Assembly (NCBI RefSeq): GCF_001753675.2
Contig: NZ_MJUW02000017.1
Coordinates: 1-64,000 of the forward strand
Length of the DNA: 64,000 nt
Source of the DNA: Candidatus Brocadia sapporoensis
GTDB taxonomy: Bacteria; Planctomycetota; Brocadiia; Brocadiales; Brocadiaceae
Direction: 5' to 3'
Made by a program: the position numbers and the translations under genes. How positions within the stretch are numbered: position 1 is the first letter of the stretch; each line of letters begins with the position of its first letter. This document shows, one piece after another, positions 1 to 64,000 of the stretch. The notes under the pieces were generated by a model. The model worked only from the letters and a program-made list of their open reading frames with translations, was not told the DNA's origin and did not search any database.

Positions 1-721
1 CTAACTATTCTGAGAAAATATTCTCTCTCACCATCAGTTTCGCTGAATAGTTACTCGGTTTTTGAAAATAAGAACGAGAGAGATTACCATCACACCCGGA
101 GCCAGTTTTTATTTACGTGTTGGATGGGCTTCTTATCGGGTCTTTATAAAATCTCTGTTGCATTTGATACTCAAACGATGTACCTTGAGACATAATAATT
201 GATGGTTATTGAGTTTGCTCAGCAAATATTAACGTATTGCGCTAACCATCCCAAAAATATCCCTATTCGTCGCTGTTTGCTGAGAAAGCTTAACATAAAC
301 TTAATAATTTGGGACAATACAGGTTTTTAAAAAAATTTTGCCGTTGTCGGTAATCCGTGCGAAACAAAATATGTAGCGCTTGTGGTTTGTCGTTCGGCTG
401 AGCCCATGGCGAAGTCCTCCGCACAAACCAACCACAAGGGTCTTCGTCGTGAGCTCAGTCGAACGACCGGCGTTGCCTTATTCAAAAAGCCAAGATTGTT
501 GCAAAAATGTTAACTTGGTGTGATTTCCCTCTGGAAAAAGGGGAGTAAGGAGGGTATGCAAATATTTATGAAATACCCGGTAGGCCAATCTTCCCCGCTT
601 GTCCTACCCATCAAAGGGAGATGAAAAGCGCTGCCCAAGTCATCTCGTGTATTAATGCTGTACCTTGATACGGCAAGCATAACGGATGATCTGTCAGCCA
701 TTTTCAGGAAGAGAAAATATT
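1..721. other. Intergenic left flank with one inverted repeat
   Basis: No convincing gene is visible in the first 721 bases on either strand. A 63-residue minus-strand frame at 510-701 has no recognisable family and ends in low-information sequence, so it is left out. The only clear structure is the imperfect inverted repeat at 380-467, listed separately. The bases just before 722 carry the ribosome binding site of the next gene. Confidence 0.6.
380..467. repeat. Imperfect inverted repeat, REP-like
   Basis: The left arm (389-414, gtcgttcggctgagc onward) pairs with the right arm (442-467, ending gctcagtcgaacgac) with about three mismatches over 26 bases. A nested pair, ttgtggtttgt at 380-390 and acaaaccaaccacaa near 423-437, lies around it. 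The sequence resembles the widespread GTCGTTCGACTGAGC-type intergenic repeats of bacteria. It is too long and loop-rich to be a simple terminator and has no T tract. It sits in a gene-free stretch, so its host transcript is unknown. Confidence 0.6.
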
Positions 722-2455
722 ATGGAAAACATACAACATCGTTTTCTTGCAGACATGGTGTTGAAATTTGCATCTTGTTTCTTCTGTCTCGTCAGATTTT
801 TATTTCCGGCAGTCCTCGTGTTTAGCTGGTTTGTCGGTAATTCACACACACTTTTTTCAGACGAGACGATATATCATCAGACTACGGGATCGGTGCCTTA
901 TTACTCTCAAGCCGAAGTCTCCCCTTCGCAATCCGCTGCTAACGCACCTATCGTCATAACCGGACCAGCCTCCAGGGTAACATACGATTCGGCAACAATT
1001 CAGGGGATAGTAAATGCACGCGGGTTATCAACAACGGTATGGCTTCAATACAGAATTGTCAATGGAGCATCGAAGAGTACCGGTACAACACAAACCGTAA
1101 TTGGAACAAGCGATTCAGAAATAAGTGTCAGGATAATTGAACTGCTTCCAGCCTCAACGTATTATTATCGTCTTGTGGCAAAGAACGACGCAGGCACGTC
1201 ATATGGGAGAGAAATGTCATTTACAACGGTCGATATAAATTCATCAATTTCAACAGAAATAATCCCACCCAATGGTTCCGTAAAAATCAATGGTGGAAAT
1301 AATTGTACAAACTCTTTAACCGTTACATTAAACCTTTCTGCTACGGACAATACCGGGGTAACAGGTTATTATCTTTCTGCAAGTGCTATACCGCCCTCAC
1401 CATATTCCGTCGGCTGGAAATCGATACCTGAAACAACGGATTACAGGGAGAACGTCCCCTATACTTTCACAAACGGTGATGACAGGAACACTGTGTACGT
1501 CTGGTATAAGGATGCTTCCGGAAACATATCGGACACCGCCAGTAGTTCTGTCATCGTGGATATAACGCCGCCTGTAGTTACAATTCAGCAGCCAACTTCT
1601 GATCGCGCCTATACAACTACCAGCGAAACCATTAGTATAGGCGGAAACGCATCAGACAATTTAACGGAAATAAGCAGTATCGTGTGGACGAATAGCAGAG
1701 GAAAGAAAGAAACAGAGAGAAACACGCTCGACTGGATTATTCCCCATATCGAACTGGCCAGGGGAGATAATGTGATAACCGTAAAGGCTACGGATAGTAT
1801 GGGAAATACAGGAATAGCAAAAATAACGATAACGTATACCACCGACAACAACACGCCCGTGGTAAAAACAGGCGTTGCAACGAGTGTAACCGCGGAATTG
1901 GCTACTTTGAATGGAACTGTACATGCAATGGGATTACCAACAACGGCATGGTTTCAATACGGTACGAGCAGCGGACATTACAGCAACATGTCGCCAATCC
2001 AAGATAGTGAAGATATTGAGCATGATATACCAATAGGCAACCGGATCAGCGGATTGAAATCAGGAACAACGTATTATTACCGATTGGTAGCGCAAAATAG
2101 CGCAGGTGCGACCTCTGGAACTGAAATGACGTTTACAACGCTGCCTCTGAAAGGCAAGATTTATGGGAAAGCCGTCTCCTTTGCAAAAGGAGAACCGATA
2201 GCATCTGCGAAATTACGGCTCAAGGGAACAAAGGCAAGGAAAAAGGGCTTCCATATGATATTCTCTGATGCACATGGATTTTTCACATTTGATAATTTAG
2301 ACGCAGACACCTATGATATTATCGCAGCAAAAACAAATATGGAGACTGTCACCCAGACCGTAGAGCTGAAAGACGGAGAGGAAAAAAAGATGGAGATTAC
2401 CTTAAAAAGCAGAGAAGAAGATAAAAAAGAAGTAAAAGATTCCACCGGCGATTAA
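722..2455 (+). CDS. Secreted fibronectin type III/Ig-like multidomain protein
   Basis: A 577-residue protein, probably exported. I take ATG 722 as the start because AGGAAGAG lies just upstream; an in-frame ATG at 686 lacks this. Residues 15-40 form a hydrophobic signal segment. Two fibronectin-III-like modules (about 76-169 and 385-480) each contain the paired signature TYYYRLVA and end in F-T-T. Between them are Ig-like/bacterial surface domains with the motif ATDNTGV and the phrase TPPVVTI. The last about 90 residues resemble a carboxypeptidase regulatory-like beta domain (DAHGFFTFDNL). Such proteins are usually cell-surface or extracellular binding modules; no catalytic residues are seen. 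The gene stands alone, with no clear operon partner. The ligand is unknown. Confidence 0.75.
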   Translation: MENIQHRFLADMVLKFASCFFCLVRFLFPAVLVFSWFVGNSHTLFSDETIYHQTTGSVPYYSQAEVSPSQSAANAPIVITGPASRVTYDSATIQGIVNARGLSTTVWLQYRIVNGASKSTGTTQTVIGTSDSEISVRIIELLPASTYYYRLVAKNDAGTSYGREMSFTTVDINSSISTEIIPPNGSVKINGGNNCTNSLTVTLNLSATDNTGVTGYYLSASAIPPSPYSVGWKSIPETTDYRENVPYTFTNGDDRNTVYVWYKDASGNISDTASSSVIVDITPPVVTIQQPTSDRAYTTTSETISIGGNASDNLTEISSIVWTNSRGKKETERNTLDWIIPHIELARGDNVITVKATDSMGNTGIAKITITYTTDNNTPVVKTGVATSVTAELATLNGTVHAMGLPTTAWFQYGTSSGHYSNMSPIQDSEDIEHDIPIGNRISGLKSGTTYYYRLVAQNSAGATSGTEMTFTTLPLKGKIYGKAVSFAKGEPIASAKLRLKGTKARKKGFHMIFSDAHGFFTFDNLDADTYDIIAAKTNMETVTQTVELKDGEEKKMEITLKSREEDKKEVKDSTGD

Positions 2456-2956
2456 CAGAAAACAAACTAGCCTTTACAAACGGTGATGAGAAAGAATATG
2501 CGTGTTTGGTCTCTGTATATTCAACAGATACAAACCGTTCCTTCTTTTTTAAGGAGTTTATCTCTTGCAGGAACTATCTTGCGAAGTTTTCTTCTCGTTG
2601 TAAAAAGCAAAACAGGCATTTGTGTGGTACACCTTTTTGTTCAAATTGAGTTTTTAAAGAAGAACCCTGATTGGATACAAAAGAGTTGGTAGATAAAACT
2701 CATGAACCAATAAAGGGCTCAAGGTAGAACAAGATTTTATAGGGCGACACAAAAGATGTCAATCCAGAATGTCATACCAGGGGTCTTCTAGCCAGGAGCT
2801 ATTTGTTTCCATGCTTTTTTGTTACCTGGAGCGGGGCAGGTGATATTTTTTAATTTAATTGTATAGGATTCTCATTTTATTTAAGCGGGTTATAGGGTGG
2901 CATGGACAAACTTGTTTGTCCATGTTGTTTTTGAATATATCACACGGACAAACTCC
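2456..2956. other. Intergenic stretch between surface protein and IS remnant
   Basis: No supported gene. A 69-codon plus-strand frame at 2483-2692 has no recognisable features and is probably chance. From about 2851 onward the sequence closely matches 57045 onward (gtataggattctcatttt, aagcgggttatagggtggcatgg), so this is the edge of a dispersed repeat that precedes a transposase remnant in both places. Confidence 0.5.
2901..2924. repeat. Copy 1 of catggacaaac/gtttgtccatg palindrome
   Basis: A perfect 11-bp-arm palindrome (catggacaaac, 2-nt loop, gtttgtccatg) embedded in tagggtggcatggacaaac. Related copies occur at 45737-45765 (degenerate), 47041-47064 and 57081-57120. All four lie next to transposase remnants. 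The 57081 copy is the most complete, with 19-bp arms. Confidence 0.75.
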
Positions 2957-3684
2957 CCGGCTGGGTCAAGATAAAAAAGGAACTCGTGGTCTGGAGAAAT
3001 TACAGGTAACGATTCAGGATATCGCAAAAACCCTGAAGGAGATCAAGAAGTCCTCAATCAATACCGCTGATCAGGGTTGTGTGAAAGCGAAAGGACGTCA
3101 GGGAACCCATGCCTCATAATAATGCTCAAATGGTAGTTGACAAAAAGCATGGCTTGATTGTCTCAAGCGAGGTGGCAAGTGAAAATAACGATCTCAATCA
3201 ATTCCACCGCCAGATCAGACAAGCCAGCGAGGTCATAGGAGATAAACCCAAGGTAGTCTGTAGTGACTCTGGATATTATAGCCTTGAGGACCTCAATCAG
3301 GTGGAAGAAGACAGTATGGTTGTCATGCCTATACAAAAACAAGCACAAAAGGAGAATGGCAATCCACCCATAAAACCATTTGTCAAAGGGCAATTCCGGT
3401 ATGATTCTTCCCAAGGCGAATATGGTTGTCCCGGAGGAAAGAGATTCTCGTATTATTCGGCTAAAGCCCGTGAAATGACTTATAAGGCAAACGGCAAAGA
3501 TTGCCGGAAATGTCCTCATTTCTGCGTTTGCACCTCTTCGCGGCAAGGAAGAAGAATTACCAGCATGAGAGAGGAACCACTCAAGAAGCGTCTTGAAGCT
3601 ATTTCGTGTCTGAACGAAAACATCTTATTTTTGAAAAGTATCAGGGCGATTTTACGCTTACTAAAATCGTTTCATAAAATTTGA
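2957..3684 (+). pseudogene. Decayed IS1182-like DDE transposase
   Basis: Two frames together reproduce the middle of an IS1182-family transposase. The first ends GRQGTHAS and the second resumes with NAQMVVDKKHGLIVSSEV. An extra A in tcataataatgct (about 3115-3120) breaks what would read THASYNAQMV. Recognisable parts include SENNDLNQF, the second-aspartate region CSDSGYYSLEDL and the cysteine-rich insert CRKCPHFCVC. The end (LKKRLEAI onward) also slips frame before the expected E-containing helix (SERKHLIFEK appears one frame over). The N-terminal third is missing. It is a relic, not a functional gene. Confidence 0.8.
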
Positions 3685-3785
3685 TGTTAGACTTCTGGCA
3701 GGAATAAGTATTTCTTACTCATTTCCCTTCATTTTAGACTTGTCTGGAGATAGTATCTCCCTTGCCATGCTGCTTCTTGTAGTTT

Positions 3786-4079
3786 TTAAGCTGCCTTTCT
3801 TACCACTACCTTATTGGTTTTATTGATGGTCTCCTCATCCAATAAACTTACATTGTCCTTGATACCCTGCCTTGAAAATCTCTTGCCCTCTCCAAACGTC
3901 GTCTCTACCCCAAGAATCTGCCTGATTGGCGATTGTACCGCAGAAATGGGTATGATGCCAAACTCCTGTTGCTGCTCAAATACTTCGATTGACTCAGTAC
4001 AGGTCTCTTTCTCGTCTTCTATCGAATGTCTTTTCCTTCTCCACTTTGTATTATCTGCCTTCGGCTGGTTTTCGTTCAA
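3786..4079 (-). pseudogene. Possible transposase fragment
   Basis: A 97-codon minus-strand frame. Its last 45 residues (GKRFSRQGIKDNVSLLDEET, then INKTNKVVVRKAA) look like an internal piece of a large DDE transposase, perhaps ISNCY-type. The first half (KWRRKRHSI, acidic stretch, EVFEQQQEFG) is unplaced. It sits back to back with the IS1182 remnant and upstream of the nuo promoter. The opposite-strand frame over the same bases has no features. The family assignment is a weak impression; all I am fairly sure of is that it is not a complete gene. Confidence 0.3.
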
Positions 4080-4259
4080 ACACTAATCAATGAATCTGTT
4101 TGAAGAGCCGTGTGCAGTAATTCTGCCGTTTACTCGACCCCTGTTTATAAGTCTTCGCCCAAAAATGGCGTATTCTCTACATTATAAAACAGGGTATTCT
4201 CCTTGTACTTTTATCTTGCCTTTAATACCAGCCAAAGGATTTTTATTGTGCAAATCTCT

Positions 4260-4287
4260 TTGACTTTTTTATAAATACTTTTATAAT
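4260..4287 (+). promoter_or_regulatory. Sigma70-type promoter for nuo operon
   Basis: TTGACT (4260-4265), a 16-bp spacer and TATAAT (4282-4287), close to the housekeeping consensus. A start of transcription about 7 bases after the -10 box would fall near 4294. That is only 2-3 bases before the nuoA ATG at 4297, implying a leaderless or nearly leaderless message. No Shine-Dalgarno sequence is present before that ATG, which agrees. The region is AT-rich, so chance matches are possible. Confidence 0.55.
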
Positions 4288-4296
4288 GATTTTTTT

Positions 4297-4650
4297 ATGA
4301 TACATTATTTACCTATACTAATATTATTTATTGTTGCTGTAGGATTTGCTGTTACCAATATCGGGCTTTCGGCGATTTTGGGAAGACGCAAACCCACCGC
4401 AGAAAAACTCTCACCGTATGAGTGCGGTATTAATCCGGTGGGTTCGGCACGGGAACGTTTTTCGGTAAAGTTTTATCTTATTGCCATGTTGTTTGTTATT
4501 TTTGATATTGAAGTGGTCTTTCTTTACCCCTGGGCGGTGGCATTTAAGTCGCTTAGTCTCTTTGGTTTTATTGAAATGCTTATCTTTCTTGGCATACTCC
4601 TCATTTGTTATTTTTATATCTGGAAAAGAGGGGGGTTGGAATGGGATTAG
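4297..4650 (+). CDS. nuoA: NADH-quinone oxidoreductase subunit A
   Basis: Small membrane subunit of complex I, 117 residues, the usual length. Three hydrophobic helices are visible (about 4-25, 60-82, 88-110). The hallmark loop SPYECGINP (around residue 40) holds the conserved cysteine near the quinone channel, followed by FSVKFYL and the acidic FDIEVVF in helix 2. It is the first gene of the nuo operon. Its last codons overlap nuoB by 10 bases. It has no ribosome binding site, see the promoter entry. Confidence 0.97.
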
Positions 4651-5108
4651 AAAGTCACCTCGGTGACAATATTCTTACAACAACCTTAACCACCATGATA
4701 AACTGGGCGCGCGAGTCTTCTCTCTGGCCAATGCCGTTCGGGCTGGCCTGCTGTGCCATAGAAATGATGGCGGTAGTTGCGCCCCGCTATGATCTTGCGC
4801 GGTTTGGCGCAGAGGTCTTTCGCTTTTCACCACGGCAATCAGATCTGATGATTGTCGCTGGCACGCTTACTTACAAGATGGCGTCCGTGGCGAGAAAAAT
4901 TTACGACCAGATGCCGGAGCCGAAGTGGGTTATTGCAATGGGTGCATGTGCAGTCTCTGGCGGCGTATACAATACCTACAGCGTTGTTCAGGGTCTTGAC
5001 CAGGTTTTACCCGTAGATGTGTATCTTCCCGGATGTCCGCCCAGACCGGAGGCGTTGATCCATGCCATTATGGAAATACAAAAAAAGATTAAAAAGGAAT
5101 CGTTGTAA
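4641..5108 (+). CDS. nuoB: NADH-quinone oxidoreductase subunit B
   Basis: Carries FeS cluster N2, the last centre before quinone reduction, in the peripheral arm of complex I. The 155-residue protein shows the cluster ligands: the tandem cysteines of [10 protein letters not shown], the cysteine of MGACAVSGG and that of [10 protein letters not shown] start it at ATG 4641, preceded by a purine-rich GAGGGGGG. An upstream in-frame ATG at 4605 would add 12 residues ([12 protein letters not shown]) read from inside nuoA. It overlaps nuoA by 10 bases and is followed directly by nuoC. Confidence 0.97.
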
Positions 5109-5615
5109 ATGCCCATGAAAAATGAAGACCTGGCCGCATTAATAAAAACAAAATTTCCTGAAGCAATTATGAGCATAGCTTCATTTCGGAACGAATTGAC
5201 GCTTACCGTGAAAAAAGACGCTGTTGCCGAAATTGCGCAATTTCTTAAGAAAAACGAAGCCCTCGATTTTAATTTTTTGTCTGATCTGTGTGGAGTTGAC
5301 CGGATTGAAACGGATAATGTTTTTGATGTGGTATACCACCTCTATTCTCTTTCAAAAAATCACCGTCTGCGTCTTAAGGCGTCTGTCTCACCAGACGCGC
5401 CAAGCCTGCCAACAGTAACCGGTGTCTGGAAGACGGCAAATTGGCATGAAAGGGAGACCTACGATATGTTTGGTATTACGTTTGAGGGGCATCCTGATTT
5501 GAGAAAAATTCTTACTCCGGAAGACTTTGAAGGACATCCATTACGAAAAGATTATCCCCTGGACGGAAGACAGCCAGCCACGCTCCGGGATATTTATCGA
5601 AAGGATGAAGCGTGA
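5109..5615 (+). CDS. nuoC: NADH-quinone oxidoreductase subunit C
   Basis: The 30-kDa-type peripheral subunit, 168 residues. The family signature WHERETYDMFGITFEGHPDL is present near residue 118, followed by RKILTPEDFEGHPLRKDYPL. It is separate from NuoD, unlike the fused NuoCD of enterobacteria. ATG 5109 follows the nuoB stop immediately. The stop codon overlaps the GTG start of nuoD (GTGA, 5612-5615), implying translational coupling. Confidence 0.97.
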   Translation: MPMKNEDLAALIKTKFPEAIMSIASFRNELTLTVKKDAVAEIAQFLKKNEALDFNFLSDLCGVDRIETDNVFDVVYHLYSLSKNHRLRLKASVSPDAPSLPTVTGVWKTANWHERETYDMFGITFEGHPDLRKILTPEDFEGHPLRKDYPLDGRQPATLRDIYRKDEA

Positions 5616-6805
5616 CAGAGGCGTCAACAACCACAACTACGACCCATTTGATGACAATCAATATGGGTCCGCAACATCCCAGCACACACGGCGTTTTGAG
5701 GCTTTTGTTGGAACTGGACGGCGAGACGATCACAAAGGCAGTGCCGCATGTCGGATTCCTCCACCGGGGTGTGGAAAAGCTTGCGGAATACAGAACGTAT
5801 CATCAGTGTATCCCCCTCACCGACCGGCTGGATTATGTTGCCCCTTTTTCAAATAATTTGGCGTACGCCCTTACCGTTGAGAAACTGCTCGGCATTGAAA
5901 TTCCTGAAAGGGCACAACACATTCGCGTACTTCTTTGCGAACTCACGAGGATTGCTTCCCACCTGCTGTGGCTTGCGACTCATGCGCTGGATATCGGCGC
6001 CATGACCGTATTCTTCTATTGTTTCAGAGAGCGTGAGGCAATCTATGACATCTTTGAGATGGTGTCGGGGGCGCGGATGCATACCTCCTATATTCGGGTG
6101 GGTGGCGTATCGCGGGACTTGCCCGGTGGGTTTGCTGAGAGAACTCATAAATTTGTTATGGAATTTCCTTCCCGGCTCAACGAATACGAGACACTCCTTA
6201 CGGAAAACCCTATATGGAAAAAACGCACGGTTGACGTGGGCATTATTTCTGCAGAAGACGCCATCGATTATGGGCTCAGTGGCCCGAGTTTGCGGGGATC
6301 GGGAGTCAACTGGGATATCAGAAAGGCGGAACCCTATTCCCAATATGATAAATACCAATTTGTGGTCCCGCTGGGTAAGAACGGCGACGTATATGACCGA
6401 TATCGGATACGAATTGAAGAGATGCATCAGAGCAACGGGATCGTTCAGCAGGCGCTCAATATCCTTCCCAAGGGAGATTATCTGGCCAGGATACCGAACG
6501 TCACTCTGCCGCCGAAAGAAGACGTTGAAACGATCATGGAGTCGATGATCACTCATTTTAAACTGATTACGGATGGTATTCATCCGCCAAAGGGTGAGGT
6601 TTATGCCAGCATTGAAGCGCCGAAAGGCGAGTTAGGCTTTTATCTGGTCAGCGATGGCTCCAGCCATCCTTACCGTCTTAAGATACGGCCGCCTTCGTTT
6701 GTCAATCTCGAGGCGTTGCCGAAGATGATAGAAGGTCGTATGCTTCCTGATGTTGTCGCGACAATTGGAAGTCTTGACATCGTTTTGGGAGAAATTGATC
6801 GTTAA
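5612..6805 (+). CDS. nuoD: NADH-quinone oxidoreductase subunit D
   Basis: The 49-kDa subunit that forms the quinone site with NuoB; 397 residues. The quinone-pocket motif HPSTHGVLRL lies near residue 22 and GFLHRGVEKLAE near 47. The C-terminus ends IGSLDIVLGEIDR, typical of the family, which descends from NiFe-hydrogenase large subunits but lacks their metal cysteines. The start is GTG overlapping the nuoC stop. The run of threonines at the N-terminus (TTTTTT) precedes the conserved region and is poorly conserved in general. It is the fourth gene of the operon. Confidence 0.97.
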   Translation: MTEASTTTTTTHLMTINMGPQHPSTHGVLRLLLELDGETITKAVPHVGFLHRGVEKLAEYRTYHQCIPLTDRLDYVAPFSNNLAYALTVEKLLGIEIPERAQHIRVLLCELTRIASHLLWLATHALDIGAMTVFFYCFREREAIYDIFEMVSGARMHTSYIRVGGVSRDLPGGFAERTHKFVMEFPSRLNEYETLLTENPIWKKRTVDVGIISAEDAIDYGLSGPSLRGSGVNWDIRKAEPYSQYDKYQFVVPLGKNGDVYDRYRIRIEEMHQSNGIVQQALNILPKGDYLARIPNVTLPPKEDVETIMESMITHFKLITDGIHPPKGEVYASIEAPKGELGFYLVSDGSSHPYRLKIRPPSFVNLEALPKMIEGRMLPDVVATIGSLDIVLGEIDR

Positions 6806-6834
6806 AATTTGAATATCACGATGATATAGTAAAA

Positions 6835-7344
6835 ATGAATACCGCAAAAGAACAAGTTGCGCAAGGCAATACGGTAGATTTTTCAAAGATAGAAAAGATA
6901 CTGGGAAAATATAAAAACGCAAGAGGGGCAGTAATTCCCATTTTGCAGATGGTACAGACGGAATATGGTTATCTGCCGGAACCAGTTATCGATCGTATTT
7001 CAGAAAGATTGCATGTTAGTGTTCATGAAATAATCGGGGTTGCTACTTTTTATGCTCAGTTTCATTTAAAACCGCGCGGACAGCACATCATTAAGGTGTG
7101 TTGCGGGACTGCATGCCATATAAAAGGAGCAAAAAAGGTCATGGAGAAACTGAGCGAAACATTAGAGGTTCCCACAGGTATGACAACAAAGGATAACGCA
7201 TTCACGCTGGAGGAAGTTGCCTGTCTGGGCGCATGTTCACTGGCGCCTGTTATGATGGTGGATGAAGATCTCCATGGAAAACTAGCGCCGGATACGGTTG
7301 CTACGGTCATAAAAGAGATAAAAGAAGCGGGAATTCCCAAGTAA
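6835..7344 (+). CDS. nuoE: NADH-quinone oxidoreductase subunit E
   Basis: The 24-kDa thioredoxin-fold subunit of the NADH module with one [2Fe-2S] cluster; 169 residues. Ligands are visible as CCGTACHIKGA and CLGACSLAPVMMV. The N-terminal helical part includes the phrase GAVIPILQMVQTEYGYLP. There is a 29-base gap after nuoD, with no good ribosome binding site before ATG 6835. Because NuoE, NuoF and NuoG are all present, this complex I should oxidise NAD(P)H or use a bifurcating-type input, unlike the 11-subunit ferredoxin-type version. Confidence 0.96.
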   Translation: MNTAKEQVAQGNTVDFSKIEKILGKYKNARGAVIPILQMVQTEYGYLPEPVIDRISERLHVSVHEIIGVATFYAQFHLKPRGQHIIKVCCGTACHIKGAKKVMEKLSETLEVPTGMTTKDNAFTLEEVACLGACSLAPVMMVDEDLHGKLAPDTVATVIKEIKEAGIPK

Positions 7345-7349
7345 TTTTT

Positions 7350-9197
7350 ATGAATAGTAATGAAATGATAATTCAGCAACAAAAACCCAATCCGCAAAAA
7401 CCACAAATACTTATCGGTATGGCCTCTTGTGGTTTGGGTGCTGGTGCAAGAAATGTGCTGAAAAGTATCGAACACGAGCTGGAAAGACAAAAGCTCGATG
7501 CGGATATAGTACATACAGGTTGTATTGGTATGTGCGCATACGAGGTGCTTATGGACGTGATCTTCCCCGGCCGCACGCGTGTTACTTACGGAAATGTAAA
7601 AGCAACAATGATTCCACAAATCCTAGAAGAACACGTGGGAAGGGGAGAGGCAGTAAAGAAATACGTTATGTCACAGATGTACCTGGACGACAAGACAGTC
7701 ATTCCTTATGAAGGGTTACCCTTTTTTGATGATCTGGAGATGAATAGAGGTCAAAAAAAATATATCCTCAGGAATTGCGGATATATTGACCCCGATAGCA
7801 TCAATGAATATATTGAGCGGGGCGGATACACGGCTCTTGAAAAAGCCCTCAAGTCCATGACACCTAAAGCGATAATTGACGAAATAAGCAAATCAGGTCT
7901 CAGGGGCCGTGGTGGTGGTGGTTTTCCAACAGGTGAAAAGTGGGCATCCTGTGCCAAGTATTCTGCTGACGAAAAATTTGTCGTGTGCAATGCCGATGAG
8001 GGCGATCCGGGCGCCTTCATGGACAGGAGTCTTTTGGAAGGAGACCCTCACGCTGTTTTAGAGGGTATGATTATTGCCGGGTATGCTATTAATGCCACGG
8101 CTGGTTACATCTACATTCGTGCCGAATACCCTCTGGCAGTCAAAAGGCTAAAACATACTATTGAAGAGGCAAAAAAGCATGGTTTTCTGGGACAAAACAT
8201 ATTAAAAACCGGATACAGCATGGAAATGTATATAAAAGAGGGGGCAGGTGCCTTTGTCTGCGGTGAATCAACTGCATTACAAAACTCTATTGAAGGCAAA
8301 CGAGGTATGCCCCACACGAGGCCGCCGCAATCTGTAGAGGCCGGCCTATGGCATAAACCTACGTGTTTGAATAATGTAGAGACCTTTGCTAACGTACCAT
8401 TTATTATAAATCAGGGTGCGAATTGGTATACCAGAATTGGTACAGAAAAGAGCAAGGGAACAAAAATCTTCTCCCTGACCGGAAAGATAAAAAATGCTGG
8501 TCTTGTTGAGGTTCCTATGGGTACAACGATCAGACAAATTGTCTTCGATATGGGCGGCGGAATTCCAAAAAGAAAAAAATTTAAGGCGGTGCAAATCGGA
8601 GGTCCGTCTGGTGGTTGTCTTCCTGAATCCCTGCTGGATTCACCCATAGATTACGAATCGCTTGTCGGGGCAGGTGCAATGATGGGCTCAGGAAGTTTTG
8701 TGGTTGTTGACGAGACTACCTGCATGGTAGAGATGGCCAGATTCTTTATGAATTTTTGTGCTAATGAATCATGCGGAAAATGCCCACCCTGCCGGATTGG
8801 CACTACCCTTATCCTGGAAATCCTCACCCGTATTACCATGGGACAAGGTGAAGATAAAGATTTAGAGATACTGGAACAGATGGGTGACGAGATGAAGGTG
8901 ATGTCTCTTTGCGGTCTTGGTCAATCAGCCCCAAATCCGGTAAAATCTACCATCCGGTATTTTCGGGATGAATATGTAGCACATATCCGTGATAAAATTT
9001 GCCCAACGGCCACGTGTGTTGCCCTCCACAAGTATGAGGTGATCCCGGAAAAATGCACCAGGTGTCAGGCATGTATTCGTAATTGTCCGGTTAAGGCAAT
9101 CAGCGGCAGTGCTGCGGAAACTGCTTTCATTCATAAAGAAAAATGTATCAAGTGCAATCTTTGTTACGAAAAATGTAATTTTCTGGCAATAAAATAA
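7350..9197 (+). CDS. nuoF: NADH-quinone oxidoreductase subunit F, extended form
   Basis: NADH- and FMN-binding subunit, 615 residues, longer than the about 430 of E. coli NuoF. Domain order: thioredoxin-like [2Fe-2S] domain (about 20-105; ASCGLG, TGCIGMC), the 51-kDa core (about 150-450; RGRGGGGFPTGEKW and NADEGDPGAF for FMN/NADH), the N3 [4Fe-4S] site ESCGKCPPCR, and a C-terminal two-cluster ferredoxin (CTRCQACIRNCPVKAI, CIKCNLCYEKC). This architecture matches the flavin subunit of HydABC/HndC hydrogenases and some bacterial complexes I. The extra clusters could accept or donate ferredoxin electrons; that role is inferred. Confidence 0.95.
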   Translation: MNSNEMIIQQQKPNPQKPQILIGMASCGLGAGARNVLKSIEHELERQKLDADIVHTGCIGMCAYEVLMDVIFPGRTRVTYGNVKATMIPQILEEHVGRGEAVKKYVMSQMYLDDKTVIPYEGLPFFDDLEMNRGQKKYILRNCGYIDPDSINEYIERGGYTALEKALKSMTPKAIIDEISKSGLRGRGGGGFPTGEKWASCAKYSADEKFVVCNADEGDPGAFMDRSLLEGDPHAVLEGMIIAGYAINATAGYIYIRAEYPLAVKRLKHTIEEAKKHGFLGQNILKTGYSMEMYIKEGAGAFVCGESTALQNSIEGKRGMPHTRPPQSVEAGLWHKPTCLNNVETFANVPFIINQGANWYTRIGTEKSKGTKIFSLTGKIKNAGLVEVPMGTTIRQIVFDMGGGIPKRKKFKAVQIGGPSGGCLPESLLDSPIDYESLVGAGAMMGSGSFVVVDETTCMVEMARFFMNFCANESCGKCPPCRIGTTLILEILTRITMGQGEDKDLEILEQMGDEMKVMSLCGLGQSAPNPVKSTIRYFRDEYVAHIRDKICPTATCVALHKYEVIPEKCTRCQACIRNCPVKAISGSAAETAFIHKEKCIKCNLCYEKCNFLAIK

Positions 9198-9198
9198 A

Positions 9199-11838
9199 AT
9201 GAATATCGTACAACTGGTTATAGATGACAAACCTATCAGCGCTCCGGAAGGCACGAATGTTTTCCATGCAGCGATGAACAACGGCATTTACATTCCGGGA
9301 CTGTGCTATCATCCGAAACTCTCACAATTCGGGGGCTGCAGGCTTTGCTTTGTTGAGATCACGGAACGGAAAAGGACTGGTCACCGTTTTGCCTGTGCTC
9401 ATCCCGTGTCAGAAGGAATGGTGGTGAAAGTGAATACTCCAAGAGTCGTTCGATACCGCAAGTCGGTTATGGAGTATTTACTGGCGCATCACGAACTCTC
9501 CTGTCCTACCTGCGACAAGTCGGGAGAATGCGGACTTCAGAACATTACTTATGAACTAAATTTGGCTCCCGGCAGATTCAGGACGGTAAGAATGCACTAT
9601 CCGGTGATCCGGGATAACCCTGTATTGGAACTGAACCGCAACCGATGTGTTTTGTGCGGCCGCTGTGTAAGCACCTGTAAGGAAATTGAAGGATTGAGCG
9701 CCATTGATTTTCAGAACCGCGGTTTTAAAACGGTAGTCGGTACCGCCTTTGATCGGCCACTGGAGTGCAGTTTCTGCGGCGGCTGCGTTGCTGTGTGCCC
9801 GACCGGCGCATGGCAGGACAGAACCTTAGGGTTCAGAGGCAGAGCATGGGAATTTACCAGTACGCCTACGATTTGTCCTTACTGTTCTGTTGGATGCACG
9901 GTTGTTGTTGATACAAAAGCAGGGAACGTACGGCGGATCGTATCCAATGATCGCTTGGGAATAAATGAAGGCAATCTCTGCGTTAAGGGAAGGTTTGGCC
10001 ACGAATTTATCCACTCTCCTGAACGGTTGAAAACTCCGTTAATCAGGCGCAACGGTGAATTCTCTCCGGCAACCTGGAATGACGCTCTTGACTATGTATC
10101 GAAACGGTTCCAGGAAATTATCCAGAAATATGGGGGAACATCGATTGGTGGGATTGGTTCTGAAAGGTGTACCAATGAAGACAATTACCTCTTTCAAAAA
10201 TTCTGCAGAGCTGTCCTGGGTACGAACGTTATCGACAATATATCGAATATGAAATCGCCCTATCTCAACCGGCTGATTTATCAATCGGTGGTGAATGGAA
10301 TTGCGACGCCGTTTCTCCGAGAACTAGAACAGGCAAATACTCTCTTCTTCTTTGGCGCTGATGTAACAGAGGCACATCCCGTGATCGGCAGTATGGCCAG
10401 AAAAGCTATTAGGTTGAACAATGCGAATCTCGTCATCGCAAATGTCAGAGACGTCCAGTTCAATAGCAACGCCAAAAACGATGTTCGATTGTTCTATACG
10501 TTAGGAAGCCAGATCATCCTCATAAATGCCCTGATGAAAGTTATCATCGAGGAAGGTTTGGTTGATGAAAAGAAGGCAGAAGCGGCGACAAACCATTTTC
10601 ACGAATTGTGCTCCGCGTTGAATATGGTTACGGTCAGCGAGGCGTCTCAGCAAACAGGCGTCCCTGAGGAAACTATCAGAAATGCGGCGCGAATATTAGC
10701 AAAACCGGGAAGATGCCATATTATCTGCGGTAAGGACATTGAAGAGGACCCGTCCGGTGAAGTCGCTGTAAAAGCCTTGTTGAACCTCTGTGCCCTGCTC
10801 AATATCCTTGGAAACAATGAAGACAAACGGGCTTCGGTTTTGTTCTCAAGATCTCATAATAATTCTCAGGGTGTAAATGATATGGGGGTTGTTCCCGAAT
10901 TCCTCCCCGGGTATCTTGATTTAAATGATGCATCCCATAGGGAAAGGGTCAAAAAGATATGGGGAAGGAAACTGCCGGAGCATGTGGTGAAGGAAGATTC
11001 TGTAAATGTTATTGATCTTATGCTCAATGGCAAAGTAAAAGCATTGTACGTTATAGGAGAAAATCCTGTCATGACCTACCCGTATGGAAAAGACGTTCGG
11101 GAGGCATGCAAAAAGCTCGATTTCCTGGTTGTTCAGGATGCTTTTCTGACGGAAACGGCGCAAATGGCAGACGTTGTCCTTCCGACAGCAATCTTTGCTG
11201 AGAAGGAAGGAACCTTTACCAATATGGGGATGACCGTGCAGCGGCTGAACAGGGCACTCCAACCCGCGGGAGAAGCAAGGCAGGACTGGGAAATTCTCTG
11301 TGAACTTGCGAAAAAGATGGGATATTCTTTTTCTTATCTTTCTGTGAAGGAGGTTTTGCAGGAAATTGGAAGCTTGTCTCCCATCTATGCCGGTATTCAG
11401 TACGACCGCTTGAAAAGAAAAGAATTTCGCTGGATATCTTCCTTCTATGATAAAAATCCTCGGGCGCCGTATACCTTTGAGATTATTCGCCCTCCATCTG
11501 CCGCTATAGTAAAGAGAAAAGATTTTCCGTATCTGTTGCTTACCGGGGCTAGTTTGAATCATCATGGCTCTTTTTCCCGGCATGCAAAGGCGCTCATCGC
11601 AATTGCTCCGGAATGTTTCGTGGAAATATCCAGAAAGGTTGCACAGGATGCGGGTATCTTGAACGGAGATACGGTAACAATTGAATCCTTGCAAAACAAG
11701 ATAAAGCTGAAAGTAAAGGTTACGGACAGGATACCCGAAGGGATCGTGTTTATTCCGGAAGATTATGAGTGGGTACCGGTCAATCTGCTTCGCAATAAGA
11801 TATATACCCCGGTTAAAATCTATAAAGAAACAGAGTAG
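9199..11838 (+). CDS. nuoG: NADH-quinone oxidoreductase subunit G with molybdopterin-type domain
   Basis: Large FeS subunit, 879 residues. In order: plant-type [2Fe-2S] domain (FGGCRLCFVEI), the His-Cys3 cluster (HHELSCPTCDKSGECG), a two-cluster ferredoxin (CVLCGRCVSTC, CSFCGGCVAVCP), then a complete formate-dehydrogenase-like module. The module starts with a [4Fe-4S] site (CPYCSVGC, NLCVKGRFG) and ends with a dinucleotide-binding domain (LLTGASLNHHGSFSRHAKAL). At the position where catalytic FdhA has Cys or Sec in a CARLCH-like stretch, this protein reads NISNMKSPY, so it should not be a formate dehydrogenase. One base separates it from nuoF. Confidence 0.95.
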   Translation: MNIVQLVIDDKPISAPEGTNVFHAAMNNGIYIPGLCYHPKLSQFGGCRLCFVEITERKRTGHRFACAHPVSEGMVVKVNTPRVVRYRKSVMEYLLAHHELSCPTCDKSGECGLQNITYELNLAPGRFRTVRMHYPVIRDNPVLELNRNRCVLCGRCVSTCKEIEGLSAIDFQNRGFKTVVGTAFDRPLECSFCGGCVAVCPTGAWQDRTLGFRGRAWEFTSTPTICPYCSVGCTVVVDTKAGNVRRIVSNDRLGINEGNLCVKGRFGHEFIHSPERLKTPLIRRNGEFSPATWNDALDYVSKRFQEIIQKYGGTSIGGIGSERCTNEDNYLFQKFCRAVLGTNVIDNISNMKSPYLNRLIYQSVVNGIATPFLRELEQANTLFFFGADVTEAHPVIGSMARKAIRLNNANLVIANVRDVQFNSNAKNDVRLFYTLGSQIILINALMKVIIEEGLVDEKKAEAATNHFHELCSALNMVTVSEASQQTGVPEETIRNAARILAKPGRCHIICGKDIEEDPSGEVAVKALLNLCALLNILGNNEDKRASVLFSRSHNNSQGVNDMGVVPEFLPGYLDLNDASHRERVKKIWGRKLPEHVVKEDSVNVIDLMLNGKVKALYVIGENPVMTYPYGKDVREACKKLDFLVVQDAFLTETAQMADVVLPTAIFAEKEGTFTNMGMTVQRLNRALQPAGEARQDWEILCELAKKMGYSFSYLSVKEVLQEIGSLSPIYAGIQYDRLKRKEFRWISSFYDKNPRAPYTFEIIRPPSAAIVKRKDFPYLLLTGASLNHHGSFSRHAKALIAIAPECFVEISRKVAQDAGILNGDTVTIESLQNKIKLKVKVTDRIPEGIVFIPEDYEWVPVNLLRNKIYTPVKIYKETE

Positions 11839-11864
11839 AATGATGAACATATGAGGGTAATGGT

Positions 11865-12149
11865 ATGGCAAAAAAAGGACAGACATATTTTTGTGAGATT
11901 TGCAGACAAAAAGTCGTCGTTACGAAAGCAGGCTTCGGGGTGTTGGTATGTTGCGGCCAGGAAATGCGTTCAGCCGATGCCGGGGGGATGATGGCCACCT
12001 GGACAGCAGTCCATCATAAACCTGTAGATGGGGTAAAATTCCACTGTAACGTATGCGGACAGCAGATAGATGTTATTGTCGAAACGACAGGTATCCTGGA
12101 ATGTTGCGGTCAAAGAATGCAGCGGATTGGGGAAACGTCAGCGAAATGA
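11865..12149 (+). CDS. Tandem desulforedoxin-like small protein in nuo operon
   Basis: A 94-residue protein made of two similar halves. Each has a C-x2-C pair followed about 15-18 residues later by an adjacent CC pair: FCEICRQ with VLVCCGQEM, and FHCNVCGQQ with ILECCGQRM. This is the desulforedoxin (Dx) FeCys4 pattern found alone in desulforedoxin and at the N-terminus of desulfoferrodoxin. No C-terminal superoxide-reductase domain follows. It lies between nuoG and nuoH, and its stop overlaps the nuoH start (ATGA), so it is co-translated with complex I. A role as electron carrier, assembly factor or redox sensor for the complex is speculative. Confidence 0.85.
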   Translation: MAKKGQTYFCEICRQKVVVTKAGFGVLVCCGQEMRSADAGGMMATWTAVHHKPVDGVKFHCNVCGQQIDVIVETTGILECCGQRMQRIGETSAK

Positions 12150-13141
12150 ATAAAGAATTCCTTGTGTATCTCGTTATTGTGTGTGTTAAGATCCTGCTTG
12201 TATTTGGCGTAGTTCAGCTTATGGTCATTTCCATGATCTGGCTTGAAAGAAAGATTATGGCACACATGCAGGTGCGGCTGGGTCCGATGCGTGTTGGTCC
12301 CCATGGTTTGCTGCAACCTATAGCCGATGGTATCAAGCTCCTCTTTAAGGAAGATATTATTCCTGAAAAGGCAAGCAAGCTGCTTTTTGTCCTGGCACCG
12401 GCTATGGCAATGGTTCCGGCAATGCTCACCTTTGCCGTTATTCCTTTCGGAGACGCGGTAAAAATTCTTGGGTACAAGGTAGATCTGGTAATTACTGATG
12501 TTAATATAGGATTTCTGTATATTTTTGGCGTATCCTCCCTGGGTATTTATGGTATCGTCATGGCTGGCTGGGCATCGAACAACAAATACTCTTTGCTGGG
12601 CGGTATTCGGTCTTCAGCACAGATGATCAGCTACGAACTAACCCTTGGGCTGTCCCTGATCGGAGTAGTCATGATGACAGAGTCTTTGAGTCTGGTAGAC
12701 GTTGTTAATGCCCAGGCAAAATTATGGAATATTATTCTGCAACCAATCGGTTTTTTTATCTATTTCACGAGTGCAATAGCGGAGGTCAACCGGTGTCCGT
12801 TTGACCTGCCGGAGGCGGAATCAGAACTTGTGGCAGGATACCACACCGAGTACAGCAGTATGAAGTTTGCGATGTTTTTCATGGCTGAATATGCCAACAT
12901 GATCACCGTATCGGCCATTGCAGTAACCTTTTTTTTGGGCGGATGGCAAGGGCCATTTTTGCCTCCGGTAGTATGGTTCCTGCTCAAGTTATCGGGGTGT
13001 CTGTTTTTTTTCATCTGGATACGGTCGACGTTCCCACGGCTCAGATATGATCAGTTGATGCATTTTGGCTGGAAATTCCTGTTGCCGCTCTCGCTTTTTA
13101 ATATATTAATTACCGGACTTGTCATAGTAATAAAAGGATAA
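12146..13141 (+). CDS. nuoH: NADH-quinone oxidoreductase subunit H
   Basis: Membrane subunit that contacts the quinone cavity; 331 residues with about eight hydrophobic helices. Family motifs: ERKIMAHMQVRLGPMRVGP near residue 31, GLLQPIADGIKLLFKE, and the conserved acidic loop EVNRCPFDLPEAESELVAGY near 215. The start is ATG 12146, overlapping the preceding stop by four bases. A longer in-frame reading from 12053 would run through the desulforedoxin gene in another frame and is rejected. nuoI begins two bases later. Confidence 0.97.
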   Translation: MNKEFLVYLVIVCVKILLVFGVVQLMVISMIWLERKIMAHMQVRLGPMRVGPHGLLQPIADGIKLLFKEDIIPEKASKLLFVLAPAMAMVPAMLTFAVIPFGDAVKILGYKVDLVITDVNIGFLYIFGVSSLGIYGIVMAGWASNNKYSLLGGIRSSAQMISYELTLGLSLIGVVMMTESLSLVDVVNAQAKLWNIILQPIGFFIYFTSAIAEVNRCPFDLPEAESELVAGYHTEYSSMKFAMFFMAEYANMITVSAIAVTFFLGGWQGPFLPPVVWFLLKLSGCLFFFIWIRSTFPRLRYDQLMHFGWKFLLPLSLFNILITGLVIVIKG

Positions 13142-13142
13142 T

Positions 13143-13568
13143 ATGATCTTACCCTTATTGAAAGGACTGGCGCTTACTCTTAGGCGATTTCTCAATCCGA
13201 AGACATGCGCAACAGAACTCTATCCTGAAGAACGGCCAAAACTTTCCACGAGATTCCGGGGGTTACCGGAACTGCAGATCGGAAAAGATGGCAGGGAAAA
13301 GTGTGTTGCTTGCGGGTTATGCGCCAAGGTGTGTCCCTCGCAGTGCATTTCTATTGAAGGCGCGGAGGATGAAACGCACAGGAGATACCCAAAAACCTAT
13401 GAATTGGACGCCTTCCGTTGTATTTTCTGCGGGTTCTGTGAAGAAGCGTGTCCGGTAAGGGCTATCATCCTGAGGGATACCTTTGAACTGGCAACGTATG
13501 AGAAGAAAGACGTCTTTGATAAGGAAAAATTATTAGATCTCACGAGGAAGAGAAATTTGCCGCGATAA
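13143..13568 (+). CDS. nuoI: NADH-quinone oxidoreductase subunit I
   Basis: Ferredoxin-like subunit with clusters N6a and N6b that pass electrons to NuoB; 141 residues. The two ligand sets are CVACGLCAKVCPSQCI and CIFCGFCEEACPVRAI. The N-terminal amphipathic helix and the segment ELYPEERPKLSTRFRG match the family. It follows nuoH by one base. A 134-base gap then separates it from nuoJ; I see no hairpin strong enough to call a terminator there, and nuoJ has its own AGGTTAGGGGA ribosome binding site. Confidence 0.97.
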   Translation: MILPLLKGLALTLRRFLNPKTCATELYPEERPKLSTRFRGLPELQIGKDGREKCVACGLCAKVCPSQCISIEGAEDETHRRYPKTYELDAFRCIFCGFCEEACPVRAIILRDTFELATYEKKDVFDKEKLLDLTRKRNLPR

Positions 13569-13702
13569 ATATCTCCATCGTGATAATGGTATCTCCAATT
13601 TATGAATGGAATTAATCCTGTTAGGATTTAAAACTCTGAGAGGTTTGGCATGCGATTTTATGCTTTGGATTTTATCTTTTCTGACTCATTCAGGTTAGGG
13701 GA

Positions 13703-14212
13703 ATGTTAGCATATTTATTTTACATTGTAGCTGCAATTACGGTAACCACTGCGGTCTATCTTATCTTTGAGAAAAATCCCGTTTTTGGCGCTCTGTATCT
13801 TATTCAGACAATGGTCTCTCTTGCCGTTCTCTACATACTGCTTGAGGCGCAGTTTGTTGCTGCCGTCCAGATCATCGTATATGCCGGAGCCATTATGGTG
13901 CTCTTCCTCTTCGTAATTATGTTACTAAACCTTGATATCGGGGAAGAGACAAAGAATGCCTTGCCCTATCAAAGGATACCCGCGATTCTCATGGGGATTG
14001 CATTGTTCACTATTATTTGTATTGTTATCAGGTCAAAGCTCCTGCAAGGAAAGCAGGATCAATACACAACGGCGTTTGTTCAAGGCGTTGGAAATACAAA
14101 ACTCATTGGTAATTTATTGTTCACGGAATATCTGCTGCCATTCGAAATAACCTCTATATTGTTGTTTGTAGCGGCCATTGGCGCTATTATGCTGGCAAAG
14201 AGGAAATTATAA
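13703..14212 (+). CDS. nuoJ: NADH-quinone oxidoreductase subunit J
   Basis: Membrane subunit of 169 residues with five predicted helices. The central motif [20 protein letters not shown] (helix 3, around residue 50-70) is diagnostic and includes the pi-bulge region of complex I. The start ATG 13703 has AGGTTAGGGGA immediately before it. The stop at 14210-14212 is one base before nuoK. Confidence 0.96.
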
Positions 14213-14213
14213 G

Positions 14214-14516
14214 ATGATTACGATTACGCACTATCTGGTATTGAGCGCAATCCTGTTTACGGTGGGCGTTATTGGTGTTCTGATCCGGAGGAATGCCATC
14301 ATCATCTTTATGTGCATAGAACTCATGCTCAATGCGGTAAATCTGTCCTTTGTGGCGTGTGCCCATTACCTCAACTCCATGCAAGGCCAGTTGTTTGTAT
14401 TTTTTACTATGACCGTTGCCGCTGCTGAAGCTGCCGTCGGTCTGGCAATCATTGTCGCGGTATTCAGGAATAAAGAAACCATAAACATTGACGATATCAA
14501 TATCATGAAATGGTAG
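14214..14516 (+). CDS. nuoK: NADH-quinone oxidoreductase subunit K
   Basis: Small proton-channel subunit of 101 residues with three helices. The conserved glutamates are in [13 protein letters not shown] (helix 2) and in the helix 3 segment [15 protein letters not shown] start it at ATG 14214, one base after the nuoJ stop, rather than at an earlier in-frame ATG (14178) inside nuoJ. nuoL begins seven bases downstream. Confidence 0.97.
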
Positions 14517-14523
14517 GAATTTC

Positions 14524-16452
14524 ATGCTCAATCTCGTAGCACTAATCTTGTTATTCCCGTTAATCGGGACGGTTATCAACGGCCTTGCAGGAAAAAGATT
14601 GCGTAAGGAAACGGTGGGATACCTTGCCTGCGGGGCAATTGGTTTGTCATTCCTCGTTTCATTTATGGTATTTATCGGACTGCTCCAGTTGCCACCCGAC
14701 GAACGTCTGTTTGAAAAACACCTCTTTCGCTGGATCGAATCAGGCTCATTCATATCGGCGGCTGCCTTGCAGGTAGACCCCCTGTCCGTGGTGATGATCC
14801 TGGTCATTACCGGTGTCGGATTCCTTATCCACCTCTACTCGATTGGTTATATGCACCATGATAAGGGTTATCACCGGTATTTTTGCTACCTCAACCTATT
14901 CGTCTTCTCCATGCTCCTGCTGGTACTCAGTAATAATTTCCTCCTCATGTTTATCGGATGGGAAGCAGTCGGATTATGTTCATATCTGCTTATCGGATTC
15001 TGGTTTGAAAAGAAATCGGCCTCTGATGCAGCCAAAAAGGCCTTTGTTGTAAACCGGGTCGGTGATTTTGGTTTTGCCCTCGGCATTATGCTGATTTTTC
15101 TGACCTTTCACAGTATCGATTTTACGGAAGTATTCAGCGCTGTTTCTCACGGGAATTTCGAGAAGGGCAGTTTCACGGTGACGATGATCACCCTGCTTTT
15201 GTTCATAGGGGCAACGGGTAAATCAGCCCAGATACCCTTGTACACGTGGCTGCCAGATGCTATGGAAGGCCCAACGCCGGTCAGTGCACTCATCCATGCG
15301 GCAACCATGGTAACGGCAGGCGTTTATATGATCGCCCGATGCAACGCCCTGTATCTGTTGTCTCCGTTCACAATGACCGTGGTGGCCAGTATTGGCGTAA
15401 TAACGGCGCTTTTTGCTGCATCCGTCGGTCTGGTGCAAAATGATATCAAGCGGGTGCTGGCATATTCCACTATCAGCCAACTCGGCTATATGTTTCTGGC
15501 CTGCGGTGTGGGTGCATTTACAGCGGGTGTCTTTCACCTGATGACCCATGCATTTTTTAAAGCCTTGTTATTTCTTGCTTCAGGAAGTGTCATTCACGCT
15601 CTGTCCGGTGAGCAGGATATAAGGAAGATGGGCGGGCTGAAACCCCACATTCCTGTCACATACAAGACCTTTTTGATTGGTACAGTTGCTATTGCTGGTA
15701 TTCCTCCGTTTGCAGGGTTTTTCAGCAAAGACGAAATTTTATTAGAAGCGCTCGTCCGTGGGAATTTCATTTACTGGTCGCTTGGAGCCTTTGCCGCCTT
15801 GTTAACAGCTTTTTATATGTTCCGTTTACTCTTTATGACTTTTCATGGGGAATGCCGGGTTGATCACCATGCGATGGAACATCTCCATGAGTCTCCAAAA
15901 AATATGACTTTGCCTCTCGTCGCGCTTGCGGGGCTTTCTTTTGTCGGTGGATTCTTTGGTATTCCCGGCGCAAATGCGTTGGAACACTTTTTAGCGCCTG
16001 TACTGGGCGGACACGGCCATACTGAGGTTCGCGGGGCAGTGTCAGCCGGGCATCACGGCGCATGGCTTCCCTATCTGATGATGGTTATTTCGACGGCAAT
16101 CGCCCTTGTCGGGATATTCCTTGCGTACCAGATGTATATCAAGAAACCGGGGTTATCCAAAAAACTGGCAGAACGATTCCGGCTTATCCATAAACTCCTG
16201 TTGAACAAGTATTATGTTGACGAAATCTACGATGCCATCTTTATTAACCCGACAAAAAAAATCTCGACCCAAGTCTTATGGAAGGTGATTGATGTCAGGA
16301 TGATTGATGGTTCGGTAAATGGTATCGCCTGGCTTGTAGGAAGAATCGGGAGTGTTTTGCGTCACTTGCAAACAGGATATATCCGTAATTATGCCTTTTA
16401 TATTGTTGTGGGCTGCATCCTTATTATTGTACTTGCTGTGTTTGGCAGGTAA
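14524..16452 (+). CDS. nuoL: NADH-quinone oxidoreductase subunit L
   Basis: Antiporter-like proton-pumping subunit with the long lateral helix; 642 residues. Conserved pieces are GWEAVGLCSYLLIGFW (helix 5 glutamate), GATGKSAQIPLYTWLPDAME (helix 7 lysine), GPTPVSALIHAATMVTAGVY and LGYMFLACGVGAF. A histidine-rich loop (HHAMEHLHE, HGHTE, HHGAW) falls around residues 445-515. The C-terminal helix pair typical of NuoL follows. It is preceded by TAGGA before ATG 14524 and continues the operon toward nuoM. Confidence 0.96.
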   Translation: MLNLVALILLFPLIGTVINGLAGKRLRKETVGYLACGAIGLSFLVSFMVFIGLLQLPPDERLFEKHLFRWIESGSFISAAALQVDPLSVVMILVITGVGFLIHLYSIGYMHHDKGYHRYFCYLNLFVFSMLLLVLSNNFLLMFIGWEAVGLCSYLLIGFWFEKKSASDAAKKAFVVNRVGDFGFALGIMLIFLTFHSIDFTEVFSAVSHGNFEKGSFTVTMITLLLFIGATGKSAQIPLYTWLPDAMEGPTPVSALIHAATMVTAGVYMIARCNALYLLSPFTMTVVASIGVITALFAASVGLVQNDIKRVLAYSTISQLGYMFLACGVGAFTAGVFHLMTHAFFKALLFLASGSVIHALSGEQDIRKMGGLKPHIPVTYKTFLIGTVAIAGIPPFAGFFSKDEILLEALVRGNFIYWSLGAFAALLTAFYMFRLLFMTFHGECRVDHHAMEHLHESPKNMTLPLVALAGLSFVGGFFGIPGANALEHFLAPVLGGHGHTEVRGAVSAGHHGAWLPYLMMVISTAIALVGIFLAYQMYIKKPGLSKKLAERFRLIHKLLLNKYYVDEIYDAIFINPTKKISTQVLWKVIDVRMIDGSVNGIAWLVGRIGSVLRHLQTGYIRNYAFYIVVGCILIIVLAVFGR

Positions 16453-16517
16453 GCAGGATAGGTATTGCTTACCGAAAAACTGTCTTTTAACGCTGGCCTT
16501 TTCATAACTGAATATCT

Positions 16518-18080
16518 ATGCCTATGCTTTCACTCGTAACCTTTTTCCCGGTCATCGGGGTATTTTTTATCCTTTTCATGGATTCTAGGAGAAAGGAACT
16601 TGTCAGGGTTACCACTCTGCTGGTTTCAATTGTGGTGTTTGTCCTTTCCCTTCCTTTGTATTTCAATTTCAATGCCCATGCGTATGAGATGCAGTTTGTT
16701 GAAAAATTGCCGTGGATACCTTCCTTTGGAATCAACTATCACGTCGGAGTAGATGGAATAAGCCTTTTTCTTATTCTTTTGACTACCTTTCTCATGCCCA
16801 TCTCTATCCTGGCCTCATGGCATATCACGAAGCATGTGAAGGAATATATGATTGCTATGCTCGTGCTTGAGACGGGTATGGTTGGCGTGTTTATTTCGCT
16901 GGACCTGTTTTTGTTTTATGTATTCTGGGAGCTTATGTTGATTCCCATGTATCTTCTCATTGGCATCTGGGGCGGACCGCGAAGAATTTATGCGGCGATA
17001 AAATTCTTCCTTTATACTATGACCGGCAGCGTCTTTATGCTCCTGGCAATCATTGCCTTGTATTTTCTTAATTACCGTGCAACGGGCAATTATACGTTTA
17101 ATCTTCTGGAATTTTACCGTCTGGAACTCTCGTTTGCCGTTCAATTCTGGTTGTTCATTGCCTTTGCGCTTGCCTTTGCTATAAAAGTTCCTATGTTTCC
17201 CTTTCATACCTGGCTGCCGGATGCACATGTGGAGGCACCCACCGCCGGAAGTGTTATCCTGGCAGGGGTGCTCTTAAAAATGGGGACGTATGGCTTTGTG
17301 CGATTCTGCCTGCCACTGTTTCCGGAGGCAAGCCACGCCTTCATCCCGGTAATTTCCTGGATGGCAATTGTTGGTATCATTTATGGCGCATTGGTCTCTA
17401 TGGTGCAAGACGACCTGAAAAAACTGGTTGCTTATTCCAGCGTAAGTCATTTAGGCTTCATCATGCTGGGCATTTTTGCCTTTAATATCCAGGGGATCGA
17501 GGGTGGCATTACCCAAATGATCAATCACGGACTAAGCACCGGGGCCCTCTTTCTTGTGGTTGGAATGCTCTACGAAAGAAGGCATACACGAATGATCGCG
17601 GATTTTGGGGGGTTAACCAGGCAGATGCCGGTTTTTGCCACCTTCTTTATGATCGTTACCTTGTCTTCCATCGGATTACCTGGTTTAAATGGCTTTGTGG
17701 GAGAGTTCCTTATTCTCGTGGGTACATTCAAGTCACGCATCCTGTATGCATCCATTGCAACGTCGGGTATTATCCTTGCTGCGGTATATATGCTCTGGAT
17801 GTTTCAGCGGGTCATGTTTCATGAAATCACCCATGAAGAGAATAAGAAGTTAACGGATGTGAGTAAGCGGGAATTTGCCATCTTACTTCCCCTGATCATA
17901 GTCATCTTCTGGATAGGCATCTATCCTAGCTCGTTTCTACGGAAGATGGATGCATCGGTAAACCACCTTTTAAGACAGACGGGCGAAGGGGTAAACAGCG
18001 TTTCCCGTCTCCAAAAACAAAATAAACAGACAATGCCACAGATTGACATCGTTTCAGAAACCAAAACAGAATGGGAATGA
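16518..18080 (+). CDS. nuoM: NADH-quinone oxidoreductase subunit M
   Basis: Second antiporter-like subunit, 520 residues, about 14 helices. Signatures: [20 protein letters not shown] (helix 5 glutamate near residue 140), [20 protein letters not shown] (helix 7 lysine), and [20 protein letters not shown]. The polar C-terminal tail of about 35 residues is not conserved. It is separated from nuoL by 65 bases. A second ATG two codons in (16524) is an alternative start. The following 224 bases before nuoN contain no gene. Confidence 0.96.
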
Positions 18081-18304
18081 TAGGTACCTGTAAGGCAGGA
18101 AATTCATAGCGCAGCATAGTAGCACCAAATTTCATCTTTTTGGGGGGAGCAAAAAGAATTATAAAAAAGATTTTATATTGGTAATATTAAAATGCAGTAA
18201 ACCCGTAACATAATTTCTGCTTAGCAAAGGGTAATACGTGCGAAACCCCTCTTGTTAAGAGACTAAAGAAGCTTGCTAAAAGAGAAAACTTTAAAAGGTC
18301 GTTT

Positions 18305-19768
18305 ATGACAAATGTTTCCATCATGACGTTTAATATCCTGAGTATCTTGCCGATCCTGATCCTGTCGGGTTTTGGAATGATCGTACTCCTCGTCGACGTT
18401 TTATCTTCAAGGAGATTGGGGGAAAAGAATCTTCTTGCTTACATATCTTTAATAGGGATTATTCTTGCCGCTATCTTCGCCAGAAGTCCTGCCGGGACGA
18501 CCCTCTTCTCGTTCAATGAGTCCTTTGCAATCGATAACTATTCCCTCTTTTTTAATTTTATCTTCTTGCTCAGCACGGGACTCACAATTCTGATATCACA
18601 CAGTTATATTAAACGTGAGGAGATTAATCACGGGGAATATTACGCCCTCATTCTGTTTTCTACCATTGGGATGATGCTCATGGCGGCCGGCGCTGATTTG
18701 CTGAATATTTTCATCGGTCTTGAGGTTATGTCCATTAGTATTTACATCCTGACGGGGTTTAAACGTTCGAAGCTCATCTCAAATGAGGCATCTTTGAAAT
18801 ATTTCCTGCTTGGTGCGTTTGCCACGGGCTTTTTACTCTATGGCATCTCCCTTGTCTATGGTTCTACAGGTGCGATCAATCTGAAACAGATCGCCAGCTT
18901 TATTGCCAGTAAGGGAGGCATTTCAGACCCCGTGTTGCTCATGGGAATGGGGCTGATTATCATTGGGCTCGGATTCAAGGTTGCTTCCGTACCGTTTCAT
19001 GCATGGGTGCCTGATGTCTATGAAGGAGCGCCCACCGCAATTACGGCCTTCATGTCGGTTGGGCCAAAGGCCGCGGGTTTTGCCGCCTTTTTGCGAATTC
19101 TCATAACCGCTTTCGGCTCGGCTCATGACGAATGGCAAAAGATTATTTACATCCTCGCCATCTTGACCATGACGACAGGAAACGTCATTGCCATTGCCCA
19201 GACAAACATCAAGCGCATGCTTGCTTATTCCAGCATTGCCCATGCTGGCTATCTTCTTATTGCTCTGGTGTCAGCAAATGATATGGGCGTATCGGGAACG
19301 CTATTTTATATGCTGGCGTATACGTTTATGAATATTGGGGCATTTGCTATTGTTATTGTACTGAGCCGCAAAGGTGACGAATTCATCCAAATCAATGACT
19401 ATGCCGGATTGGGATTTAAACATCCGCTCCTTGCCCTTGCGATGACCCTTTTTATGTTTTCCATGGCGGGTGTACCGCCCACGGCAGGTTTCGTGGGAAA
19501 ATTTTATATCTTCAGCGCTGCTATAAAATCGGGTTATATCGGGCTTGCCGTTATTGGGGTAATTAACAGTGTTATCTCTGTGTATTACTACTTAAGAATC
19601 ACGGTAATTATGTACATGAAAGAACCCACAAGGGAATTCGCCCCCCTCACTATTTCACCCCTGATCGTTGCCGCCATCGCTATCTCGGTGATTGGCACAC
19701 TTCATCTGGGCATTTTCCCTTCTAAAGTTATGGAAATTGCTCAACAAGCTACGCTCATGTTGAAATAA
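18305..19768 (+). CDS. nuoN: NADH-quinone oxidoreductase subunit N
   Basis: Third antiporter-like subunit, 487 residues. Motifs: IFIGLEVMSISIYILTGF (helix 5 glutamate), GLGFKVASVPFHAWVPDVYE (helix 7 lysine), GAPTAITAFMSVGPKAAGFA and KRMLAYSSIAHAGYLL. AAAAGG precedes ATG 18305. The 224-base gap from nuoM (18081-18304) has no visible gene; it may hold a secondary promoter or processing site, but I see no clear consensus pair. It is the last gene of the nuo locus, converging with the next gene. Confidence 0.96.
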   Translation: MTNVSIMTFNILSILPILILSGFGMIVLLVDVLSSRRLGEKNLLAYISLIGIILAAIFARSPAGTTLFSFNESFAIDNYSLFFNFIFLLSTGLTILISHSYIKREEINHGEYYALILFSTIGMMLMAAGADLLNIFIGLEVMSISIYILTGFKRSKLISNEASLKYFLLGAFATGFLLYGISLVYGSTGAINLKQIASFIASKGGISDPVLLMGMGLIIIGLGFKVASVPFHAWVPDVYEGAPTAITAFMSVGPKAAGFAAFLRILITAFGSAHDEWQKIIYILAILTMTTGNVIAIAQTNIKRMLAYSSIAHAGYLLIALVSANDMGVSGTLFYMLAYTFMNIGAFAIVIVLSRKGDEFIQINDYAGLGFKHPLLALAMTLFMFSMAGVPPTAGFVGKFYIFSAAIKSGYIGLAVIGVINSVISVYYYLRITVIMYMKEPTREFAPLTISPLIVAAIAISVIGTLHLGIFPSKVMEIAQQATLMLK

Positions 19769-19796
19769 GCCTATTCAGAAACAGAAAAAGACAGCA

Positions 19797-20498
19797 TCAG
19801 AGTCCCACTCTTGACGACAAGGCATTGGTAGCGCGATCCACCTCGTCAGCGAGTGCCTGGAGTTTTCCTGTGACGATTTTCCCATCTTCATTTGCCTTAG
19901 TGACATAAGGTTTTATCGATAGCATCCCTCGTGTGGTAAGGTCATTGCCAAGTGCAGTTTTTATATCCGTCAAATCAATAATGAAAGGTTGATACGTTAT
20001 CTGGACTTCCTGTGCCAGACTCGTGATATGTTGAAAGATTTTGCTTAATTCCCCGCGTCGTTCCTCCCCTGTTGCGCGCAATTCTGAATTCATGATGTTT
20101 GATGACTCTTTTTCCCAGGTATCAAAATATTCTTTCCCTTTGGTTGACATACTTTCTGCATGTCTGCTCATGCTGCGTGAGTTGTCTGTTGTACGGTTCA
20201 GTTGTTTTACAAAATTCTGATACGGCTTATACAGATCTCCTCCGTCGGTTTTTTCAATTTGGTTCAGCGCTGTAAGTGTTTCGGTTATCTGGTTAAGATT
20301 CTTTGACAGCTCTTTATGGAATTCCTCAATGCTCGATACAGCCTTTTGCTTTTTTTCCAGGCCAGTTGTAGCACAACCAGGGAAAAAAGCCTGTGCTCCC
20401 CATAGAATGAAGACTGCTGGAAGACCAAGTGCGTTCCATGTGATTGTCCTCTTTTCCTGTCTATACTTTTTTAACCATTCGGCTGTTTGTTTTTTCAT
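19797..20498 (-). CDS. DUF2959-like putative lipoprotein
   Basis: A 233-residue protein. I choose the ATG at 20498 (MKKQTAEWLKKY) because GGAG lies eight bases upstream; an earlier ATG at 20555 lacks this. After a basic stretch comes a hydrophobic segment ending FFPGCATTG, which resembles a weak lipobox with the cysteine as lipidation site. The rest is helical, with SIEEFHKELSKNLNQITETL and repeated polar heptads. It resembles the DUF2959 family of envelope proteins of unknown function. It converges with nuoN. Confidence 0.6.
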   Translation of the reverse strand: MKKQTAEWLKKYRQEKRTITWNALGLPAVFILWGAQAFFPGCATTGLEKKQKAVSSIEEFHKELSKNLNQITETLTALNQIEKTDGGDLYKPYQNFVKQLNRTTDNSRSMSRHAESMSTKGKEYFDTWEKESSNIMNSELRATGEERRGELSKIFQHITSLAQEVQITYQPFIIDLTDIKTALGNDLTTRGMLSIKPYVTKANEDGKIVTGKLQALADEVDRATNALSSRVGL

Positions 20499-20953
20499 AT
20501 TCCATGCTCCTGTAAAAATTATTATCATAACGCAGCAAACCGCAATTAATTCCACTTTAGGGTGATGCGGGTTGCGAAAAAACTTAGCAAAAAAAGATGT
20601 TATAAAGGAATATTATAATGAAAAATAATAGAATGTCTTTACCTTTTTTTTAGAGAATAACTGGGAAAAGTATTCACCCGAACATGTCTGTCTCTATTCA
20701 ACAATCCCTTTCGGAGAACTGTAACAACGTAGAAAGGCTGAAGATTATTATGAAAACTTTCCCATGTTTCATGCTAGTTCTCCTGTGGCTATTGAAAAGA
20801 TTTTTGAAGATTTCAAAAATCTTTTTGATGCTACCGCGGAAAAAACCTTTTGCTTTTTAAAACATATCTAACTGGGTCACATTAATACCTTTAAAGGCCA
20901 GAAAGATAATACTGCCGATACGTTAAAACTTCAGTTTTTCAGACATAATCATG
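20499..20953. other. Gap with a decayed unknown reading frame
   Basis: Between two minus-strand genes there is no intact gene. On the plus strand, about 20694-20870 looks like a broken coding region. ATG 20694 (MSVSIQQSLSENCNNVE) runs into a frame change near 20735. The other frame then reads AEDYYENFPMFHASSP, VAIEKIFEDFKNLFDAT and AEKTFCFLKHI up to a stop, and is open again beyond it (LGHINTFKGQKDNT). Composition is protein-like but I do not recognise the family. Confidence 0.35.
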
Positions 20954-22210
20954 TTAGGGTTTTTTTAAAACCTTTTGTCCATTATTTGAAAAGTGTTCAA
21001 TGTTTGGTAAAAATCCTGCAAACAAGCCGAGTAATGGTAAGAAAGAGCAGATTTTAAAGACGAATTCGATGTCTATTTTATCTGCTAAAGCGCCCAATGC
21101 CGCAGAACCAACAGCTCCCATCCCAAAAGCAAAACCAAAGAATAAGCCAGACACCATCCCTAATTTCTCAGGAATAAGTTCCTGACCATATACGATAATG
21201 GCTGGAAAAGCGGAAGCCAATATGATACCTATGAATACCGTCAAAACTACTGTCCAGACAAGATTCACATAAGGCAAAAGAACGGCAAAAGGCGCTATAC
21301 CTATTATGGATATCCAAATCACCATTTTTATCCCGAATCTATCGCTGAGCGGACCGCCAATTATTGTTCCGGAGGCTACTGCAATGAGAAAAATAAAGAG
21401 AAATATCTGTGAACTTTGAATAGATACCCCGAAATGGTGAATCAGATAAAAAGTAAGGTAATTTTGCATCGAAGCCATGTAAAAGAACTTGGAAAACATC
21501 AAAACCATCAAAATTCCCAAGGCCAGCGCTATTTTATATCTTGATATATTATTGATATTCTGTCTGTACAGATTAGTCAGCCTCTTTTTTTGAAAATTCT
21601 GTCTTTTTGACCAACTTCCTGTTCTCCATAAGATAATTGCAGCGATAAAGGCTAGTATAGAAAAAAAGGCAATATAACGCTGACCAAAAGGCACGATAAT
21701 AGAGGCTGCCAAAAGGGGGCCGATGGCCATTCCCGCATTACCGCCCATCTGAAAAATGGACTGTGCAAGGCCTGCACGTCCACCGGAAGCGTAACGCGCT
21801 ATACGCGAGGATTCCGGGTGAAATATCGATGATCCGATACCTACTAATATCCCGGAAATTAAGACACCGGCAAAACTCCTCGAATAGGCAAGAGACAGCA
21901 GGCTTGTTAATGTAAAACACATTCCAATCGTCAATGAGTAGGGCTGCGGCTTCTTATCAGTAAACCATCCCACCACTGGTTGAAGGATTGAAGCTGTTAG
22001 CTGATAAGATAAAGTTATCAGACCTATTTGGATAAAGCTCAGACTATAATTCGCCTTGAGAAGGGGATAAATAGACGGGAATACAGATTGCAGAGAATCG
22101 TTTATTAAATGGGCGGTACTTAACGAAAATAAAATAGAAAATACAGATCCGTTAGATCTCTTATTCTTCAACTTTTTCAACCTTCTTTTAAACGCTTTTG
22201 TACGCTTCAT
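20954..22210 (-). CDS. MFS transporter, fosmidomycin-resistance (Fsr) type
   Basis: A 418-residue major facilitator with 12 hydrophobic segments after a very basic N-terminus (KRRLKKLKNKR). The start region STAHLINDSLQSVFPSIYPL and GLITLSYQLTASILQPVVGW are characteristic of the Fsr family, as is GIGSSIFHPESSRIARYASG. The central loop is short. Members export fosmidomycin or small organic compounds in E. coli; the natural substrate here is unknown. The gene is isolated, with decayed sequence on both sides. Confidence 0.85.
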   Translation of the reverse strand: MKRTKAFKRRLKKLKNKRSNGSVFSILFSLSTAHLINDSLQSVFPSIYPLLKANYSLSFIQIGLITLSYQLTASILQPVVGWFTDKKPQPYSLTIGMCFTLTSLLSLAYSRSFAGVLISGILVGIGSSIFHPESSRIARYASGGRAGLAQSIFQMGGNAGMAIGPLLAASIIVPFGQRYIAFFSILAFIAAIILWRTGSWSKRQNFQKKRLTNLYRQNINNISRYKIALALGILMVLMFSKFFYMASMQNYLTFYLIHHFGVSIQSSQIFLFIFLIAVASGTIIGGPLSDRFGIKMVIWISIIGIAPFAVLLPYVNLVWTVVLTVFIGIILASAFPAIIVYGQELIPEKLGMVSGLFFGFAFGMGAVGSAALGALADKIDIEFVFKICSFLPLLGLFAGFLPNIEHFSNNGQKVLKKP

Positions 22211-22887
22211 TTCATCTCAATTATCTTGCTGTTCATTCTCCGGTACCTTTCTCTCCTAGATTCTCATCTGAGCGACACTTCCGCCGTAGTCAAAGCTTTA
22301 AAAGCGCCGCTTGATGGAAAATTACTAGAGCGATATCATAGCAAAATTGTTGGGCTATTTTCAACGTTCGATCGAATGATCTCACAATAAAGTTGCTAAT
22401 AGATAGAAGGATATTTTAGATAAACCCTCAACGCTCAATGATGGTATATAAGGCAATACTTTTAAAGAAGCAATTTCTTTCTTTATCGTTGAAAAGGTAG
22501 CATATGCCAATCTAAGGGTTACGGATAGAGGCAGCGGTTAATCCTGCGCAAAATCCCAGTTTTCTTACGGCGAAATGCCCGGATGGTATTATTTAAAAAA
22601 TAATTTACATGATTTCTGAACCTTTCCTGATTTTCAGATAGCTGGCATATTCATCAAGTTTTTCTCTGCTTTGAGGTGGTGATAGTAAACCTCGTTCTAA
22701 TTTGCTTATATTGCTGGTCCAATCCATTTTCAACGCAAAGCTGTTTTAGAATTTTTTGATGGTTGTCCTGTGCAATTTAAAAAACCCACCAAATTGTTTT
22801 ACTTTATTCATTTCTCTCTCCATTCGCGTTGTATTGGTTATGCAACAGAGTAATTAAAATACAACATTTTTTAACATAGGAAGTATC
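22211..22887. other. Gap holding a frameshifted regulator remnant
   Basis: No intact gene in 677 bases. The part nearest the AddB-like gene holds the XRE pseudogene listed at 22605-22811. Further along the same strand (about 22600 down to 22300) a protein-like frame can be read (TIKKEIASLKVLPYIPSL, then IERLKIAQQFCYDIALV) but with stops. This may be the remains of a partner gene of the regulator, which I cannot identify. Confidence 0.4.
22605..22811 (-). pseudogene. Frameshifted XRE-family HTH regulator
   Basis: ATG 22811 follows a GGAGAGAG ribosome binding site and reads MNKVKQFGGFFKLHRTTIKK before a stop. Another frame continues DWTSNISKLERGLLSPPQSR and EKLDEYASYLKIRKGSEIM to a stop at 22605. 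Together they form a lambda-repressor-like helix-turn-helix of the type often found as antitoxin or phage regulator (NISKLERG is the recognition helix). At least one indel, between about 22745 and 22755, disables it. It lies downstream of the AddB-like genes on the same strand. Confidence 0.75.
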
Positions 22888-25014
22888 TCAAGATTTACCA
22901 GACGCATTCTTAATATTCAGATGTATAATTTCACGATATTTTTTCAGCCTTACATCGTGTTCCAGTCTAAGTCGTAATGGCTGGTGACCTCTGCGGCATG
23001 TGGTGGCGAATTCGCACCATTCGCACTTTTGTGTATCTTCTGACGGTGAAACGGGGAAGATACCTTCGCGAATGATTTTCAGAAATTCCCGCAGGGTGTC
23101 CCAATATTGTTCCTTGTAATTCATCCAATTATCACTATCGAGGGTCTTTGTTTGTGGAGATGTCTGTCCTGTCTTTTCCCTGGTGTGTTCTGCTACATAA
23201 ACAAAAGATGCCTCATCTATTTTAATTTGTCCCTGAGGAATGTGACCCTTCTTAATTTTTTCCGATAGCAGATGTTCTGCCATGATGATGTAAAAGGGGA
23301 GTTGTAACTTTTGACCCCGAATGGCATATCTCATGATATTTTCTTTTAAAAATTTCCCGGATTTGTAATCGATCACACGCAAGCTAATTGCATTCTTCTC
23401 TTTTTTTATATCCATGCGATCGATCTTCCCATTAAATACTATCTTTAAATTCTCTCCTTGTTTAAAGGACTCAGGGATAAGTTTGTGCAAGTCATTTTGT
23501 AGACGAAGCTTTACCGTTTTTTCTAAGTAAGTGGGAATGTAACCAGTTTTTTCAATCTGTTCAAGGTCCCACGCTATGAATTGTGTGAGAAGAACGAGTA
23601 TCTCCTCCTTTTCAATTTCCCATATGATCGGGTATGGAACAGGAGTCTGCTGTTCTATGTTTGTGAAATATTTTTGTGCGATACTGTGTAAAAGCTCTCT
23701 CGTATTTATTTTTTTTGTACTTGTGGTAAAGTATCTTTCCTCTATCAAGGTATTATAAAAATCCCTCAGGATGTTGTGATAAAGGGCACCGAGGTCCACG
23801 GCTGCTATCACTTCAGACATTTCTGGCTCTTCCAGGGGCTCTATTTCCATGATTTTTCTCATAAAAAACTTAAACGGGCATGTCCCAAAGGTCTCTAATG
23901 TAGTAGGACTAATGCTCTGATATGCCGCCCCGTTCCACCACGTGGACATATCACCAACGATTCCGTCGTATGGCGTTAAATGATGATCGCGGCTTTCGTT
24001 AAAACTTAAGGCTGATTGTGAACGTTTAAAGACATCCTGGTTGTTTCCAAGAGCCTTCATAAGACCGGTAGGATCTATTCGGTCGAGCGCCATCCGGATG
24101 CCGGCCTCTTTTGGTGTAAGCAACAAGAGTTCCTGCTTACAAAGTTTTTCCTTAATACTGCGTGGAACGTAAATTTCGTATGGCGGTTTTTCTCCGGAAT
24201 CCTTTGTGGGTGGGAACAGCTTTTTTAACGTTTGAAGGATATCAATAAGATAATGGGATTGAATCTTCGGTTTTCCCGATTCATCCGAACGTTTATAAAG
24301 GAGATAGAGTTGTTCCCTTGCGGCATTTAATAAGAAGGAGAAGAGCAGGCGCTCTTCGTCGAATCCCCGGAGTTTTTCGGAAATAAAGTTTCCCAGTACT
24401 TCAGACAGTCTGCGTCGCACGTGGTCCCGCAGGAATGGCTCTTCGGAGATAGCACGGGGGAACATCTTTTCGTTTAAGCCTAATACAAACAAGACGCGAA
24501 AAGGAATACCCCGGGCCGACATAGCGTCAAGCACCTTTACGCCTCTGCCGTTTCTCAATCCGATGGGTAAAGTTTCATGCCGGCATGCATCTGTGAATGT
24601 ATCGATAAATTGGTCCAGGGACACCTCTTCTCCCATACAGTCCAGGGCGCATAGGGTCTGCAACAATTCTTTTGTTTTTTTCAGTATCAGGTGATCTCTT
24701 TCGATATCTTCCGGATTCCCTTCTGAGGGAATCTGAATATAATTCAGGAGAAGGTGGATCGTTTTTGCAGATAGCGTCTTCCATGATGCCTTTTCAGGAA
24801 GAAGCAACAAGTCGTTTGATAAGGTGCGTAGGATGGTTTTTAAAATATCGATTTGGCCTGCGGAGATATGGACATGCCTTATTGTCTCTTCATCGTCTAA
24901 TGAGCTATTATTTCCCTCTGTTTCCTCTCTTTCATATGGGGGTTTATGAGTAAGAGTTTTTTTTTTCAACAAATGTGTCTTCTCTTGATAAGGGGTCTTC
25001 ATTGTCGTGGACAA
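22888..25014 (-). CDS. AddB-like PD-(D/E)XK nuclease, C-terminal part
   Basis: The 708-residue downstream half of an AddB/RexB-like protein. It carries helicase-like remnants (VLFVLGLNEKMFP), then the Fe-S-containing nuclease. The first cysteine is in LETFGTCPFKFFMRKI, the catalytic core is the D-Y-K triad of RVIDYKSGK near residue 560, and the closing cysteines are in CEWCEFATTC. AddB works with AddA in double-strand-break processing; no addA lies in this window. The first 24 codons overlap the upstream half in another frame across an A10 tract (24957-24966). Removing one A would join both into one protein of about 1160 residues. The apparent start at 25014 is therefore probably not a true start. 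Confidence 0.8.
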   Translation of the reverse strand: MSTTMKTPYQEKTHLLKKKTLTHKPPYEREETEGNNSSLDDEETIRHVHISAGQIDILKTILRTLSNDLLLLPEKASWKTLSAKTIHLLLNYIQIPSEGNPEDIERDHLILKKTKELLQTLCALDCMGEEVSLDQFIDTFTDACRHETLPIGLRNGRGVKVLDAMSARGIPFRVLFVLGLNEKMFPRAISEEPFLRDHVRRRLSEVLGNFISEKLRGFDEERLLFSFLLNAAREQLYLLYKRSDESGKPKIQSHYLIDILQTLKKLFPPTKDSGEKPPYEIYVPRSIKEKLCKQELLLLTPKEAGIRMALDRIDPTGLMKALGNNQDVFKRSQSALSFNESRDHHLTPYDGIVGDMSTWWNGAAYQSISPTTLETFGTCPFKFFMRKIMEIEPLEEPEMSEVIAAVDLGALYHNILRDFYNTLIEERYFTTSTKKINTRELLHSIAQKYFTNIEQQTPVPYPIIWEIEKEEILVLLTQFIAWDLEQIEKTGYIPTYLEKTVKLRLQNDLHKLIPESFKQGENLKIVFNGKIDRMDIKKEKNAISLRVIDYKSGKFLKENIMRYAIRGQKLQLPFYIIMAEHLLSEKIKKGHIPQGQIKIDEASFVYVAEHTREKTGQTSPQTKTLDSDNWMNYKEQYWDTLREFLKIIREGIFPVSPSEDTQKCEWCEFATTCRRGHQPLRLRLEHDVRLKKYREIIHLNIKNASGKS

Positions 25015-26386
25015 CTAATTCTGTCAATACTCTCCTCTCTTGTTCAAGCCTTGCTAACCAGCACTCGATACCGCTGCGAATACCTAATCTTCTGCTCAGG
25101 GCATCCCAGAGATCCGGATGCGGAATAAGTTCCGTGGAGTCGCACGACGGTATTTTGAAATAGGGTGATCCAAATAACTCCATGACCATCGGACGGTAGA
25201 AATCTTCCCGTTTCAGCAAAAGAATGTTTTGGATGGCTTTTATCAGGGGATACTTTTCCATGGGCTCCTGTATGCTGGTGGCAAATGGGATGCTGTTTTC
25301 CTGGAATATTTTTTTGATGGTATCGGTGTACGGTTCAAGCGACCGTGCAACCACACCAATCGTTTCCATAGCATACCCTGCATCCGTCAATTTCAGGATC
25401 TCCTTTGCAACCGTCCAGACCTCGTCGTGCCTGCCAGAGACATTGATAATAACAAGTTTTTGATTTCTGGTTTCACATTTCTCGTTATGAGTTATAAAAT
25501 GTGTGTCTACTTTTTGGTCCGTAACCAGCGGCTGGCAGCTCACAACAGGTGTACCTTCGGATGTTGAATCCATGAGGTACGAGAACCCAGTGCTGACATC
25601 AGGACACAATTCCTCTATGTCACGTGCCATACCCAGCACGAATGATTCGAAAAAAGGTTTTACGTAAGCAAAACCAGGATGTTTCTTTTGGTAGGGCAGG
25701 AAGAGTATTGTTGGATAAGCCCTGAATATTTCTCCGAAAAAATCCTGCTCAACCCCGGTAAGGTCATAGAAGCCATATGCCAGGATGTATTTAAATCTCC
25801 TGAGGAATTCAGAGTCCGTTATATAGGAAGTGACCATGCGATAGATATCCGAATAGTGGGAAATATTCGTGCTTTTTAATCTCTGCCTGAACAGATCATA
25901 GAGCTGTATGACTCCTTGTAGTTTCTGTACTTCCATACCTTCAACAAATCCTTCCCGAACTGCTTCTTTTAAATCATCGGCATGGACATTTGCATCAGTA
26001 AGGTCCTGTATGACCTGGAAGAGGGCGCTAGCGAGGGTTGTCAGAGACGGTACATTTTTAAATATGGGATTTGTTGATAGATGTTGTTTCAGCAATTCTG
26101 CAATGATGCCTTCGTAAATAACGGGCTGCTGGATAATCTGACCCACTTCAATTCCCGAGCGCCTGCAAATCTCCTTTGCTAAAACATAAAAGTTCATAAA
26201 GGAGAGATTCATGAAAGATGCGCCTTGCTCCTGGACAAGGCGCTCCTGGAGCCGGTTGAGCATCCAGTTCGTAGGCACCACAACGGCAAGAGGCGCCATG
26301 GGATCATCCCTTTTTAACGTATGTACCGTCTCTACGAAGGAGTCTTCAAGGGATGGGTGATAATGTCCAATTTTTACGGTTAACAT
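24944..26386 (-). CDS. AddB-like protein, N-terminal helicase-like part
   Basis: The 480-residue upstream half of the AddB-like protein. It contains the inactivated UvrD-like fold: AVVVPTNWMLNRLQERLVQ near residue 34 where a Walker region would be, NLSFMNFYVLAKEICRRSGI, and RFKYILAYGFYDLTGVEQDF (an ADGFxDFT-like motif). The typical AddB motif ETIGVVARSLEPYTDTI follows near 345. The frame ends in EDTFVEKKNSYS just after the A10 tract. No other function is suggested. The gene is downstream of the DUF2130 gene on the same strand. Confidence 0.8.
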   Translation of the reverse strand: MLTVKIGHYHPSLEDSFVETVHTLKRDDPMAPLAVVVPTNWMLNRLQERLVQEQGASFMNLSFMNFYVLAKEICRRSGIEVGQIIQQPVIYEGIIAELLKQHLSTNPIFKNVPSLTTLASALFQVIQDLTDANVHADDLKEAVREGFVEGMEVQKLQGVIQLYDLFRQRLKSTNISHYSDIYRMVTSYITDSEFLRRFKYILAYGFYDLTGVEQDFFGEIFRAYPTILFLPYQKKHPGFAYVKPFFESFVLGMARDIEELCPDVSTGFSYLMDSTSEGTPVVSCQPLVTDQKVDTHFITHNEKCETRNQKLVIINVSGRHDEVWTVAKEILKLTDAGYAMETIGVVARSLEPYTDTIKKIFQENSIPFATSIQEPMEKYPLIKAIQNILLLKREDFYRPMVMELFGSPYFKIPSCDSTELIPHPDLWDALSRRLGIRSGIECWLARLEQERRVLTELVVHDNEDPLSREDTFVEKKNSYS

Positions 26387-26446
26387 TATGGTGTCCTGTA
26401 AAACTTCTTTCTTTAAGTTTTTTTTACCACGTTATGCAATTTAATA

Positions 26447-27703
26447 CTAGGTATCATCCGTCTCAGGAGGCTCTGTACCGTCTGTCAGTTCCAAACTCTT
26501 AATGTGCGGCAAGGTTGCTCCGATAATACCCTGCATGTCGCCATACATACCGGCAGTATTATTAACTATCTTTTCTATTTGCTTTTCTCTTTTTGCCCAT
26601 ATTTTTATTATAGCCCTTTTTTCCTGATCCAGATCCTCTTTCATGGATTTAAAGGATTCAACGATTGCTTCTATTTTTTGCCTGAATTCTGGTCCCGACA
26701 AATAATTATAAAGCACCTCCATCTTTTCACTTTTACCAACGAGTGATAATTTATGCTGAGCCAGTTCCATTAAACTCGTCCGTAAAACCGATGCCAGGGC
26801 AATTGACAACGCATAGTCCGCGACCCAAACGCCTTCTATTTGTGCGAAACCTTCTATTCCTTTGGGCATGGTTTCCGTCACCAGAACTGCAATCTCCGCC
26901 TTTACCTCTCTCTGATCGTCTTTGAGTTTTGATAACCAACCGTCGCTCCATGCCTTGGTATGCTTTGATTCCCATATCATGGCGCCGCAATAATGGCCGC
27001 TCTTGTTGTGGACTTTTTGGAGAATATCGGCTCCCCTAATCCCTTTGGGAACCGGTTCGATTGTGTCGGTTGGGAATTGTGCCTTTAAGAGAGATTCCAG
27101 GTCCAATTCCAGCACCTCCCCCTGGGTCTGCATGGAGCCCTGCTGTGCCTTGCGTTTGGCTTCATCAAGGGCCTTTTTGGTGTCTTCGAGTTGTTTTTCT
27201 TTTTCCAGGAGTTTGAGGCGCATCTCTTCCTCGGCTTCTTTCCTGGCCTTTTCAGAGATAATTTTTCGCTCCTCATCGAGCTTTCTGGTAATTTCGAGTT
27301 CCTGATTCTTTCTCAGTTCTTCCAGTTCGCGCACCTTCTTGCGAAATTCCAACTCTACTCTTTGCGCTTCCACAAGTTTCCGTTCTTTTTCCACATTCTG
27401 GTCCTTCAAGTCCTTTAACTCTACCCGGATGGCATCCTCAACCTCTTTCCTGGACTCTCGCTTCAACTTTTCCTTTTCCGCTTGTAATTTCTGGAAGACT
27501 TGCTGATCGATCGTTTTCCTGGCATCTTCAAGCGTTTTCATCTCCTCGGCAAGGGACTTCTCACGCCTTGCAATTTCCAATTCCCTTTCCTTTGCTTTCA
27601 GTTCAAACTCTTTCCGAAGTTCTTCCTTTATTTGATGTGAAAGCGTTTCGGTTAATGGTATCTCTTTGGCGCAATAAGGGCATGCTATTGTTTGATTTGA
27701 CAT
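26447..27703 (-). CDS. DUF2130 coiled-coil protein
   Basis: A 418-residue protein. It begins with a single zinc-knuckle-like CPYCAKEIPLTE, followed by a long charged coiled coil (about 25-200; ELRKEFELKAKERELEIA onward). The DUF2130 globular domain (about 200-400) contains LESLLKAQFPTDTIEPVPKG, GADILQKV, GAMIWESKHTKAW and KAEIAVLVTETMP. This domain is structurally predicted to be a restriction-nuclease-like fold, with candidate D, E and K residues in AMIWESKHTK. It is often found beside restriction systems. Here it sits 108 bases downstream of hsdM on the same strand, so a role in the defence locus is plausible but unproven. Confidence 0.85.
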   Translation of the reverse strand: MSNQTIACPYCAKEIPLTETLSHQIKEELRKEFELKAKERELEIARREKSLAEEMKTLEDARKTIDQQVFQKLQAEKEKLKRESRKEVEDAIRVELKDLKDQNVEKERKLVEAQRVELEFRKKVRELEELRKNQELEITRKLDEERKIISEKARKEAEEEMRLKLLEKEKQLEDTKKALDEAKRKAQQGSMQTQGEVLELDLESLLKAQFPTDTIEPVPKGIRGADILQKVHNKSGHYCGAMIWESKHTKAWSDGWLSKLKDDQREVKAEIAVLVTETMPKGIEGFAQIEGVWVADYALSIALASVLRTSLMELAQHKLSLVGKSEKMEVLYNYLSGPEFRQKIEAIVESFKSMKEDLDQEKRAIIKIWAKREKQIEKIVNNTAGMYGDMQGIIGATLPHIKSLELTDGTEPPETDDT

Positions 27704-27811
27704 ATCGTTATCCTATAGTAGGTACATATTATTGTTTTTTTTATTTTATCCCAGAAACCATGACTATCCAAAAAGAAAATTAAGGACAGGCTGTCAAACT
27801 CTCTGACATAG

Positions 27812-29302
27812 CTATTTCCTGCCGTTGATGGATTGCATAATCTCCCTGAAACTTTCCAAACCGGCCTCCAGAGTTTCAATAATATCCATGGCCAATTCAT
27901 CTGGATCGGGCAAGTTATCAAGGTCAGCCAGGGACTTATCTTTTATCCACGCGATATCAAGCGAAGTCTTGTCACGGCCGATGATTTCATCATACGTGAA
28001 TTTTCTCCACCTGCCTTCTGGAGTAGTCTCTGCATGATATATTTCCTTTCGTTTGTTACGGTTGGTTGGATTGTAGCAGGTAATGAAATCCTTAAGATCG
28101 TCCAGCTTTAAGGTGTTTTTCTTCAGTGTGTGATGGATATTGGTGCGGTAATCGTAAATCCATGTTTCCTTCGTCCATGCCTTTTTCCCTGCGGGTTTTG
28201 CATCAAAGAAGATCACATTTGCCTTTACGCCCTGCGCATAAAAAATCCCTGTTGGTAAACGAAGGATTGTGTGCAGGTCTGTGGTTTCCAAAAGTTTCTT
28301 ACGCACCGTTTCTCCAGCCCCACCTTCAAACAATACATTATCGGGTACCACAACGGCCGCCTGTCCCGTCGTTTTTAACATAGTGTGAATATGCTGGACA
28401 AAGTTGAGTTGCTTGTTGCTCGTGGTTGCCCAAAAATCCTGCCGGTTGTAAGTAAGGTCTTCCTTTTCCTGTTCTCCTTCTTCATTCGTAAATGTCATGC
28501 TGCTCTTCTTTCCGAACGGCGGATTGGTGAGGACATAATCGTACCGCCTGCCATCATCGGCAACCAACGCATCGGTGGAAGAAATCACATTTTCGCTGTC
28601 AATATCACCGATGTTGTGCAGAAACAGGTTCATCAGACACAACCTGCGGGTACTGGCGACAATCTCGTTGCCGAAAAATGTCTTGTATTTAAGAAACTGC
28701 TTTTGCTCTTTGTCCAGCGAAGGGTTGCCGGCAATGAAATCATAAGCAGCCAAAAAGAACCCGCCCGTGCCGCAAGCGGGGTCAGCAATGGTTTTGCCGG
28801 GTTCCGGACGAAGACATTCCACCATTGCTTTAATCAACGCCCTTGGCGTGAAGTATTGTCCGGCGCCGCTTTTCGTGTCCTCAGCATTTTTCTCTAAAAG
28901 TCCTTCGTAAATCTGTCCTTTCACGTCTGTGCCCATGGTGCTCCACCGCTCTTTGTTAATCATGTCAATCAGCTTGTAGAGTTTGGCAGGGTCCTGAATC
29001 TTGTTTTGGCTCTTGGTAAAGATCTGTCCAAGGATTCCTTTTTGTTGCGAAAGCTCACGAAGCAATGTGGTGTAATGCTGTTCCAGCGCTGCGCCCTTCT
29101 TTTCCGTCAGACTTTCCCAGGTATATTCTTTCGGTATAGGAAGTTTGCGGTAGTACGGCGGCTTTGAAAACTCATCTGCCATCTTCAGGAACAGCATATA
29201 GGTGAGTTGTTCTAAATAATCGCCATAGCCTACGCCGTCATCCCGAAGGGTATGGCAAAAGTTCCATATTTTGCTGATTATTGACGAAGTGTTATCGCTC
29301 AT
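27812..29302 (-). CDS. hsdM: Type I restriction-modification DNA methyltransferase subunit
   Basis: Adenine-N6 methyltransferase subunit of a type I system, 496 residues, intact. The N-terminal helical domain includes LTYMLFLKMADEFSKPPYYR, the AdoMet site is ADPACGTGGFFLAAYDFI near residue 180, and the catalytic motif is LTNPPFGKKSSM near 260. The C-terminal TRD-contacting region is present (LPDPDELAMDIIETLEAGL). With one HsdS it would form the M2S methylase. It is the most distal hsd gene in transcription order, after the hsdS tail/REP cluster, so the cluster may affect its expression. Confidence 0.97.
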   Translation of the reverse strand: MSDNTSSIISKIWNFCHTLRDDGVGYGDYLEQLTYMLFLKMADEFSKPPYYRKLPIPKEYTWESLTEKKGAALEQHYTTLLRELSQQKGILGQIFTKSQNKIQDPAKLYKLIDMINKERWSTMGTDVKGQIYEGLLEKNAEDTKSGAGQYFTPRALIKAMVECLRPEPGKTIADPACGTGGFFLAAYDFIAGNPSLDKEQKQFLKYKTFFGNEIVASTRRLCLMNLFLHNIGDIDSENVISSTDALVADDGRRYDYVLTNPPFGKKSSMTFTNEEGEQEKEDLTYNRQDFWATTSNKQLNFVQHIHTMLKTTGQAAVVVPDNVLFEGGAGETVRKKLLETTDLHTILRLPTGIFYAQGVKANVIFFDAKPAGKKAWTKETWIYDYRTNIHHTLKKNTLKLDDLKDFITCYNPTNRNKRKEIYHAETTPEGRWRKFTYDEIIGRDKTSLDIAWIKDKSLADLDNLPDPDELAMDIIETLEAGLESFREIMQSINGRK

Positions 29303-29542
29303 ATCTTTTCAATCTTGCCCTTCTGAGTGTCTAATACCGCAGTAAACAAAGAAAATTCAAACCATTCATTAAACATTTTCATGGTCTATACTCATGTCAT
29401 CCCTTCGGGATTTTCCTGTTCATCCAATGGTTTTAACCCCAAAGGGGTGTGATTATTATAGAAAACCAATCGCCACCACCATGTAAACCCCGAAGGGGTG
29501 ATATAGTATTGTTTTTGCCGTTATATGCCACCCCTTCGGGAT
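29303..29542. repeat. REP-like palindrome cluster before hsdM
   Basis: Short G/C-cored palindromes in an AT-rich background: atcccttcgggat at 29399-29411, aaccccaaaggggt at 29435-29448, aaccccgaaggggt at 29486-29499 and caccccttcgggat at 29529-29542. They belong to two related variants (tcccgaaggga and ccccgaagggg) that recur at 29769-29833 and 30671-30828. Spacers share tgattattatag and similar words. There is no coding potential. Such repeats are typical partners of Y1 REP-associated transposases. Confidence 0.8.
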
Positions 29543-29732
29543 TTTTTCTTCAATACCGCATTCTTCTCCCTCTCTGCCTTTATCCTCTCCAAAAGTTTTG
29601 ATGGCGATTCGTCTTTGGGGTTTTAGGCTACCAGCTTTCCATTAAAATGCCTCTTTCAAAATACTTTGCCACAAGGCTTCACTTTGCTGCAAGTTGTGAA
29701 CAATGGTTTCTTCCAAATTTATCGCAACCGGA
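29540..29732 (-). pseudogene. hsdS 3'-end fragment, copy 3
   Basis: On the minus strand this reads LEETIVHNLQQSEALWQSIL, then KEAF, a stop and frameshifts, then KPQRRIAIK in one frame or the remnants of GKLVA-NPKDESPSKLLERI in others, closing with KKIPKG at the REP palindrome. It is clearly homologous to the last about 65 residues of the intact HsdS (KLEETITTALQQSEALRQSI). No target-recognition domain is attached. It cannot be functional on its own and is read as residue of a lost or recombined hsdS copy. Confidence 0.75.
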
Positions 29733-29768
29733 GTGGCGTCTTCCCGTTTATTAAATAATGGTTTTTTA

Positions 29769-29833
29769 ATCCCGAAGGGATGTAATTATTATAGCAATAT
29801 CATTGTGCAATTATTTCTAAACCCCGAAGGGGT
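29769..29833. repeat. REP-like palindrome pair downstream of Y1 transposase
   Basis: atcccgaagggat (29769-29781) and aaccccgaaggggt (29820-29833), about 40 bases apart. The same pair with the same order and spacing is present at 30671-30734 on the other side of the transposase gene. The remaining bases to 29936 are AT-rich with no gene. The duplicated pair suggests that a unit of hsdS tail plus REP pair has been copied as a block. Confidence 0.8.
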
Positions 29834-29936
29834 GATATATTATCGCTATCGTCATTTTATTACACATCTTCTGGTTTGTGTGGTATTTTACGGTTCATAT
29901 CTATAATCCATCGTAACTCAGTCAGTGGTGGAAATA

Positions 29937-30398
29937 TTATTCCATCCACTCAAACAAATAATTTTCATTATATTCAATTTCAAATTTTTTCAAAAAGTCA
30001 ATATATTCCTCCCGGAAGGTTTTCGTGCGGTGATGTTCCTCCTGATTCAATATATAATCGTAAACATTTTGAATATGTGAATGAGAATATGAAAATGCGC
30101 CGTATCCTTCCTGCCAGGAAAACTTCCCTGTTACCAATTTTTTCTCATTGATAAAATTAGATGAATTGTTTTTGATGTCACGAACCAAATCCGCAATAGC
30201 CATGGCAGGCCGCAATCCGACAAAAGCATGGATATGGTCAGGCATTCCATTGACAATGATTGGCTTTTGTTCTTTGCCTTTGATGACTCCGGCAATGTAT
30301 TTATACAATTCATCTTTCCATTCCTTACAAATAAAATTTCCCCGTCCTTGTACAGAAAAAACAACCTGAATGTAAATTTGTGAAAATGTGCCTGCCAT
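29937..30398 (-). CDS. Y1 (IS200/REP-associated) tyrosine transposase
   Basis: An intact 153-residue HUH single-strand transposase. The metal-binding HUH motif is in NGMPDHIHAFVGL near residue 57. The catalytic tyrosine region is HIQNVYDYILNQEEHH near 110, with GKFSWQEGYGAFSYSHSH just before it. A good ribosome binding site, AGGGGGA, precedes ATG 30398. It is flanked on both sides by REP-like palindromes and truncated hsdS ends, so it could be a domesticated REP-transposase (RAYT) or a single-gene IS200-like insertion. The frame is complete and codons look undamaged, so activity is possible. Confidence 0.88.
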   Translation of the reverse strand: MAGTFSQIYIQVVFSVQGRGNFICKEWKDELYKYIAGVIKGKEQKPIIVNGMPDHIHAFVGLRPAMAIADLVRDIKNNSSNFINEKKLVTGKFSWQEGYGAFSYSHSHIQNVYDYILNQEEHHRTKTFREEYIDFLKKFEIEYNENYLFEWME

Positions 30399-30417
30399 AG
30401 TATTCCCCCTATAATCA

Positions 30418-30661
30418 TATCATCCCTTCGGGATTGTCTTTTTGCATATGGTGTCTTCGGCATATCCTTTCCCTTGTCTTCCTTCATTCTCTCCAGGAGT
30501 TTTGATGCCGGTTCCTCTTTTGGGTCTTGCGCAACCAACCTTCCTTCGAATGCCTTTTTCAAAATGCTCTGCCGCAGGACTTCGCTTTGTTGCAAGGCGG
30601 TTGGGATAGTTTCTTCCCAATATATTGTTAACGGCATAGCGTTATCACATATTTCAAGCAA
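30418..30661 (-). pseudogene. hsdS 3'-end fragment, copy 2
   Basis: The minus strand reads ETIPTALQQSEVLRQSILKK then AFEGRLVAQDPKEEPASKLL, closely matching the intact HsdS tail (ITTALQQSEALRQSILKKAF, EGKLVEQNPKDEPASKLLE). The expected ending KKTIPKG plus stop appears one frame over at the REP palindrome 30421-30434, so an indel in an A run separates body and end. Nothing resembling target-recognition domains precedes it; a REP palindrome lies directly upstream at 30671. The fused frame would otherwise run on into the Y1 transposase gene. Confidence 0.85.
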
Positions 30662-30670
30662 TGGCTTTTA

Positions 30671-30828
30671 ATCCCGAAGGGATGACATTATTATAGCATA
30701 TCGTTACGCGATTATTTTATAACCCCGAAGGGGTGGCATATTGTCGTTATTGCCGTTCTATTTCACCCCTTCGGGGTTGAATTTGGTGTTACGGTTTTTT
30801 CCCTATAATCATGTCATCCCTTCGGGAT
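30671..30828. repeat. REP-like palindrome cluster at hsdS 3' end
   Basis: Four palindromes: atcccgaagggat (30671-30683), aaccccgaaggggt (30721-30734), caccccttcggggt (30764-30777) and atcccttcgggat (30816-30828). The last one is coding: read on the minus strand it supplies the final HsdS codons I-P-K-G plus the TGA stop. The flanking word cctataatcatgtcatccc at about 30800 recurs before the copy at 30421, marking a duplicated segment. Confidence 0.85.
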
Positions 30829-32202
30829 TTTCTTCTTTAACGTCCCATTACTCTCACTCTCTGCCTTGATCCTCTCCAGGAGTTTTGATGCCGGTTCGTC
30901 TTTGGGGTTTTGTTCTACCAGCTTTCCTTCAAATGCCTTTTTCAAAATGCTTTGTCGCAGGGCCTCGCTTTGCTGCAAGGCGGTTGTTATGGTTTCTTCC
31001 AATTTATCGCATACTGAAAGGCGGGTTTCTATTTCCAGAACGATTTGGTGTTGTTCTTCTTTTGGTGGAACAAACAATTCAATTTCTTTAAAATCTTTAA
31101 TTCCAACTAAATTAGGCATTGCAGTTCCCTGTGATTGGTCGAATATTTTCTTTTGAAAAAATGCGGTACGAAAGTGCAAAATGAAATATTTATTCCCAAT
31201 AATATCATTTTTCAATCTTATTCTTAGCAATGCTTGATTTATAATTCCAGGTTTTGCATCTTCAGGTATTTCTGAAACTCTTCCAAGCGTGACACCTGAA
31301 CAACTAACAATCAAATCACCAGGAATTACTTCGAAATTGATTAGTTCTTGATATTTTTTTTCATCAATAAAATATTTCCCTCTGTATGGATCGTCATTTA
31401 TTGCATTTCCTTGCTCATAAACTTTGTATCCATCAGCAACAAAAAACTCTTTCTTAATTGCACTTCCAAAAGGTCCTCTCCTTAATCCATCTTTCTCCTT
31501 TGTTATATCTTTTAATTTTAGAAGTTTCCATCCCTCTGGTAATTCACCCTCTTTCACATCTTCATGCGTCAACCTTCCTTCAAAAGCCCACTTCAACACG
31601 GCCAGCCGGTAGATTTTGAGTTGCTGCTGGGCGGTTTTTAAACTTTCAACGCCTTTGTCTAATTCGCTGAAGAGTTCTTCTATTTTGGCTACAATGCGGT
31701 GCTGTTCAGGGAGAGGGGGGAGAGGGATTTGAACAAACATAACAAACTTTGAGCTTATACCACCTTGTGCCGCACCCCTGAAGTCGTGCAGAATTTCATT
31801 CTTTCCTGCCTGAGAATACAATTTATAAAAAGCGTATTTGGGCAATAGACATTCTTTCACTCTAACAATAAAAACGTGTTCATTAATCACGGCTTTTTCA
31901 TAGGGAAAATCACTTCCAACAAAACTTGTTTTCCCAGTTGTAGCTCCGTCTTTTACAACGATAATATCTTGAGGTGCGATTCTCCCCTTTATCATATAAT
32001 TGGCAAATTCAACCGGAACAAATTTGATTTTTGAAAAATCAAATCCTCCATTATTATTCAAATGTTCACCTCCAACACTGGGAATACCTGTCTCAATTCC
32101 TTGCACCCCACCTTTAGGTCTTTTGCCACTTTCCAAAGCAGAAATTAGCTCCCCCAACTTCACCACTTCCCAACTTGGAGGTATTTTGTTTCTATCAATC
32201 AT
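30814..32202 (-). CDS. hsdS: Type I restriction-modification specificity subunit
   Basis: A 462-residue DNA-recognition subunit. It shows two target recognition domains, each followed by a conserved helical spacer: PPLPEQHRIVAKIEELFSEL (about 150-170), with KTAQQQLKIYRLAVLKWAFE after it, and PPKEEQHQIVLEIETRL (about 370-390), with ALQQSEALRQSILKKAFEGK after it. Start ATG 32202 gives MIDRNKIPPSW, a usual HsdS opening (IPPSWEVVKLGELI). The last residues IPKG are encoded by a REP-like palindrome. Two truncated copies of its C-terminus lie downstream. Being intact with hsdM, it can probably support methylation. Confidence 0.96.
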   Translation of the reverse strand: MIDRNKIPPSWEVVKLGELISALESGKRPKGGVQGIETGIPSVGGEHLNNNGGFDFSKIKFVPVEFANYMIKGRIAPQDIIVVKDGATTGKTSFVGSDFPYEKAVINEHVFIVRVKECLLPKYAFYKLYSQAGKNEILHDFRGAAQGGISSKFVMFVQIPLPPLPEQHRIVAKIEELFSELDKGVESLKTAQQQLKIYRLAVLKWAFEGRLTHEDVKEGELPEGWKLLKLKDITKEKDGLRRGPFGSAIKKEFFVADGYKVYEQGNAINDDPYRGKYFIDEKKYQELINFEVIPGDLIVSCSGVTLGRVSEIPEDAKPGIINQALLRIRLKNDIIGNKYFILHFRTAFFQKKIFDQSQGTAMPNLVGIKDFKEIELFVPPKEEQHQIVLEIETRLSVCDKLEETITTALQQSEALRQSILKKAFEGKLVEQNPKDEPASKLLERIKAESESNGTLKKKIPKG

Positions 32203-32581
32203 ATTATGACGTTTTCTTTAAGGATAATCACCGATAAAGCATTGGAATTAATATGGAACCAATACGGGATGTCTATCAAATAACCGTCAAATAAAAAATG
32301 GTTGTCAATTAAAGAGTTATGATGGAAACAATCCCTGCCTATCAAATAACCATCAAATAAGATTTTGACCAACACTTTAGCTTTTTGAAAAATAACCCCG
32401 TAGGGGTGAAATGTTTATAGAAAAACGTGATATACACTATTTTAGCTCCATAGGAGCGGCATGTTGTTTCTGTGTTTCACATGCCGCTCCTATGGAGCTT
32501 GATTGTGGCATAATGGTTTATCTATAAACATATCGCTCCTAACGGAGCTTTTCACGGTATTTTTTTCAAAATATTAAAGTA
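32203..32581. repeat. Second palindrome family between hsdS and hsdR
   Basis: There is no gene. The stretch contains a direct repeat tatcaaataacc[g/a]tcaaataa at 32275-32295 and 32338-32359. Then come aaccccgtaggggtg (32394-32408), a perfect 19-bp-arm inverted repeat (agctccataggagcggcat at 32444-32462, its complement at 32481-32499), and a related half-palindrome atcgctcctaacggagctt near 32532-32550. The words tttatagaaaaac and tctataaacat flank this set. The gctcc/ggagc core differs from the cccgaaggg family near hsdS, so two repeat families meet in this locus. Confidence 0.8.
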
Positions 32582-32719
32582 TTACGATTTTGATAATGCA
32601 GAAAGCAATCCACCGATTTCTTCCGGTGAATGAAAATTGTGTTTGAACTCTAACCACGCCGATTCCTTCGGAAGTTTCAATAGTTGTTGCAATAGAAATT
32701 TAATGTCCGTGTTGCTCAT
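32582..32719 (-). pseudogene. Short AlbA_2/Schlafen-like N-terminal fragment
   Basis: A 45-residue frame beginning MSNTDIKFLLQQLLKLPKES and continuing AWLEFKHNFHSPEEIGGLLS. The phrase E-S-x-x-L/W-E-F-K, then an E-E-I-G-x-x-x-S-A-L-S helix, matches the start of the AlbA_2 (divergent AAA-4/Schlafen-like) domain, which is normally more than 300 residues and sometimes a restriction-associated protein. It ends right after SALSKS. It lies 4 bases downstream of the hsdR end on the same strand. Probably a truncated remnant; a functional small protein is less likely. Confidence 0.6.
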
Positions 32720-32723
32720 TTAT

Positions 32724-35515
32724 TTATGCCGCCAATGACTCATTTAGCTCGTTTATAATTTCATCCATCCTGTCGCCAAAGAGCTGATACATCTTTCCCT
32801 TGCCGCCTGCGGCATCGAAGGGTGTGTAATCCAGGTCATCGGCATCCAGGTGGATGCTGGTAGCTATGTGGTCTTTTATCATCCGCAACCATTGCATCTG
32901 CTCTTCCGTAAACTTCAATGCGCCTGCCTGTTTCTTAAACACCCAGTTCTGAAAATTTTTGTCCACGGTTTTGTCGTAAGTCGTCAGCGTTTTATCCACG
33001 CCTGAAACCTTACGGATTAAAGAGACCAAGGCAATCAGTTCATTCCGTGGACTACCTCTTGCTGCACTTGTTACAGCATCCAGTTGCTCATAGGCACGCC
33101 ACACCTGCATGGGGGCAAGCACGGGCTTATCCGCCTTCAGTTTTTCCAACACGTCTTTCATCATGGCGTAGGTAAGTTCACGCCTGCGATACGGCTGCGC
33201 ATAAAAAATCTGCAAAGCAGTGATTTCTTCCTTGTGTTGCGCTATCCATGCCTTAAAATCATGCACCAGGGTTTCTGCCTTTGTCTTGTTGTCTTTGTCC
33301 CAGCCCACATTGATTACGGTATCGGGATTTTGCATATCGATCTTCTGTTCGTGCGCCTTGCGGACGTTTTCAATGTATTCATTCAACTCACCGGTAAATA
33401 CCTTGGCTGCGTTGTCCTGCAATTCAGTTTTCAGGCGATTGAATTTTTCTTCCTTCTCAACGGGCGCTGCGCCGGGATTTTCCTGTTCTACCTTCATGCG
33501 CAAATCTTCCAGGGTGTCAGGATTAAAGACATTCAGCAAACCCTTCACCACCTGCGAAACGCTTTTGCCGTTGGCCTTTGCAGAAAATTGTATCTTCTCT
33601 TTGTCGGTAATTTGTTTTTCCAGTCGTGTCAGGCGGTTGGCAACAGAAGTGAACAACTCTTCCTCCCGAGCTCCTACGGCAATGGCTGCCAGCAAGTCTT
33701 TTAAGGGCACTCCGGGCTTCTTTTCCAGAGGACGGCTGTCGGTTTTCAGACTTTTTGTAACGCCGATAGCGTCCACAATTACAAAATGGTCTTTGGTGTA
33801 TTTGGCCGAAGGCGACACCTTTTTCAGGTCATCAAAGGGAACGGTTCGTGTGCCCCTGCCTTTCATCTGTTCAAAATAGTTTCGGCTCTTTACATCGCGC
33901 ATGAAGAGCAGGCATTCCAGTGGTTTTACATCCGTGCCGGTGGCAATCATGTCAACCGTAACGGCAATTCTCGGATGGTACTCGTTGCGGAATTGTGACA
34001 GCACCGACTTCGGGTCTTCTATGGCCTTGTAAGTCACTTTTTTACAAAAATGATTTTCTTCGGCAAACTCCTCACGAACGATCTGAATGATGTCGTCAGC
34101 GTGGGAATTGGTCTTGGCAAAGATAAGCGTCTTGGGCGTTTCAAATTCGTCCTGTCCATTGTAGCGGTCGGGAAATATTTCCGGCAGATGTTCCTTAATG
34201 TGCGAATGATCATGCGGATCTGATTGGGGTTCACCACGTCCCTGTCCAACTGCTGTGCGGTGTATGCCTCATCTTCATCCTGCAACTCCAGCCGTTTCTT
34301 CCTGCTCAATCGTTCACGGTGCTCCACGTATACGCCTTTCCAGAAAGTGGCGCCCTGCTGGGTGATTCGTGTATCAATGAGAAATACATCATAACCCACA
34401 TTTACGCCGTCGGCCACGGCTATTTCGTGGGAGTATTCCGAGACCAGGTTTTGGTCAAAGTAAGCCACGGTGCGCTGGTCAGGTGTTGCGGTTAATCCCA
34501 CCTGGAACACGTCAAAATATTCCAGCACCTGCTTCCACAGGTTGTAGATACTGCGGTGGCATTCGTCAATCACCACTACATCAAAGAATTCAATTGGTAG
34601 TTTTTTGTTGTATTCAACCGGCGGGACTTCTTTCGGCTGCCACCTCTCGTTCGGATTTTCTTCCTCGGCGCTTTCGCCCAGCTCTGTTCCTTTCAGAATG
34701 GAATACAAACGCTGAATGGTGCTGATGTAAACCTGGCTGTCAGAAGGGATATTGCTTGATTTCAAACGGTGTACCCCGTATAACTTGGAGAACTTGCGGT
34801 TGTCGTCATTTGGCTGATATGCCATGAATTCCTGTTCCGCCTGTTCGCCCAGATTTTTGGTGTCAACCAGAAACAAGATGCGCCTTGCATGGGTGTATTT
34901 CAGTAAACGATATATACCTGTGATGGCGGTATAGGTTTTCCCGGAACCCGTTGCCATCTGAATCAATGCCTTCGGCCTATTTTCTTTAAAGGATGTTTCA
35001 AGGTTGTTGATGGCCTTGATTTGACAGTCACGCAGTCTTTCAACAGGCAGCGCGGGCAGGTCAGGCAAACTGCCGCGAAGTGATTTTGATCTCTTCAGCC
35101 ATTCACGGAAGGTCTCCGGACGGTGAAAAGAAAATACGGGTCTTGAGCGCGGCTTGGGGTCTCTGAAGTCGGTGAACCGGGTAACTTCGCCGGTGCTTTC
35201 GTAAACAAAGGGAAGTGTTTCGTTATGTAAGTATTTGAGTTTTGCAGAGGCATATTCTTCAGATTGTGCCTCGTGAACGGTGAGGCGGTGTCCTCCTTCC
35301 TCACGCTTGGCTTCAATAACACCAACGGGTTTCCCACCAACAAACAAGACATAGTCGGCTACTCCCGCATCCGTCAGATACTCACGAACCGCAACCCCAA
35401 TTCCCGCATGAAGATTAATCCTGTTCTTATCCTGGATAAGCCAACCGCAGACATTGAGTTGCTTATCAATACGGTCTCGCGCTATTTGTTCGGGCGTTTG
35501 ATTACTCATTGCCAT
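32724..35515 (-). pseudogene. hsdR: Type I restriction endonuclease subunit, single frameshift
   Basis: A motor and nuclease subunit of about 930 residues, split at about 34196. The upstream part has the nuclease core (GVADYVLFVGGKPVGVIEAK, D and E-x-K near residues 55-70), Walker A (ATGSGKTY), the DEAH-type box VVIDECHRS and GLTATPDQ. Loss of one base in acattaagg (expected acatttaagg) shifts the frame after IRMIIRT. The correct frame continues KEHLPEIFPDRYNGQDE, KTLIFAKTNSHADDII and into the downstream part (IAVTVDMIATGTDVKPLECL, QMKGRGTRT, then the EcoEI-like C-terminal domain). The GTG at 34037 is not a credible independent start. Unless this is a sequencing error, restriction is off while methylation may persist. 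Confidence 0.9.
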
Positions 35516-35872
35516 AAAAACATATCAAAATCGATAAAAACATACAAGTATCAAATTATCTTGAATACCTTAAAAATACTGATAAAATCAAAAAAAGGCA
35601 AAACACATCAGGGCACCGGAAAAGCCCTGAAAATAGTATGAAAACATGGGTAAAGAATGTTACGTCCGGTTTTATTATAAGTAACGGAGGTAAAACTCTA
35701 CAGTGTGTTTTTTAAAAATTGTAACACTTTAGTTTTTTGAAAATTTCCCATAAAAACCGGGTATTAAATGCACTAAGGGCAGGTTTCAAACCTGCCCCGA
35801 CAAGGCAACATGATTCATATAGAGGGTTTTTAAAAAAACTAAAGTGTTACTAAAAATATTTGGAGTAATTTC
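35516..35872. other. Gap between hsdR and the EamA gene, holds a MITE-like element
   Basis: No gene in 357 bases. The AT-rich 35516-35720 has no recognised feature. 35721-35850 is the MITE-like element listed next. The 22 bases after it carry the weak ribosome binding site tttggag of the following gene. Confidence 0.6.
35721..35850. mobile_element. MITE-like element with terminal inverted repeats
   Basis: A 130-bp non-coding unit. The left end gtaacactttagttttttg (35721-35739) is the reverse complement of the right end aaaaaaactaaagtgttac (35832-35850), with 18-19 bp matching. Inside is a perfect palindrome gggcaggtttcaaacctgccc (about 35777-35797). A related left half recurs at 44334-44416 (aaccggatattaaatgca then ggggcaggtttgaaacctgcccc) beside the group II intron. 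It ends 22 bases before the EamA gene and may supply promoter or terminator signals. Confidence 0.7.
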
Positions 35873-36289
35873 TTGGAAGCGTTTTTTCTTGCCTTACTTA
35901 CCGCCTTTATCTGGGGATTTGTGCCCTTTTTGGAAAAGATAGGGCTCTCGTCTGTCGAACCAACTGCGGCTTATCTGGTGCGATGTTCGGGCATCTTTCT
36001 GGGTATCGGAATCCTTATAGCTTTTACCCCTCAGTTTCCATCCTTTGCGAAGATGGGGATTAAATCTGTCTTCTTTCTTGTCCTTGCTGGTATGCTGGCG
36101 GGAGTTGTTGCACAACTGGTGTTTTACAAGGCGCTCAAGACGGGAGAGATCTCAAGGATTATCCCCGTTACAAGCTGTTATCCTCTATTCTCATTTCTCT
36201 TAGGCTGGATCTTCCTGGGTGAGGAGATAACGGTATCTAAAATAGCAGGTATGTTGTTTATTTTGGGTGGGATATTGCTCTTGAAATAG
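35873..36289 (+). CDS. Half-size EamA/DMT-family membrane protein
   Basis: A 138-residue protein with about four or five hydrophobic helices, corresponding to one EamA repeat of drug/metabolite transporters. It begins FFLALLTAFIWGFVPFLEKI, and ends IPVTSCYPLFSFLLGWIFLG followed by EEITVSKIAGMLFILGGILL, the classic C-terminal signature. Single-repeat members (EmrE-like size) work as dimers. The start is TTG 35873, with no better ATG or GTG. The substrate is unknown. It is monocistronic; the next gene starts 188 bases later. Confidence 0.8.
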   Translation: MEAFFLALLTAFIWGFVPFLEKIGLSSVEPTAAYLVRCSGIFLGIGILIAFTPQFPSFAKMGIKSVFFLVLAGMLAGVVAQLVFYKALKTGEISRIIPVTSCYPLFSFLLGWIFLGEEITVSKIAGMLFILGGILLLK

Positions 36290-36477
36290 ACGCTACAGTA
36301 TTACCGCGTAAAATACTTCTTTTCAGGACGATTTTTTCTCTCTCTCTTTTGCTCACTTCTATTTTAAAAACCAATCGGCTCTCTTTTTCCCGCACCCTAC
36401 AAATCGGTTGGAGTATTTGTTATAATATGACGTATTCAGGACTGAGGTTCAACACATGAAAAGATAGAAAGGAAAAG

Positions 36478-37317
36478 ATGAAGCTGGGCGCATTCAAGAT
36501 TTATCCTGTAAATGATGGCACTATGTATCTGGATGGTGGGGCAGTTTTTGGGATTGTGCCCCGTATCTTATGGGAAAAGGAGTATCCTCCGGACGAGAAA
36601 AACAGGATACCGCTATCTCTTCATTGTCCTCTGATCGTGACCAGGAGACACAAGATCCTGATCGATACCGGTGTTGGAACAAAACATAACGAAAAATTCT
36701 GTCAGATTTATGGCATTCGTAAAGAATCAAACCTCTTGAAATCCTTGCATCGTTTTGGTTATGAGCCCAAAGATATCGATCTCGTCATCAATACGCATCT
36801 TCATTTTGATCATGCTGGTGGAAACACTGCTCTGAGTGAAACAGGGAAGATTGTCCCCACATTTCCAAAGGCAAGATATTTTGTGCAGAAAGGAGAGATG
36901 GAGGCTGCTATAAATTCCAATGAAAGGACACGGGCAAGTTATTTAACTGAAAACTTTTTACCTCTTGATAGCCCTCAGTATCTTTCCCTTGTAGATGAAG
37001 ACATTATTGAAGTGGATAAAGGTGTTACCCTTATAAAAACCGGAGGTCACACCCAACATCATCAAGGTGTAAAAATTGAATCAGAGGGGCATGTGGCATT
37101 CTTCCTGGGTGATCTGATTCCCACCGCAGCGCATCTGCGGTATCCTTATATTTCAGGATACGATTTATTTCCTTTGGAAACTCTGAAAAACAAAAAAGAA
37201 ATATTAAAACAGGCCTTTGAAGAACACTGGCTCCTGATCTTTCAGCACGACATAAAGGTGCACATGGGCTACCTTAAGAAAGGGAATGAACGGTTTGAGA
37301 TTGAAGAAGTAAGATGA
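36478..37317 (+). CDS. MBL-fold metallo-hydrolase, lactonase-like
   Basis: A 279-residue metallo-beta-lactamase-fold enzyme. The binuclear metal site is NTHLHFDHAGGN near residue 103; the later histidines are in GGHTQHHQGV (about 195) and the aspartate in FFLGDLIP. Length and layout resemble quorum-quenching lactonases and related hydrolases; the specific substrate cannot be read from sequence. GAAAGGAAAAG precedes ATG 36478. The stop overlaps the thiD start (ATGA, 37314-37317). Confidence 0.85.
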   Translation: MKLGAFKIYPVNDGTMYLDGGAVFGIVPRILWEKEYPPDEKNRIPLSLHCPLIVTRRHKILIDTGVGTKHNEKFCQIYGIRKESNLLKSLHRFGYEPKDIDLVINTHLHFDHAGGNTALSETGKIVPTFPKARYFVQKGEMEAAINSNERTRASYLTENFLPLDSPQYLSLVDEDIIEVDKGVTLIKTGGHTQHHQGVKIESEGHVAFFLGDLIPTAAHLRYPYISGYDLFPLETLKNKKEILKQAFEEHWLLIFQHDIKVHMGYLKKGNERFEIEEVR

Positions 37318-38147
37318 AGAAACAGGTACCATCGTTATATAAAGTCCTTTCCATTGCCGGTTCTGATAGCGGAGGAGGCGCTGGCATACAGGCAGATATT
37401 AAGACAATTACAGCGCTTGGTTGCTATGCTACAACCGTTGTTACTGCATTAACCGCACAGAACTCTCTGGGGGTGCGCTCCGTTTTTGAGGTGACGGACT
37501 CCTTTGTAGGCGAACAAATCGATGCAGTTATGATGGATATAGGTACGGATGTCGTCAAGACGGGGATGCTGCTGAACAGGGGTATTGTGGACGTGGTGTG
37601 TTCGAAGATCAAAAAATATGACATCAAATCCCTGGTTGTTGATCCGGTCATGTTGTCAAAAAATAACGAGAATTTATTGTTGACCAATGCCGTCCATGCC
37701 CTTACTTCCCGATTATTTCCTTTGTCTTTTATCGTGACACCAAATATTCCTGAGGCAGAAAGTATCACCGGCTTAACGATAAGGAGCGTATCTGATGCAG
37801 AAGATGCTGCCCGGGATATCTATCAATTGGGCACATCCAATGTGCTTATTAAGGGCGGACATGCCGGAAGATCATGGAGTACGAAAAACAAAAACACGGT
37901 GATCGATATTTTATACGACGGAAAAACTTTTGAATATATTGAGGGCGAATATATTTCAACACACAATACCCACGGCACAGGTTGTACCTATGCCTCAGCG
38001 ATAGCCGCATTTTTAGCGAAAGGAAACGGCCTTATGGAGTCCGTTGTTCAGGCAAAGAGGTTTGTTACCACGGCTATTCAGAAATCATTCGGGACTGGCA
38101 AAGGATACGGGACATTAGACCATTACCGCGCCGTACAATTCCCTTGA
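37314..38147 (+). CDS. thiD: Hydroxymethylpyrimidine/phosphomethylpyrimidine kinase
   Basis: Thiamine-pathway kinase phosphorylating HMP twice; 277 residues. Motifs are LSIAGSDSGGGAGIQADIKT near residue 10, the substrate loop DVVKTGML, LVVDPVMLSKN, TPNIPEAESI and the C-terminal anion hole HNTHGTGCTYASAI. It overlaps the MBL-fold gene by four bases, so they are probably cotranscribed. No TPP riboswitch is seen upstream of the pair. Confidence 0.95.
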   Translation: MKKQVPSLYKVLSIAGSDSGGGAGIQADIKTITALGCYATTVVTALTAQNSLGVRSVFEVTDSFVGEQIDAVMMDIGTDVVKTGMLLNRGIVDVVCSKIKKYDIKSLVVDPVMLSKNNENLLLTNAVHALTSRLFPLSFIVTPNIPEAESITGLTIRSVSDAEDAARDIYQLGTSNVLIKGGHAGRSWSTKNKNTVIDILYDGKTFEYIEGEYISTHNTHGTGCTYASAIAAFLAKGNGLMESVVQAKRFVTTAIQKSFGTGKGYGTLDHYRAVQFP

Positions 38148-38269
38148 ATTGTACTTGGCATAGTGATATACTTCGGGGTAAAATCTTCTCAGGTTTTTTA
38201 GGCTTTTTAGGTATTTCCTGTGTTCTCTCTGCAATTATATTTTTTTTATAATTGGGGGTATGCGCTGAA

Positions 38270-38905
38270 ATGCAACACATTGCATCATTGGAATTGAGCG
38301 TGCTGGTGTTAAATAAATTTTTTACGGCGCTCCATGTAATTTCAGCAAAGAGGGCATTTGTCTTATTATGTAAAGAAACGGCAGAAATCGTTTCTGTAGA
38401 TGATGGAAAATTCAACTCTTATGATTTTGACAGTTGGAAGGATGTCTCCCTTTACAGGGCTAAATCCGGCTTGCCCGAAGAGGATACCACGAGTTGGATT
38501 AAGACCGTCTCCTTTGAAATTGAGGTGCCAAAGATTATCCGTCTTTTATTCTATGATAAGCATCCGCAGTCTAATATAAAATTTAACAGGCGAAATATCT
38601 TTGCACGGGATGAAAACAAATGCCAATATTGTGGCCGTCGGTTTCCAACATTTGAGCTGAGTTTAGACCATATTGTACCAAAGGCGTATAACGGAAAAAC
38701 TACCTGGACAAACATCGTATGTGCCTGTACGCAATGCAATAAATTAAAAGGGGGGAGAACCCCGGACGAGGCGAATATGAAATTAATGCGCAAGCCGGTC
38801 AGACCGAAGCACAACCCCATTTTAAGCTTTAAACTTCGTTCAGACCGGTATCGTTCCTGGAAGCAATTTTTGGATGAGGCATATTGGTCTGTTCCGTTGA
38901 AATAA
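38270..38905 (+). CDS. HNH endonuclease family protein
   Basis: A 211-residue protein with a C-terminal HNH nuclease domain. The zinc-binding pairs are CQYCGRRFP and CACTQCNK, and the catalytic segment is LSLDHIVPKAYNGKTTWTNI (His of DHI, Asn of TNI). The N-terminal half (AKRAFVLLCKETAEIV) matches the common stand-alone HNH family of unknown role, widespread and not obviously mobile. I start at ATG 38270, with GGGGG about 12 bases before; TTG 38252 is an alternative. Confidence 0.85.
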   Translation: MQHIASLELSVLVLNKFFTALHVISAKRAFVLLCKETAEIVSVDDGKFNSYDFDSWKDVSLYRAKSGLPEEDTTSWIKTVSFEIEVPKIIRLLFYDKHPQSNIKFNRRNIFARDENKCQYCGRRFPTFELSLDHIVPKAYNGKTTWTNIVCACTQCNKLKGGRTPDEANMKLMRKPVRPKHNPILSFKLRSDRYRSWKQFLDEAYWSVPLK

Positions 38906-39029
38906 AATCTGTTCCGGGCAGGCTAAGGTTTCTGAAGGAATTTTTTCTTTTTTTGCATTTATTAATAACTATTTAAGAAAAATTTTTTTTAAAGTTACAG
39001 AAGAGGAGACTTCGGGTATATATTCCAGA

Positions 39030-40049
39030 ATGTTGTTGAAGTCTCTTTATTCTCTGTCGAAGATATACGGGTTTGTCGTTAAAACTCGTATTTTTTTTTA
39101 TAAAAAAAGCGTTCTCAGGAGCGTTCGTCTGCCTATTCCTGTTATTAGTGTAGGAAATATTACCCTGGGGGGAACGGGCAAGACGCCGGTTGTTGAGTAT
39201 GTTGCACGGTATTTACAAAAAAAAGGCAAAAAGGTTGTTATCCTCAGCAGAGGTTACACTGCTGCCATAAAACAAAAAGGCGATTCTTTAAACAAAAACA
39301 TATGCAATGATGAGTATCTCGTGTTCCAGGAAAATATTCCGGATATCCCTCATCTGTTAAACAAGGACAGAGCGAAAAGCGGACTTCATGCGATCAGGCA
39401 ATTTCAAGCCCAATATTTATTATTGGATGACGGTTTTCAGCATCTCCGTCTGGCACGGGATATGGATATTGTAACTATTGATGCACTGAATCCGTTTGGT
39501 TTGGGACATATCGTCCCTCGCGGTATGTTACGCGAACCTTTGAAAGAACTAAAACGAGCAGATCTGTTTGTGCTAACACATGTGGATCAGTGCGGTCTGG
39601 ATGAAATTCAAGCAATCATTGATCAGTTGCGAGAAATTGCCGGGCATGTTCCGGTGGTAGAAACGGTTCACAAACCCCTTTGGTTAGAATCGTTAAAGGA
39701 TCATGAAACAGCCGATATTCAAGTGTTACAGGGAAAAAGGGTATTTGCGTTTTGTGCGATCGGCAATCCTGAATCATTCAGGAAGAGCATTGATGGTGCA
39801 GGGGGAAAAGTGCTGGGGTTTCATGCGTTTCCAGATCATCATATATATACCGCATCTGAATTGCAGACATTGAATGCAGAGGCACAACGTGTCGGGTCGG
39901 AGGCAATCATGATTACGCAAAAGGATCGTGTCAAAATAAAAAATGTTCGTGTATCGTGGGATTTCCCTGTATGGACGTTAAAGATAGAAATTCGTATTGT
40001 GAGGGGTAATGAAATTTTTGAAAATAAGATCAATGCTATTCTGAATTGA
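39030..40049 (+). CDS. lpxK: Tetraacyldisaccharide 4'-kinase
   Basis: Lipid A 4'-kinase of the inner membrane, 339 residues. The P-loop is [16 protein letters not shown] near residue 48, with SRGYTA after it, [15 protein letters not shown] near 137 and DALNPFG. Its presence supports an LPS-type outer membrane. The start at ATG 39030 has no close ribosome binding site; TTG codons at 39033 and 39036 are alternatives. It is followed by the ferredoxin gene 12 bases downstream. Confidence 0.94.
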
Positions 40050-40061
40050 AAGGAGAAATAG

Positions 40062-40232
40062 ATGGCTCATAAAATTACGGATGAATGTATTAATTGTGGT
40101 GCATGTGAAAGTGAATGTCCTGTCAGTGCGATATCGGAATCCGGCGATAAGAGAATTATTAACGCAGGGACCTGTACGGATTGTGGAAATTGTGTAACGG
40201 TATGTCCCGTTGAGGCAATTCTTGCCCCATAA
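40062..40232 (+). CDS. Small 2[4Fe-4S] ferredoxin
   Basis: A 56-residue bacterial-type ferredoxin starting [15 protein letters not shown], with AGGAG before ATG 40062. Two complete ligand sets are visible: [16 protein letters not shown] and [16 protein letters not shown]. It is cytoplasmic, a low-potential electron carrier. It is placed between lpxK and a conserved unknown gene whose start is 26 bases downstream. Which partner it serves is not evident. Confidence 0.93.
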
Positions 40233-40258
40233 GAATATCCTTCAAGGAAAAGGCCGGT

Positions 40259-41230
40259 ATGACAAGACAACGCGAGGATGAAATTGATCTTTTAAAACCA
40301 CTAGATCTCTGCAAAATTAAGACGTATTCAATAAAAGAACGAAAGAATCTTTCAAATATCAACCTGTTCGCCAAGCCCGTCTTGCCTGCAGATGGAATGT
40401 ATGCCTTTTTTGAATCCCTGCCGGAAATTCTGGCTTCAGCAAATTTACGGAAGGTAATTGATGCGATAGTTCTTGCATATCAGAAAAAATGCCAGGTGGT
40501 TATGGCGCTTGGCGCTCATGTTATCAAGTGCGGCTTATCCCCGCTCATTATCGATCTCATGAACCGTCGTATCATAACCGCCCTCGCCATGAATGGCGCT
40601 GCTGCAATTCATGATTATGAAGTCTCGCTCATTGGGGCAACCTCCGAGGACGTGGCAGTTAGTCTAAAAGACGGCAGTTTTGGTATGGCAAAGGAGACGG
40701 CAGAGGCTTTCCAGGCTGCTTCTGCGCAGGGGATAAAAGATGGCAAGGGACTTGGGCATGCGCTGGGTAATAAAATGATTGAAGAAGCGAATGCCTATAA
40801 TGACCTGAGTCTGCTCGCTTGGGGTGCAAGACTTAATATACCAACCACGGTTCATGTCGCCATGGGAACCGATACCATACACATGCATCCGAATGTATCG
40901 GGAAGGGATTTGGGCGAGTCCAGCCACATGGATTTTAGAATTCTCGCCAACGTGATTTCCAGATTAGAAGAAGGAGTGTGGCTCAACGTGGGCTCAGCCG
41001 TCATTATGCCGGAGGTCTTCCTGAAGGCAATCTGCATCGCAAGGAATCTTGGGTATAAGGTTGAAAATTTTGTGACGGTGAACATGGATATGATTCAGCA
41101 CTATAGACCTCAGACCAATGTTTTAAGAAGGCCAACTCAGCACGGATATGCGATTACCGGTCATCATGAAATCATGTTGCCTCTTTTAAGGATGGGTATT
41201 CTCACAAAACTTGGTAAAGGAGATGAGTAA
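40259..41230 (+). CDS. Conserved protein of unknown function, possible deoxyhypusine-synthase-like fold
   Basis: A 323-residue soluble protein, not securely assigned. The conserved-looking core VVMALGAHVIKCGLSPLIID followed by ITALAMNGAAAIHDYEVSLI and GATSEDV has a Rossmann-like layout that faintly recalls the NAD-binding part of deoxyhypusine synthase. No catalytic lysine can be assigned. Further distinctive segments are TTVHVAMGTDTIHMHPNVSG and MPEVFLKAICIARNLGYKVE. It lies between the ferredoxin and nth-like genes and overlaps the latter by eight bases. Confidence 0.6.
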   Translation: MTRQREDEIDLLKPLDLCKIKTYSIKERKNLSNINLFAKPVLPADGMYAFFESLPEILASANLRKVIDAIVLAYQKKCQVVMALGAHVIKCGLSPLIIDLMNRRIITALAMNGAAAIHDYEVSLIGATSEDVAVSLKDGSFGMAKETAEAFQAASAQGIKDGKGLGHALGNKMIEEANAYNDLSLLAWGARLNIPTTVHVAMGTDTIHMHPNVSGRDLGESSHMDFRILANVISRLEEGVWLNVGSAVIMPEVFLKAICIARNLGYKVENFVTVNMDMIQHYRPQTNVLRRPTQHGYAITGHHEIMLPLLRMGILTKLGKGDE

Positions 41231-41867
41231 GGCTAAAACCCTATTAAAAATGTATCGAAAGATGCTTGATACTCTGGGACCACAACAATGGTGGCCGGGA
41301 GAAACCTCCTTTGAAGTTATCATTGGCGCTATATTAACACAGAATACCAACTGGTCTAACGTTGAAAAGGCTATCAAAAATCTTAAGACTGCCGGAAAAC
41401 TCTCTCCCGCCGGAATTCACGAATTGGCTATGTCTGAGTTGGCGCAGCTTATCCGCCCCTCCGGCTTTTTTAACGTTAAGGCAAAGCGTGTCAAGGCATT
41501 TATTCATTGGCTATTTTCGAGATATGAAGGCAATCTCTCCAGAATGTTTGCCCAGGATTTGGAAACGCTTCGGGGTGAGTTGCTTTCGGTGAAAGGTATC
41601 GGGCCAGAGACAGCAGACTCTATTTTGCTGTATGCAGGAAATATGCCTACCTTCGTTGTAGATGCGTATACCCATAGGATTTTTTCACGGCATGGTTATG
41701 TTTCCGAAGAAAGCGCCTACGATGAGATGAAGTCTTTCTTTGAAGAAAATCTTCCCAAAGACGTAAAACTATTTAACGAATACCATGCCTTACTGGTGAA
41801 CATCGGAAAGAGATTCTGTAAACCCAAAAAAGTCTGTGAACCGTGCCCTTTAAGGGATTTTTTGTAA
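41223..41867 (+). CDS. Endonuclease III-like HhH-GPD DNA repair enzyme
   Basis: A 214-residue base-excision repair glycosylase homologue. It has the N-terminal helical domain with GAILTQNTNWSNVEKAI, the helix-hairpin-helix LLSVKGIGPETADSILLYAG near residue 125, the catalytic aspartate in FVVDAYTHRIFSRHG, and a C-terminal cysteine cluster FCKPKKVCEPCPL. Only three of the usual four FeS cysteines are visible, since the protein ends LRDFL without the last one. The start ATG 41223 overlaps the previous gene; TTG 41211 is an alternative. Confidence 0.88.
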   Translation: MSKAKTLLKMYRKMLDTLGPQQWWPGETSFEVIIGAILTQNTNWSNVEKAIKNLKTAGKLSPAGIHELAMSELAQLIRPSGFFNVKAKRVKAFIHWLFSRYEGNLSRMFAQDLETLRGELLSVKGIGPETADSILLYAGNMPTFVVDAYTHRIFSRHGYVSEESAYDEMKSFFEENLPKDVKLFNEYHALLVNIGKRFCKPKKVCEPCPLRDFL

Positions 41868-41927
41868 ACTTCACAGATCTCTTTCTTTTGTAAAGGGAGG
41901 AATCAAGGTTTTTTTTGGAGTAGTAAA

Positions 41928-43214
41928 ATGGTATATGGCGAAGTATTAATAAAAGGCGGACATGTCGTGGATCCTGCAATCGGGCTCGATGGTCGTGTGG
42001 ATATCTTGATCAAAGGTGGCAAGATACAAACAATTTCAAAGGATATTGAGGCAAGTAACGGTACAAGGGTTATCGATGCAACCTCGAAATATGTGATTCC
42101 GGGCTTAATTGACTGCCATGTACATCTTCGGGAACCAGGACTGGAACATAAAGAGACTATCGAGACGGGTTCCCGTGCCGCTGCAATAGGTGGTTATACC
42201 ACGCTGATCTGTGAACCAAACACCGCCCCTCCCATTGATTCACTGGAAATGGTGGAATCTTTCATGAAAAGAGTGTATCGGAAAAGTGTGGTACATATCT
42301 ATACGAAAGCATGCATTACAAAGGGATTGTTGGGTGAAGAATTAACGGACATAGACAGACTGGCAACAGATAAACGGGTGCGCGCCCTCTCAGATGACGG
42401 GAATCCCGTGTTTTATGAACCGTTGATGAAAAAGGCTTGCGAGCTCGCATCGCAGAATAAGCTTGTTATAAGTCCGCATTGCGAAGATTCTCAAATCTCT
42501 TTGGAGAAAGCGAAAGAAAATACCCAGGTTGCCCACTTTCCCGGAAAACCATTTTGCCACGAAACGGATTTTGTCCTGAGAGAAATCAAATGTACGGAAC
42601 AGGCACGAGGATGGCTGCATGTTTCGCATGTGAGTCTGAAGAGCACCCTTGAGGCAATTAAACAAGCAAAGGAAAGAAATATTGCAAAGATCTCCTGTGA
42701 GGTTACACCACATCATTTACTTCTGGACGAAACTTTCAGGGATGCAAACGGAAATGTGCCGAAAACGAATCCCCCTTTGCGTACCAGAGAAGATAGAGAG
42801 GCGCTGCAGAAAAGTTTATTAAATGGTGTGGTTGATGTTATTGCTACCGACCATGCACCGCATACCCAGGATGATATAAAAAGAGGCGCTTCGGGTCTTA
42901 TTGGACTTGAAAATGCACTTGGCGTTATTCTCACAAAACTAGTACATCCTGGCATTTTATCGTTGAAAGAGGTTGTTCGGAAAATGTCCACGAATCCTGC
43001 CCGGATATTCAATGTTCCCGGAGGCAGTCTGGCAGTGGGTATGCCAGCAGACATTGCCATCATTGATATGGATAAAGAATGGACCGTTGAAGCGGGAAAA
43101 TTCGAGTCAAAGTCCAGGAACTGTCCTTTTCAAGGATGGAAATTAAAGGGACAGGTCGTTTCCACCATTGTTGGTGGAAAGGTAATCGTTGATAATGGGA
43201 AAATCGTATGTTAA
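41928..43214 (+). CDS. pyrC: Dihydroorotase
   Basis: Pyrimidine pathway enzyme, 428 residues, of the longer class I type. The metal-binding HxH is in IDCHVHLREPGLEHKETI near residue 61. The substrate loop is CEPNTAPPID, and the catalytic aspartate is in IATDHAPHTQDD near 305. The C-terminal beta domain (GGSLAVGMPADIAIIDMD) is present. GGAGTAGTAAA precedes ATG 41928. The end overlaps the following gene by seven bases. PyrB and PyrI are encoded elsewhere in this window. Confidence 0.96.
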   Translation: MVYGEVLIKGGHVVDPAIGLDGRVDILIKGGKIQTISKDIEASNGTRVIDATSKYVIPGLIDCHVHLREPGLEHKETIETGSRAAAIGGYTTLICEPNTAPPIDSLEMVESFMKRVYRKSVVHIYTKACITKGLLGEELTDIDRLATDKRVRALSDDGNPVFYEPLMKKACELASQNKLVISPHCEDSQISLEKAKENTQVAHFPGKPFCHETDFVLREIKCTEQARGWLHVSHVSLKSTLEAIKQAKERNIAKISCEVTPHHLLLDETFRDANGNVPKTNPPLRTREDREALQKSLLNGVVDVIATDHAPHTQDDIKRGASGLIGLENALGVILTKLVHPGILSLKEVVRKMSTNPARIFNVPGGSLAVGMPADIAIIDMDKEWTVEAGKFESKSRNCPFQGWKLKGQVVSTIVGGKVIVDNGKIVC

Positions 43215-43879
43215 TCATCATAGACGGCTATAACTTTATATTTACCGTACCCGCTATAGAAAAGCACGTGGGGACAAATCGTATTGAACCCGTACGTGAC
43301 TATGTAATATCCCTGTTTTCAAAATATAGAGAAAAAAAACATTATGATGTGACTGTTGTGTTTGATGGTAATTATACACAAGCTGCTTTACCGAAGAAAC
43401 AAACTTATTCGGGCATTACCGTCATTTATTCAAAATCAGGTATCAGCGCAGATACGGAAATAAAAAATATTACCAGTCTTTGCCAAAATCCAGCAGATGT
43501 CCACATCGTAACCTATGACAATGAAATAAAACGACATGTCAGGAAATGTGGTTGTCATGTTATCGAGCCCAAAGTAATGTACCGGGAAATCCAGGAAATT
43601 TTAACAAGTAAAAAAAATATTTCTGGTGAACCGGAAAGTAAGCAGAAAGGTCCATCGGAAAGTGATGCACAATATTGGAAGGATATTTTTAAAGACGTTC
43701 CCGATGAAGAGCTAAAATCCTGTGTAATAAAGGCAGATACGTCAAAGATAAAGAGGAAAAAGACGCCACCACCGCACGGAAACGAACCGCACTGCAAATA
43801 CCAGGGACCTTCTGTGGATGAGACACAATACTGGGTTCGTATCTTCAAAGAAATCGGAACGAATGAACATCAGGATTAG
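43208..43879 (+). CDS. NYN-domain (YacP-like) RNA-binding/nuclease protein
   Basis: A 223-residue protein whose N-terminal about 140 residues form a NYN/PIN-like domain: MLIIIDGYNFIFTVPAIE (first aspartate), VTVVFDGNYTQAA, ISADTEIKNI and VHIVTYDNEIKRHVRKCG supply the acidic site. The C-terminal part has two related DAQYWKDIFKD / ETQYWVRIFKE segments, suggesting an internal short repeat. B. subtilis YacP (Rae1) cleaves mRNA in the ribosome A site; the role here is unproven. Confidence 0.85.
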   Translation: MLIIIDGYNFIFTVPAIEKHVGTNRIEPVRDYVISLFSKYREKKHYDVTVVFDGNYTQAALPKKQTYSGITVIYSKSGISADTEIKNITSLCQNPADVHIVTYDNEIKRHVRKCGCHVIEPKVMYREIQEILTSKKNISGEPESKQKGPSESDAQYWKDIFKDVPDEELKSCVIKADTSKIKRKKTPPPHGNEPHCKYQGPSVDETQYWVRIFKEIGTNEHQD

Positions 43880-44288
43880 AGTGCATTGGATTTATAAAGG
43901 TATCTTAACGGTAGCTTATGCCTCTTTAATATACTACGAATCTTCTACAGACACATCTTCTGTTTCCCTCCCATCACACAGTGACAAACTCATTCATTTT
44001 TTTGTGTTTGGACTGTTATGCCTCATGCTCTGCTGGACGCTTTCTTCCTTCACGATACGAAGCAAATGGATATCTAAAACTATCCTGGCAATTGGGATCA
44101 CATCCCTCTATGGTGCATCAGATGAGTTCCACCAATTCTTTACCCCGAACCGTTCCGTAGACATCTTTGACTGGGTAGCGGATACAACTGGCGCCGTTGT
44201 TGCCGGTTTTTTATGGCATATAATAACTCATAGGAGACGGATAAAGAAGAGATCTCTTGCAATGGAAAAAAGACCGGTTGAGATGTAG
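43863..44288 (+). CDS. VanZ-like membrane protein
   Basis: A 141-residue protein with about four hydrophobic helices. The VanZ-family signatures are DKLIHFFVFGLLCLMLCW and GASDEFHQFFTPNRSVDIFD followed by WVADTTGAVVAG. I start it at ATG 43863, overlapping the NYN gene by 17 bases. VanZ itself gives low-level teicoplanin resistance; most homologues have no known role. It is the last gene before the intron-containing region. Confidence 0.85.
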   Translation: MNIRIRVHWIYKGILTVAYASLIYYESSTDTSSVSLPSHSDKLIHFFVFGLLCLMLCWTLSSFTIRSKWISKTILAIGITSLYGASDEFHQFFTPNRSVDIFDWVADTTGAVVAGFLWHIITHRRRIKKRSLAMEKRPVEM

Positions 44289-44333
44289 CAGGAAATTAAA
44301 ACCCCTAAATTTTGCAACTGATTTAAAAGAAAG

Positions 44334-44416
44334 ATAACAATTTAATTTTTTTGAAAAGTTCCCATGAAAACCGGATATTAAATGCAGTAGGGGCAGGTTT
44401 GAAACCTGCCCCTACT
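44334..44416. repeat. Left half of MITE-like repeat next to intron
   Basis: Bases 44334-44416 match the left half of the 35721-35850 element with a few changes: aatttttttgaaaagttccc, aaaccggatattaaatgca, and a perfect palindrome ggggcaggtttgaaacctgcccc. The right terminal repeat is absent; the group II intron begins about 10 bases later. The hairpin may be the intron's target or a terminator of the VanZ gene. The preceding 44289-44333 has no feature. Confidence 0.7.
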
Positions 44417-44426
44417 GCGCCTGAAA

Positions 44427-45393
44427 GTGCACAATGCCAGAGGGGTGAAAGTCCCCTTCAGGGAAAATGCTTTCCAGACCTGTAACCGACCGTAACTGCG
44501 TCATCGTGAGATGGGGTGGGGAGCAAAGGGAGGCAGGAAGGTGGATGAGTGAAGACTGTAGAGAAGGAAGAAAGACCAGCGGGAGTGGAAGGAAATCCTA
44601 AGCAATCTGGAGAAGTTCAGCTCCGGGAGAGGTGGAGATGGACAGAACCTTCTGTATGGACGGAACGGATGTTGACGGCTTTGGAAAAAGGAATGAAAGG
44701 AGGCAAATGGCTTAGTCTGGTGGACAAGGTGTACTCAAGCGAGAACCTGAGAGCGTCATGGGAGAAGGTGAGAAGGAACGGAGGTGCAGCAGGAGTAGAC
44801 CGACAGAGCATCGAGGCGTATGAGAAAGAAGCGGAAAAGAATCTTGTGGAATTAGAGAAGATACTCAGAGCGGGAAACAACAGGGTTGACGCTGCATCCA
44901 GAGAAGACCAAAATAGTAGATGCAATCCATAAGGGAGGATTTGACTTTCTGGGGTACCCCTTTGAACGGGGGATGAGATGGCCACGCAAAAAGAGTATGA
45001 ATAAGCTCAAAGAAGCAATCCGCCATAAGACGAGACGAACATCAGGAGAGAGCATGAAATGTATCCTAGGAGAACTCAACAAAAGACTCAGGGGCTGGTA
45101 TGAATACTTTCAACACAGCCACAAAACGACATTTCCAAGAATAGATAGTTGGATACGAATGAGACTGAGGAGTATCCTGAGAAAGCGTCACGGAGGTAAA
45201 GGAAGAGGCCGAGGTGCAGACCATCAGAGATGGCCAAATGCGTACTTTGCGAATCTTGGGTTGTTCACATTAGCCGCAGCCCATACATTAGTCTGTCAAT
45301 CCCGAAAGGGTAACCACTGACTGGAGAGCCGTATGCGGGAGACCCGCCTGTACGGTTTGGAGGGAGGGGAGGTGAAAGCCTTTCTACCCCTAT
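44427..45393 (+). mobile_element. Group II intron, internally deleted
   Basis: The 5' end starts GTGCACAATGCCAGAGGGG and continues with the gtgaaagtccccttc hairpin typical of bacterial group II introns. Domain V is recognisable at 45326-45358 (gagccgtatgcgggag, gtacggttt) and a domain VI-like hairpin follows (gggaggtgaaagcctttctac), giving a likely 3' end at about 45393. The intron-encoded protein is a deletion derivative, so the element should be immobile alone but could be spliced or mobilised in trans. It was inserted just downstream of a strong palindrome, the habit of class C introns; class assignment is tentative. Confidence 0.85.
44549..45320 (+). pseudogene. Truncated group II intron reverse transcriptase/maturase
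   Basis: The N-terminal part (VWTERMLTALEKGMKGGKWL, then SSENLRASWEKVRRNGGAAG and VDRQSIEAYEKEA) and the C-terminal part (TLHPEKTKIVDAIHKGGFDF onward, LNKRLRGWYEYFQHSHKTTF, RWPNAYFANLGLFTL) are both intact in character. They are fused near 44876-44890 with loss of the whole palm region, including the YADD catalytic motif, and are out of frame with each other. The maturase thumb/X region and the end remain. The deletion is roughly 270 residues by comparison with the family. Confidence 0.88.
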
Positions 45394-45480
45394 CCCGGCT
45401 GCTATATACCGAAAGCCCTTTGTGCTTGGAAATTGATACCAAAAATCTGAACGTTGTGGGCTGGATTGCCTAAGAGGTAA

Positions 45481-45714
45481 ATGAATATGCCATGGAATTA
45501 TAGAGTAATAGAGGATAAAGGAAAATTCAGGATTCATGAGGTTTACTACAACGATGCAGGAGAAATAACAGCCATTTCAGAAGACCCAATTGCGCCTGAA
45601 GGCGAAACTTTAGAAGAATTGAAGGATGCCCTGGAATATTATTTCGCCGCATTAAAGAGACCTGTCCTGAAAAAAGATGAGATTAAATTTGCTTCGATGA
45701 TAGAAGATGATTAA
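45481..45714 (+). CDS. Small conserved hypothetical protein
   Basis: A 77-residue protein, MNMPWNYRVIEDKGKFRIHE onward, with EDPIAPEGETLEELKDALEY. The beta-strand then helix layout resembles small HicB-like antitoxin or UPF-type proteins, and APEGETLEELKDALEYY is typical of HicB-like partial domains, but there is no HTH tail and no neighbouring HicA-type toxin. AAGAGGT precedes ATG 45481; ATG 45487 is an alternative. It sits between the intron and the IS630 element. The function is unknown. Confidence 0.6.
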   Translation: MNMPWNYRVIEDKGKFRIHEVYYNDAGEITAISEDPIAPEGETLEELKDALEYYFAALKRPVLKKDEIKFASMIEDD

Positions 45715-45736
45715 TTTGATTAAGCTGGTTTTAAGG

Positions 45737-45765
45737 TGGCATGGACAAACTTGTTTATCCGCGCT
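45737..45765. repeat. Degenerate copy of the catggacaaac palindrome
   Basis: ggtggcatggacaaacttgtttatccgcg matches the first arm of the palindromes at 2901 and 57081, with a diverged second arm. It lies just left of the IS630 element. The copy at 47041, in the opposite sense, lies just right of it, so the IS630 may have landed inside an older repeat-bounded unit. Confidence 0.55.
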
Positions 45766-45811
45766 TAGCTTGATTTATTGTTTTCAGCAGTCTGAAATGA
45801 TAATACTAAGA

Positions 45812-46935
45812 TGTATTCAAAGGAATACTAACAATCCAGTCGAAGCCAGCTATCCCGGCGATTTTTTTTGTCATTTTCCAGTGTCACCAAAGCGTCCATG
45901 AGTATGTTCTCAACTGCAGCCATACTATCAAACATCTTGTTCGCAAACCACTTCTCGCGTATCTCATCCCAGATATGTTCCACAGGATTGCATTGTGGAC
46001 TATAAGCGGGCAACCAAATCAATCTCATGTTTTGAGGAATTTTCAATTCTTGGGCCTTGTGCCAGCTGGCCTGATCCATAAGCATGAGAATCAAATCACC
46101 AGGATGACGAGTAGCTACTTCCTCCAGGAACATCGACATCATGCAGGCGTTTACCTCCGGCAGGATCAAAGAATCCATTGTCCCATCATGCGGGCTTACC
46201 GCTGCAAAGGCATAGGTATACTCCCTTACGACTTGCGTCGGGACATCAGGTCTCAGGCCCGAAGGCGCCCAGCACCGCCGCGGATCGCTGATTCGGCCAA
46301 ACCGGCCTTCATCCTGAAACATCAACCGCACCTTTCTACCTTGCGCTGCTTGGCATTTTACTTCTTCCTGGACGAGGGCAGGGAGGTTTTTTTAAATTCC
46401 TCCTGAGCGGCAAAGTCCGTACGCGAATGCTTCGAACGAGGGTCGATCTTACGCCAGCCATGTCGAGCCAACATCCGGTAAATAGTGGATTTTGGCACCT
46501 TCTTGCCAAAAAGCTCCTCATAGGCGATTTTTATCTCGCCGACTACCAGAACTCCACCGGATTTAGCCTTTTCTAAAAAAGAGTCGAGAAGCTCTTTCTC
46601 CTGGTTGATTGTTAAATTACTATATCTCCTGCCACCACGCCCTTTACCCAGTAAGACTTTCTCGCCTTCCCGGAGATAACGGCTCTGAATAATTTTGACC
46701 GTGCTCTGGCTCCACCCAACAGCCTTGGCCGTATCAACAGGATTCATGTTCAAGGCCGCTCTTAACCAAAGACATTGAACTCTCTGAAAATCAGCCTTGG
46801 TTTTAGTTTGACCCAGTAGGTTTCTTAATGATTCTTGTTGCTGATCGCTTATTGCTTTAGGCGTTCTCATAATATCCTCCAATAAATAAGTAAGTTTATC
46901 TGGAAGATATTATATATTAGTTTGTGTTTGAATGC
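45812..46935 (-). mobile_element. IS630-family insertion sequence
   Basis: About 1.1 kb. Imperfect terminal inverted repeats are visible: tgtattcaaaggaatacta at 45812 and, on the other end, the complement of tagtttgtgtttgaatgca ending at 46935, with about 17 of 24 positions alike. The transposase occupies nearly the full length. Exact ends and the TA target duplication expected for this family cannot be fixed by eye. Confidence 0.65.
45828..46882 (-). CDS. IS630 transposase in two frames (possible -1 frameshift)
   Basis: The first frame (46882-46358, 174 aa) carries the N-terminal helix-turn-helix region (VDTAKAVGWSQSTVKIIQSR and STIYRMLARHGWRKIDPRSK). The second frame (to 45828) carries the DDE core: FQDEGRFGRIS (D), LMLMDQASWH (D), SPQCNPVEHIWDEIREKW (E). 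At tttaaaaaaacctcc the first frame reads FKKTS and soon stops. A shift of -1 reads FKKNLPALVQEEVKCQ straight into the second frame. IS630/Tc1 relatives are known to use programmed frameshifting, so this may be functional; a simple indel is the alternative. The start is ATG 46882, or the internal ATG 46870 (MRTPKAISDQQQ). Confidence 0.8.
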
Positions 46936-47221
46936 AACTTCGTATAAACATTCAAAATTCATCCAACAGATGCGCAAAAAGCACAATCTGTCTGTTTGTC
47001 CATGTTTTGTCATTTATACCAATGTGTGAATTCAAACAAGCACGGATAAACGAGTTTATCCGTGCCACCCGGTAGCCGCAGACATAACTTGCAGGAACCA
47101 AGTTGATGATAACATGCCTTCAAAATATCCAGAAGTAAATGAATTCTTGTTACATTATAAAAAATGCCATTCAGAAAAAACGATGAATGAATTTTTCTTG
47201 CCAGTCTTAAAATACTATTAT
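46936..47221. repeat. Intergenic with palindrome copy at 47041-47064
   Basis: No gene. It contains cacggataaac, a 2-base loop, then gtttatccgtg (47041-47064), and right after it ccacccggtagccgcagacataacttg. That matches the flank of the 57081 palindrome (ccaccctgtagccgaagacataacttg). It therefore carries the right half of the dispersed repeat unit. The rest, down to the trpD end at 47222, is AT-rich without features. Confidence 0.65.
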
Positions 47222-48244
47222 TTATTCCGTCGATTGCCAACTGATTTCGATTAACTTCTTTAGTGCACTTTTTGCATTGCCCGTGTCAATAGACCGTGAG
47301 GCAATTTCTATTCCTTCGGTAAAATCGTTTGCCAATCCTCCTGCAATAATTGCTGCGGCTGCGTTTACGAGCACTATATCCCTTTTAGGACTGTGAATAC
47401 CTTCCAGTATTTCTCTGATTGCTGTAGCACTTTCTTCGGCAGTATTAACGGTTAAATCCGATAGCTTCGATTTATTTATGCCAAATTCTTCCGGATTAAA
47501 ATAATAACTTCTTGTCGTACCCCCAACGAGCTCACAAATTTTTGTTTTATTCGTTGTAGTTATCTCGTCCAGACCGTCTAATCCATGTACAACAAATGCG
47601 TGTTTATCTCCCAGCATTTTTAGCGCCTCTGCCATGATAAACGTCATGTGCTCACTGTATACCCCAAGGACGCGATGGGTGGCCCCGGCAGGGTTTGCTA
47701 AAGGGCCAATGATATTGAATATCGTACGAATCCCAATCTCTTTTCGAGGACCAAGGGCGTACTTCATTGCCTGATGCAAAAGTGGCGCGAAAAGAAACCC
47801 GATGTTGACGACGGCAAGACATTTTTCCACCGTTTTTACATCGGCCTCAAGATTAATTCCTAATCGCATCAAGACGTCTGCGCTTCCACATCGGCTGGAA
47901 AACGCCTTATTGCCGTGCTTGGCAACCTTCAGTCCGGCGCCTGCAACAACGAAAGCGGCAGCAGTGGAAATGTTGAAGGTATTTCTGGCGTCACCACCCG
48001 TTCCGCAGGTGTCGACCACGATATCATTTCCTGTCTCTATTTTTATCGCCCTTTTTCTCATAGCAATGGTGCATCCGGTAATCTCTTCTACCGTTTCACC
48101 CTTCATACGTAGGGCAGTAATAAAAGATGCGATCTGTGCATCGGTGGCATTCCCATCCATAATGTGTGCCATCGCCGCCAGGCTTTCTTCCATGGTCAGA
48201 TGCTGGCTACTCACCAATTTGGATATAGCTTTTTTTACTGGCAT
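47222..48244 (-). CDS. trpD: Anthranilate phosphoribosyltransferase
   Basis: Second step of tryptophan synthesis; 340 residues, full length. The glycine-rich PRPP/Mg site is DTCGTGGDARNTFNISTAAA near residue 80, and the anthranilate-site segment is VAKHGNKAFSSRCGSADVL near 107. The DE motif near residue 225 (DGLDEITTT) is also present. It stands alone without other trp genes nearby. It is divergent from rpsU, with a 129-base intergenic region that contains the rpsU promoter. Confidence 0.96.
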   Translation of the reverse strand: MPVKKAISKLVSSQHLTMEESLAAMAHIMDGNATDAQIASFITALRMKGETVEEITGCTIAMRKRAIKIETGNDIVVDTCGTGGDARNTFNISTAAAFVVAGAGLKVAKHGNKAFSSRCGSADVLMRLGINLEADVKTVEKCLAVVNIGFLFAPLLHQAMKYALGPRKEIGIRTIFNIIGPLANPAGATHRVLGVYSEHMTFIMAEALKMLGDKHAFVVHGLDGLDEITTTNKTKICELVGGTTRSYYFNPEEFGINKSKLSDLTVNTAEESATAIREILEGIHSPKRDIVLVNAAAAIIAGGLANDFTEGIEIASRSIDTGNAKSALKKLIEISWQSTE

Positions 48245-48276
48245 ACCGATATAAAAAATGAAAAAGGAGTTTTCCC

Positions 48277-48305
48277 TTGACGTAAAATATGATATAAGTT
48301 AGAAT
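48277..48305 (+). promoter_or_regulatory. Sigma70-type promoter for rpsU
   Basis: TTGACG (48277-48282), a 17-bp spacer and TAGAAT (48300-48305). Transcription would begin near 48312, giving a leader of about 60 bases before the rpsU ATG. It fits the divergent arrangement with trpD. Confidence 0.55.
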
Positions 48306-48373
48306 ATTCATCTTTGATTTTTGAAAATAACAATTTTTCATATCATTTTGAAGAAAGGATAAATAGCTTATTT

Positions 48374-48643
48374 ATGGCAAAAATACAAATAACGTCCGAC
48401 GAAAATATACGGGAAGCATTAAGAAGATTTAAAAAGATGTGTGATAAAGAAGGCATTATTAATCAATCAAAACGTATTGCTTATTTCGAAAAACCTTCAG
48501 AAAAAAAACGCCGGGAGGAAAGCCGGAGGATTAAAAATATTAAAAGGGCGCAAAAATTAGGTATTTCAGGCTTGGCAAGTCCTACCCGTACTCAAAAGAA
48601 TACCTATTCAAAGAATACGTATTCCAAATACTCGTCATTTTAA
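48374..48643 (+). CDS. rpsU: 30S ribosomal protein bS21
   Basis: An 89-residue protein. The S21 core is DENIREALRRFKKMCDKEGI followed by INQSKRIAYFEKPSEKKRRE. I start at ATG 48374; the sequence upstream (AAGGAT about 14 bases before) is a distant ribosome binding site, and extending the frame to 48314 adds implausible residues. A C-terminal extension of about 20 residues has a short repeated NTYSKNTYSKYS. Its stop codon overlaps that of the convergent rsfS by three bases. Confidence 0.93.
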   Translation: MAKIQITSDENIREALRRFKKMCDKEGIINQSKRIAYFEKPSEKKRREESRRIKNIKRAQKLGISGLASPTRTQKNTYSKNTYSKYSSF

Positions 48644-49056
48644 ATATCAGCCTTCCATGGTAATTTCTGCGCATCACCCCATAAGAGTTCCAAATCATAA
48701 AAATGACGCATCTCTTTATCAAAAAGATGAACAATGACGTCTCCATAGTCCATGAGTATCCATTTGGCTTCCTGATACCCTTCCATACCCATCCAATGGA
48801 TACCATAGCTATGCAGTTTTAATTCTATTTCCTTTGCGATGCCCTGTAATTGGCGTTCGTTGAAACCGCTGCAAATAACGAGGAAATCCGTAATAAAGGT
48901 TAAACCTTGCACGTCAAATATGAAAATATCTGACGCCTTTTTATCATCTGCAGTTTTAGCGCAAAGGATTGCAATTTCTTTAGGATCTATGGTATCTATC
49001 CCTCCGGGGCGCCTATCGCTGTTTTGTGTCAAAACTTTCACCAAAATCTGCCTCAT
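48640..49056 (-). CDS. rsfS: Ribosomal silencing factor RsfS
   Basis: Binds ribosomal protein uL14 and blocks subunit joining; 138 residues. The family signature is DIFIFDVQGLTFITDFLVIC with SGFNERQLQGIAKEIELKL following, then GYQEAKWILMDYGDVIVHLF. An unusually long N-terminus of about 30 residues (to DPKEIAILCAK) suggests the start may lie downstream. It overlaps the zinc-ribbon gene upstream by 44 bases if ATG 49056 is used. Confidence 0.93.
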   Translation of the reverse strand: MRQILVKVLTQNSDRRPGGIDTIDPKEIAILCAKTADDKKASDIFIFDVQGLTFITDFLVICSGFNERQLQGIAKEIELKLHSYGIHWMGMEGYQEAKWILMDYGDVIVHLFDKEMRHFYDLELLWGDAQKLPWKADI

Positions 49057-49270
49057 ATTGCATTGAGGGTTTTATTTCTGACAGACTGCTTCCGCAATAG
49101 TAACAAAATCTCGCGTATCTGGGGTTCACATCAAGACAATTTTCACACCGATGGTATAAAAGGGTGCCGCAAAGAATACAAAAATTTGCTCCTTTTACAT
49201 GATTATCAAATTGACAATTTGTGTTAGGACATATTCTGTCATCCCGTTCTGTAACCATATTACCAGACAT
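49013..49270 (-). CDS. Small double zinc-ribbon protein
   Basis: An 85-residue protein with two zinc ribbons: CPNTNCQFDNHVKGANFCIL ending CGT, and CENCLDVNPRYARFCYYCGS. This is the double-zinc-ribbon (DZR) pattern found in small regulators and RNA/protein-binding factors. GGGAGG precedes ATG 49270. It overlaps the rsfS start region and may be translationally coupled to it. The function is unknown. Confidence 0.75.
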   Translation of the reverse strand: MSGNMVTERDDRICPNTNCQFDNHVKGANFCILCGTLLYHRCENCLDVNPRYARFCYYCGSSLSEIKPSMQYEADFGESFDTKQR

Positions 49271-49321
49271 AAGAACCTCCCATTGAAAAGGGTATTTTCA
49301 AACCTTGACCACAGCCATTCA

Positions 49322-49349
49322 TGTGGGGTGAACGGCAGTTCACCCCACA
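49322..49349 (-). terminator. Hairpin downstream of hppA
   Basis: A perfect 12-bp stem (tgtggggtgaac, loop ggca, gttcaccccaca), 42 bases after the hppA stop and upstream of the zinc-ribbon gene. There is no T-run, so it may be a processing or Rho-associated hairpin rather than a classical intrinsic terminator. Confidence 0.5.
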
Positions 49350-49391
49350 CCTGCAACTCGTTGCGTTTTCTGCAACCTGTTTTTTCTTTTA

Positions 49392-51821
49392 CTAAGGAAT
49401 GTGCAAAAAGGCGCCTATTTTGGGTGAAAATTTAATGATAATTCCCGCAAAGACAACCGACACAATGGACATAAGTTTCAGCAGAATGTTTAAGGACGGA
49501 CCTGATGTGTCTTTAAAGGGATCTCCCACCGTATCACCAACAACAGCCGCTTTGTGCGCAGATGAGCCCTTTCCGCCTCCGGCACCACTTTCAATGTACT
49601 TTTTCGCATTGTCCCAAGCCCCGCCGGCATTCGCCATAAAGACTGCCAGCAGGAAGCCTACTGTCAAACTGCCAGCCAAAAGCCCTATCACTCCGGCCAC
49701 ACCCAACACCAAGCCAGAAACAATAGGTACCAGCAAGGCCAGGAGAGAAGGGACAAACATTTCACGCTGTGCTCCTTTCGTACTGATTGCCACACAGGCT
49801 GCATAATCGGGTTTTCCCGTTCCTTCCATGATTCCGGCGATTTCTCTGAATTGTCTTCTTACCTCTTCCACCATGCTACCTGCAGCACGGCCTACAGCCT
49901 TCATTGTTATGGCACTGAAGACAAACGACGACATACCGCCAATAAATAAGCCGATAAGTACTTTTGGGTTAATTAAGGTAACATCCAGGTAATTCATGAG
50001 GTCAGATAATTTTGCACTGGCTAAATCCATTGATGTACCAGCAATTTGGATGACCGTGACCCCTGATCTTTCCAGTCCCACCTTTATTTGTTCGACAAAG
50101 GAGGCAATCAGCGCCATGGCCGTGAGCGCAGCAGAACCGATTGCAAAACCTTTTCCTGTTGCTGCCGTTGTATTTCCTAATGCATCGAGTGCATCTGTCC
50201 TCTCTCTGACAAAAGGCTCAAGACCGCTCATTTCCGCATTACCGCCGGCATTATCAGCAATGGGTCCATACGCATCCGTTGCCAGGGTTAATCCCAAGGT
50301 GGAAAGCATACCCACTGCTGCAATGGCGATACCGTAAAGGCCAAGTGAAATATTTGAAAAACCGCCAGCAAAGGCATAGCTTAATAAGATTGCTGCAGAA
50401 ATGGTAATGACGGGGATAATTGTAGACATCATGCCAGTGGCGATGCCGTCAATAATCACTGTTGCAGGGCCCGTCTTTGCTTGTCCGGCAATACCCTTTG
50501 TTGGTGAATAATTGGAAGAGGTGTAGTATTCTGTACCCTTGCCAATGATAACACCCGCTATTAGCCCGGTCACAATCGAACCCCATACGCCGAAATTTTG
50601 GGGCAGCATGACCTTGATAACTACGGCGGATGAAATCAGAATCAGAATTGAACTGAGGTTAATTCCCTTTCCCAACGCCTTCAGGAGTTCTTTCTGGGAT
50701 GCCTCTTCCTTTGTTTTAACCGCGTAAATTCCTATAATAGAGAGGAAGATGCCGAGTCCTGCCAAAATCATAGGAACAACCATCCCGGCAATACCGAGAC
50801 CAGCAGTTACACCCAGCGCCGCACAGGCCAACATGGAGTTATAATAGGATTCATACAGATCTGCTCCCATTCCCGCTACGTCGCCGACGTTGTCGCCTAC
50901 ATTATCTGCAATGGTGGCAGGGTTTCTTGGGTCGTCTTCGGGTATACCTGCTTCTACTTTACCCACCAAATCGGCTCCCACGTCGGCAGCTTTGGTGAAT
51001 ATTCCGCCGCCTACCCTTGCGAACAAGGCCTGGGAACTGGCGCCTATGCCAAAGCATGGCAGCATCATGGCCATGTCAAGCAACGAAACGTTGGTAAATT
51101 TGCGGAAGACAAAGAACCATAAAGAAATATCAAGTAGTCCCATACCAACCACGATAAGTCCCATGACAGCGCCGCTTCTAAATGCAACCTGGAGACCCTG
51201 GTTCAACGATTTTCGTGCGCCTTCTGCGGTCCTTGAACTTGCGCTGGTGGCGGTCTTCATACCCAGGAAACCGGCAAGACCCGACAAAAAACCGCTGGAT
51301 AGAAAAGCAAAAGGAACAACCTTCGATTGGGCATGCAATCCAAAGGAGATTAAAAGAAGAACAAGAAAAGCGCCGATAAAGAATATACTTACAACTTTGT
51401 ATTGTTGCTTCAGGTAGGCATAGGCGCCTTCTCTGACGTGCCCGGCGATCAATTTCATTTTGTCATTGCCATCGGGCGACTTCATAACTTCCTTGTAAAA
51501 CTTCCTCGCATAAAAGAGGGCGAACAGTGCGCCAATCGGTGCAATCCACCACAATTTGGGTATGGCATGGGCTTGCTCATTCGTTTTCTTGTAGGCCGCC
51601 GTACCTTCCAGTTCAAACAACGGTCTTTCTTTTTGAGTAGCTTCTCCAAGATCAAACTGAGGTTTATTTTCGTCACTCTTTACGGTGCCTTGGGCATGTG
51701 CGCTGCGGGATAATAACCCCGACTTTGATACTCCACAGACCAAGGTCGTTAACATTAACAGTATCATGATAATGCTAACCCTGGTATTTTTAAAAATCGG
51801 TTTATGTAAAAAACTATTCAT
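49392..51821 (-). CDS. hppA: Membrane-bound ion-pumping pyrophosphatase
   Basis: Hydrolyses PPi while pumping H+ or Na+ across a membrane; 809 residues with about 16 helices. The active site is DVGADLVGKVEAGIPEDDPR and NPATIADNVGDNVGDVAGMG near residue 290-330, DAYGPIADNAGGNAEMSG near 515, and a C-terminal GGAWDNAKKYIE with DTVGDPFKDTSGPSLNIL. GNTTAATGKGFAIGSA carries alanine where potassium-independent enzymes have lysine, so it is predicted K+-dependent. Unusual: about 90 extra N-terminal residues with a signal-like segment (ISIIMILLMLTTLVCGV region) ending SAHAQG, before the first core helix. It is the last gene of a probable operon with an ABC transporter. Confidence 0.96.
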   Translation of the reverse strand: MNSFLHKPIFKNTRVSIIMILLMLTTLVCGVSKSGLLSRSAHAQGTVKSDENKPQFDLGEATQKERPLFELEGTAAYKKTNEQAHAIPKLWWIAPIGALFALFYARKFYKEVMKSPDGNDKMKLIAGHVREGAYAYLKQQYKVVSIFFIGAFLVLLLISFGLHAQSKVVPFAFLSSGFLSGLAGFLGMKTATSASSRTAEGARKSLNQGLQVAFRSGAVMGLIVVGMGLLDISLWFFVFRKFTNVSLLDMAMMLPCFGIGASSQALFARVGGGIFTKAADVGADLVGKVEAGIPEDDPRNPATIADNVGDNVGDVAGMGADLYESYYNSMLACAALGVTAGLGIAGMVVPMILAGLGIFLSIIGIYAVKTKEEASQKELLKALGKGINLSSILILISSAVVIKVMLPQNFGVWGSIVTGLIAGVIIGKGTEYYTSSNYSPTKGIAGQAKTGPATVIIDGIATGMMSTIIPVITISAAILLSYAFAGGFSNISLGLYGIAIAAVGMLSTLGLTLATDAYGPIADNAGGNAEMSGLEPFVRERTDALDALGNTTAATGKGFAIGSAALTAMALIASFVEQIKVGLERSGVTVIQIAGTSMDLASAKLSDLMNYLDVTLINPKVLIGLFIGGMSSFVFSAITMKAVGRAAGSMVEEVRRQFREIAGIMEGTGKPDYAACVAISTKGAQREMFVPSLLALLVPIVSGLVLGVAGVIGLLAGSLTVGFLLAVFMANAGGAWDNAKKYIESGAGGGKGSSAHKAAVVGDTVGDPFKDTSGPSLNILLKLMSIVSVVFAGIIIKFSPKIGAFLHIP

Positions 51822-51893
51822 CAGCTTACATCATTCTCCTTTCTGTTTTCTAATTATATCTTTTTCTGTTAAGTTACAAGGTATCCATAACTC

Positions 51894-52709
51894 CTACCAC
51901 GTGTCTTTTTTTGACATGCTTTGGAGAAAATCCTTTTTCTTCTCAATCATGTGAATCAACTCGGGGATATTGGTCGAGGCATCTTCCGGATGATTGGTAT
52001 GATATTTTTTCCATTCTTGCATGGCTGACTCACAATATTGAAGCGCCATGTCAAGGTTTTCTTCCCTTTCAGCACATAATGCCGCATGCCACAAGACATG
52101 GCAAATGGTTCTTTCTACTGCCAGAACATTACGTAATTTCTGGGTATGCAAAAGAGATTGCCGTAACCAATAAAGAGCCTCTTCGTAATTGTCTTCACCC
52201 GCCTCTTTCTTTAACTGTTCACGGTAATACGGTGCATATTTGAAAAATCGTTGATCAAATAAATGGAAATACATATACCCCAGCTCAAAGAAAAGGTCTC
52301 CGTTATCGGGATTCTTTACAGCCCCTTTCTTTGCAAAGTTTAAGCCTAAATATATCCATTTCCATTTGCTTTGCGGAGCATCCCATTCACTGGCAATATT
52401 ATATGCCATATTCCATGCCTGAAAAACCCAAACCGCGGGGAAATTCGGCTGTAATTTGGCGATAAGATTGTTCACGGTTAAAAGTTCATAGTATTTTTTT
52501 TCTTCGTGCCGGGCAATGGCCCTTGCCCAGAGAAAATCTACCGCAATTCCCCGAAAACCTCCCATGAGAAGCAATGGAATGCTTTCCGTTGGATCGTAAC
52601 GTGGCCTGCTGACTCCCGATGTATTGCGGAAAGAAGCAGTCCATACATTTACCAAAAAAATACCACACAGCAAAAGCAATAAAAAAACGTTCCTCTTTTG
52701 GTGACCCAA
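51894..52709 (-). CDS. Membrane-anchored protein, TPR-like, unknown function
   Basis: A 271-residue protein with an N-terminal hydrophobic anchor or signal (VFLLLLLCGIFLVNVW). The rest is helical and aromatic-rich, with repeats suggestive of tetratricopeptide-like packing: NFPAVWVFQAWNMAYNIASE, KKGAVKNPDNGDLFFELGYM, NLDMALQYCESAMQEWKKYH. The motif GGFRGIAVDFLWARAIARHE is distinctive. It starts three bases after the ABC permease gene, so it probably belongs to that export or envelope system; a precise function is not assignable. Confidence 0.7.
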   Translation of the reverse strand: MGHQKRNVFLLLLLCGIFLVNVWTASFRNTSGVSRPRYDPTESIPLLLMGGFRGIAVDFLWARAIARHEEKKYYELLTVNNLIAKLQPNFPAVWVFQAWNMAYNIASEWDAPQSKWKWIYLGLNFAKKGAVKNPDNGDLFFELGYMYFHLFDQRFFKYAPYYREQLKKEAGEDNYEEALYWLRQSLLHTQKLRNVLAVERTICHVLWHAALCAEREENLDMALQYCESAMQEWKKYHTNHPEDASTNIPELIHMIEKKKDFLQSMSKKDTW

Positions 52710-52712
52710 GGT

Positions 52713-53993
52713 TTAGAAAAACTCTCTTTTTTTTAAAATAATAGCGGACAGAAAAAGGCAAATACCGGCATATACGACAGCATACCCAAAAGAAACTACA
52801 ACAGTTTCTAAAGGGATGTTGATGCCTTTTAAGAGAAACTTCAAGCCATCAAATCTTTTAAAATCTGGTAAAATTAAGCAAATCCATTCCAAAGGTTTTT
52901 TGATAAGGTGATCCACATAAACCAGAAGAATATTGGGGGTTTTCAGCGCACCGGGTACGGCATGTTCATGCGCATGATGATCTTGAATGAGTAAGGAGAA
53001 GTCTTTGATAAATTCTAGTATATGCCCGCATAAGAACACAACAAACGCTGCTGCAATACTCACCGGAGCCGATAGATAGGTCGATCCCATTACCGCAATG
53101 GATATGATCAGCAAAAATTTCAAAAAGGTAATAATAACGGCTTTTCCATAATTCGACACAAAACCTTGTTGGGTCGAAAATACCTTAACATCCATTTGTG
53201 TAGCACCAATATAATCCGTGGGAAGGATGGGGAAAATCGAAATATTCAGAGTATCATTCTTCAGGACACGTTCAGGATCTATTTTCAATACAAATGGTTT
53301 ATCGATCTGAGCGGATCTGACTTCCGTTTTTCCGCAACCTACAATTCCATCCTCTACCGTTATCATCAAGGGGATCGTGTCAATGAACCCCCGATCACTT
53401 TCGAGTTTTAGATTACACTCTACATCAAGACCGGAAGTATTCGTATGGGTTTTCTTAATATCAGAGAAACTCCACAGTGCAACCCCAGACCTTCCCCCTG
53501 CAATCCATGCGATTCCCTGGCGTGCATGGTGCAACTTGCCCTGAATAGAAAAATGCGATGCGGCAAACTCCGTCCTCGCCTTTAATATACCGCGGTATTC
53601 TTCCGGCACATTTGATGCACGGTATTGAATAGAAACGAGATTGAACGAACTCAAAATTACCAAAAGGAGCGCGGATAACAGGACAAAGCCTGTTATTTTG
53701 CCCGCAACAAGTTTTAACCGTGACACAGGCTTTGATAAAATACCGTAGATGGTCTTGTCCTCTATTTCGTGCGGTAATGCTGTGGCAGAAAGAAGGATTA
53801 CTCCTGTAATGCATAAGAGCACTACCACCTGAAAGAACACGACCATGGCCATTTTAATCCTTGCATCCGGCTCATCCGTCGTTGGGATAGCCGGCAAAAT
53901 TGCCATAATAAGAATACCGAGCCCAATCAGGACGTGGAGCGTTTTCTTTCGAAATGATTCTCGAAGTGTATGGATAGCAATGGTTCGAATCAT
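52713..53993 (-). CDS. ABC-2-type transporter permease
   Basis: A 426-residue permease with about six or more helices. It begins MIRTIAIHTLRESFRKKTLH, with a first helix (VLIGLGILIMAILPAIP). A large extracytoplasmic domain follows (about 140-285). Residues PHEIEDKTIYGILSKPVSRL near 74 mark the ABC-2 family. The last helices include VSIAAAFVVFLCGHILEFIK. It works with the ATPase encoded 27 bases upstream. Substrate unknown. Confidence 0.8.
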   Translation of the reverse strand: MIRTIAIHTLRESFRKKTLHVLIGLGILIMAILPAIPTTDEPDARIKMAMVVFFQVVVLLCITGVILLSATALPHEIEDKTIYGILSKPVSRLKLVAGKITGFVLLSALLLVILSSFNLVSIQYRASNVPEEYRGILKARTEFAASHFSIQGKLHHARQGIAWIAGGRSGVALWSFSDIKKTHTNTSGLDVECNLKLESDRGFIDTIPLMITVEDGIVGCGKTEVRSAQIDKPFVLKIDPERVLKNDTLNISIFPILPTDYIGATQMDVKVFSTQQGFVSNYGKAVIITFLKFLLIISIAVMGSTYLSAPVSIAAAFVVFLCGHILEFIKDFSLLIQDHHAHEHAVPGALKTPNILLVYVDHLIKKPLEWICLILPDFKRFDGLKFLLKGINIPLETVVVSFGYAVVYAGICLFLSAIILKKREFF

Positions 53994-54020
53994 CAGAACT
54001 TCAGGGTAAAGAGCTATCTG

Positions 54021-54866
54021 TCAACGACGCTGAATAATGCTTATAAATAAATCTTCCAAGGTAGATGACGGATGTTTGATGGACAAAACAGTTCCCTTCC
54101 TACTCTCAATAAAAGCCTTTACTGCCTCAATGTCGTCATTAAAAAGATTTTTAATCACAAATTCGATAGCATCGTTTTGGGATAATAGCTCTCTTACGGT
54201 TCCTGCTACTTGCAAAACACCCTTATTGAAGATGGCGATCCTGTCACAAATGTCCTGCACGTCAGCTAATAAATGAGAACAAAGAACAACGGTTTTTTTT
54301 CGCCGTTTAAAATCCAGAATAAGATCCTTCATCTGCCGGCTACCCATGGGGTCTAAACCACTCGTCGGCTCATCCAATATTACTAATTCCGGATCATTGA
54401 TCAAGGCTTGCGCAAGCCCTATTCTTCGCAACATTCCCTTTGAGTATTGACTTAGTGGCCGTTTGCGAACGTGATCCAACTTTACCTCATGGATTAATGC
54501 GTCAATCCTCCGTTTTCTTTCTTTTTTTTCAATATCAAAGAGCTTTGCATAAAAATCGAGAATTTCCTCGGCGGTGAGAAATTTATATAAATACGACTCC
54601 TCCGGTAAAAAACCTATGTTCCTTTTAATCGTTAAATTACCCGAAGGGTAGCCCAACACCCAGGATTTGCCGCTGGTGGGAAAGAGGAGGCCAAGAAATA
54701 ATTTTATCGTAGTTGTTTTACCCGACCCATTAGGACCAAGTAATCCAAATATTTCTCCCCTCTCGATCGTTAAGTTAAGATTTGTTAAGGCGGAGGTACT
54801 TTTGCGTCTCCAGAAATCTTTATAAACCTTTGTAAGTCCTTCTGCCCTAATTGCGTAACTATCCAA
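54021..54866 (-). CDS. ABC transporter ATP-binding protein
   Basis: A 281-residue cytoplasmic ATPase. Walker A is GLLGPNGSGKTTTIKLF near residue 42, the signature loop is LSQYSKGMLRRIGLAQALI, Walker B is LVILDEPTSGLDPMGSRQ, and the H-loop is VLCSHLLADVQD. It resembles the ABC-2/antibiotic-export and NosF-like ATPases. First gene of a likely operon: ATPase, permease, anchored protein, hppA. No clear promoter consensus was identified upstream at 54870-54960, which is AT-rich. Confidence 0.93.
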   Translation of the reverse strand: MDSYAIRAEGLTKVYKDFWRRKSTSALTNLNLTIERGEIFGLLGPNGSGKTTTIKLFLGLLFPTSGKSWVLGYPSGNLTIKRNIGFLPEESYLYKFLTAEEILDFYAKLFDIEKKERKRRIDALIHEVKLDHVRKRPLSQYSKGMLRRIGLAQALINDPELVILDEPTSGLDPMGSRQMKDLILDFKRRKKTVVLCSHLLADVQDICDRIAIFNKGVLQVAGTVRELLSQNDAIEFVIKNLFNDDIEAVKAFIESRKGTVLSIKHPSSTLEDLFISIIQRR

Positions 54867-55362
54867 AGAGTTCTTAATTTCCCGCCTTAAAAAATAATAC
54901 GTATTTATTAAAATATAGGATAAACGCTACGCTAATGTAATCAAAAGTAGTGGATAAGTCAAATGATATTTAAAGTTAAGGGATTTCAAACTCAATAAAA
55001 ATGTGAGCCGAAGATGCGTTTTGTGGCGGTGTTTGGATCAAGGTTTTTGATTTTTGGTTTTATCTCACGGAAAAGACATTCTCTCCCATGTTCATCCGTG
55101 TGATGTACGGGTGTCATGAAGCCAACGTGGCAGATATCGTACCCGTCATCAAGGTAATCGGCTTTCAAATCAACACAAATCCGATATAAATCGTACCAGG
55201 CGATCGATGATAAACGTAACAGATACGTATACATGCAAGTGTCATTGCCAGGGCGACAGTCCGGAGCAATCCCCGGCACCTGAATTGCTTTGCTTCGCCC
55301 GCAATGTCTACTTTCTTTTTGCATTCATTCTACATCTCCGAATCAGGCCGAACCTTTTAGGA
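54867..55362. other. Intergenic with a chromosomal REP-type repeat
   Basis: No supported gene. Bases 55241-55311 form an imperfect inverted repeat: gtcattgccagggcgacagt with gagcaatcc on the left, gaattgctttgcttcgcccgcaatg on the right. It is of the widespread GTCATTGCGAGG...GCAATGAC type. A 110-codon minus-strand frame across 54992-55324 partly reads through this repeat and is not accepted, although its half away from the repeat (IAWYDLYRICVDLKADYLDD) is protein-like. Confidence 0.55.
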
Positions 55363-56841
55363 TCAAAGGACATGTAATTTGCTGACCTTGCGGAAATGGT
55401 ATCCATAAACTGCGAGGGTAACGGATAGTGGTAATAATTCACGACGATGAAAGGACGTCCATAGCAAGAGTTTCCAAAACTGGGTGCGCCCATTACCAAC
55501 AATACCAAGATGATAGATGGCACGAAATAAGGCCAGTATATGATTAAATGTAAATCGAACTTTAATCTTAGGCGCCTTATATTCCCGGAAGAAGGTCTTT
55601 ATACGCTGATAATAGCTTTCAGGAGAATAAATGTGTCTCAAAATCCTTTTATATCCATCCCTCAAAATATCGGCATCCATAGTAGGAATTATATTTGTTG
55701 TGCCATCTACATTATCCCCTGACATCTGTCCAAGCAATCGTCCTTCTTGCTTCAGACGTTCATATAACTTTGTCCCCGCCGGGGCCTGAAGCAGACCAAT
55801 CATTGCCGACACAATTCCGCTTTTCTGGATAAAATCAATTTGCCGCTGGAAAATGGATGGCGTGTCGCTGTCAAAGCCCACGATAAAGCCTGCTTGTACC
55901 TGCAGTCCCGCCCGCTGAATACGCCTTACGTCTTCAACGAGGTTGCGGTTCTTGTTCTGCTTTTTGTTACATTCTGCCAGGCCATCAGCATCCGGCGTTT
56001 CAATTCCGACGAAAACCGTATCAAAGCCCGCTTCGGACATCATTTGCATCAGAGGTTCATCGTCGGACAGGTTGATGGAGACTTCCGCGTTAAATGGTAT
56101 CGGCACATGTTCGCTTTGCCATTTGATTAAAGCGGGAAGCAATTCGTCCTTGAGTCTTTTTTTGTTTCCGATGAGATTATCATCTACGAAGAACACCGGT
56201 CCGCGCCACCCCAGGCGATAGAAACTGTCCACCTCAGCAATAACTTGCTCCGTAGTTTTGGTGCGCGGACTTCGCCCAAACAAGGCCGTTACATTGCAAA
56301 ACTCGCAGTGGTATGGACAACCCCGCGAGTATTGTATACTCATCGAGGCATATTGTTTCAGGTTGGCCAGCTCCCAAAGAGGTGCCGGTGTCTCGCGAAT
56401 ATCAGCAAAACAGGATGTGCTGTATACACGCTTGGCACAATTATTACTTAGATCTTCCAAAAAGGGTGGCAGGGTTAGCTCTGCCTCATTAAGTACGAAA
56501 TGATCGACATCCTTAAATTGCTCGTGCTCGCTCGTGAATAAAGGCCCGCCGGCAATCACCTTGACGCCAGCTTTCTTGCAACGTGCAATGATGTGTTGCG
56601 CCGAAGTTCTTTGCACCACCATACTGCTGATAAACACATAATCCGCCCATGCCAGATTCTCATCCGTGAGCCTTGCCACATTGACATCAACCAGGCGCTT
56701 TGACCACTCTGCCGGCAGCATCGCGGCGACAGTCAGAAGACCCAGTGGCGGAAAGGAGGCCTTTTTGCGTACGAACTTAAGTGCGTGTTTGAAACTCCAA
56801 AATGTATCCGGGAACTCAGGGTATATCAATAGTACATTCAT
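55363..56841 (-). CDS. B12-binding radical SAM protein with DUF4070 domain
   Basis: A 492-residue protein. The N-terminal cobalamin-binding-like domain starts MNVLLIYPEFPDTFWSFKHA. The radical SAM core has the three-cysteine motif YSRGCPYHCEFCNVTALFGR near residue 180, followed by RSPRTKTTEQVIAEVDSFYR and VFFVDDNLIGNKK. A C-terminal DUF4070-type region follows. HpnP-type hopanoid C-2 methylases share this architecture, so a lipid methylase or other C-modifying role is possible, not proven. I prefer ATG 56841, with GAAGGAAG before it, over the longer frame to 56940. Confidence 0.85.
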   Translation of the reverse strand: MNVLLIYPEFPDTFWSFKHALKFVRKKASFPPLGLLTVAAMLPAEWSKRLVDVNVARLTDENLAWADYVFISSMVVQRTSAQHIIARCKKAGVKVIAGGPLFTSEHEQFKDVDHFVLNEAELTLPPFLEDLSNNCAKRVYSTSCFADIRETPAPLWELANLKQYASMSIQYSRGCPYHCEFCNVTALFGRSPRTKTTEQVIAEVDSFYRLGWRGPVFFVDDNLIGNKKRLKDELLPALIKWQSEHVPIPFNAEVSINLSDDEPLMQMMSEAGFDTVFVGIETPDADGLAECNKKQNKNRNLVEDVRRIQRAGLQVQAGFIVGFDSDTPSIFQRQIDFIQKSGIVSAMIGLLQAPAGTKLYERLKQEGRLLGQMSGDNVDGTTNIIPTMDADILRDGYKRILRHIYSPESYYQRIKTFFREYKAPKIKVRFTFNHILALFRAIYHLGIVGNGRTQFWKLLLWTSFHRRELLPLSVTLAVYGYHFRKVSKLHVL

Positions 56842-57216
56842 TATGCTTCCTTCACATTCTCGCCCAGCAATGAGCGGTAAAAAAAATTTTGCTTTATTAT
56901 AAAAACGGTCTCCGTGGAAGGCCGTAAACAAACGCCTCATGATTTTGTTCTATGGTGTAACTGGCACACGAATCACTTCTTTCTGAATTTTATCCGCTCG
57001 GGAAATTTCTTGTTAAGCCGTGACCTTGATCCAACGATAAATTTATTGTATAGGAATTTTCATTTTACTTAAGCGGGTTACAGGGTGGCATGGACAAACA
57101 AGTTTGTCCATGCCACCCTGTAGCCGAAGACATAACTTGAAAATAATAATTGAAAAAAGCATGGAAGGCATACATTTATTGACAAAGACAGGTGCTAATC
57201 CATAGAAGGCCAATTC
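56842..57216. repeat. Intergenic with the most complete 19-bp-arm palindrome
   Basis: 57081-57120 is a perfect palindrome: cagggtggcatggacaaac, loop aa, gtttgtccatgccaccctg. The block gtataggaattttcattttacttaagcgggtta before it matches 2860-2900, and tagccgaagacataacttg after it matches 47076 onward. It is a dispersed repeat associated with transposase remnants here and at 2.9 kb and 47 kb. Bases 56842-57042 hold nothing recognised. Confidence 0.75.
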
Positions 57217-57777
57217 ATGCAAAAGGTGAAAACTGAGATTTCGAAAAAGCTTAAAAAGGGTCTTCACCTGAGTATTCGGCCTGGTCGTATGATACGGTTG
57301 GAAGTGACCCATGAGTCCTTGATCATCCACACAAAACTTTTGCCTCATTACGTGATGGCAGAGGCTTATATCATATACAAGATACTGGATAATCATATTC
57401 GTGTCAAGGAAAGAGAGTATGGGAATCAAGAACCTGGGTATATTCTGGCTCTTTCTGCCAACACCTTTGTAGGGGGAAGCTATCTTGAGGCACTGACTGA
57501 GAATGCCTGGCAGAAGCTTATGAAGACCCATGCGAAGCGGGGAACGAATGAGAAAAGAATTTGCCAGTTTACGAATAAGTTTTCCGGCCACCTTCCGGCA
57601 GGCGAGTTTCTTGCAAACGGAGTGTATCAGTTGTGCGCACAACTGATCTATAACTTGTTGCTCTGGATACGGAACCTGATGGTGCCTAAACCAAACCGGA
57701 AGAAGCGCATCAAAAGAATACGGCGTTGCGTAAGGCTGACAGCCTCCAGGATAATCACGAACAGATGTCAGATATGA
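57217..57777 (+). pseudogene. C-terminal fragment of a DDE transposase (IS4/IS1380-like)
   Basis: A 186-codon frame whose last 70 residues (NKFSGHLPAGEFLANGVYQL, CAQLIYNLLLWIRNLMVPKP, RKKRIKRIRRCVRLTASRI) match the end of IS4/IS1380-type transposases. The first half (KKLKKGLHLSIRPGRMIRLE and onward) is less clear. No catalytic D or first DDE domains are present, so only the C-terminal half remains. A long minus-strand frame over the same bases (57043-57933) is a shadow. Bases 57778-57934 hold no feature. Confidence 0.55.
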
Positions 57778-57934
57778 AGGGAAATATCGACTATGCATCA
57801 GGTACATGATGTGGTCTTGAGCATGCTCCTGGTAGGTGTTTTCGGTATTGTTTTTGTCGCTTTCGCTCACCAAATTCTTGCTTTCACTCGTTGTCGCTGG
57901 ATTTAGGTTTAAAGTGTTTCGTTGCATTTCCATA

Positions 57935-58105
57935 TTATATAGTGAAAAAAGCGCTTCGTTCTATGAGTTCATCTTTATTCAAAATGTGATATTCTAAATT
58001 AGCTAGTTCCAACTCAAACAATTCATCAACAGAAGGCAACCGTTTAACATCACCGCCAAATAGTGTATTTGAGATTTCAGGTATCTGATAAAATCGGTTG
58101 CTCAT
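57935..58105 (-). CDS. Small hypothetical protein after panC, possibly truncated
   Basis: A 56-residue frame overlapping the 3' end of panC by 29 bases: MSNRFYQIPEISNTLFGGDV, then KRLPSVDELFELELANLEYH and ILNKDELIERSAFFTI. Composition is protein-like and the position, coupled to panC, supports translation. The end abuts the transposase-remnant zone, so the C-terminus may have been cut off. No family recognised. Confidence 0.4.
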   Translation of the reverse strand: MSNRFYQIPEISNTLFGGDVKRLPSVDELFELELANLEYHILNKDELIERSAFFTI

Positions 58106-58970
58106 AAATCGTCAGAATTACATTGTCAATAAGTCGTGTCTTGCCAATCCTGACTGCCAGGGCGACAACATCGCCGCTTTGAGCTTTTTGCACGGACTCA
58201 AGGGTTTCTGGATTAACGACGGAAATATAATCAATCGTGGCAGACTTACTTTGGGAAATAATTTTCTCCATTTCCCTTACCATTTCTTCCGTATTTACAA
58301 TACCTGTCTTTACCAGAGACTGCGCCCTTATCAACGCCTGATATAAACAAAGGGCATCGTTCCTTTCCGTTTCGCTAAGATAGGCATTTCTGGAACTCAG
58401 GGCCAACCCATTCTGATCCCTGATCGTCGGAAGTACTTTTATCGTAACACCGGCATTTAGATCGGAAACGATTCTCCTGATCACCACGGTTTGCTGGAAG
58501 TCTTTTTGCCCGAAATAGGCAACGTCCGGTTGTATGAGATTGAAGAGTTTCAGCACAACGACGGCAACACCCCGGAAATGGCCCGGACGTGATTTCCCGC
58601 AGAGCTTGTCTTCCAGGGATTCAGGAATTACCGCGGTGCAAAATCCATCCGGATACATCTCCGATGCACCCGGATTGAATACGATGTTTACTCCCTCCTG
58701 AGAAAGGATGTTGCAATCATTGTCAAACGTCCTGGGATATCGCGAAAAATCCTCATTTTTTCCAAATTGCAGAGGGTTTACAAAGATACTCACCACCACC
58801 GCATCGTTTTCTTTCTTGGCCTGCCGGACAAGGCTCAGATGCCCTTCATGCAGGGCACCCATCGTTGGCACCAAACCAATCGTCGAACGGCGTTCTTTCA
58901 ATACCCTGATGTATTGCTTCAAAGCTTGTACTGCAGTAATTACTTGCACCAGTTTCACTTCCGCCTTCAA
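58077..58970 (-). CDS. panC: Pantothenate synthetase
   Basis: Pantoate-beta-alanine ligase of pantothenate synthesis. Motifs: LVPTMGALHEGHLSLVRQAK (HIGH-type ATP site) near residue 34, SIFVNPLQFGKNEDFSRYPR, VAYFGQKDFQQTVVIRRIVS and RDQNGLALSSRNAYLSE (KMSKS-like). The longest frame starts at TTG 58970, one base after the pyrI stop. GTG 58949 (MQVITAVQALKQYI) sits at good distance from AAGGCGG and is the more likely start. Third gene of the pyrB-pyrI-panC run. Confidence 0.96.
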   Translation of the reverse strand: MKAEVKLVQVITAVQALKQYIRVLKERRSTIGLVPTMGALHEGHLSLVRQAKKENDAVVVSIFVNPLQFGKNEDFSRYPRTFDNDCNILSQEGVNIVFNPGASEMYPDGFCTAVIPESLEDKLCGKSRPGHFRGVAVVVLKLFNLIQPDVAYFGQKDFQQTVVIRRIVSDLNAGVTIKVLPTIRDQNGLALSSRNAYLSETERNDALCLYQALIRAQSLVKTGIVNTEEMVREMEKIISQSKSATIDYISVVNPETLESVQKAQSGDVVALAVRIGKTRLIDNVILTIYEQPILSDT

Positions 58971-58971
58971 C

Positions 58972-59421
58972 TCAAATCAACACGATATCTTTTGCACCCA
59001 TAATACGTTCGCAGTAATGGCATTGTAATCGTATCGGATTTTTGTTTACCACATGTTGTTTGGTTTTTATGTTGTTATGGTTGCTTACACAATTGGGATT
59101 AAAACACTTCACAATGCCATCGATGATCTCCGGAATTACGGTATTGAATTTTTTAACAACTTCGTAATCCTTGATGATATTGACCGTTGCATTCGGGGCG
59201 ATAAGGGCAATTTTGTTCGCCTCTTTTTGGTCAATAATTTTACCTTCAATTTTGATAATTCCTTTTTTCTTTAAAAATTTACTCGTTAAATTTATGCCAA
59301 CAAGGACGACCTGCTCTTCATTCTGAATATGTAAAAGGTCCGCAACCTTCAGAGTGCTTTTGCTGTCGATGTGGTCAATCACGGAGCCATCTTTAATTGC
59401 CGCAACGTCCAGATGTTTCAT
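58972..59421 (-). CDS. pyrI: Aspartate carbamoyltransferase regulatory chain
   Basis: A 149-residue nucleotide-binding regulatory subunit. The allosteric domain includes IDHIDSKSTLKVADLLHI, and the C-terminal zinc site has cysteines in CFNPNC and LQCHYCERIMG. It binds PyrB to form the E. coli-like allosteric enzyme. The start ATG overlaps the pyrB stop by four bases. PyrI is uncommon among planctomycete relatives of B. subtilis-type systems, and common in archaea and enterobacteria. Confidence 0.95.
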   Translation of the reverse strand: MKHLDVAAIKDGSVIDHIDSKSTLKVADLLHIQNEEQVVLVGINLTSKFLKKKGIIKIEGKIIDQKEANKIALIAPNATVNIIKDYEVVKKFNTVIPEIIDGIVKCFNPNCVSNHNNIKTKQHVVNKNPIRLQCHYCERIMGAKDIVLI

Positions 59422-60344
59422 GCGATAGCCCCCAAAACGGCTGCCAATATAGCCTTCCTTACAGGAACTCCATTGCGTGCCTGATGAAAATACACGGCAA
59501 AATCTGTTGCATCCAGGCTGTCATCCATTTCATCCACCCGTGGCAAAGGGTGTAACACCTTTAAGTCATTCTTAATGCCAACCTCTTCAAGCATTGCCCT
59601 GCTTAGTCGATAGATACCGCGCACCTTTTCAAATTCCACCGGATCTGCAAACCGCTCCTTTTGTATCCTGGTACAATAAATTACGTCAAGCCGCCTGCTT
59701 ATTCCCCTGAGGGATTCGTTTTCATGGCATTTTACCTTACGGTCTTTCAGCACATCGATAAAATCGTTTGGCAATTGCAGGCTGGGTGGTGAAATAAAAT
59801 ACATTTCTGCACCAAAATGCGACAAGGCATAAGCAAGGGAATGTACCGTTCTGCCGTACTTCAGGTCACCCAAGAATCCAATCGTTAGCCCTTCAAGTGT
59901 CCCTTTGGTCTTCTGAATGGTATAAAGGTCCAAAAAAGTTTGTGTTGGGTGTTGATTCGCACCGTCTCCGGCATTGATTACCGGTATAGTGGCAACATCT
60001 GCCGCTAATTGTGCAGAACCTTCGAGGTAGTGCCTTAACACGATGATGTCGCAATAACCCTCCACAATCTTTATAGAATCACTTAAAGATTCGCCCTTGG
60101 CAGCCGAAGAAACCCCTGATTCTGCAAAGCCGATTACCGAACCTCCCAGCCGTTTCATGGATGATTCGAAGCTTAACCGTGTCCGTGTCGAAGGCTCAAA
60201 AAATAAAGAGGCAAGCACTTTGCCTTTCAGGAGTTCCGTATTGTCCATCTGTTCCATCTGTTTGGCCAGATCGAGGATATATAATAATTCTTCTTTGTTG
60301 AAATGTCTGATGGAAATGATATCTCTTTGCTTAAACCTTACCAT
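59418..60344 (-). CDS. pyrB: Aspartate carbamoyltransferase catalytic chain
   Basis: Condenses carbamoyl phosphate with aspartate in pyrimidine synthesis; 308 residues. The carbamoyl-phosphate loop is FFEPSTRTRLSFESSMKRLG near residue 50, with HPTQTFLDLYTI near 133 and GDLKYGRTVHSLAYAL, and the aspartate-site loop HPLPRVDEMD near 265. First gene of the pyrB-pyrI-panC operon, divergent from hom. No attenuator or terminator was seen upstream. Confidence 0.97.
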   Translation of the reverse strand: MVRFKQRDIISIRHFNKEELLYILDLAKQMEQMDNTELLKGKVLASLFFEPSTRTRLSFESSMKRLGGSVIGFAESGVSSAAKGESLSDSIKIVEGYCDIIVLRHYLEGSAQLAADVATIPVINAGDGANQHPTQTFLDLYTIQKTKGTLEGLTIGFLGDLKYGRTVHSLAYALSHFGAEMYFISPPSLQLPNDFIDVLKDRKVKCHENESLRGISRRLDVIYCTRIQKERFADPVEFEKVRGIYRLSRAMLEEVGIKNDLKVLHPLPRVDEMDDSLDATDFAVYFHQARNGVPVRKAILAAVLGAIA

Positions 60345-60473
60345 ATACTCCGAAAACGCTTGTCCGAAGCCGCTGTGAATAAAATTTGCGTAACAATGTA
60401 ACAGACCTCGCAGGACATTACAAGGAAAATCAACCTATGGATATAAAACCAGACGTTTCGTTTACAAAATCTA

Positions 60474-60503
60474 TTGACAATAAACAATTTTATTCGGTAT
60501 AGT
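60474..60503 (+). promoter_or_regulatory. Sigma70-type promoter for hom
   Basis: TTGACA (60474-60479), an 18-bp spacer and TATAGT (60498-60503). The predicted start near 60510 leaves a leader of about 95 bases before hom. The 260-base region shared with divergent pyrB (60345-60604) holds no gene. Confidence 0.6.
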
Positions 60504-60604
60504 AGAACTTTTCATGATATGAGGAAAATATCTGCTGTATTGAGATTTCAAGCATTGTATTTCGGTACGGCTTGATGGTGAAGTTATAAAGGAACCGGGA
60601 ATTT

Positions 60605-61900
60605 ATGAAAGCATTGCATGTTGGACTCGTCGGTATGGGAACCGTGGGTGCAGGAGTAGCAAAAATTCTTCTGGAAAAAAATTCGCCCCTTCTGGAAAAA
60701 CTTGATTGCATACCGGTATTAAAAGGTATTGCCGATTCCAACCCGGAGGCAAAAAACAAAATAAACATACCATCGAATGTCCTCTTTACTGCTGATGCCC
60801 GGGAACTTGTCAATCATCCGGATATACAGATTATTGTAGAGCTGATCGGGGGATTGCACCCCGCGAAAGAAATTATTACTTTAGCCCTTGAAAATGGCAA
60901 AGATGTCGTAACAGCAAACAAAATGCTTTTAGCCCTTCATGGCTCAGAGCTCTTTCAGAAGGCACGGCAGCATGGCAAAAGCATTTCCTTTGAGGCAAGT
61001 GTAGGCGGAGGGATACCGGTCATTGCTGCCCTGAGAGACGGTTTTATTGCCAATAGAATCGAATCCATCTGTGGTATTGTAAACGGAACGACCAATTACA
61101 TCCTCACCAAGATGACCAAAGAACAGGTTACCTATAGCGATGCCCTTGCCGAGGCACAGAAGCTTGGTTATGCAGAAAAAGATCCCACGATGGATGTCGA
61201 AGGCATAGACGCATCGCACAAACTTGCTATTTTGGCAAGGATTGGTTTTGGGGTTGACTTTGATTATAACAGTATCTATCACGAAGGTATTAGCACGGTG
61301 GATCTGTCTGATATTTGGTATGCACGCGAACTGGGATATACCTTAAAGCTCCTGGCGATCGCCAAAAAAGGGGAAAACACGATCGAACTTCGCGTTCACC
61401 CCACTCTCCTTCCTCATGAACATCCCCTGTCTTCAGTACATGGCGTCTTTAACGCTGTCTGCATAACCGGGAGTGCGGTGGGAGATGCAATGCTCTATGG
61501 CAGGGGGGCTGGTCAAATGCCAACCGCCAGCGCCGTCGTTGCAGATCTTGTAGATGTTGCACTGGGAAGAGCAGGGATTACCTTTGCCGCCATGAAAACT
61601 TTTTCTGGCTGCTCTGAGCGTTTTCCTATCGCAAACGCCCTGCAGTTTAAGACGTGTTATTATTTGCGGTTCTCTGTTGTCGATAAGCCTGGGGTGCTTG
61701 CAAAAATAACCGGTATTCTGGGAAAATATGAGATCAGCATTGCCTCGGTTATTCAGCACAAGGCCAGGGAAGCCGGTAATGTCCCGCTGGTAATGATGAC
61801 TCACCTTGCAGAAGAAGGCAATCTGCAAAAGGCGCTTGTGGAGATTCAGCAACTTGATGTAATAAAAGACCACACAAAATTTCTCCGTGTAGAAGAATAG
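60605..61900 (+). CDS. hom: Homoserine dehydrogenase
   Basis: Converts aspartate semialdehyde to homoserine; 431 residues with a C-terminal ACT domain. The NAD(P) fold opens GLVGMGTVGAGVAKILLEK, followed by VVTANKMLLALHG, the catalytic-domain FEASVGGGIPVIAALRDG and GIVNGTTNYILTKM. The ACT domain (about 345-430) reads YYLRFSVVDKPGVLAKITGI, suggesting feedback control by threonine. AAAGGA precedes the ATG. Probably cotranscribed with apgM eight bases downstream. Confidence 0.96.
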   Translation: MKALHVGLVGMGTVGAGVAKILLEKNSPLLEKLDCIPVLKGIADSNPEAKNKINIPSNVLFTADARELVNHPDIQIIVELIGGLHPAKEIITLALENGKDVVTANKMLLALHGSELFQKARQHGKSISFEASVGGGIPVIAALRDGFIANRIESICGIVNGTTNYILTKMTKEQVTYSDALAEAQKLGYAEKDPTMDVEGIDASHKLAILARIGFGVDFDYNSIYHEGISTVDLSDIWYARELGYTLKLLAIAKKGENTIELRVHPTLLPHEHPLSSVHGVFNAVCITGSAVGDAMLYGRGAGQMPTASAVVADLVDVALGRAGITFAAMKTFSGCSERFPIANALQFKTCYYLRFSVVDKPGVLAKITGILGKYEISIASVIQHKAREAGNVPLVMMTHLAEEGNLQKALVEIQQLDVIKDHTKFLRVEE

Positions 61901-61908
61901 GTGAACTT

Positions 61909-63105
61909 GTGAAATACTGTATTGTTGTTCCCGACGGGCTGGCAGATTATCCCATAGACAAACTCAGCGGCAGAACGCCTGTGGAAGCAGCACGTACCCC
62001 TTTTCTGGATTTTCTTGCACAAAACGGACAGCTTGGACTTGTCAAAACTATACCGAATGGGTTTCCCGCCGGCAGTGACGTTGCTAATCTTACCTTACTG
62101 GGGTATAGCCCCAGGGAATACTATTCAGGACGTGCACCCCTTGAAGCTGCCAGTATTGGCATCAAACTCAACGACGACGATTGGGCATTCCGGTGTAACT
62201 TTATTACTGCTACCGGAGATGTTCTGGAGGACTTCTGTGCGGGTCATATAAAAACCGATGAGGCATCAGTGCTCATCAAACTCCTGAACGAAAAATTTGG
62301 CAATGATAGTATTCAATTTTATACCGGCAAGAGCTATCGCCATATCATGGTATACAAAGGCGCTCAAAAAATGGATGCCAGGTGTTTCCCTCCCCATGAC
62401 ATTATGGGTCAGTCAATTCAAAAGCATCTTCCGAAAGGAAATGGAAGCGAGATTCTTATCGATCTCATGGAACGTTCCCGGGCGTATCTGTCGAATCACG
62501 ATGTTAACAAGGTACGTATCGACCTGGAAGAAAATCCTGCAAATATGATCTGGCTATGGGGACAGGGGCATCGGCCAAAAATGCCCACATTCAAAGAACG
62601 ATTTCATCTCACGGGCGCCGTCATTACTGCCGTAGATTTGATTAAGGGTATTGCCTGTTATCTGGGATGGGACATCATCCAGGTGCCTGGTGTTACCGGT
62701 TACCTTGATACGAATTATACCAATAAGGGGCAATATGCCGTCAAGGCGCTGGAAACCAACGATGTTGTATTGGTTCATATCGAGGCTCCCGATGAGGCAG
62801 GACACGAAGGCAACGTGCATGAAAAGATATTGGCTATTGAACAGGTTGATAGCAAGATAATCGGGCCCCTTCTTGAAGCAAAAAACATATTCCGAGACCT
62901 GCGAATCCTGGTGCTTCCGGATCATTACACGCCTATTGTTAAACGGACACATACCCCTGAACCGGTTCCCTTTGTGGCTTATGGTTCCGGTATAGAGAAG
63001 GGTATAGGGCTTCCGTACAGTGAAACCAATGCCCGTGCCTCCGGTCTTCATATCGGGGAGGGACACCGTCTCATCGAGCACTTTATTTCAGGTATTTTTC
63101 GGTAG
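61909..63105 (+). CDS. apgM: Cofactor-independent phosphoglycerate mutase, archaeal type
   Basis: Interconverts 3- and 2-phosphoglycerate; 398 residues of the alkaline-phosphatase-like ApgM family. It starts GTG (MKYCIVVPDGLADYPIDKLS). The catalytic serine lies in FPAGSDVANLTLLGYSPREY near residue 63; metal ligands include VLVHIEAPDEAGHEG near 285 and LVLPDHYTPIVKRTHTPEPV near 340. The hom-apgM pairing is widespread in bacteria that use ApgM. Confidence 0.95.
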   Translation: MKYCIVVPDGLADYPIDKLSGRTPVEAARTPFLDFLAQNGQLGLVKTIPNGFPAGSDVANLTLLGYSPREYYSGRAPLEAASIGIKLNDDDWAFRCNFITATGDVLEDFCAGHIKTDEASVLIKLLNEKFGNDSIQFYTGKSYRHIMVYKGAQKMDARCFPPHDIMGQSIQKHLPKGNGSEILIDLMERSRAYLSNHDVNKVRIDLEENPANMIWLWGQGHRPKMPTFKERFHLTGAVITAVDLIKGIACYLGWDIIQVPGVTGYLDTNYTNKGQYAVKALETNDVVLVHIEAPDEAGHEGNVHEKILAIEQVDSKIIGPLLEAKNIFRDLRILVLPDHYTPIVKRTHTPEPVPFVAYGSGIEKGIGLPYSETNARASGLHIGEGHRLIEHFISGIFR

Positions 63106-63664
63106 ACATCACTCGCCGTAAGAGGAGGGTCTTCTCTTGGAACGAAATATCCCCGTTTTCTCCTGCAGCATGGAGAAAGCTTTTGTCGGATAGGTAGTGA
63201 ATGCCAAAAGAAAATTGTTATTGCGAAGAGTGGAGCGACGAAACAATCTGATATTTAAAAAGACTTACGATTGCTTCGCTGTTGTTCGCAGTGACAATAA
63301 CATATGTAGACATTTTTGTGAAACGCTACGCTTGTGAGTTTGTTCCTGTAATTTACAGTATCTTTTTAGGAGTCCAGCCATGTTCGGAGGAAAGCACATG
63401 TTACTCAGGTGTGGGTGAGCATACATACTGAAGTGGCGGTGCCATTTCCAGGTTCGATGGATAAGGTGTGGACTCACAATGATCCTCTCTTAGCACATTT
63501 CCTGAAGTTGCAAGACCATCTTTTGTCTCGCAACTCTATGTATCATTCGGTAAGAAATCCAACCTCTATCCGTCTCAGATAATAACCCTGCAGGAAAGAC
63601 GCCGCCCTTTTTCCAATAGTTCATTGGATATATTTGTTTTTAAAATAATAAACTGGAGGTGTCT
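63106..63664. other. Intergenic with a REP-type inverted repeat
   Basis: No gene over 559 bases. Bases 63215-63302 form an imperfect inverted repeat (ttgttattgcgaagag with gcgacgaaacaatct; agattgcttcgctgttgttc with gcagtgacaataaca), the same class as 55241-55311. The minus-strand frame at 63265-63477 is not convincing. Bases 63655-63660 hold GGAGGT, the binding site of the next gene. Confidence 0.6.
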
Positions 63665-64000
63665 GTGGAAAAGTCTGATATTTTAAACAACTTGGCTCAG
63701 GCCGTGATTGATATGGATATCGCCCGTGTCAGTAAGGCGGCTGCCGAGGCAATAAGCTCTCATATTGATCCTTATGAGGCAATAACGGATGGCCTTGCAA
63801 AGGGGATGGATAAGGTCAGCGAGCTCTTCGAGCACGAGGAATACTTTGTCCCGGAAATACTCCTCTGCGCTGACGCTATGTATGCAGGCATTGAAATGCT
63901 TAAACCTCATTTTCCCAAAGAGGCGGCGCCGAATAAGAAAAAGGCGGTCATTGGCGTCGTCAAGGGTGACACCCATGATATCGGGAAAAATCTTGTAAAG
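63665..64000 (+). CDS. Corrinoid (methyltransferase cognate) protein, cut by window edge
   Basis: The first 112 codons of a B12-binding protein of the MtaC/MtbC/MetH type. The N-terminal helical cap domain reads LAQAVIDMDIARVSKAAAEA and YFVPEILLCADAMYAGIEML. The cobalamin-binding motif GVVKGDTHDIGKNLVK (DxHxxG) is at the very edge. The start is GTG 63665, four bases after GGAGGT. It should act with a methyltransferase that lies beyond the window; which methyl donor is unknown. Confidence 0.9.
   Translation, partial: MEKSDILNNLAQAVIDMDIARVSKAAAEAISSHIDPYEAITDGLAKGMDKVSELFEHEEYFVPEILLCADAMYAGIEMLKPHFPKEAAPNKKKAVIGVVKGDTHDIGKNLVK

Follow-up and report, generated by a model that had tools for sequence, protein, structure and literature searches.

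The window (the whole stretch of 64,000 nucleotides of Candidatus Brocadia sapporoensis DNA that was analysed, contig NZ_MJUW02000017.1) carries a complete complex I operon, nuoA to nuoN. There is an additional small gene within this operon, between nuoG and nuoH, which encodes a protein with two desulforedoxin (Dx) units and which we refer to as Dx2. The features of the locus, all on the + strand, are given below.

4297..19768, +, complex I operon nuoA-N with Dx2 as the fifteenth gene (Pfam; nuoL by relatives)
9199..11838, +, nuoG, 879 aa, immediately 5' of Dx2 (Fer2_4, NADH-G_4Fe-4S_3, Molybdopterin, Molydop_binding)
11853..11857, +, GAGGG, likely ribosome-binding site 7 bases 5' of the Dx2 ATG (read directly; inferred)
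11865..12149, +, Dx2, tandem desulforedoxin protein, 94 aa (ATG start; open frame with translation; kept in 43/62 genomes of the order)
11868..11969, +, desulforedoxin unit 1, residues 2-35, Cys 10, 13, 29 and 30 (best PF06397 stretch; model against 1dxg_A)
11988..12023, +, linker, residues 42-53, MMATWTAVHHKP (alignment of 21 sequences)
12030..12125, +, desulforedoxin unit 2, about residues 56-87, Cys 61, 64, 80 and 81 (second PF06397 stretch; model)
12146..13141, +, nuoH, the start of which overlaps the Dx2 stop (Pfam)

Thirteen of the 14 complex I subunits of the window are matched by Pfam (A, B, C, D, E, F, G, H, I, J, K, M and N), and nuoL was assigned to the 642-aa ORF at 14524-16452 by its conserved place and by similarity in relatives. 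Dx2 starts 26 bases 3' of the nuoG stop, and its TGA shares the sequence ATGA (12146-12149) with the ATG of nuoH, giving a four-base overlap.

The first-pass annotation of this DNA had described the product as a tandem desulforedoxin of two units in 94 residues, and this is borne out. Dx2 matches Pfam PF06397 (E 4.3e-18, 65.1 bits, cut-off 23) and NCBIfam TIGR00319 (E 2e-13, 49.8 bits, cut-off 36.05), in two stretches each. Both repeats have the ligand pattern C-x2-C-x15-C-C, which is the spacing that the accessible part of PMC11980386 gives for desulforedoxin-like FeS centres. All eight cysteines are invariant among 21 aligned sequences, and there is likewise no variation in M42, M43, W46, T47 and P53 of the linker, a segment that lies outside every family matched in the Pfam search. 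The two repeats are identical at 8 of 26 non-Cys residues, which was matched by 29 of 20000 Cys-fixed shuffles. The dN/dS ratio of Dx2 against six relatives is 0.058-0.103, indicating strong purifying selection.

The closest solved protein to Dx2 is the desulforedoxin 1cfw (phmmer E 3.5e-6). AlphaFold predicts the entire protein with moderate confidence (mean pLDDT 71, pTM 0.60). The model of unit 1 (residues 3-37) superposes on 1dxg_A with 35 aligned residues, an rmsd of 0.5 Å and a Z of 3.9, and a separate model of the second half (mean pLDDT 75) superposes on the same chain with 34 aligned residues, an rmsd of 1.2 Å and a Z of 5.2. Each half is thus predicted, with moderate model confidence, to adopt the desulforedoxin fold. 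A fold search with the whole chain gave nothing at E <=0.001, the useful matches being single Dx units, and matches of the second-half model to MCM and ribosomal proteins (Z 3-4) were put down to a small zinc-ribbon likeness.

Dx2 has the C-x2-C-x15-CC pattern and the fold in common with the desulforedoxin of Desulfovibrio gigas (1dxg/1cfw), which however has one 36-residue unit per chain where Dx2 has two and a conserved linker of its own. Desulforedoxin is a homodimer and Dx2 is probably its single-chain counterpart. As such it would be small and soluble and would carry single electrons by way of two Fe(Cys)4 sites per chain. In this reading iron rather than zinc would occupy these sites and the protein would be redox active; the partners given below, and which of them donates and which accepts electrons, are likewise predictions. 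Desulfoferrodoxin, or 2Fe-superoxide reductase (1vzg, 2ji1-2ji3, 1dfx), has an N-terminal Dx domain as in Dx2, but it also has the superoxide reductase (SOR) domain PF01880, to which there is no Pfam match in Dx2. Consistent with this, the score of Dx2 against dfx_rbo (40.5 bits) is under the cut-off of 146.9 and does not place it among the desulfoferrodoxins.

When 84,980 species genomes were scanned with the Dx2 protein alone, 30 loci were obtained, which are from Brocadia, Jettenia, Kuenenia, Loosdrechtia and Scalindua or from bins labelled Planctomycetota, Brocadiaceae or uncultured. A profile search for full-length Dx2 was then made in 62 genomes of the order: 33 of the window's own family (f1, with Brocadia, Jettenia and Kuenenia), nine of f2, 17 of the family that contains Scalindua (f3), two of f4 and one of f101. 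The gene is present in 43 of the 62 genomes, comprising 29/33 in f1 and 14/17 in f3; the same search found none in f2 (0/9), f4 (0/2) or f101 (0/1), or 0/12 together. In 392 genomes of the phylum there is no clear full-length Dx2 outside the order, and a protein search of plasmid records with Dx2 gave no match. The sole candidate for a tandem Dx from outside the order (G172), which has an in-frame TAG between two divergent Dx-like stretches, was left uncounted, and three loci (L030, L059 and L060) were set aside because they are pieces of contigs or duplicate L012. Of the 62 genomes, 40 have hydrazine synthase alpha, and each of the families f1 to f4 is represented among them. The families f2 and f4 are thus anammox lineages as well, and Dx2 as a marker of anammox as such is ruled out because these families have hydrazine synthase alpha without it.

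Within nuo, Dx2 lies 3' of nuoG in 37 of the 43 genomes that have the gene. In f1, nuoG is upstream of Dx2 on the same strand in all 29 genomes, and the order nuoG-Dx2-nuoH is present in 8 of the 14 Dx2-bearing f3 genomes. The order is kept in both families and is therefore old. The place between nuoG and nuoH given in the first-pass annotation is conserved in relatives; a lack of the gene from all their nuo operons, which that annotation had named as counting against it, did not occur. The suggested comparison of planctomycete nuo operons shows the arrangement in two anammox families, but it is not general, being absent from f2 and f4. Tight coupling is no part of the old order. In 28 of the 29 f1 genomes the retrieved DNA includes nuoH, which is separated from the Dx2 match by 0-1098 bases (<=70 in 23 and 160-1098 in five). 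The four-base overlap therefore describes the window but varies in relatives, and of the two arguments that had been made against a chance insertion, position stands and translational coupling does not; the gene is nevertheless no chance insertion.

In two Kuenenia-like genomes the distance from the nuoG match to Dx2 is about 1.0 and 1.3 kb. Between Dx2 and nuoH there is a small ORF and a PIN-domain gene in L043 (5909-6449, by Pfam) and a small ORF and a PIN-domain-like gene in L044 (8372-8897, by sequence likeness only), both toxin-antitoxin-like in arrangement, and a PIN-domain gene weakly matched by Pfam in L052. This loose coupling, with the intervening genes and the 1 kb spacing, is what would be expected if Dx2 were an ordinary small desulforedoxin-family gene placed in nuo for expression only and functionally unconnected to complex I. 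We consider this highly improbable, because the place in nuo is held across two families and because Dx2 is missing in four genomes that have no nuo-type NADH module.

These four genomes are among seven of f1 and f3 from which Dx2 is absent. In the other three the assembly is broken at or near the site: NuoG is cut at a contig end in G001, nuoH is cut at a contig start in G014, and there is a break between NuoG and nuoH in G414. The four genomes without a nuo-type NADH module are G006, G023, G385 and G416. There is no nuoH in G006, G023 or G385, which have NuoG paralogues only, at about 36-39% identity. In G416 (L133), an anammox member of the Scalindua family, nuoD is followed directly by nuoH with no nuoEFG between them, and there is no close NuoF or NuoG. 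G416 and G385 retain a peroxide-detoxification cluster (a rubredoxin-like/Dx fusion with rubrerythrins, described below) and G416 also retains NROR. As the detoxification cluster is kept in these two genomes while the NADH module and Dx2 are both missing, the distribution of Dx2 agrees better with that of the complex I NADH module than with that of the detoxification cluster. The exception is G409, where Dx2 is in the detoxification cluster and no nuoH or nuo-type NuoG/NuoF was found in an assembly that is 79% complete. Save for contig breaks and G409, Dx2 follows the nuo-type NADH module within f1 and f3.

This distribution would agree with Dx2 being an accessory subunit of the peripheral arm, or an assembly factor, of complex I with structural metal sites (iron or zinc). 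A complex I subunit should be encoded in nuo, as Dx2 is in the window and in the 37 genomes. The four genomes without the NADH module have no Dx2, nuoD adjoins nuoH in one of them, and the linker is conserved to the same degree as the metal sites. However, Dx2 is not present wherever complex I occurs in the order. The nine genomes of f2 and the two of f4 have no Dx2, although nuoH was found in these families, and since NuoG and NuoF of f4 are related to those of the window (43-45% and 61-62% identical, respectively), a complex I of a related kind works without Dx2. G409, which has Dx2 and none of the nuo genes sought, also counts against a subunit, as does the relocation described below, and we regard this explanation, the main alternative to the carrier proposed below, as possible but doubtful. 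Mitochondrial complex I has a zinc-binding accessory subunit. Such accessory subunits are like Dx2 in being small metal-site proteins linked with the peripheral-arm genes, but the Dx2 gene is missing or has moved in some lineages. Kuenenia has two complex I clusters of 14 subunits according to the accessible part of PMC7709395; if Dx2 were a fixed subunit, anammox complex I would have a metal-binding component left out of the 14-subunit description.

In both f4 genomes there is a PAS-GAF gene between nuoF and nuoG (L107, 10146-11108; L135, 9903-10856), so regulators do occur in this operon. Dx2 might similarly be a redox or metal sensor through which oxygen or NO adjusts complex I or the expression of its genes, as it is encoded in an operon of an anaerobe that is sensitive to oxygen and, in one clade, in a detoxification operon. 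Pfam found no DNA-binding or signalling domain in its 94 residues, which makes a sensor improbable.

Six f3 genomes (G332, G353, G409, G410, G411 and G413) have Dx2 outside nuo. Here it is 3' of a gene for an NROR-like FAD protein (Pyr_redox_2 and Rubredoxin_C) and 5' of a gene for a 77-residue rubredoxin-like/Dx fusion, beyond which there are, in all six, two rubrerythrin-family proteins and then a single Dx. A superoxide reductase is upstream of the cluster in the five genomes whose contig extends there, and it bears a Tat signal (checked in G332). The fusion joins a rubredoxin domain of the rubrerythrin type to a desulforedoxin domain (L094, 9052-9285). It is matched nearly full length in 14/17 f3 genomes and in 0/33 f1 genomes; in G353 the match is restricted to the rubredoxin-like half.

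In this clade there is no Dx2 at the nuoG-nuoH junction in any of the five genomes where the junction is visible (L105, L106, L130, L131 and L132); the sixth genome, G409, yielded no nuoH. NROR adjoins the fusion, with no Dx2 between them, in the seven nuo-type f3 genomes where the NROR cluster was found (L124 and L136-L141). No genome among the 62 has full-length Dx2 at both sites. In midpoint-rooted trees the six genomes form a single clade (100/100 for NROR and 100/98 for Dx2), and in the nuoH tree the five that have nuoH form a 100/100 clade with G414 beside the nuo-type Scalindua relatives. The simplest history looks like one move of Dx2 from nuo to the NROR operon, the direction being chosen because the nuo position is more widespread. 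All eight cysteines are kept in the six relocated copies and the linker motif is kept with single changes.

The presence of Dx2 at the same site in an NROR/rubrerythrin operon, in six genomes of one clade, argues against a subunit or assembly factor. Relocation shows that Dx2 is able to act elsewhere and its position in nuo is not by itself proof that it is a complex I subunit. A redox carrier is favoured by the relocation between an NROR-like gene and a rubredoxin-like/Dx gene, by the conservation of the eight cysteines and the linker in the relocated copies, and by the recurrence in the order of Dx genes beside rubrerythrin genes, whereas the phylogenetic profile speaks for a link with the NADH module. 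Both the relocation and the profile are accounted for by a carrier that connects the NADH-oxidising side of complex I with rubrerythrin-type reductases; a structural subunit fits the profile only, unless the move was neutral. Taken together, the location of Dx2 either in nuo or in a peroxide-defence operon suggests electron transfer by Dx2 between complex I and peroxide defence, and the guess of the first-pass annotation that it might be an electron carrier gains support from the second of these locations.

We therefore propose, with about even confidence for and against, that Dx2 shuttles electrons between NADH oxidation and detoxification of the rubrerythrin type by means of two Fe(Cys)4 sites in a single chain. 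The electron donor would be the NuoEF module of complex I, encoded by adjacent genes, in the nuo-type lineages and the NROR-like protein in the relocated clade, and electrons would pass from Dx2 to cytoplasmic rubrerythrin-type peroxide/oxygen reductases. According to the available text of PMC7482061, known Dx-like centres have potentials close to 0 mV apart from one at +240 mV, so that transfer from NADH to Dx2 would be downhill if iron is bound. Several observations count against a carrier. Dx2 is missing in G416 and G385 in spite of their fusion/rubrerythrin cluster. The f1 genomes lack the fusion and have no close homologue of the Scalindua-family NROR (one match among the 33, at 33% identity, in G019), and the rubredoxins present in 30/33 of them could serve instead. 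The Tat signal of the cluster SOR would place that enzyme across the membrane from Dx2. A more specific version of the proposal is that the complex I NADH module also serves as an NADH:desulforedoxin reductase, on which Dx2 docks at NuoEFG to feed peroxide- and oxygen-reducing rubrerythrins, and that with the relocation a dedicated NROR replaced complex I as the donor. This version is rather unlikely; if it were true, the respiratory chain itself would power detoxification.

The company of the relocated gene is that of the NROR-rubredoxin-rubrerythrin/SOR chains of anaerobes, but such chains normally use rubredoxin as the carrier and do not involve a complex I operon. Rubredoxin/NROR is given as the usual electron source for SOR and rubrerythrin in the accessible parts of PMC11980386 and PMC10156729. 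Dx2 as a stand-in for a missing rubredoxin is ruled out in the window's family by the rubredoxins of the 30 f1 genomes, and there are three matches in the window's own genome; in f2, rubredoxin was found in none of the nine genomes. A 38-residue desulforedoxin gene is directly 3' of a rubrerythrin-family gene at two f2 loci (L090, 9212-9850; L092, 9084-9735). The desulforubrerythrin of Campylobacter jejuni (Rrc, Cj0012c), a rubrerythrin with a Dx-like N-terminus in the portion available of PMC2764114, also joins a Dx centre with rubrerythrin. Rrc is a fusion in one chain, whereas Dx2 is a separate gene, mostly without a visible rubrerythrin neighbour.

The listing seen in PMC10156729 includes anammox neelaredoxin, NROR, flavodiiron proteins and rubrerythrins and shows no anammox desulfoferrodoxin entry, and the part seen of PMC13253579 reports that oxygen induces superoxide reductase and flavodiiron genes in Scalindua. 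No published account of a desulforedoxin in anammox bacteria or in a complex I operon was found in a literature search that mostly excluded subscription journals, and the available part of the SORGOdb paper does not describe Dx2. A protein with two desulforedoxin units per chain, whose gene is part of the complex I operon in two anammox families and seems to have moved once, is apparently undescribed. How anammox complex I operates and how these bacteria survive oxygen are open questions that bear on wastewater treatment and ocean nitrogen loss, and Dx2, being conserved, offers a testable link between complex I and peroxide defence.

Finally, the neighbouring subunits of the window have features of their own. 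NuoG (9199-11838) scores higher against the formate dehydrogenase alpha model TIGR01591 (536 bits, cut-off 666) than against that of NuoG (442 bits, cut-off 470). NuoG paralogues of ~38% identity in G006, G014, G023 and G364 have one TGA within the match, which perhaps encodes selenocysteine. NuoF (7350-9197) has a C-terminal two-cluster ferredoxin domain, with Fer4 at about 563-611, which we take to resemble that of HydB-type subunits.
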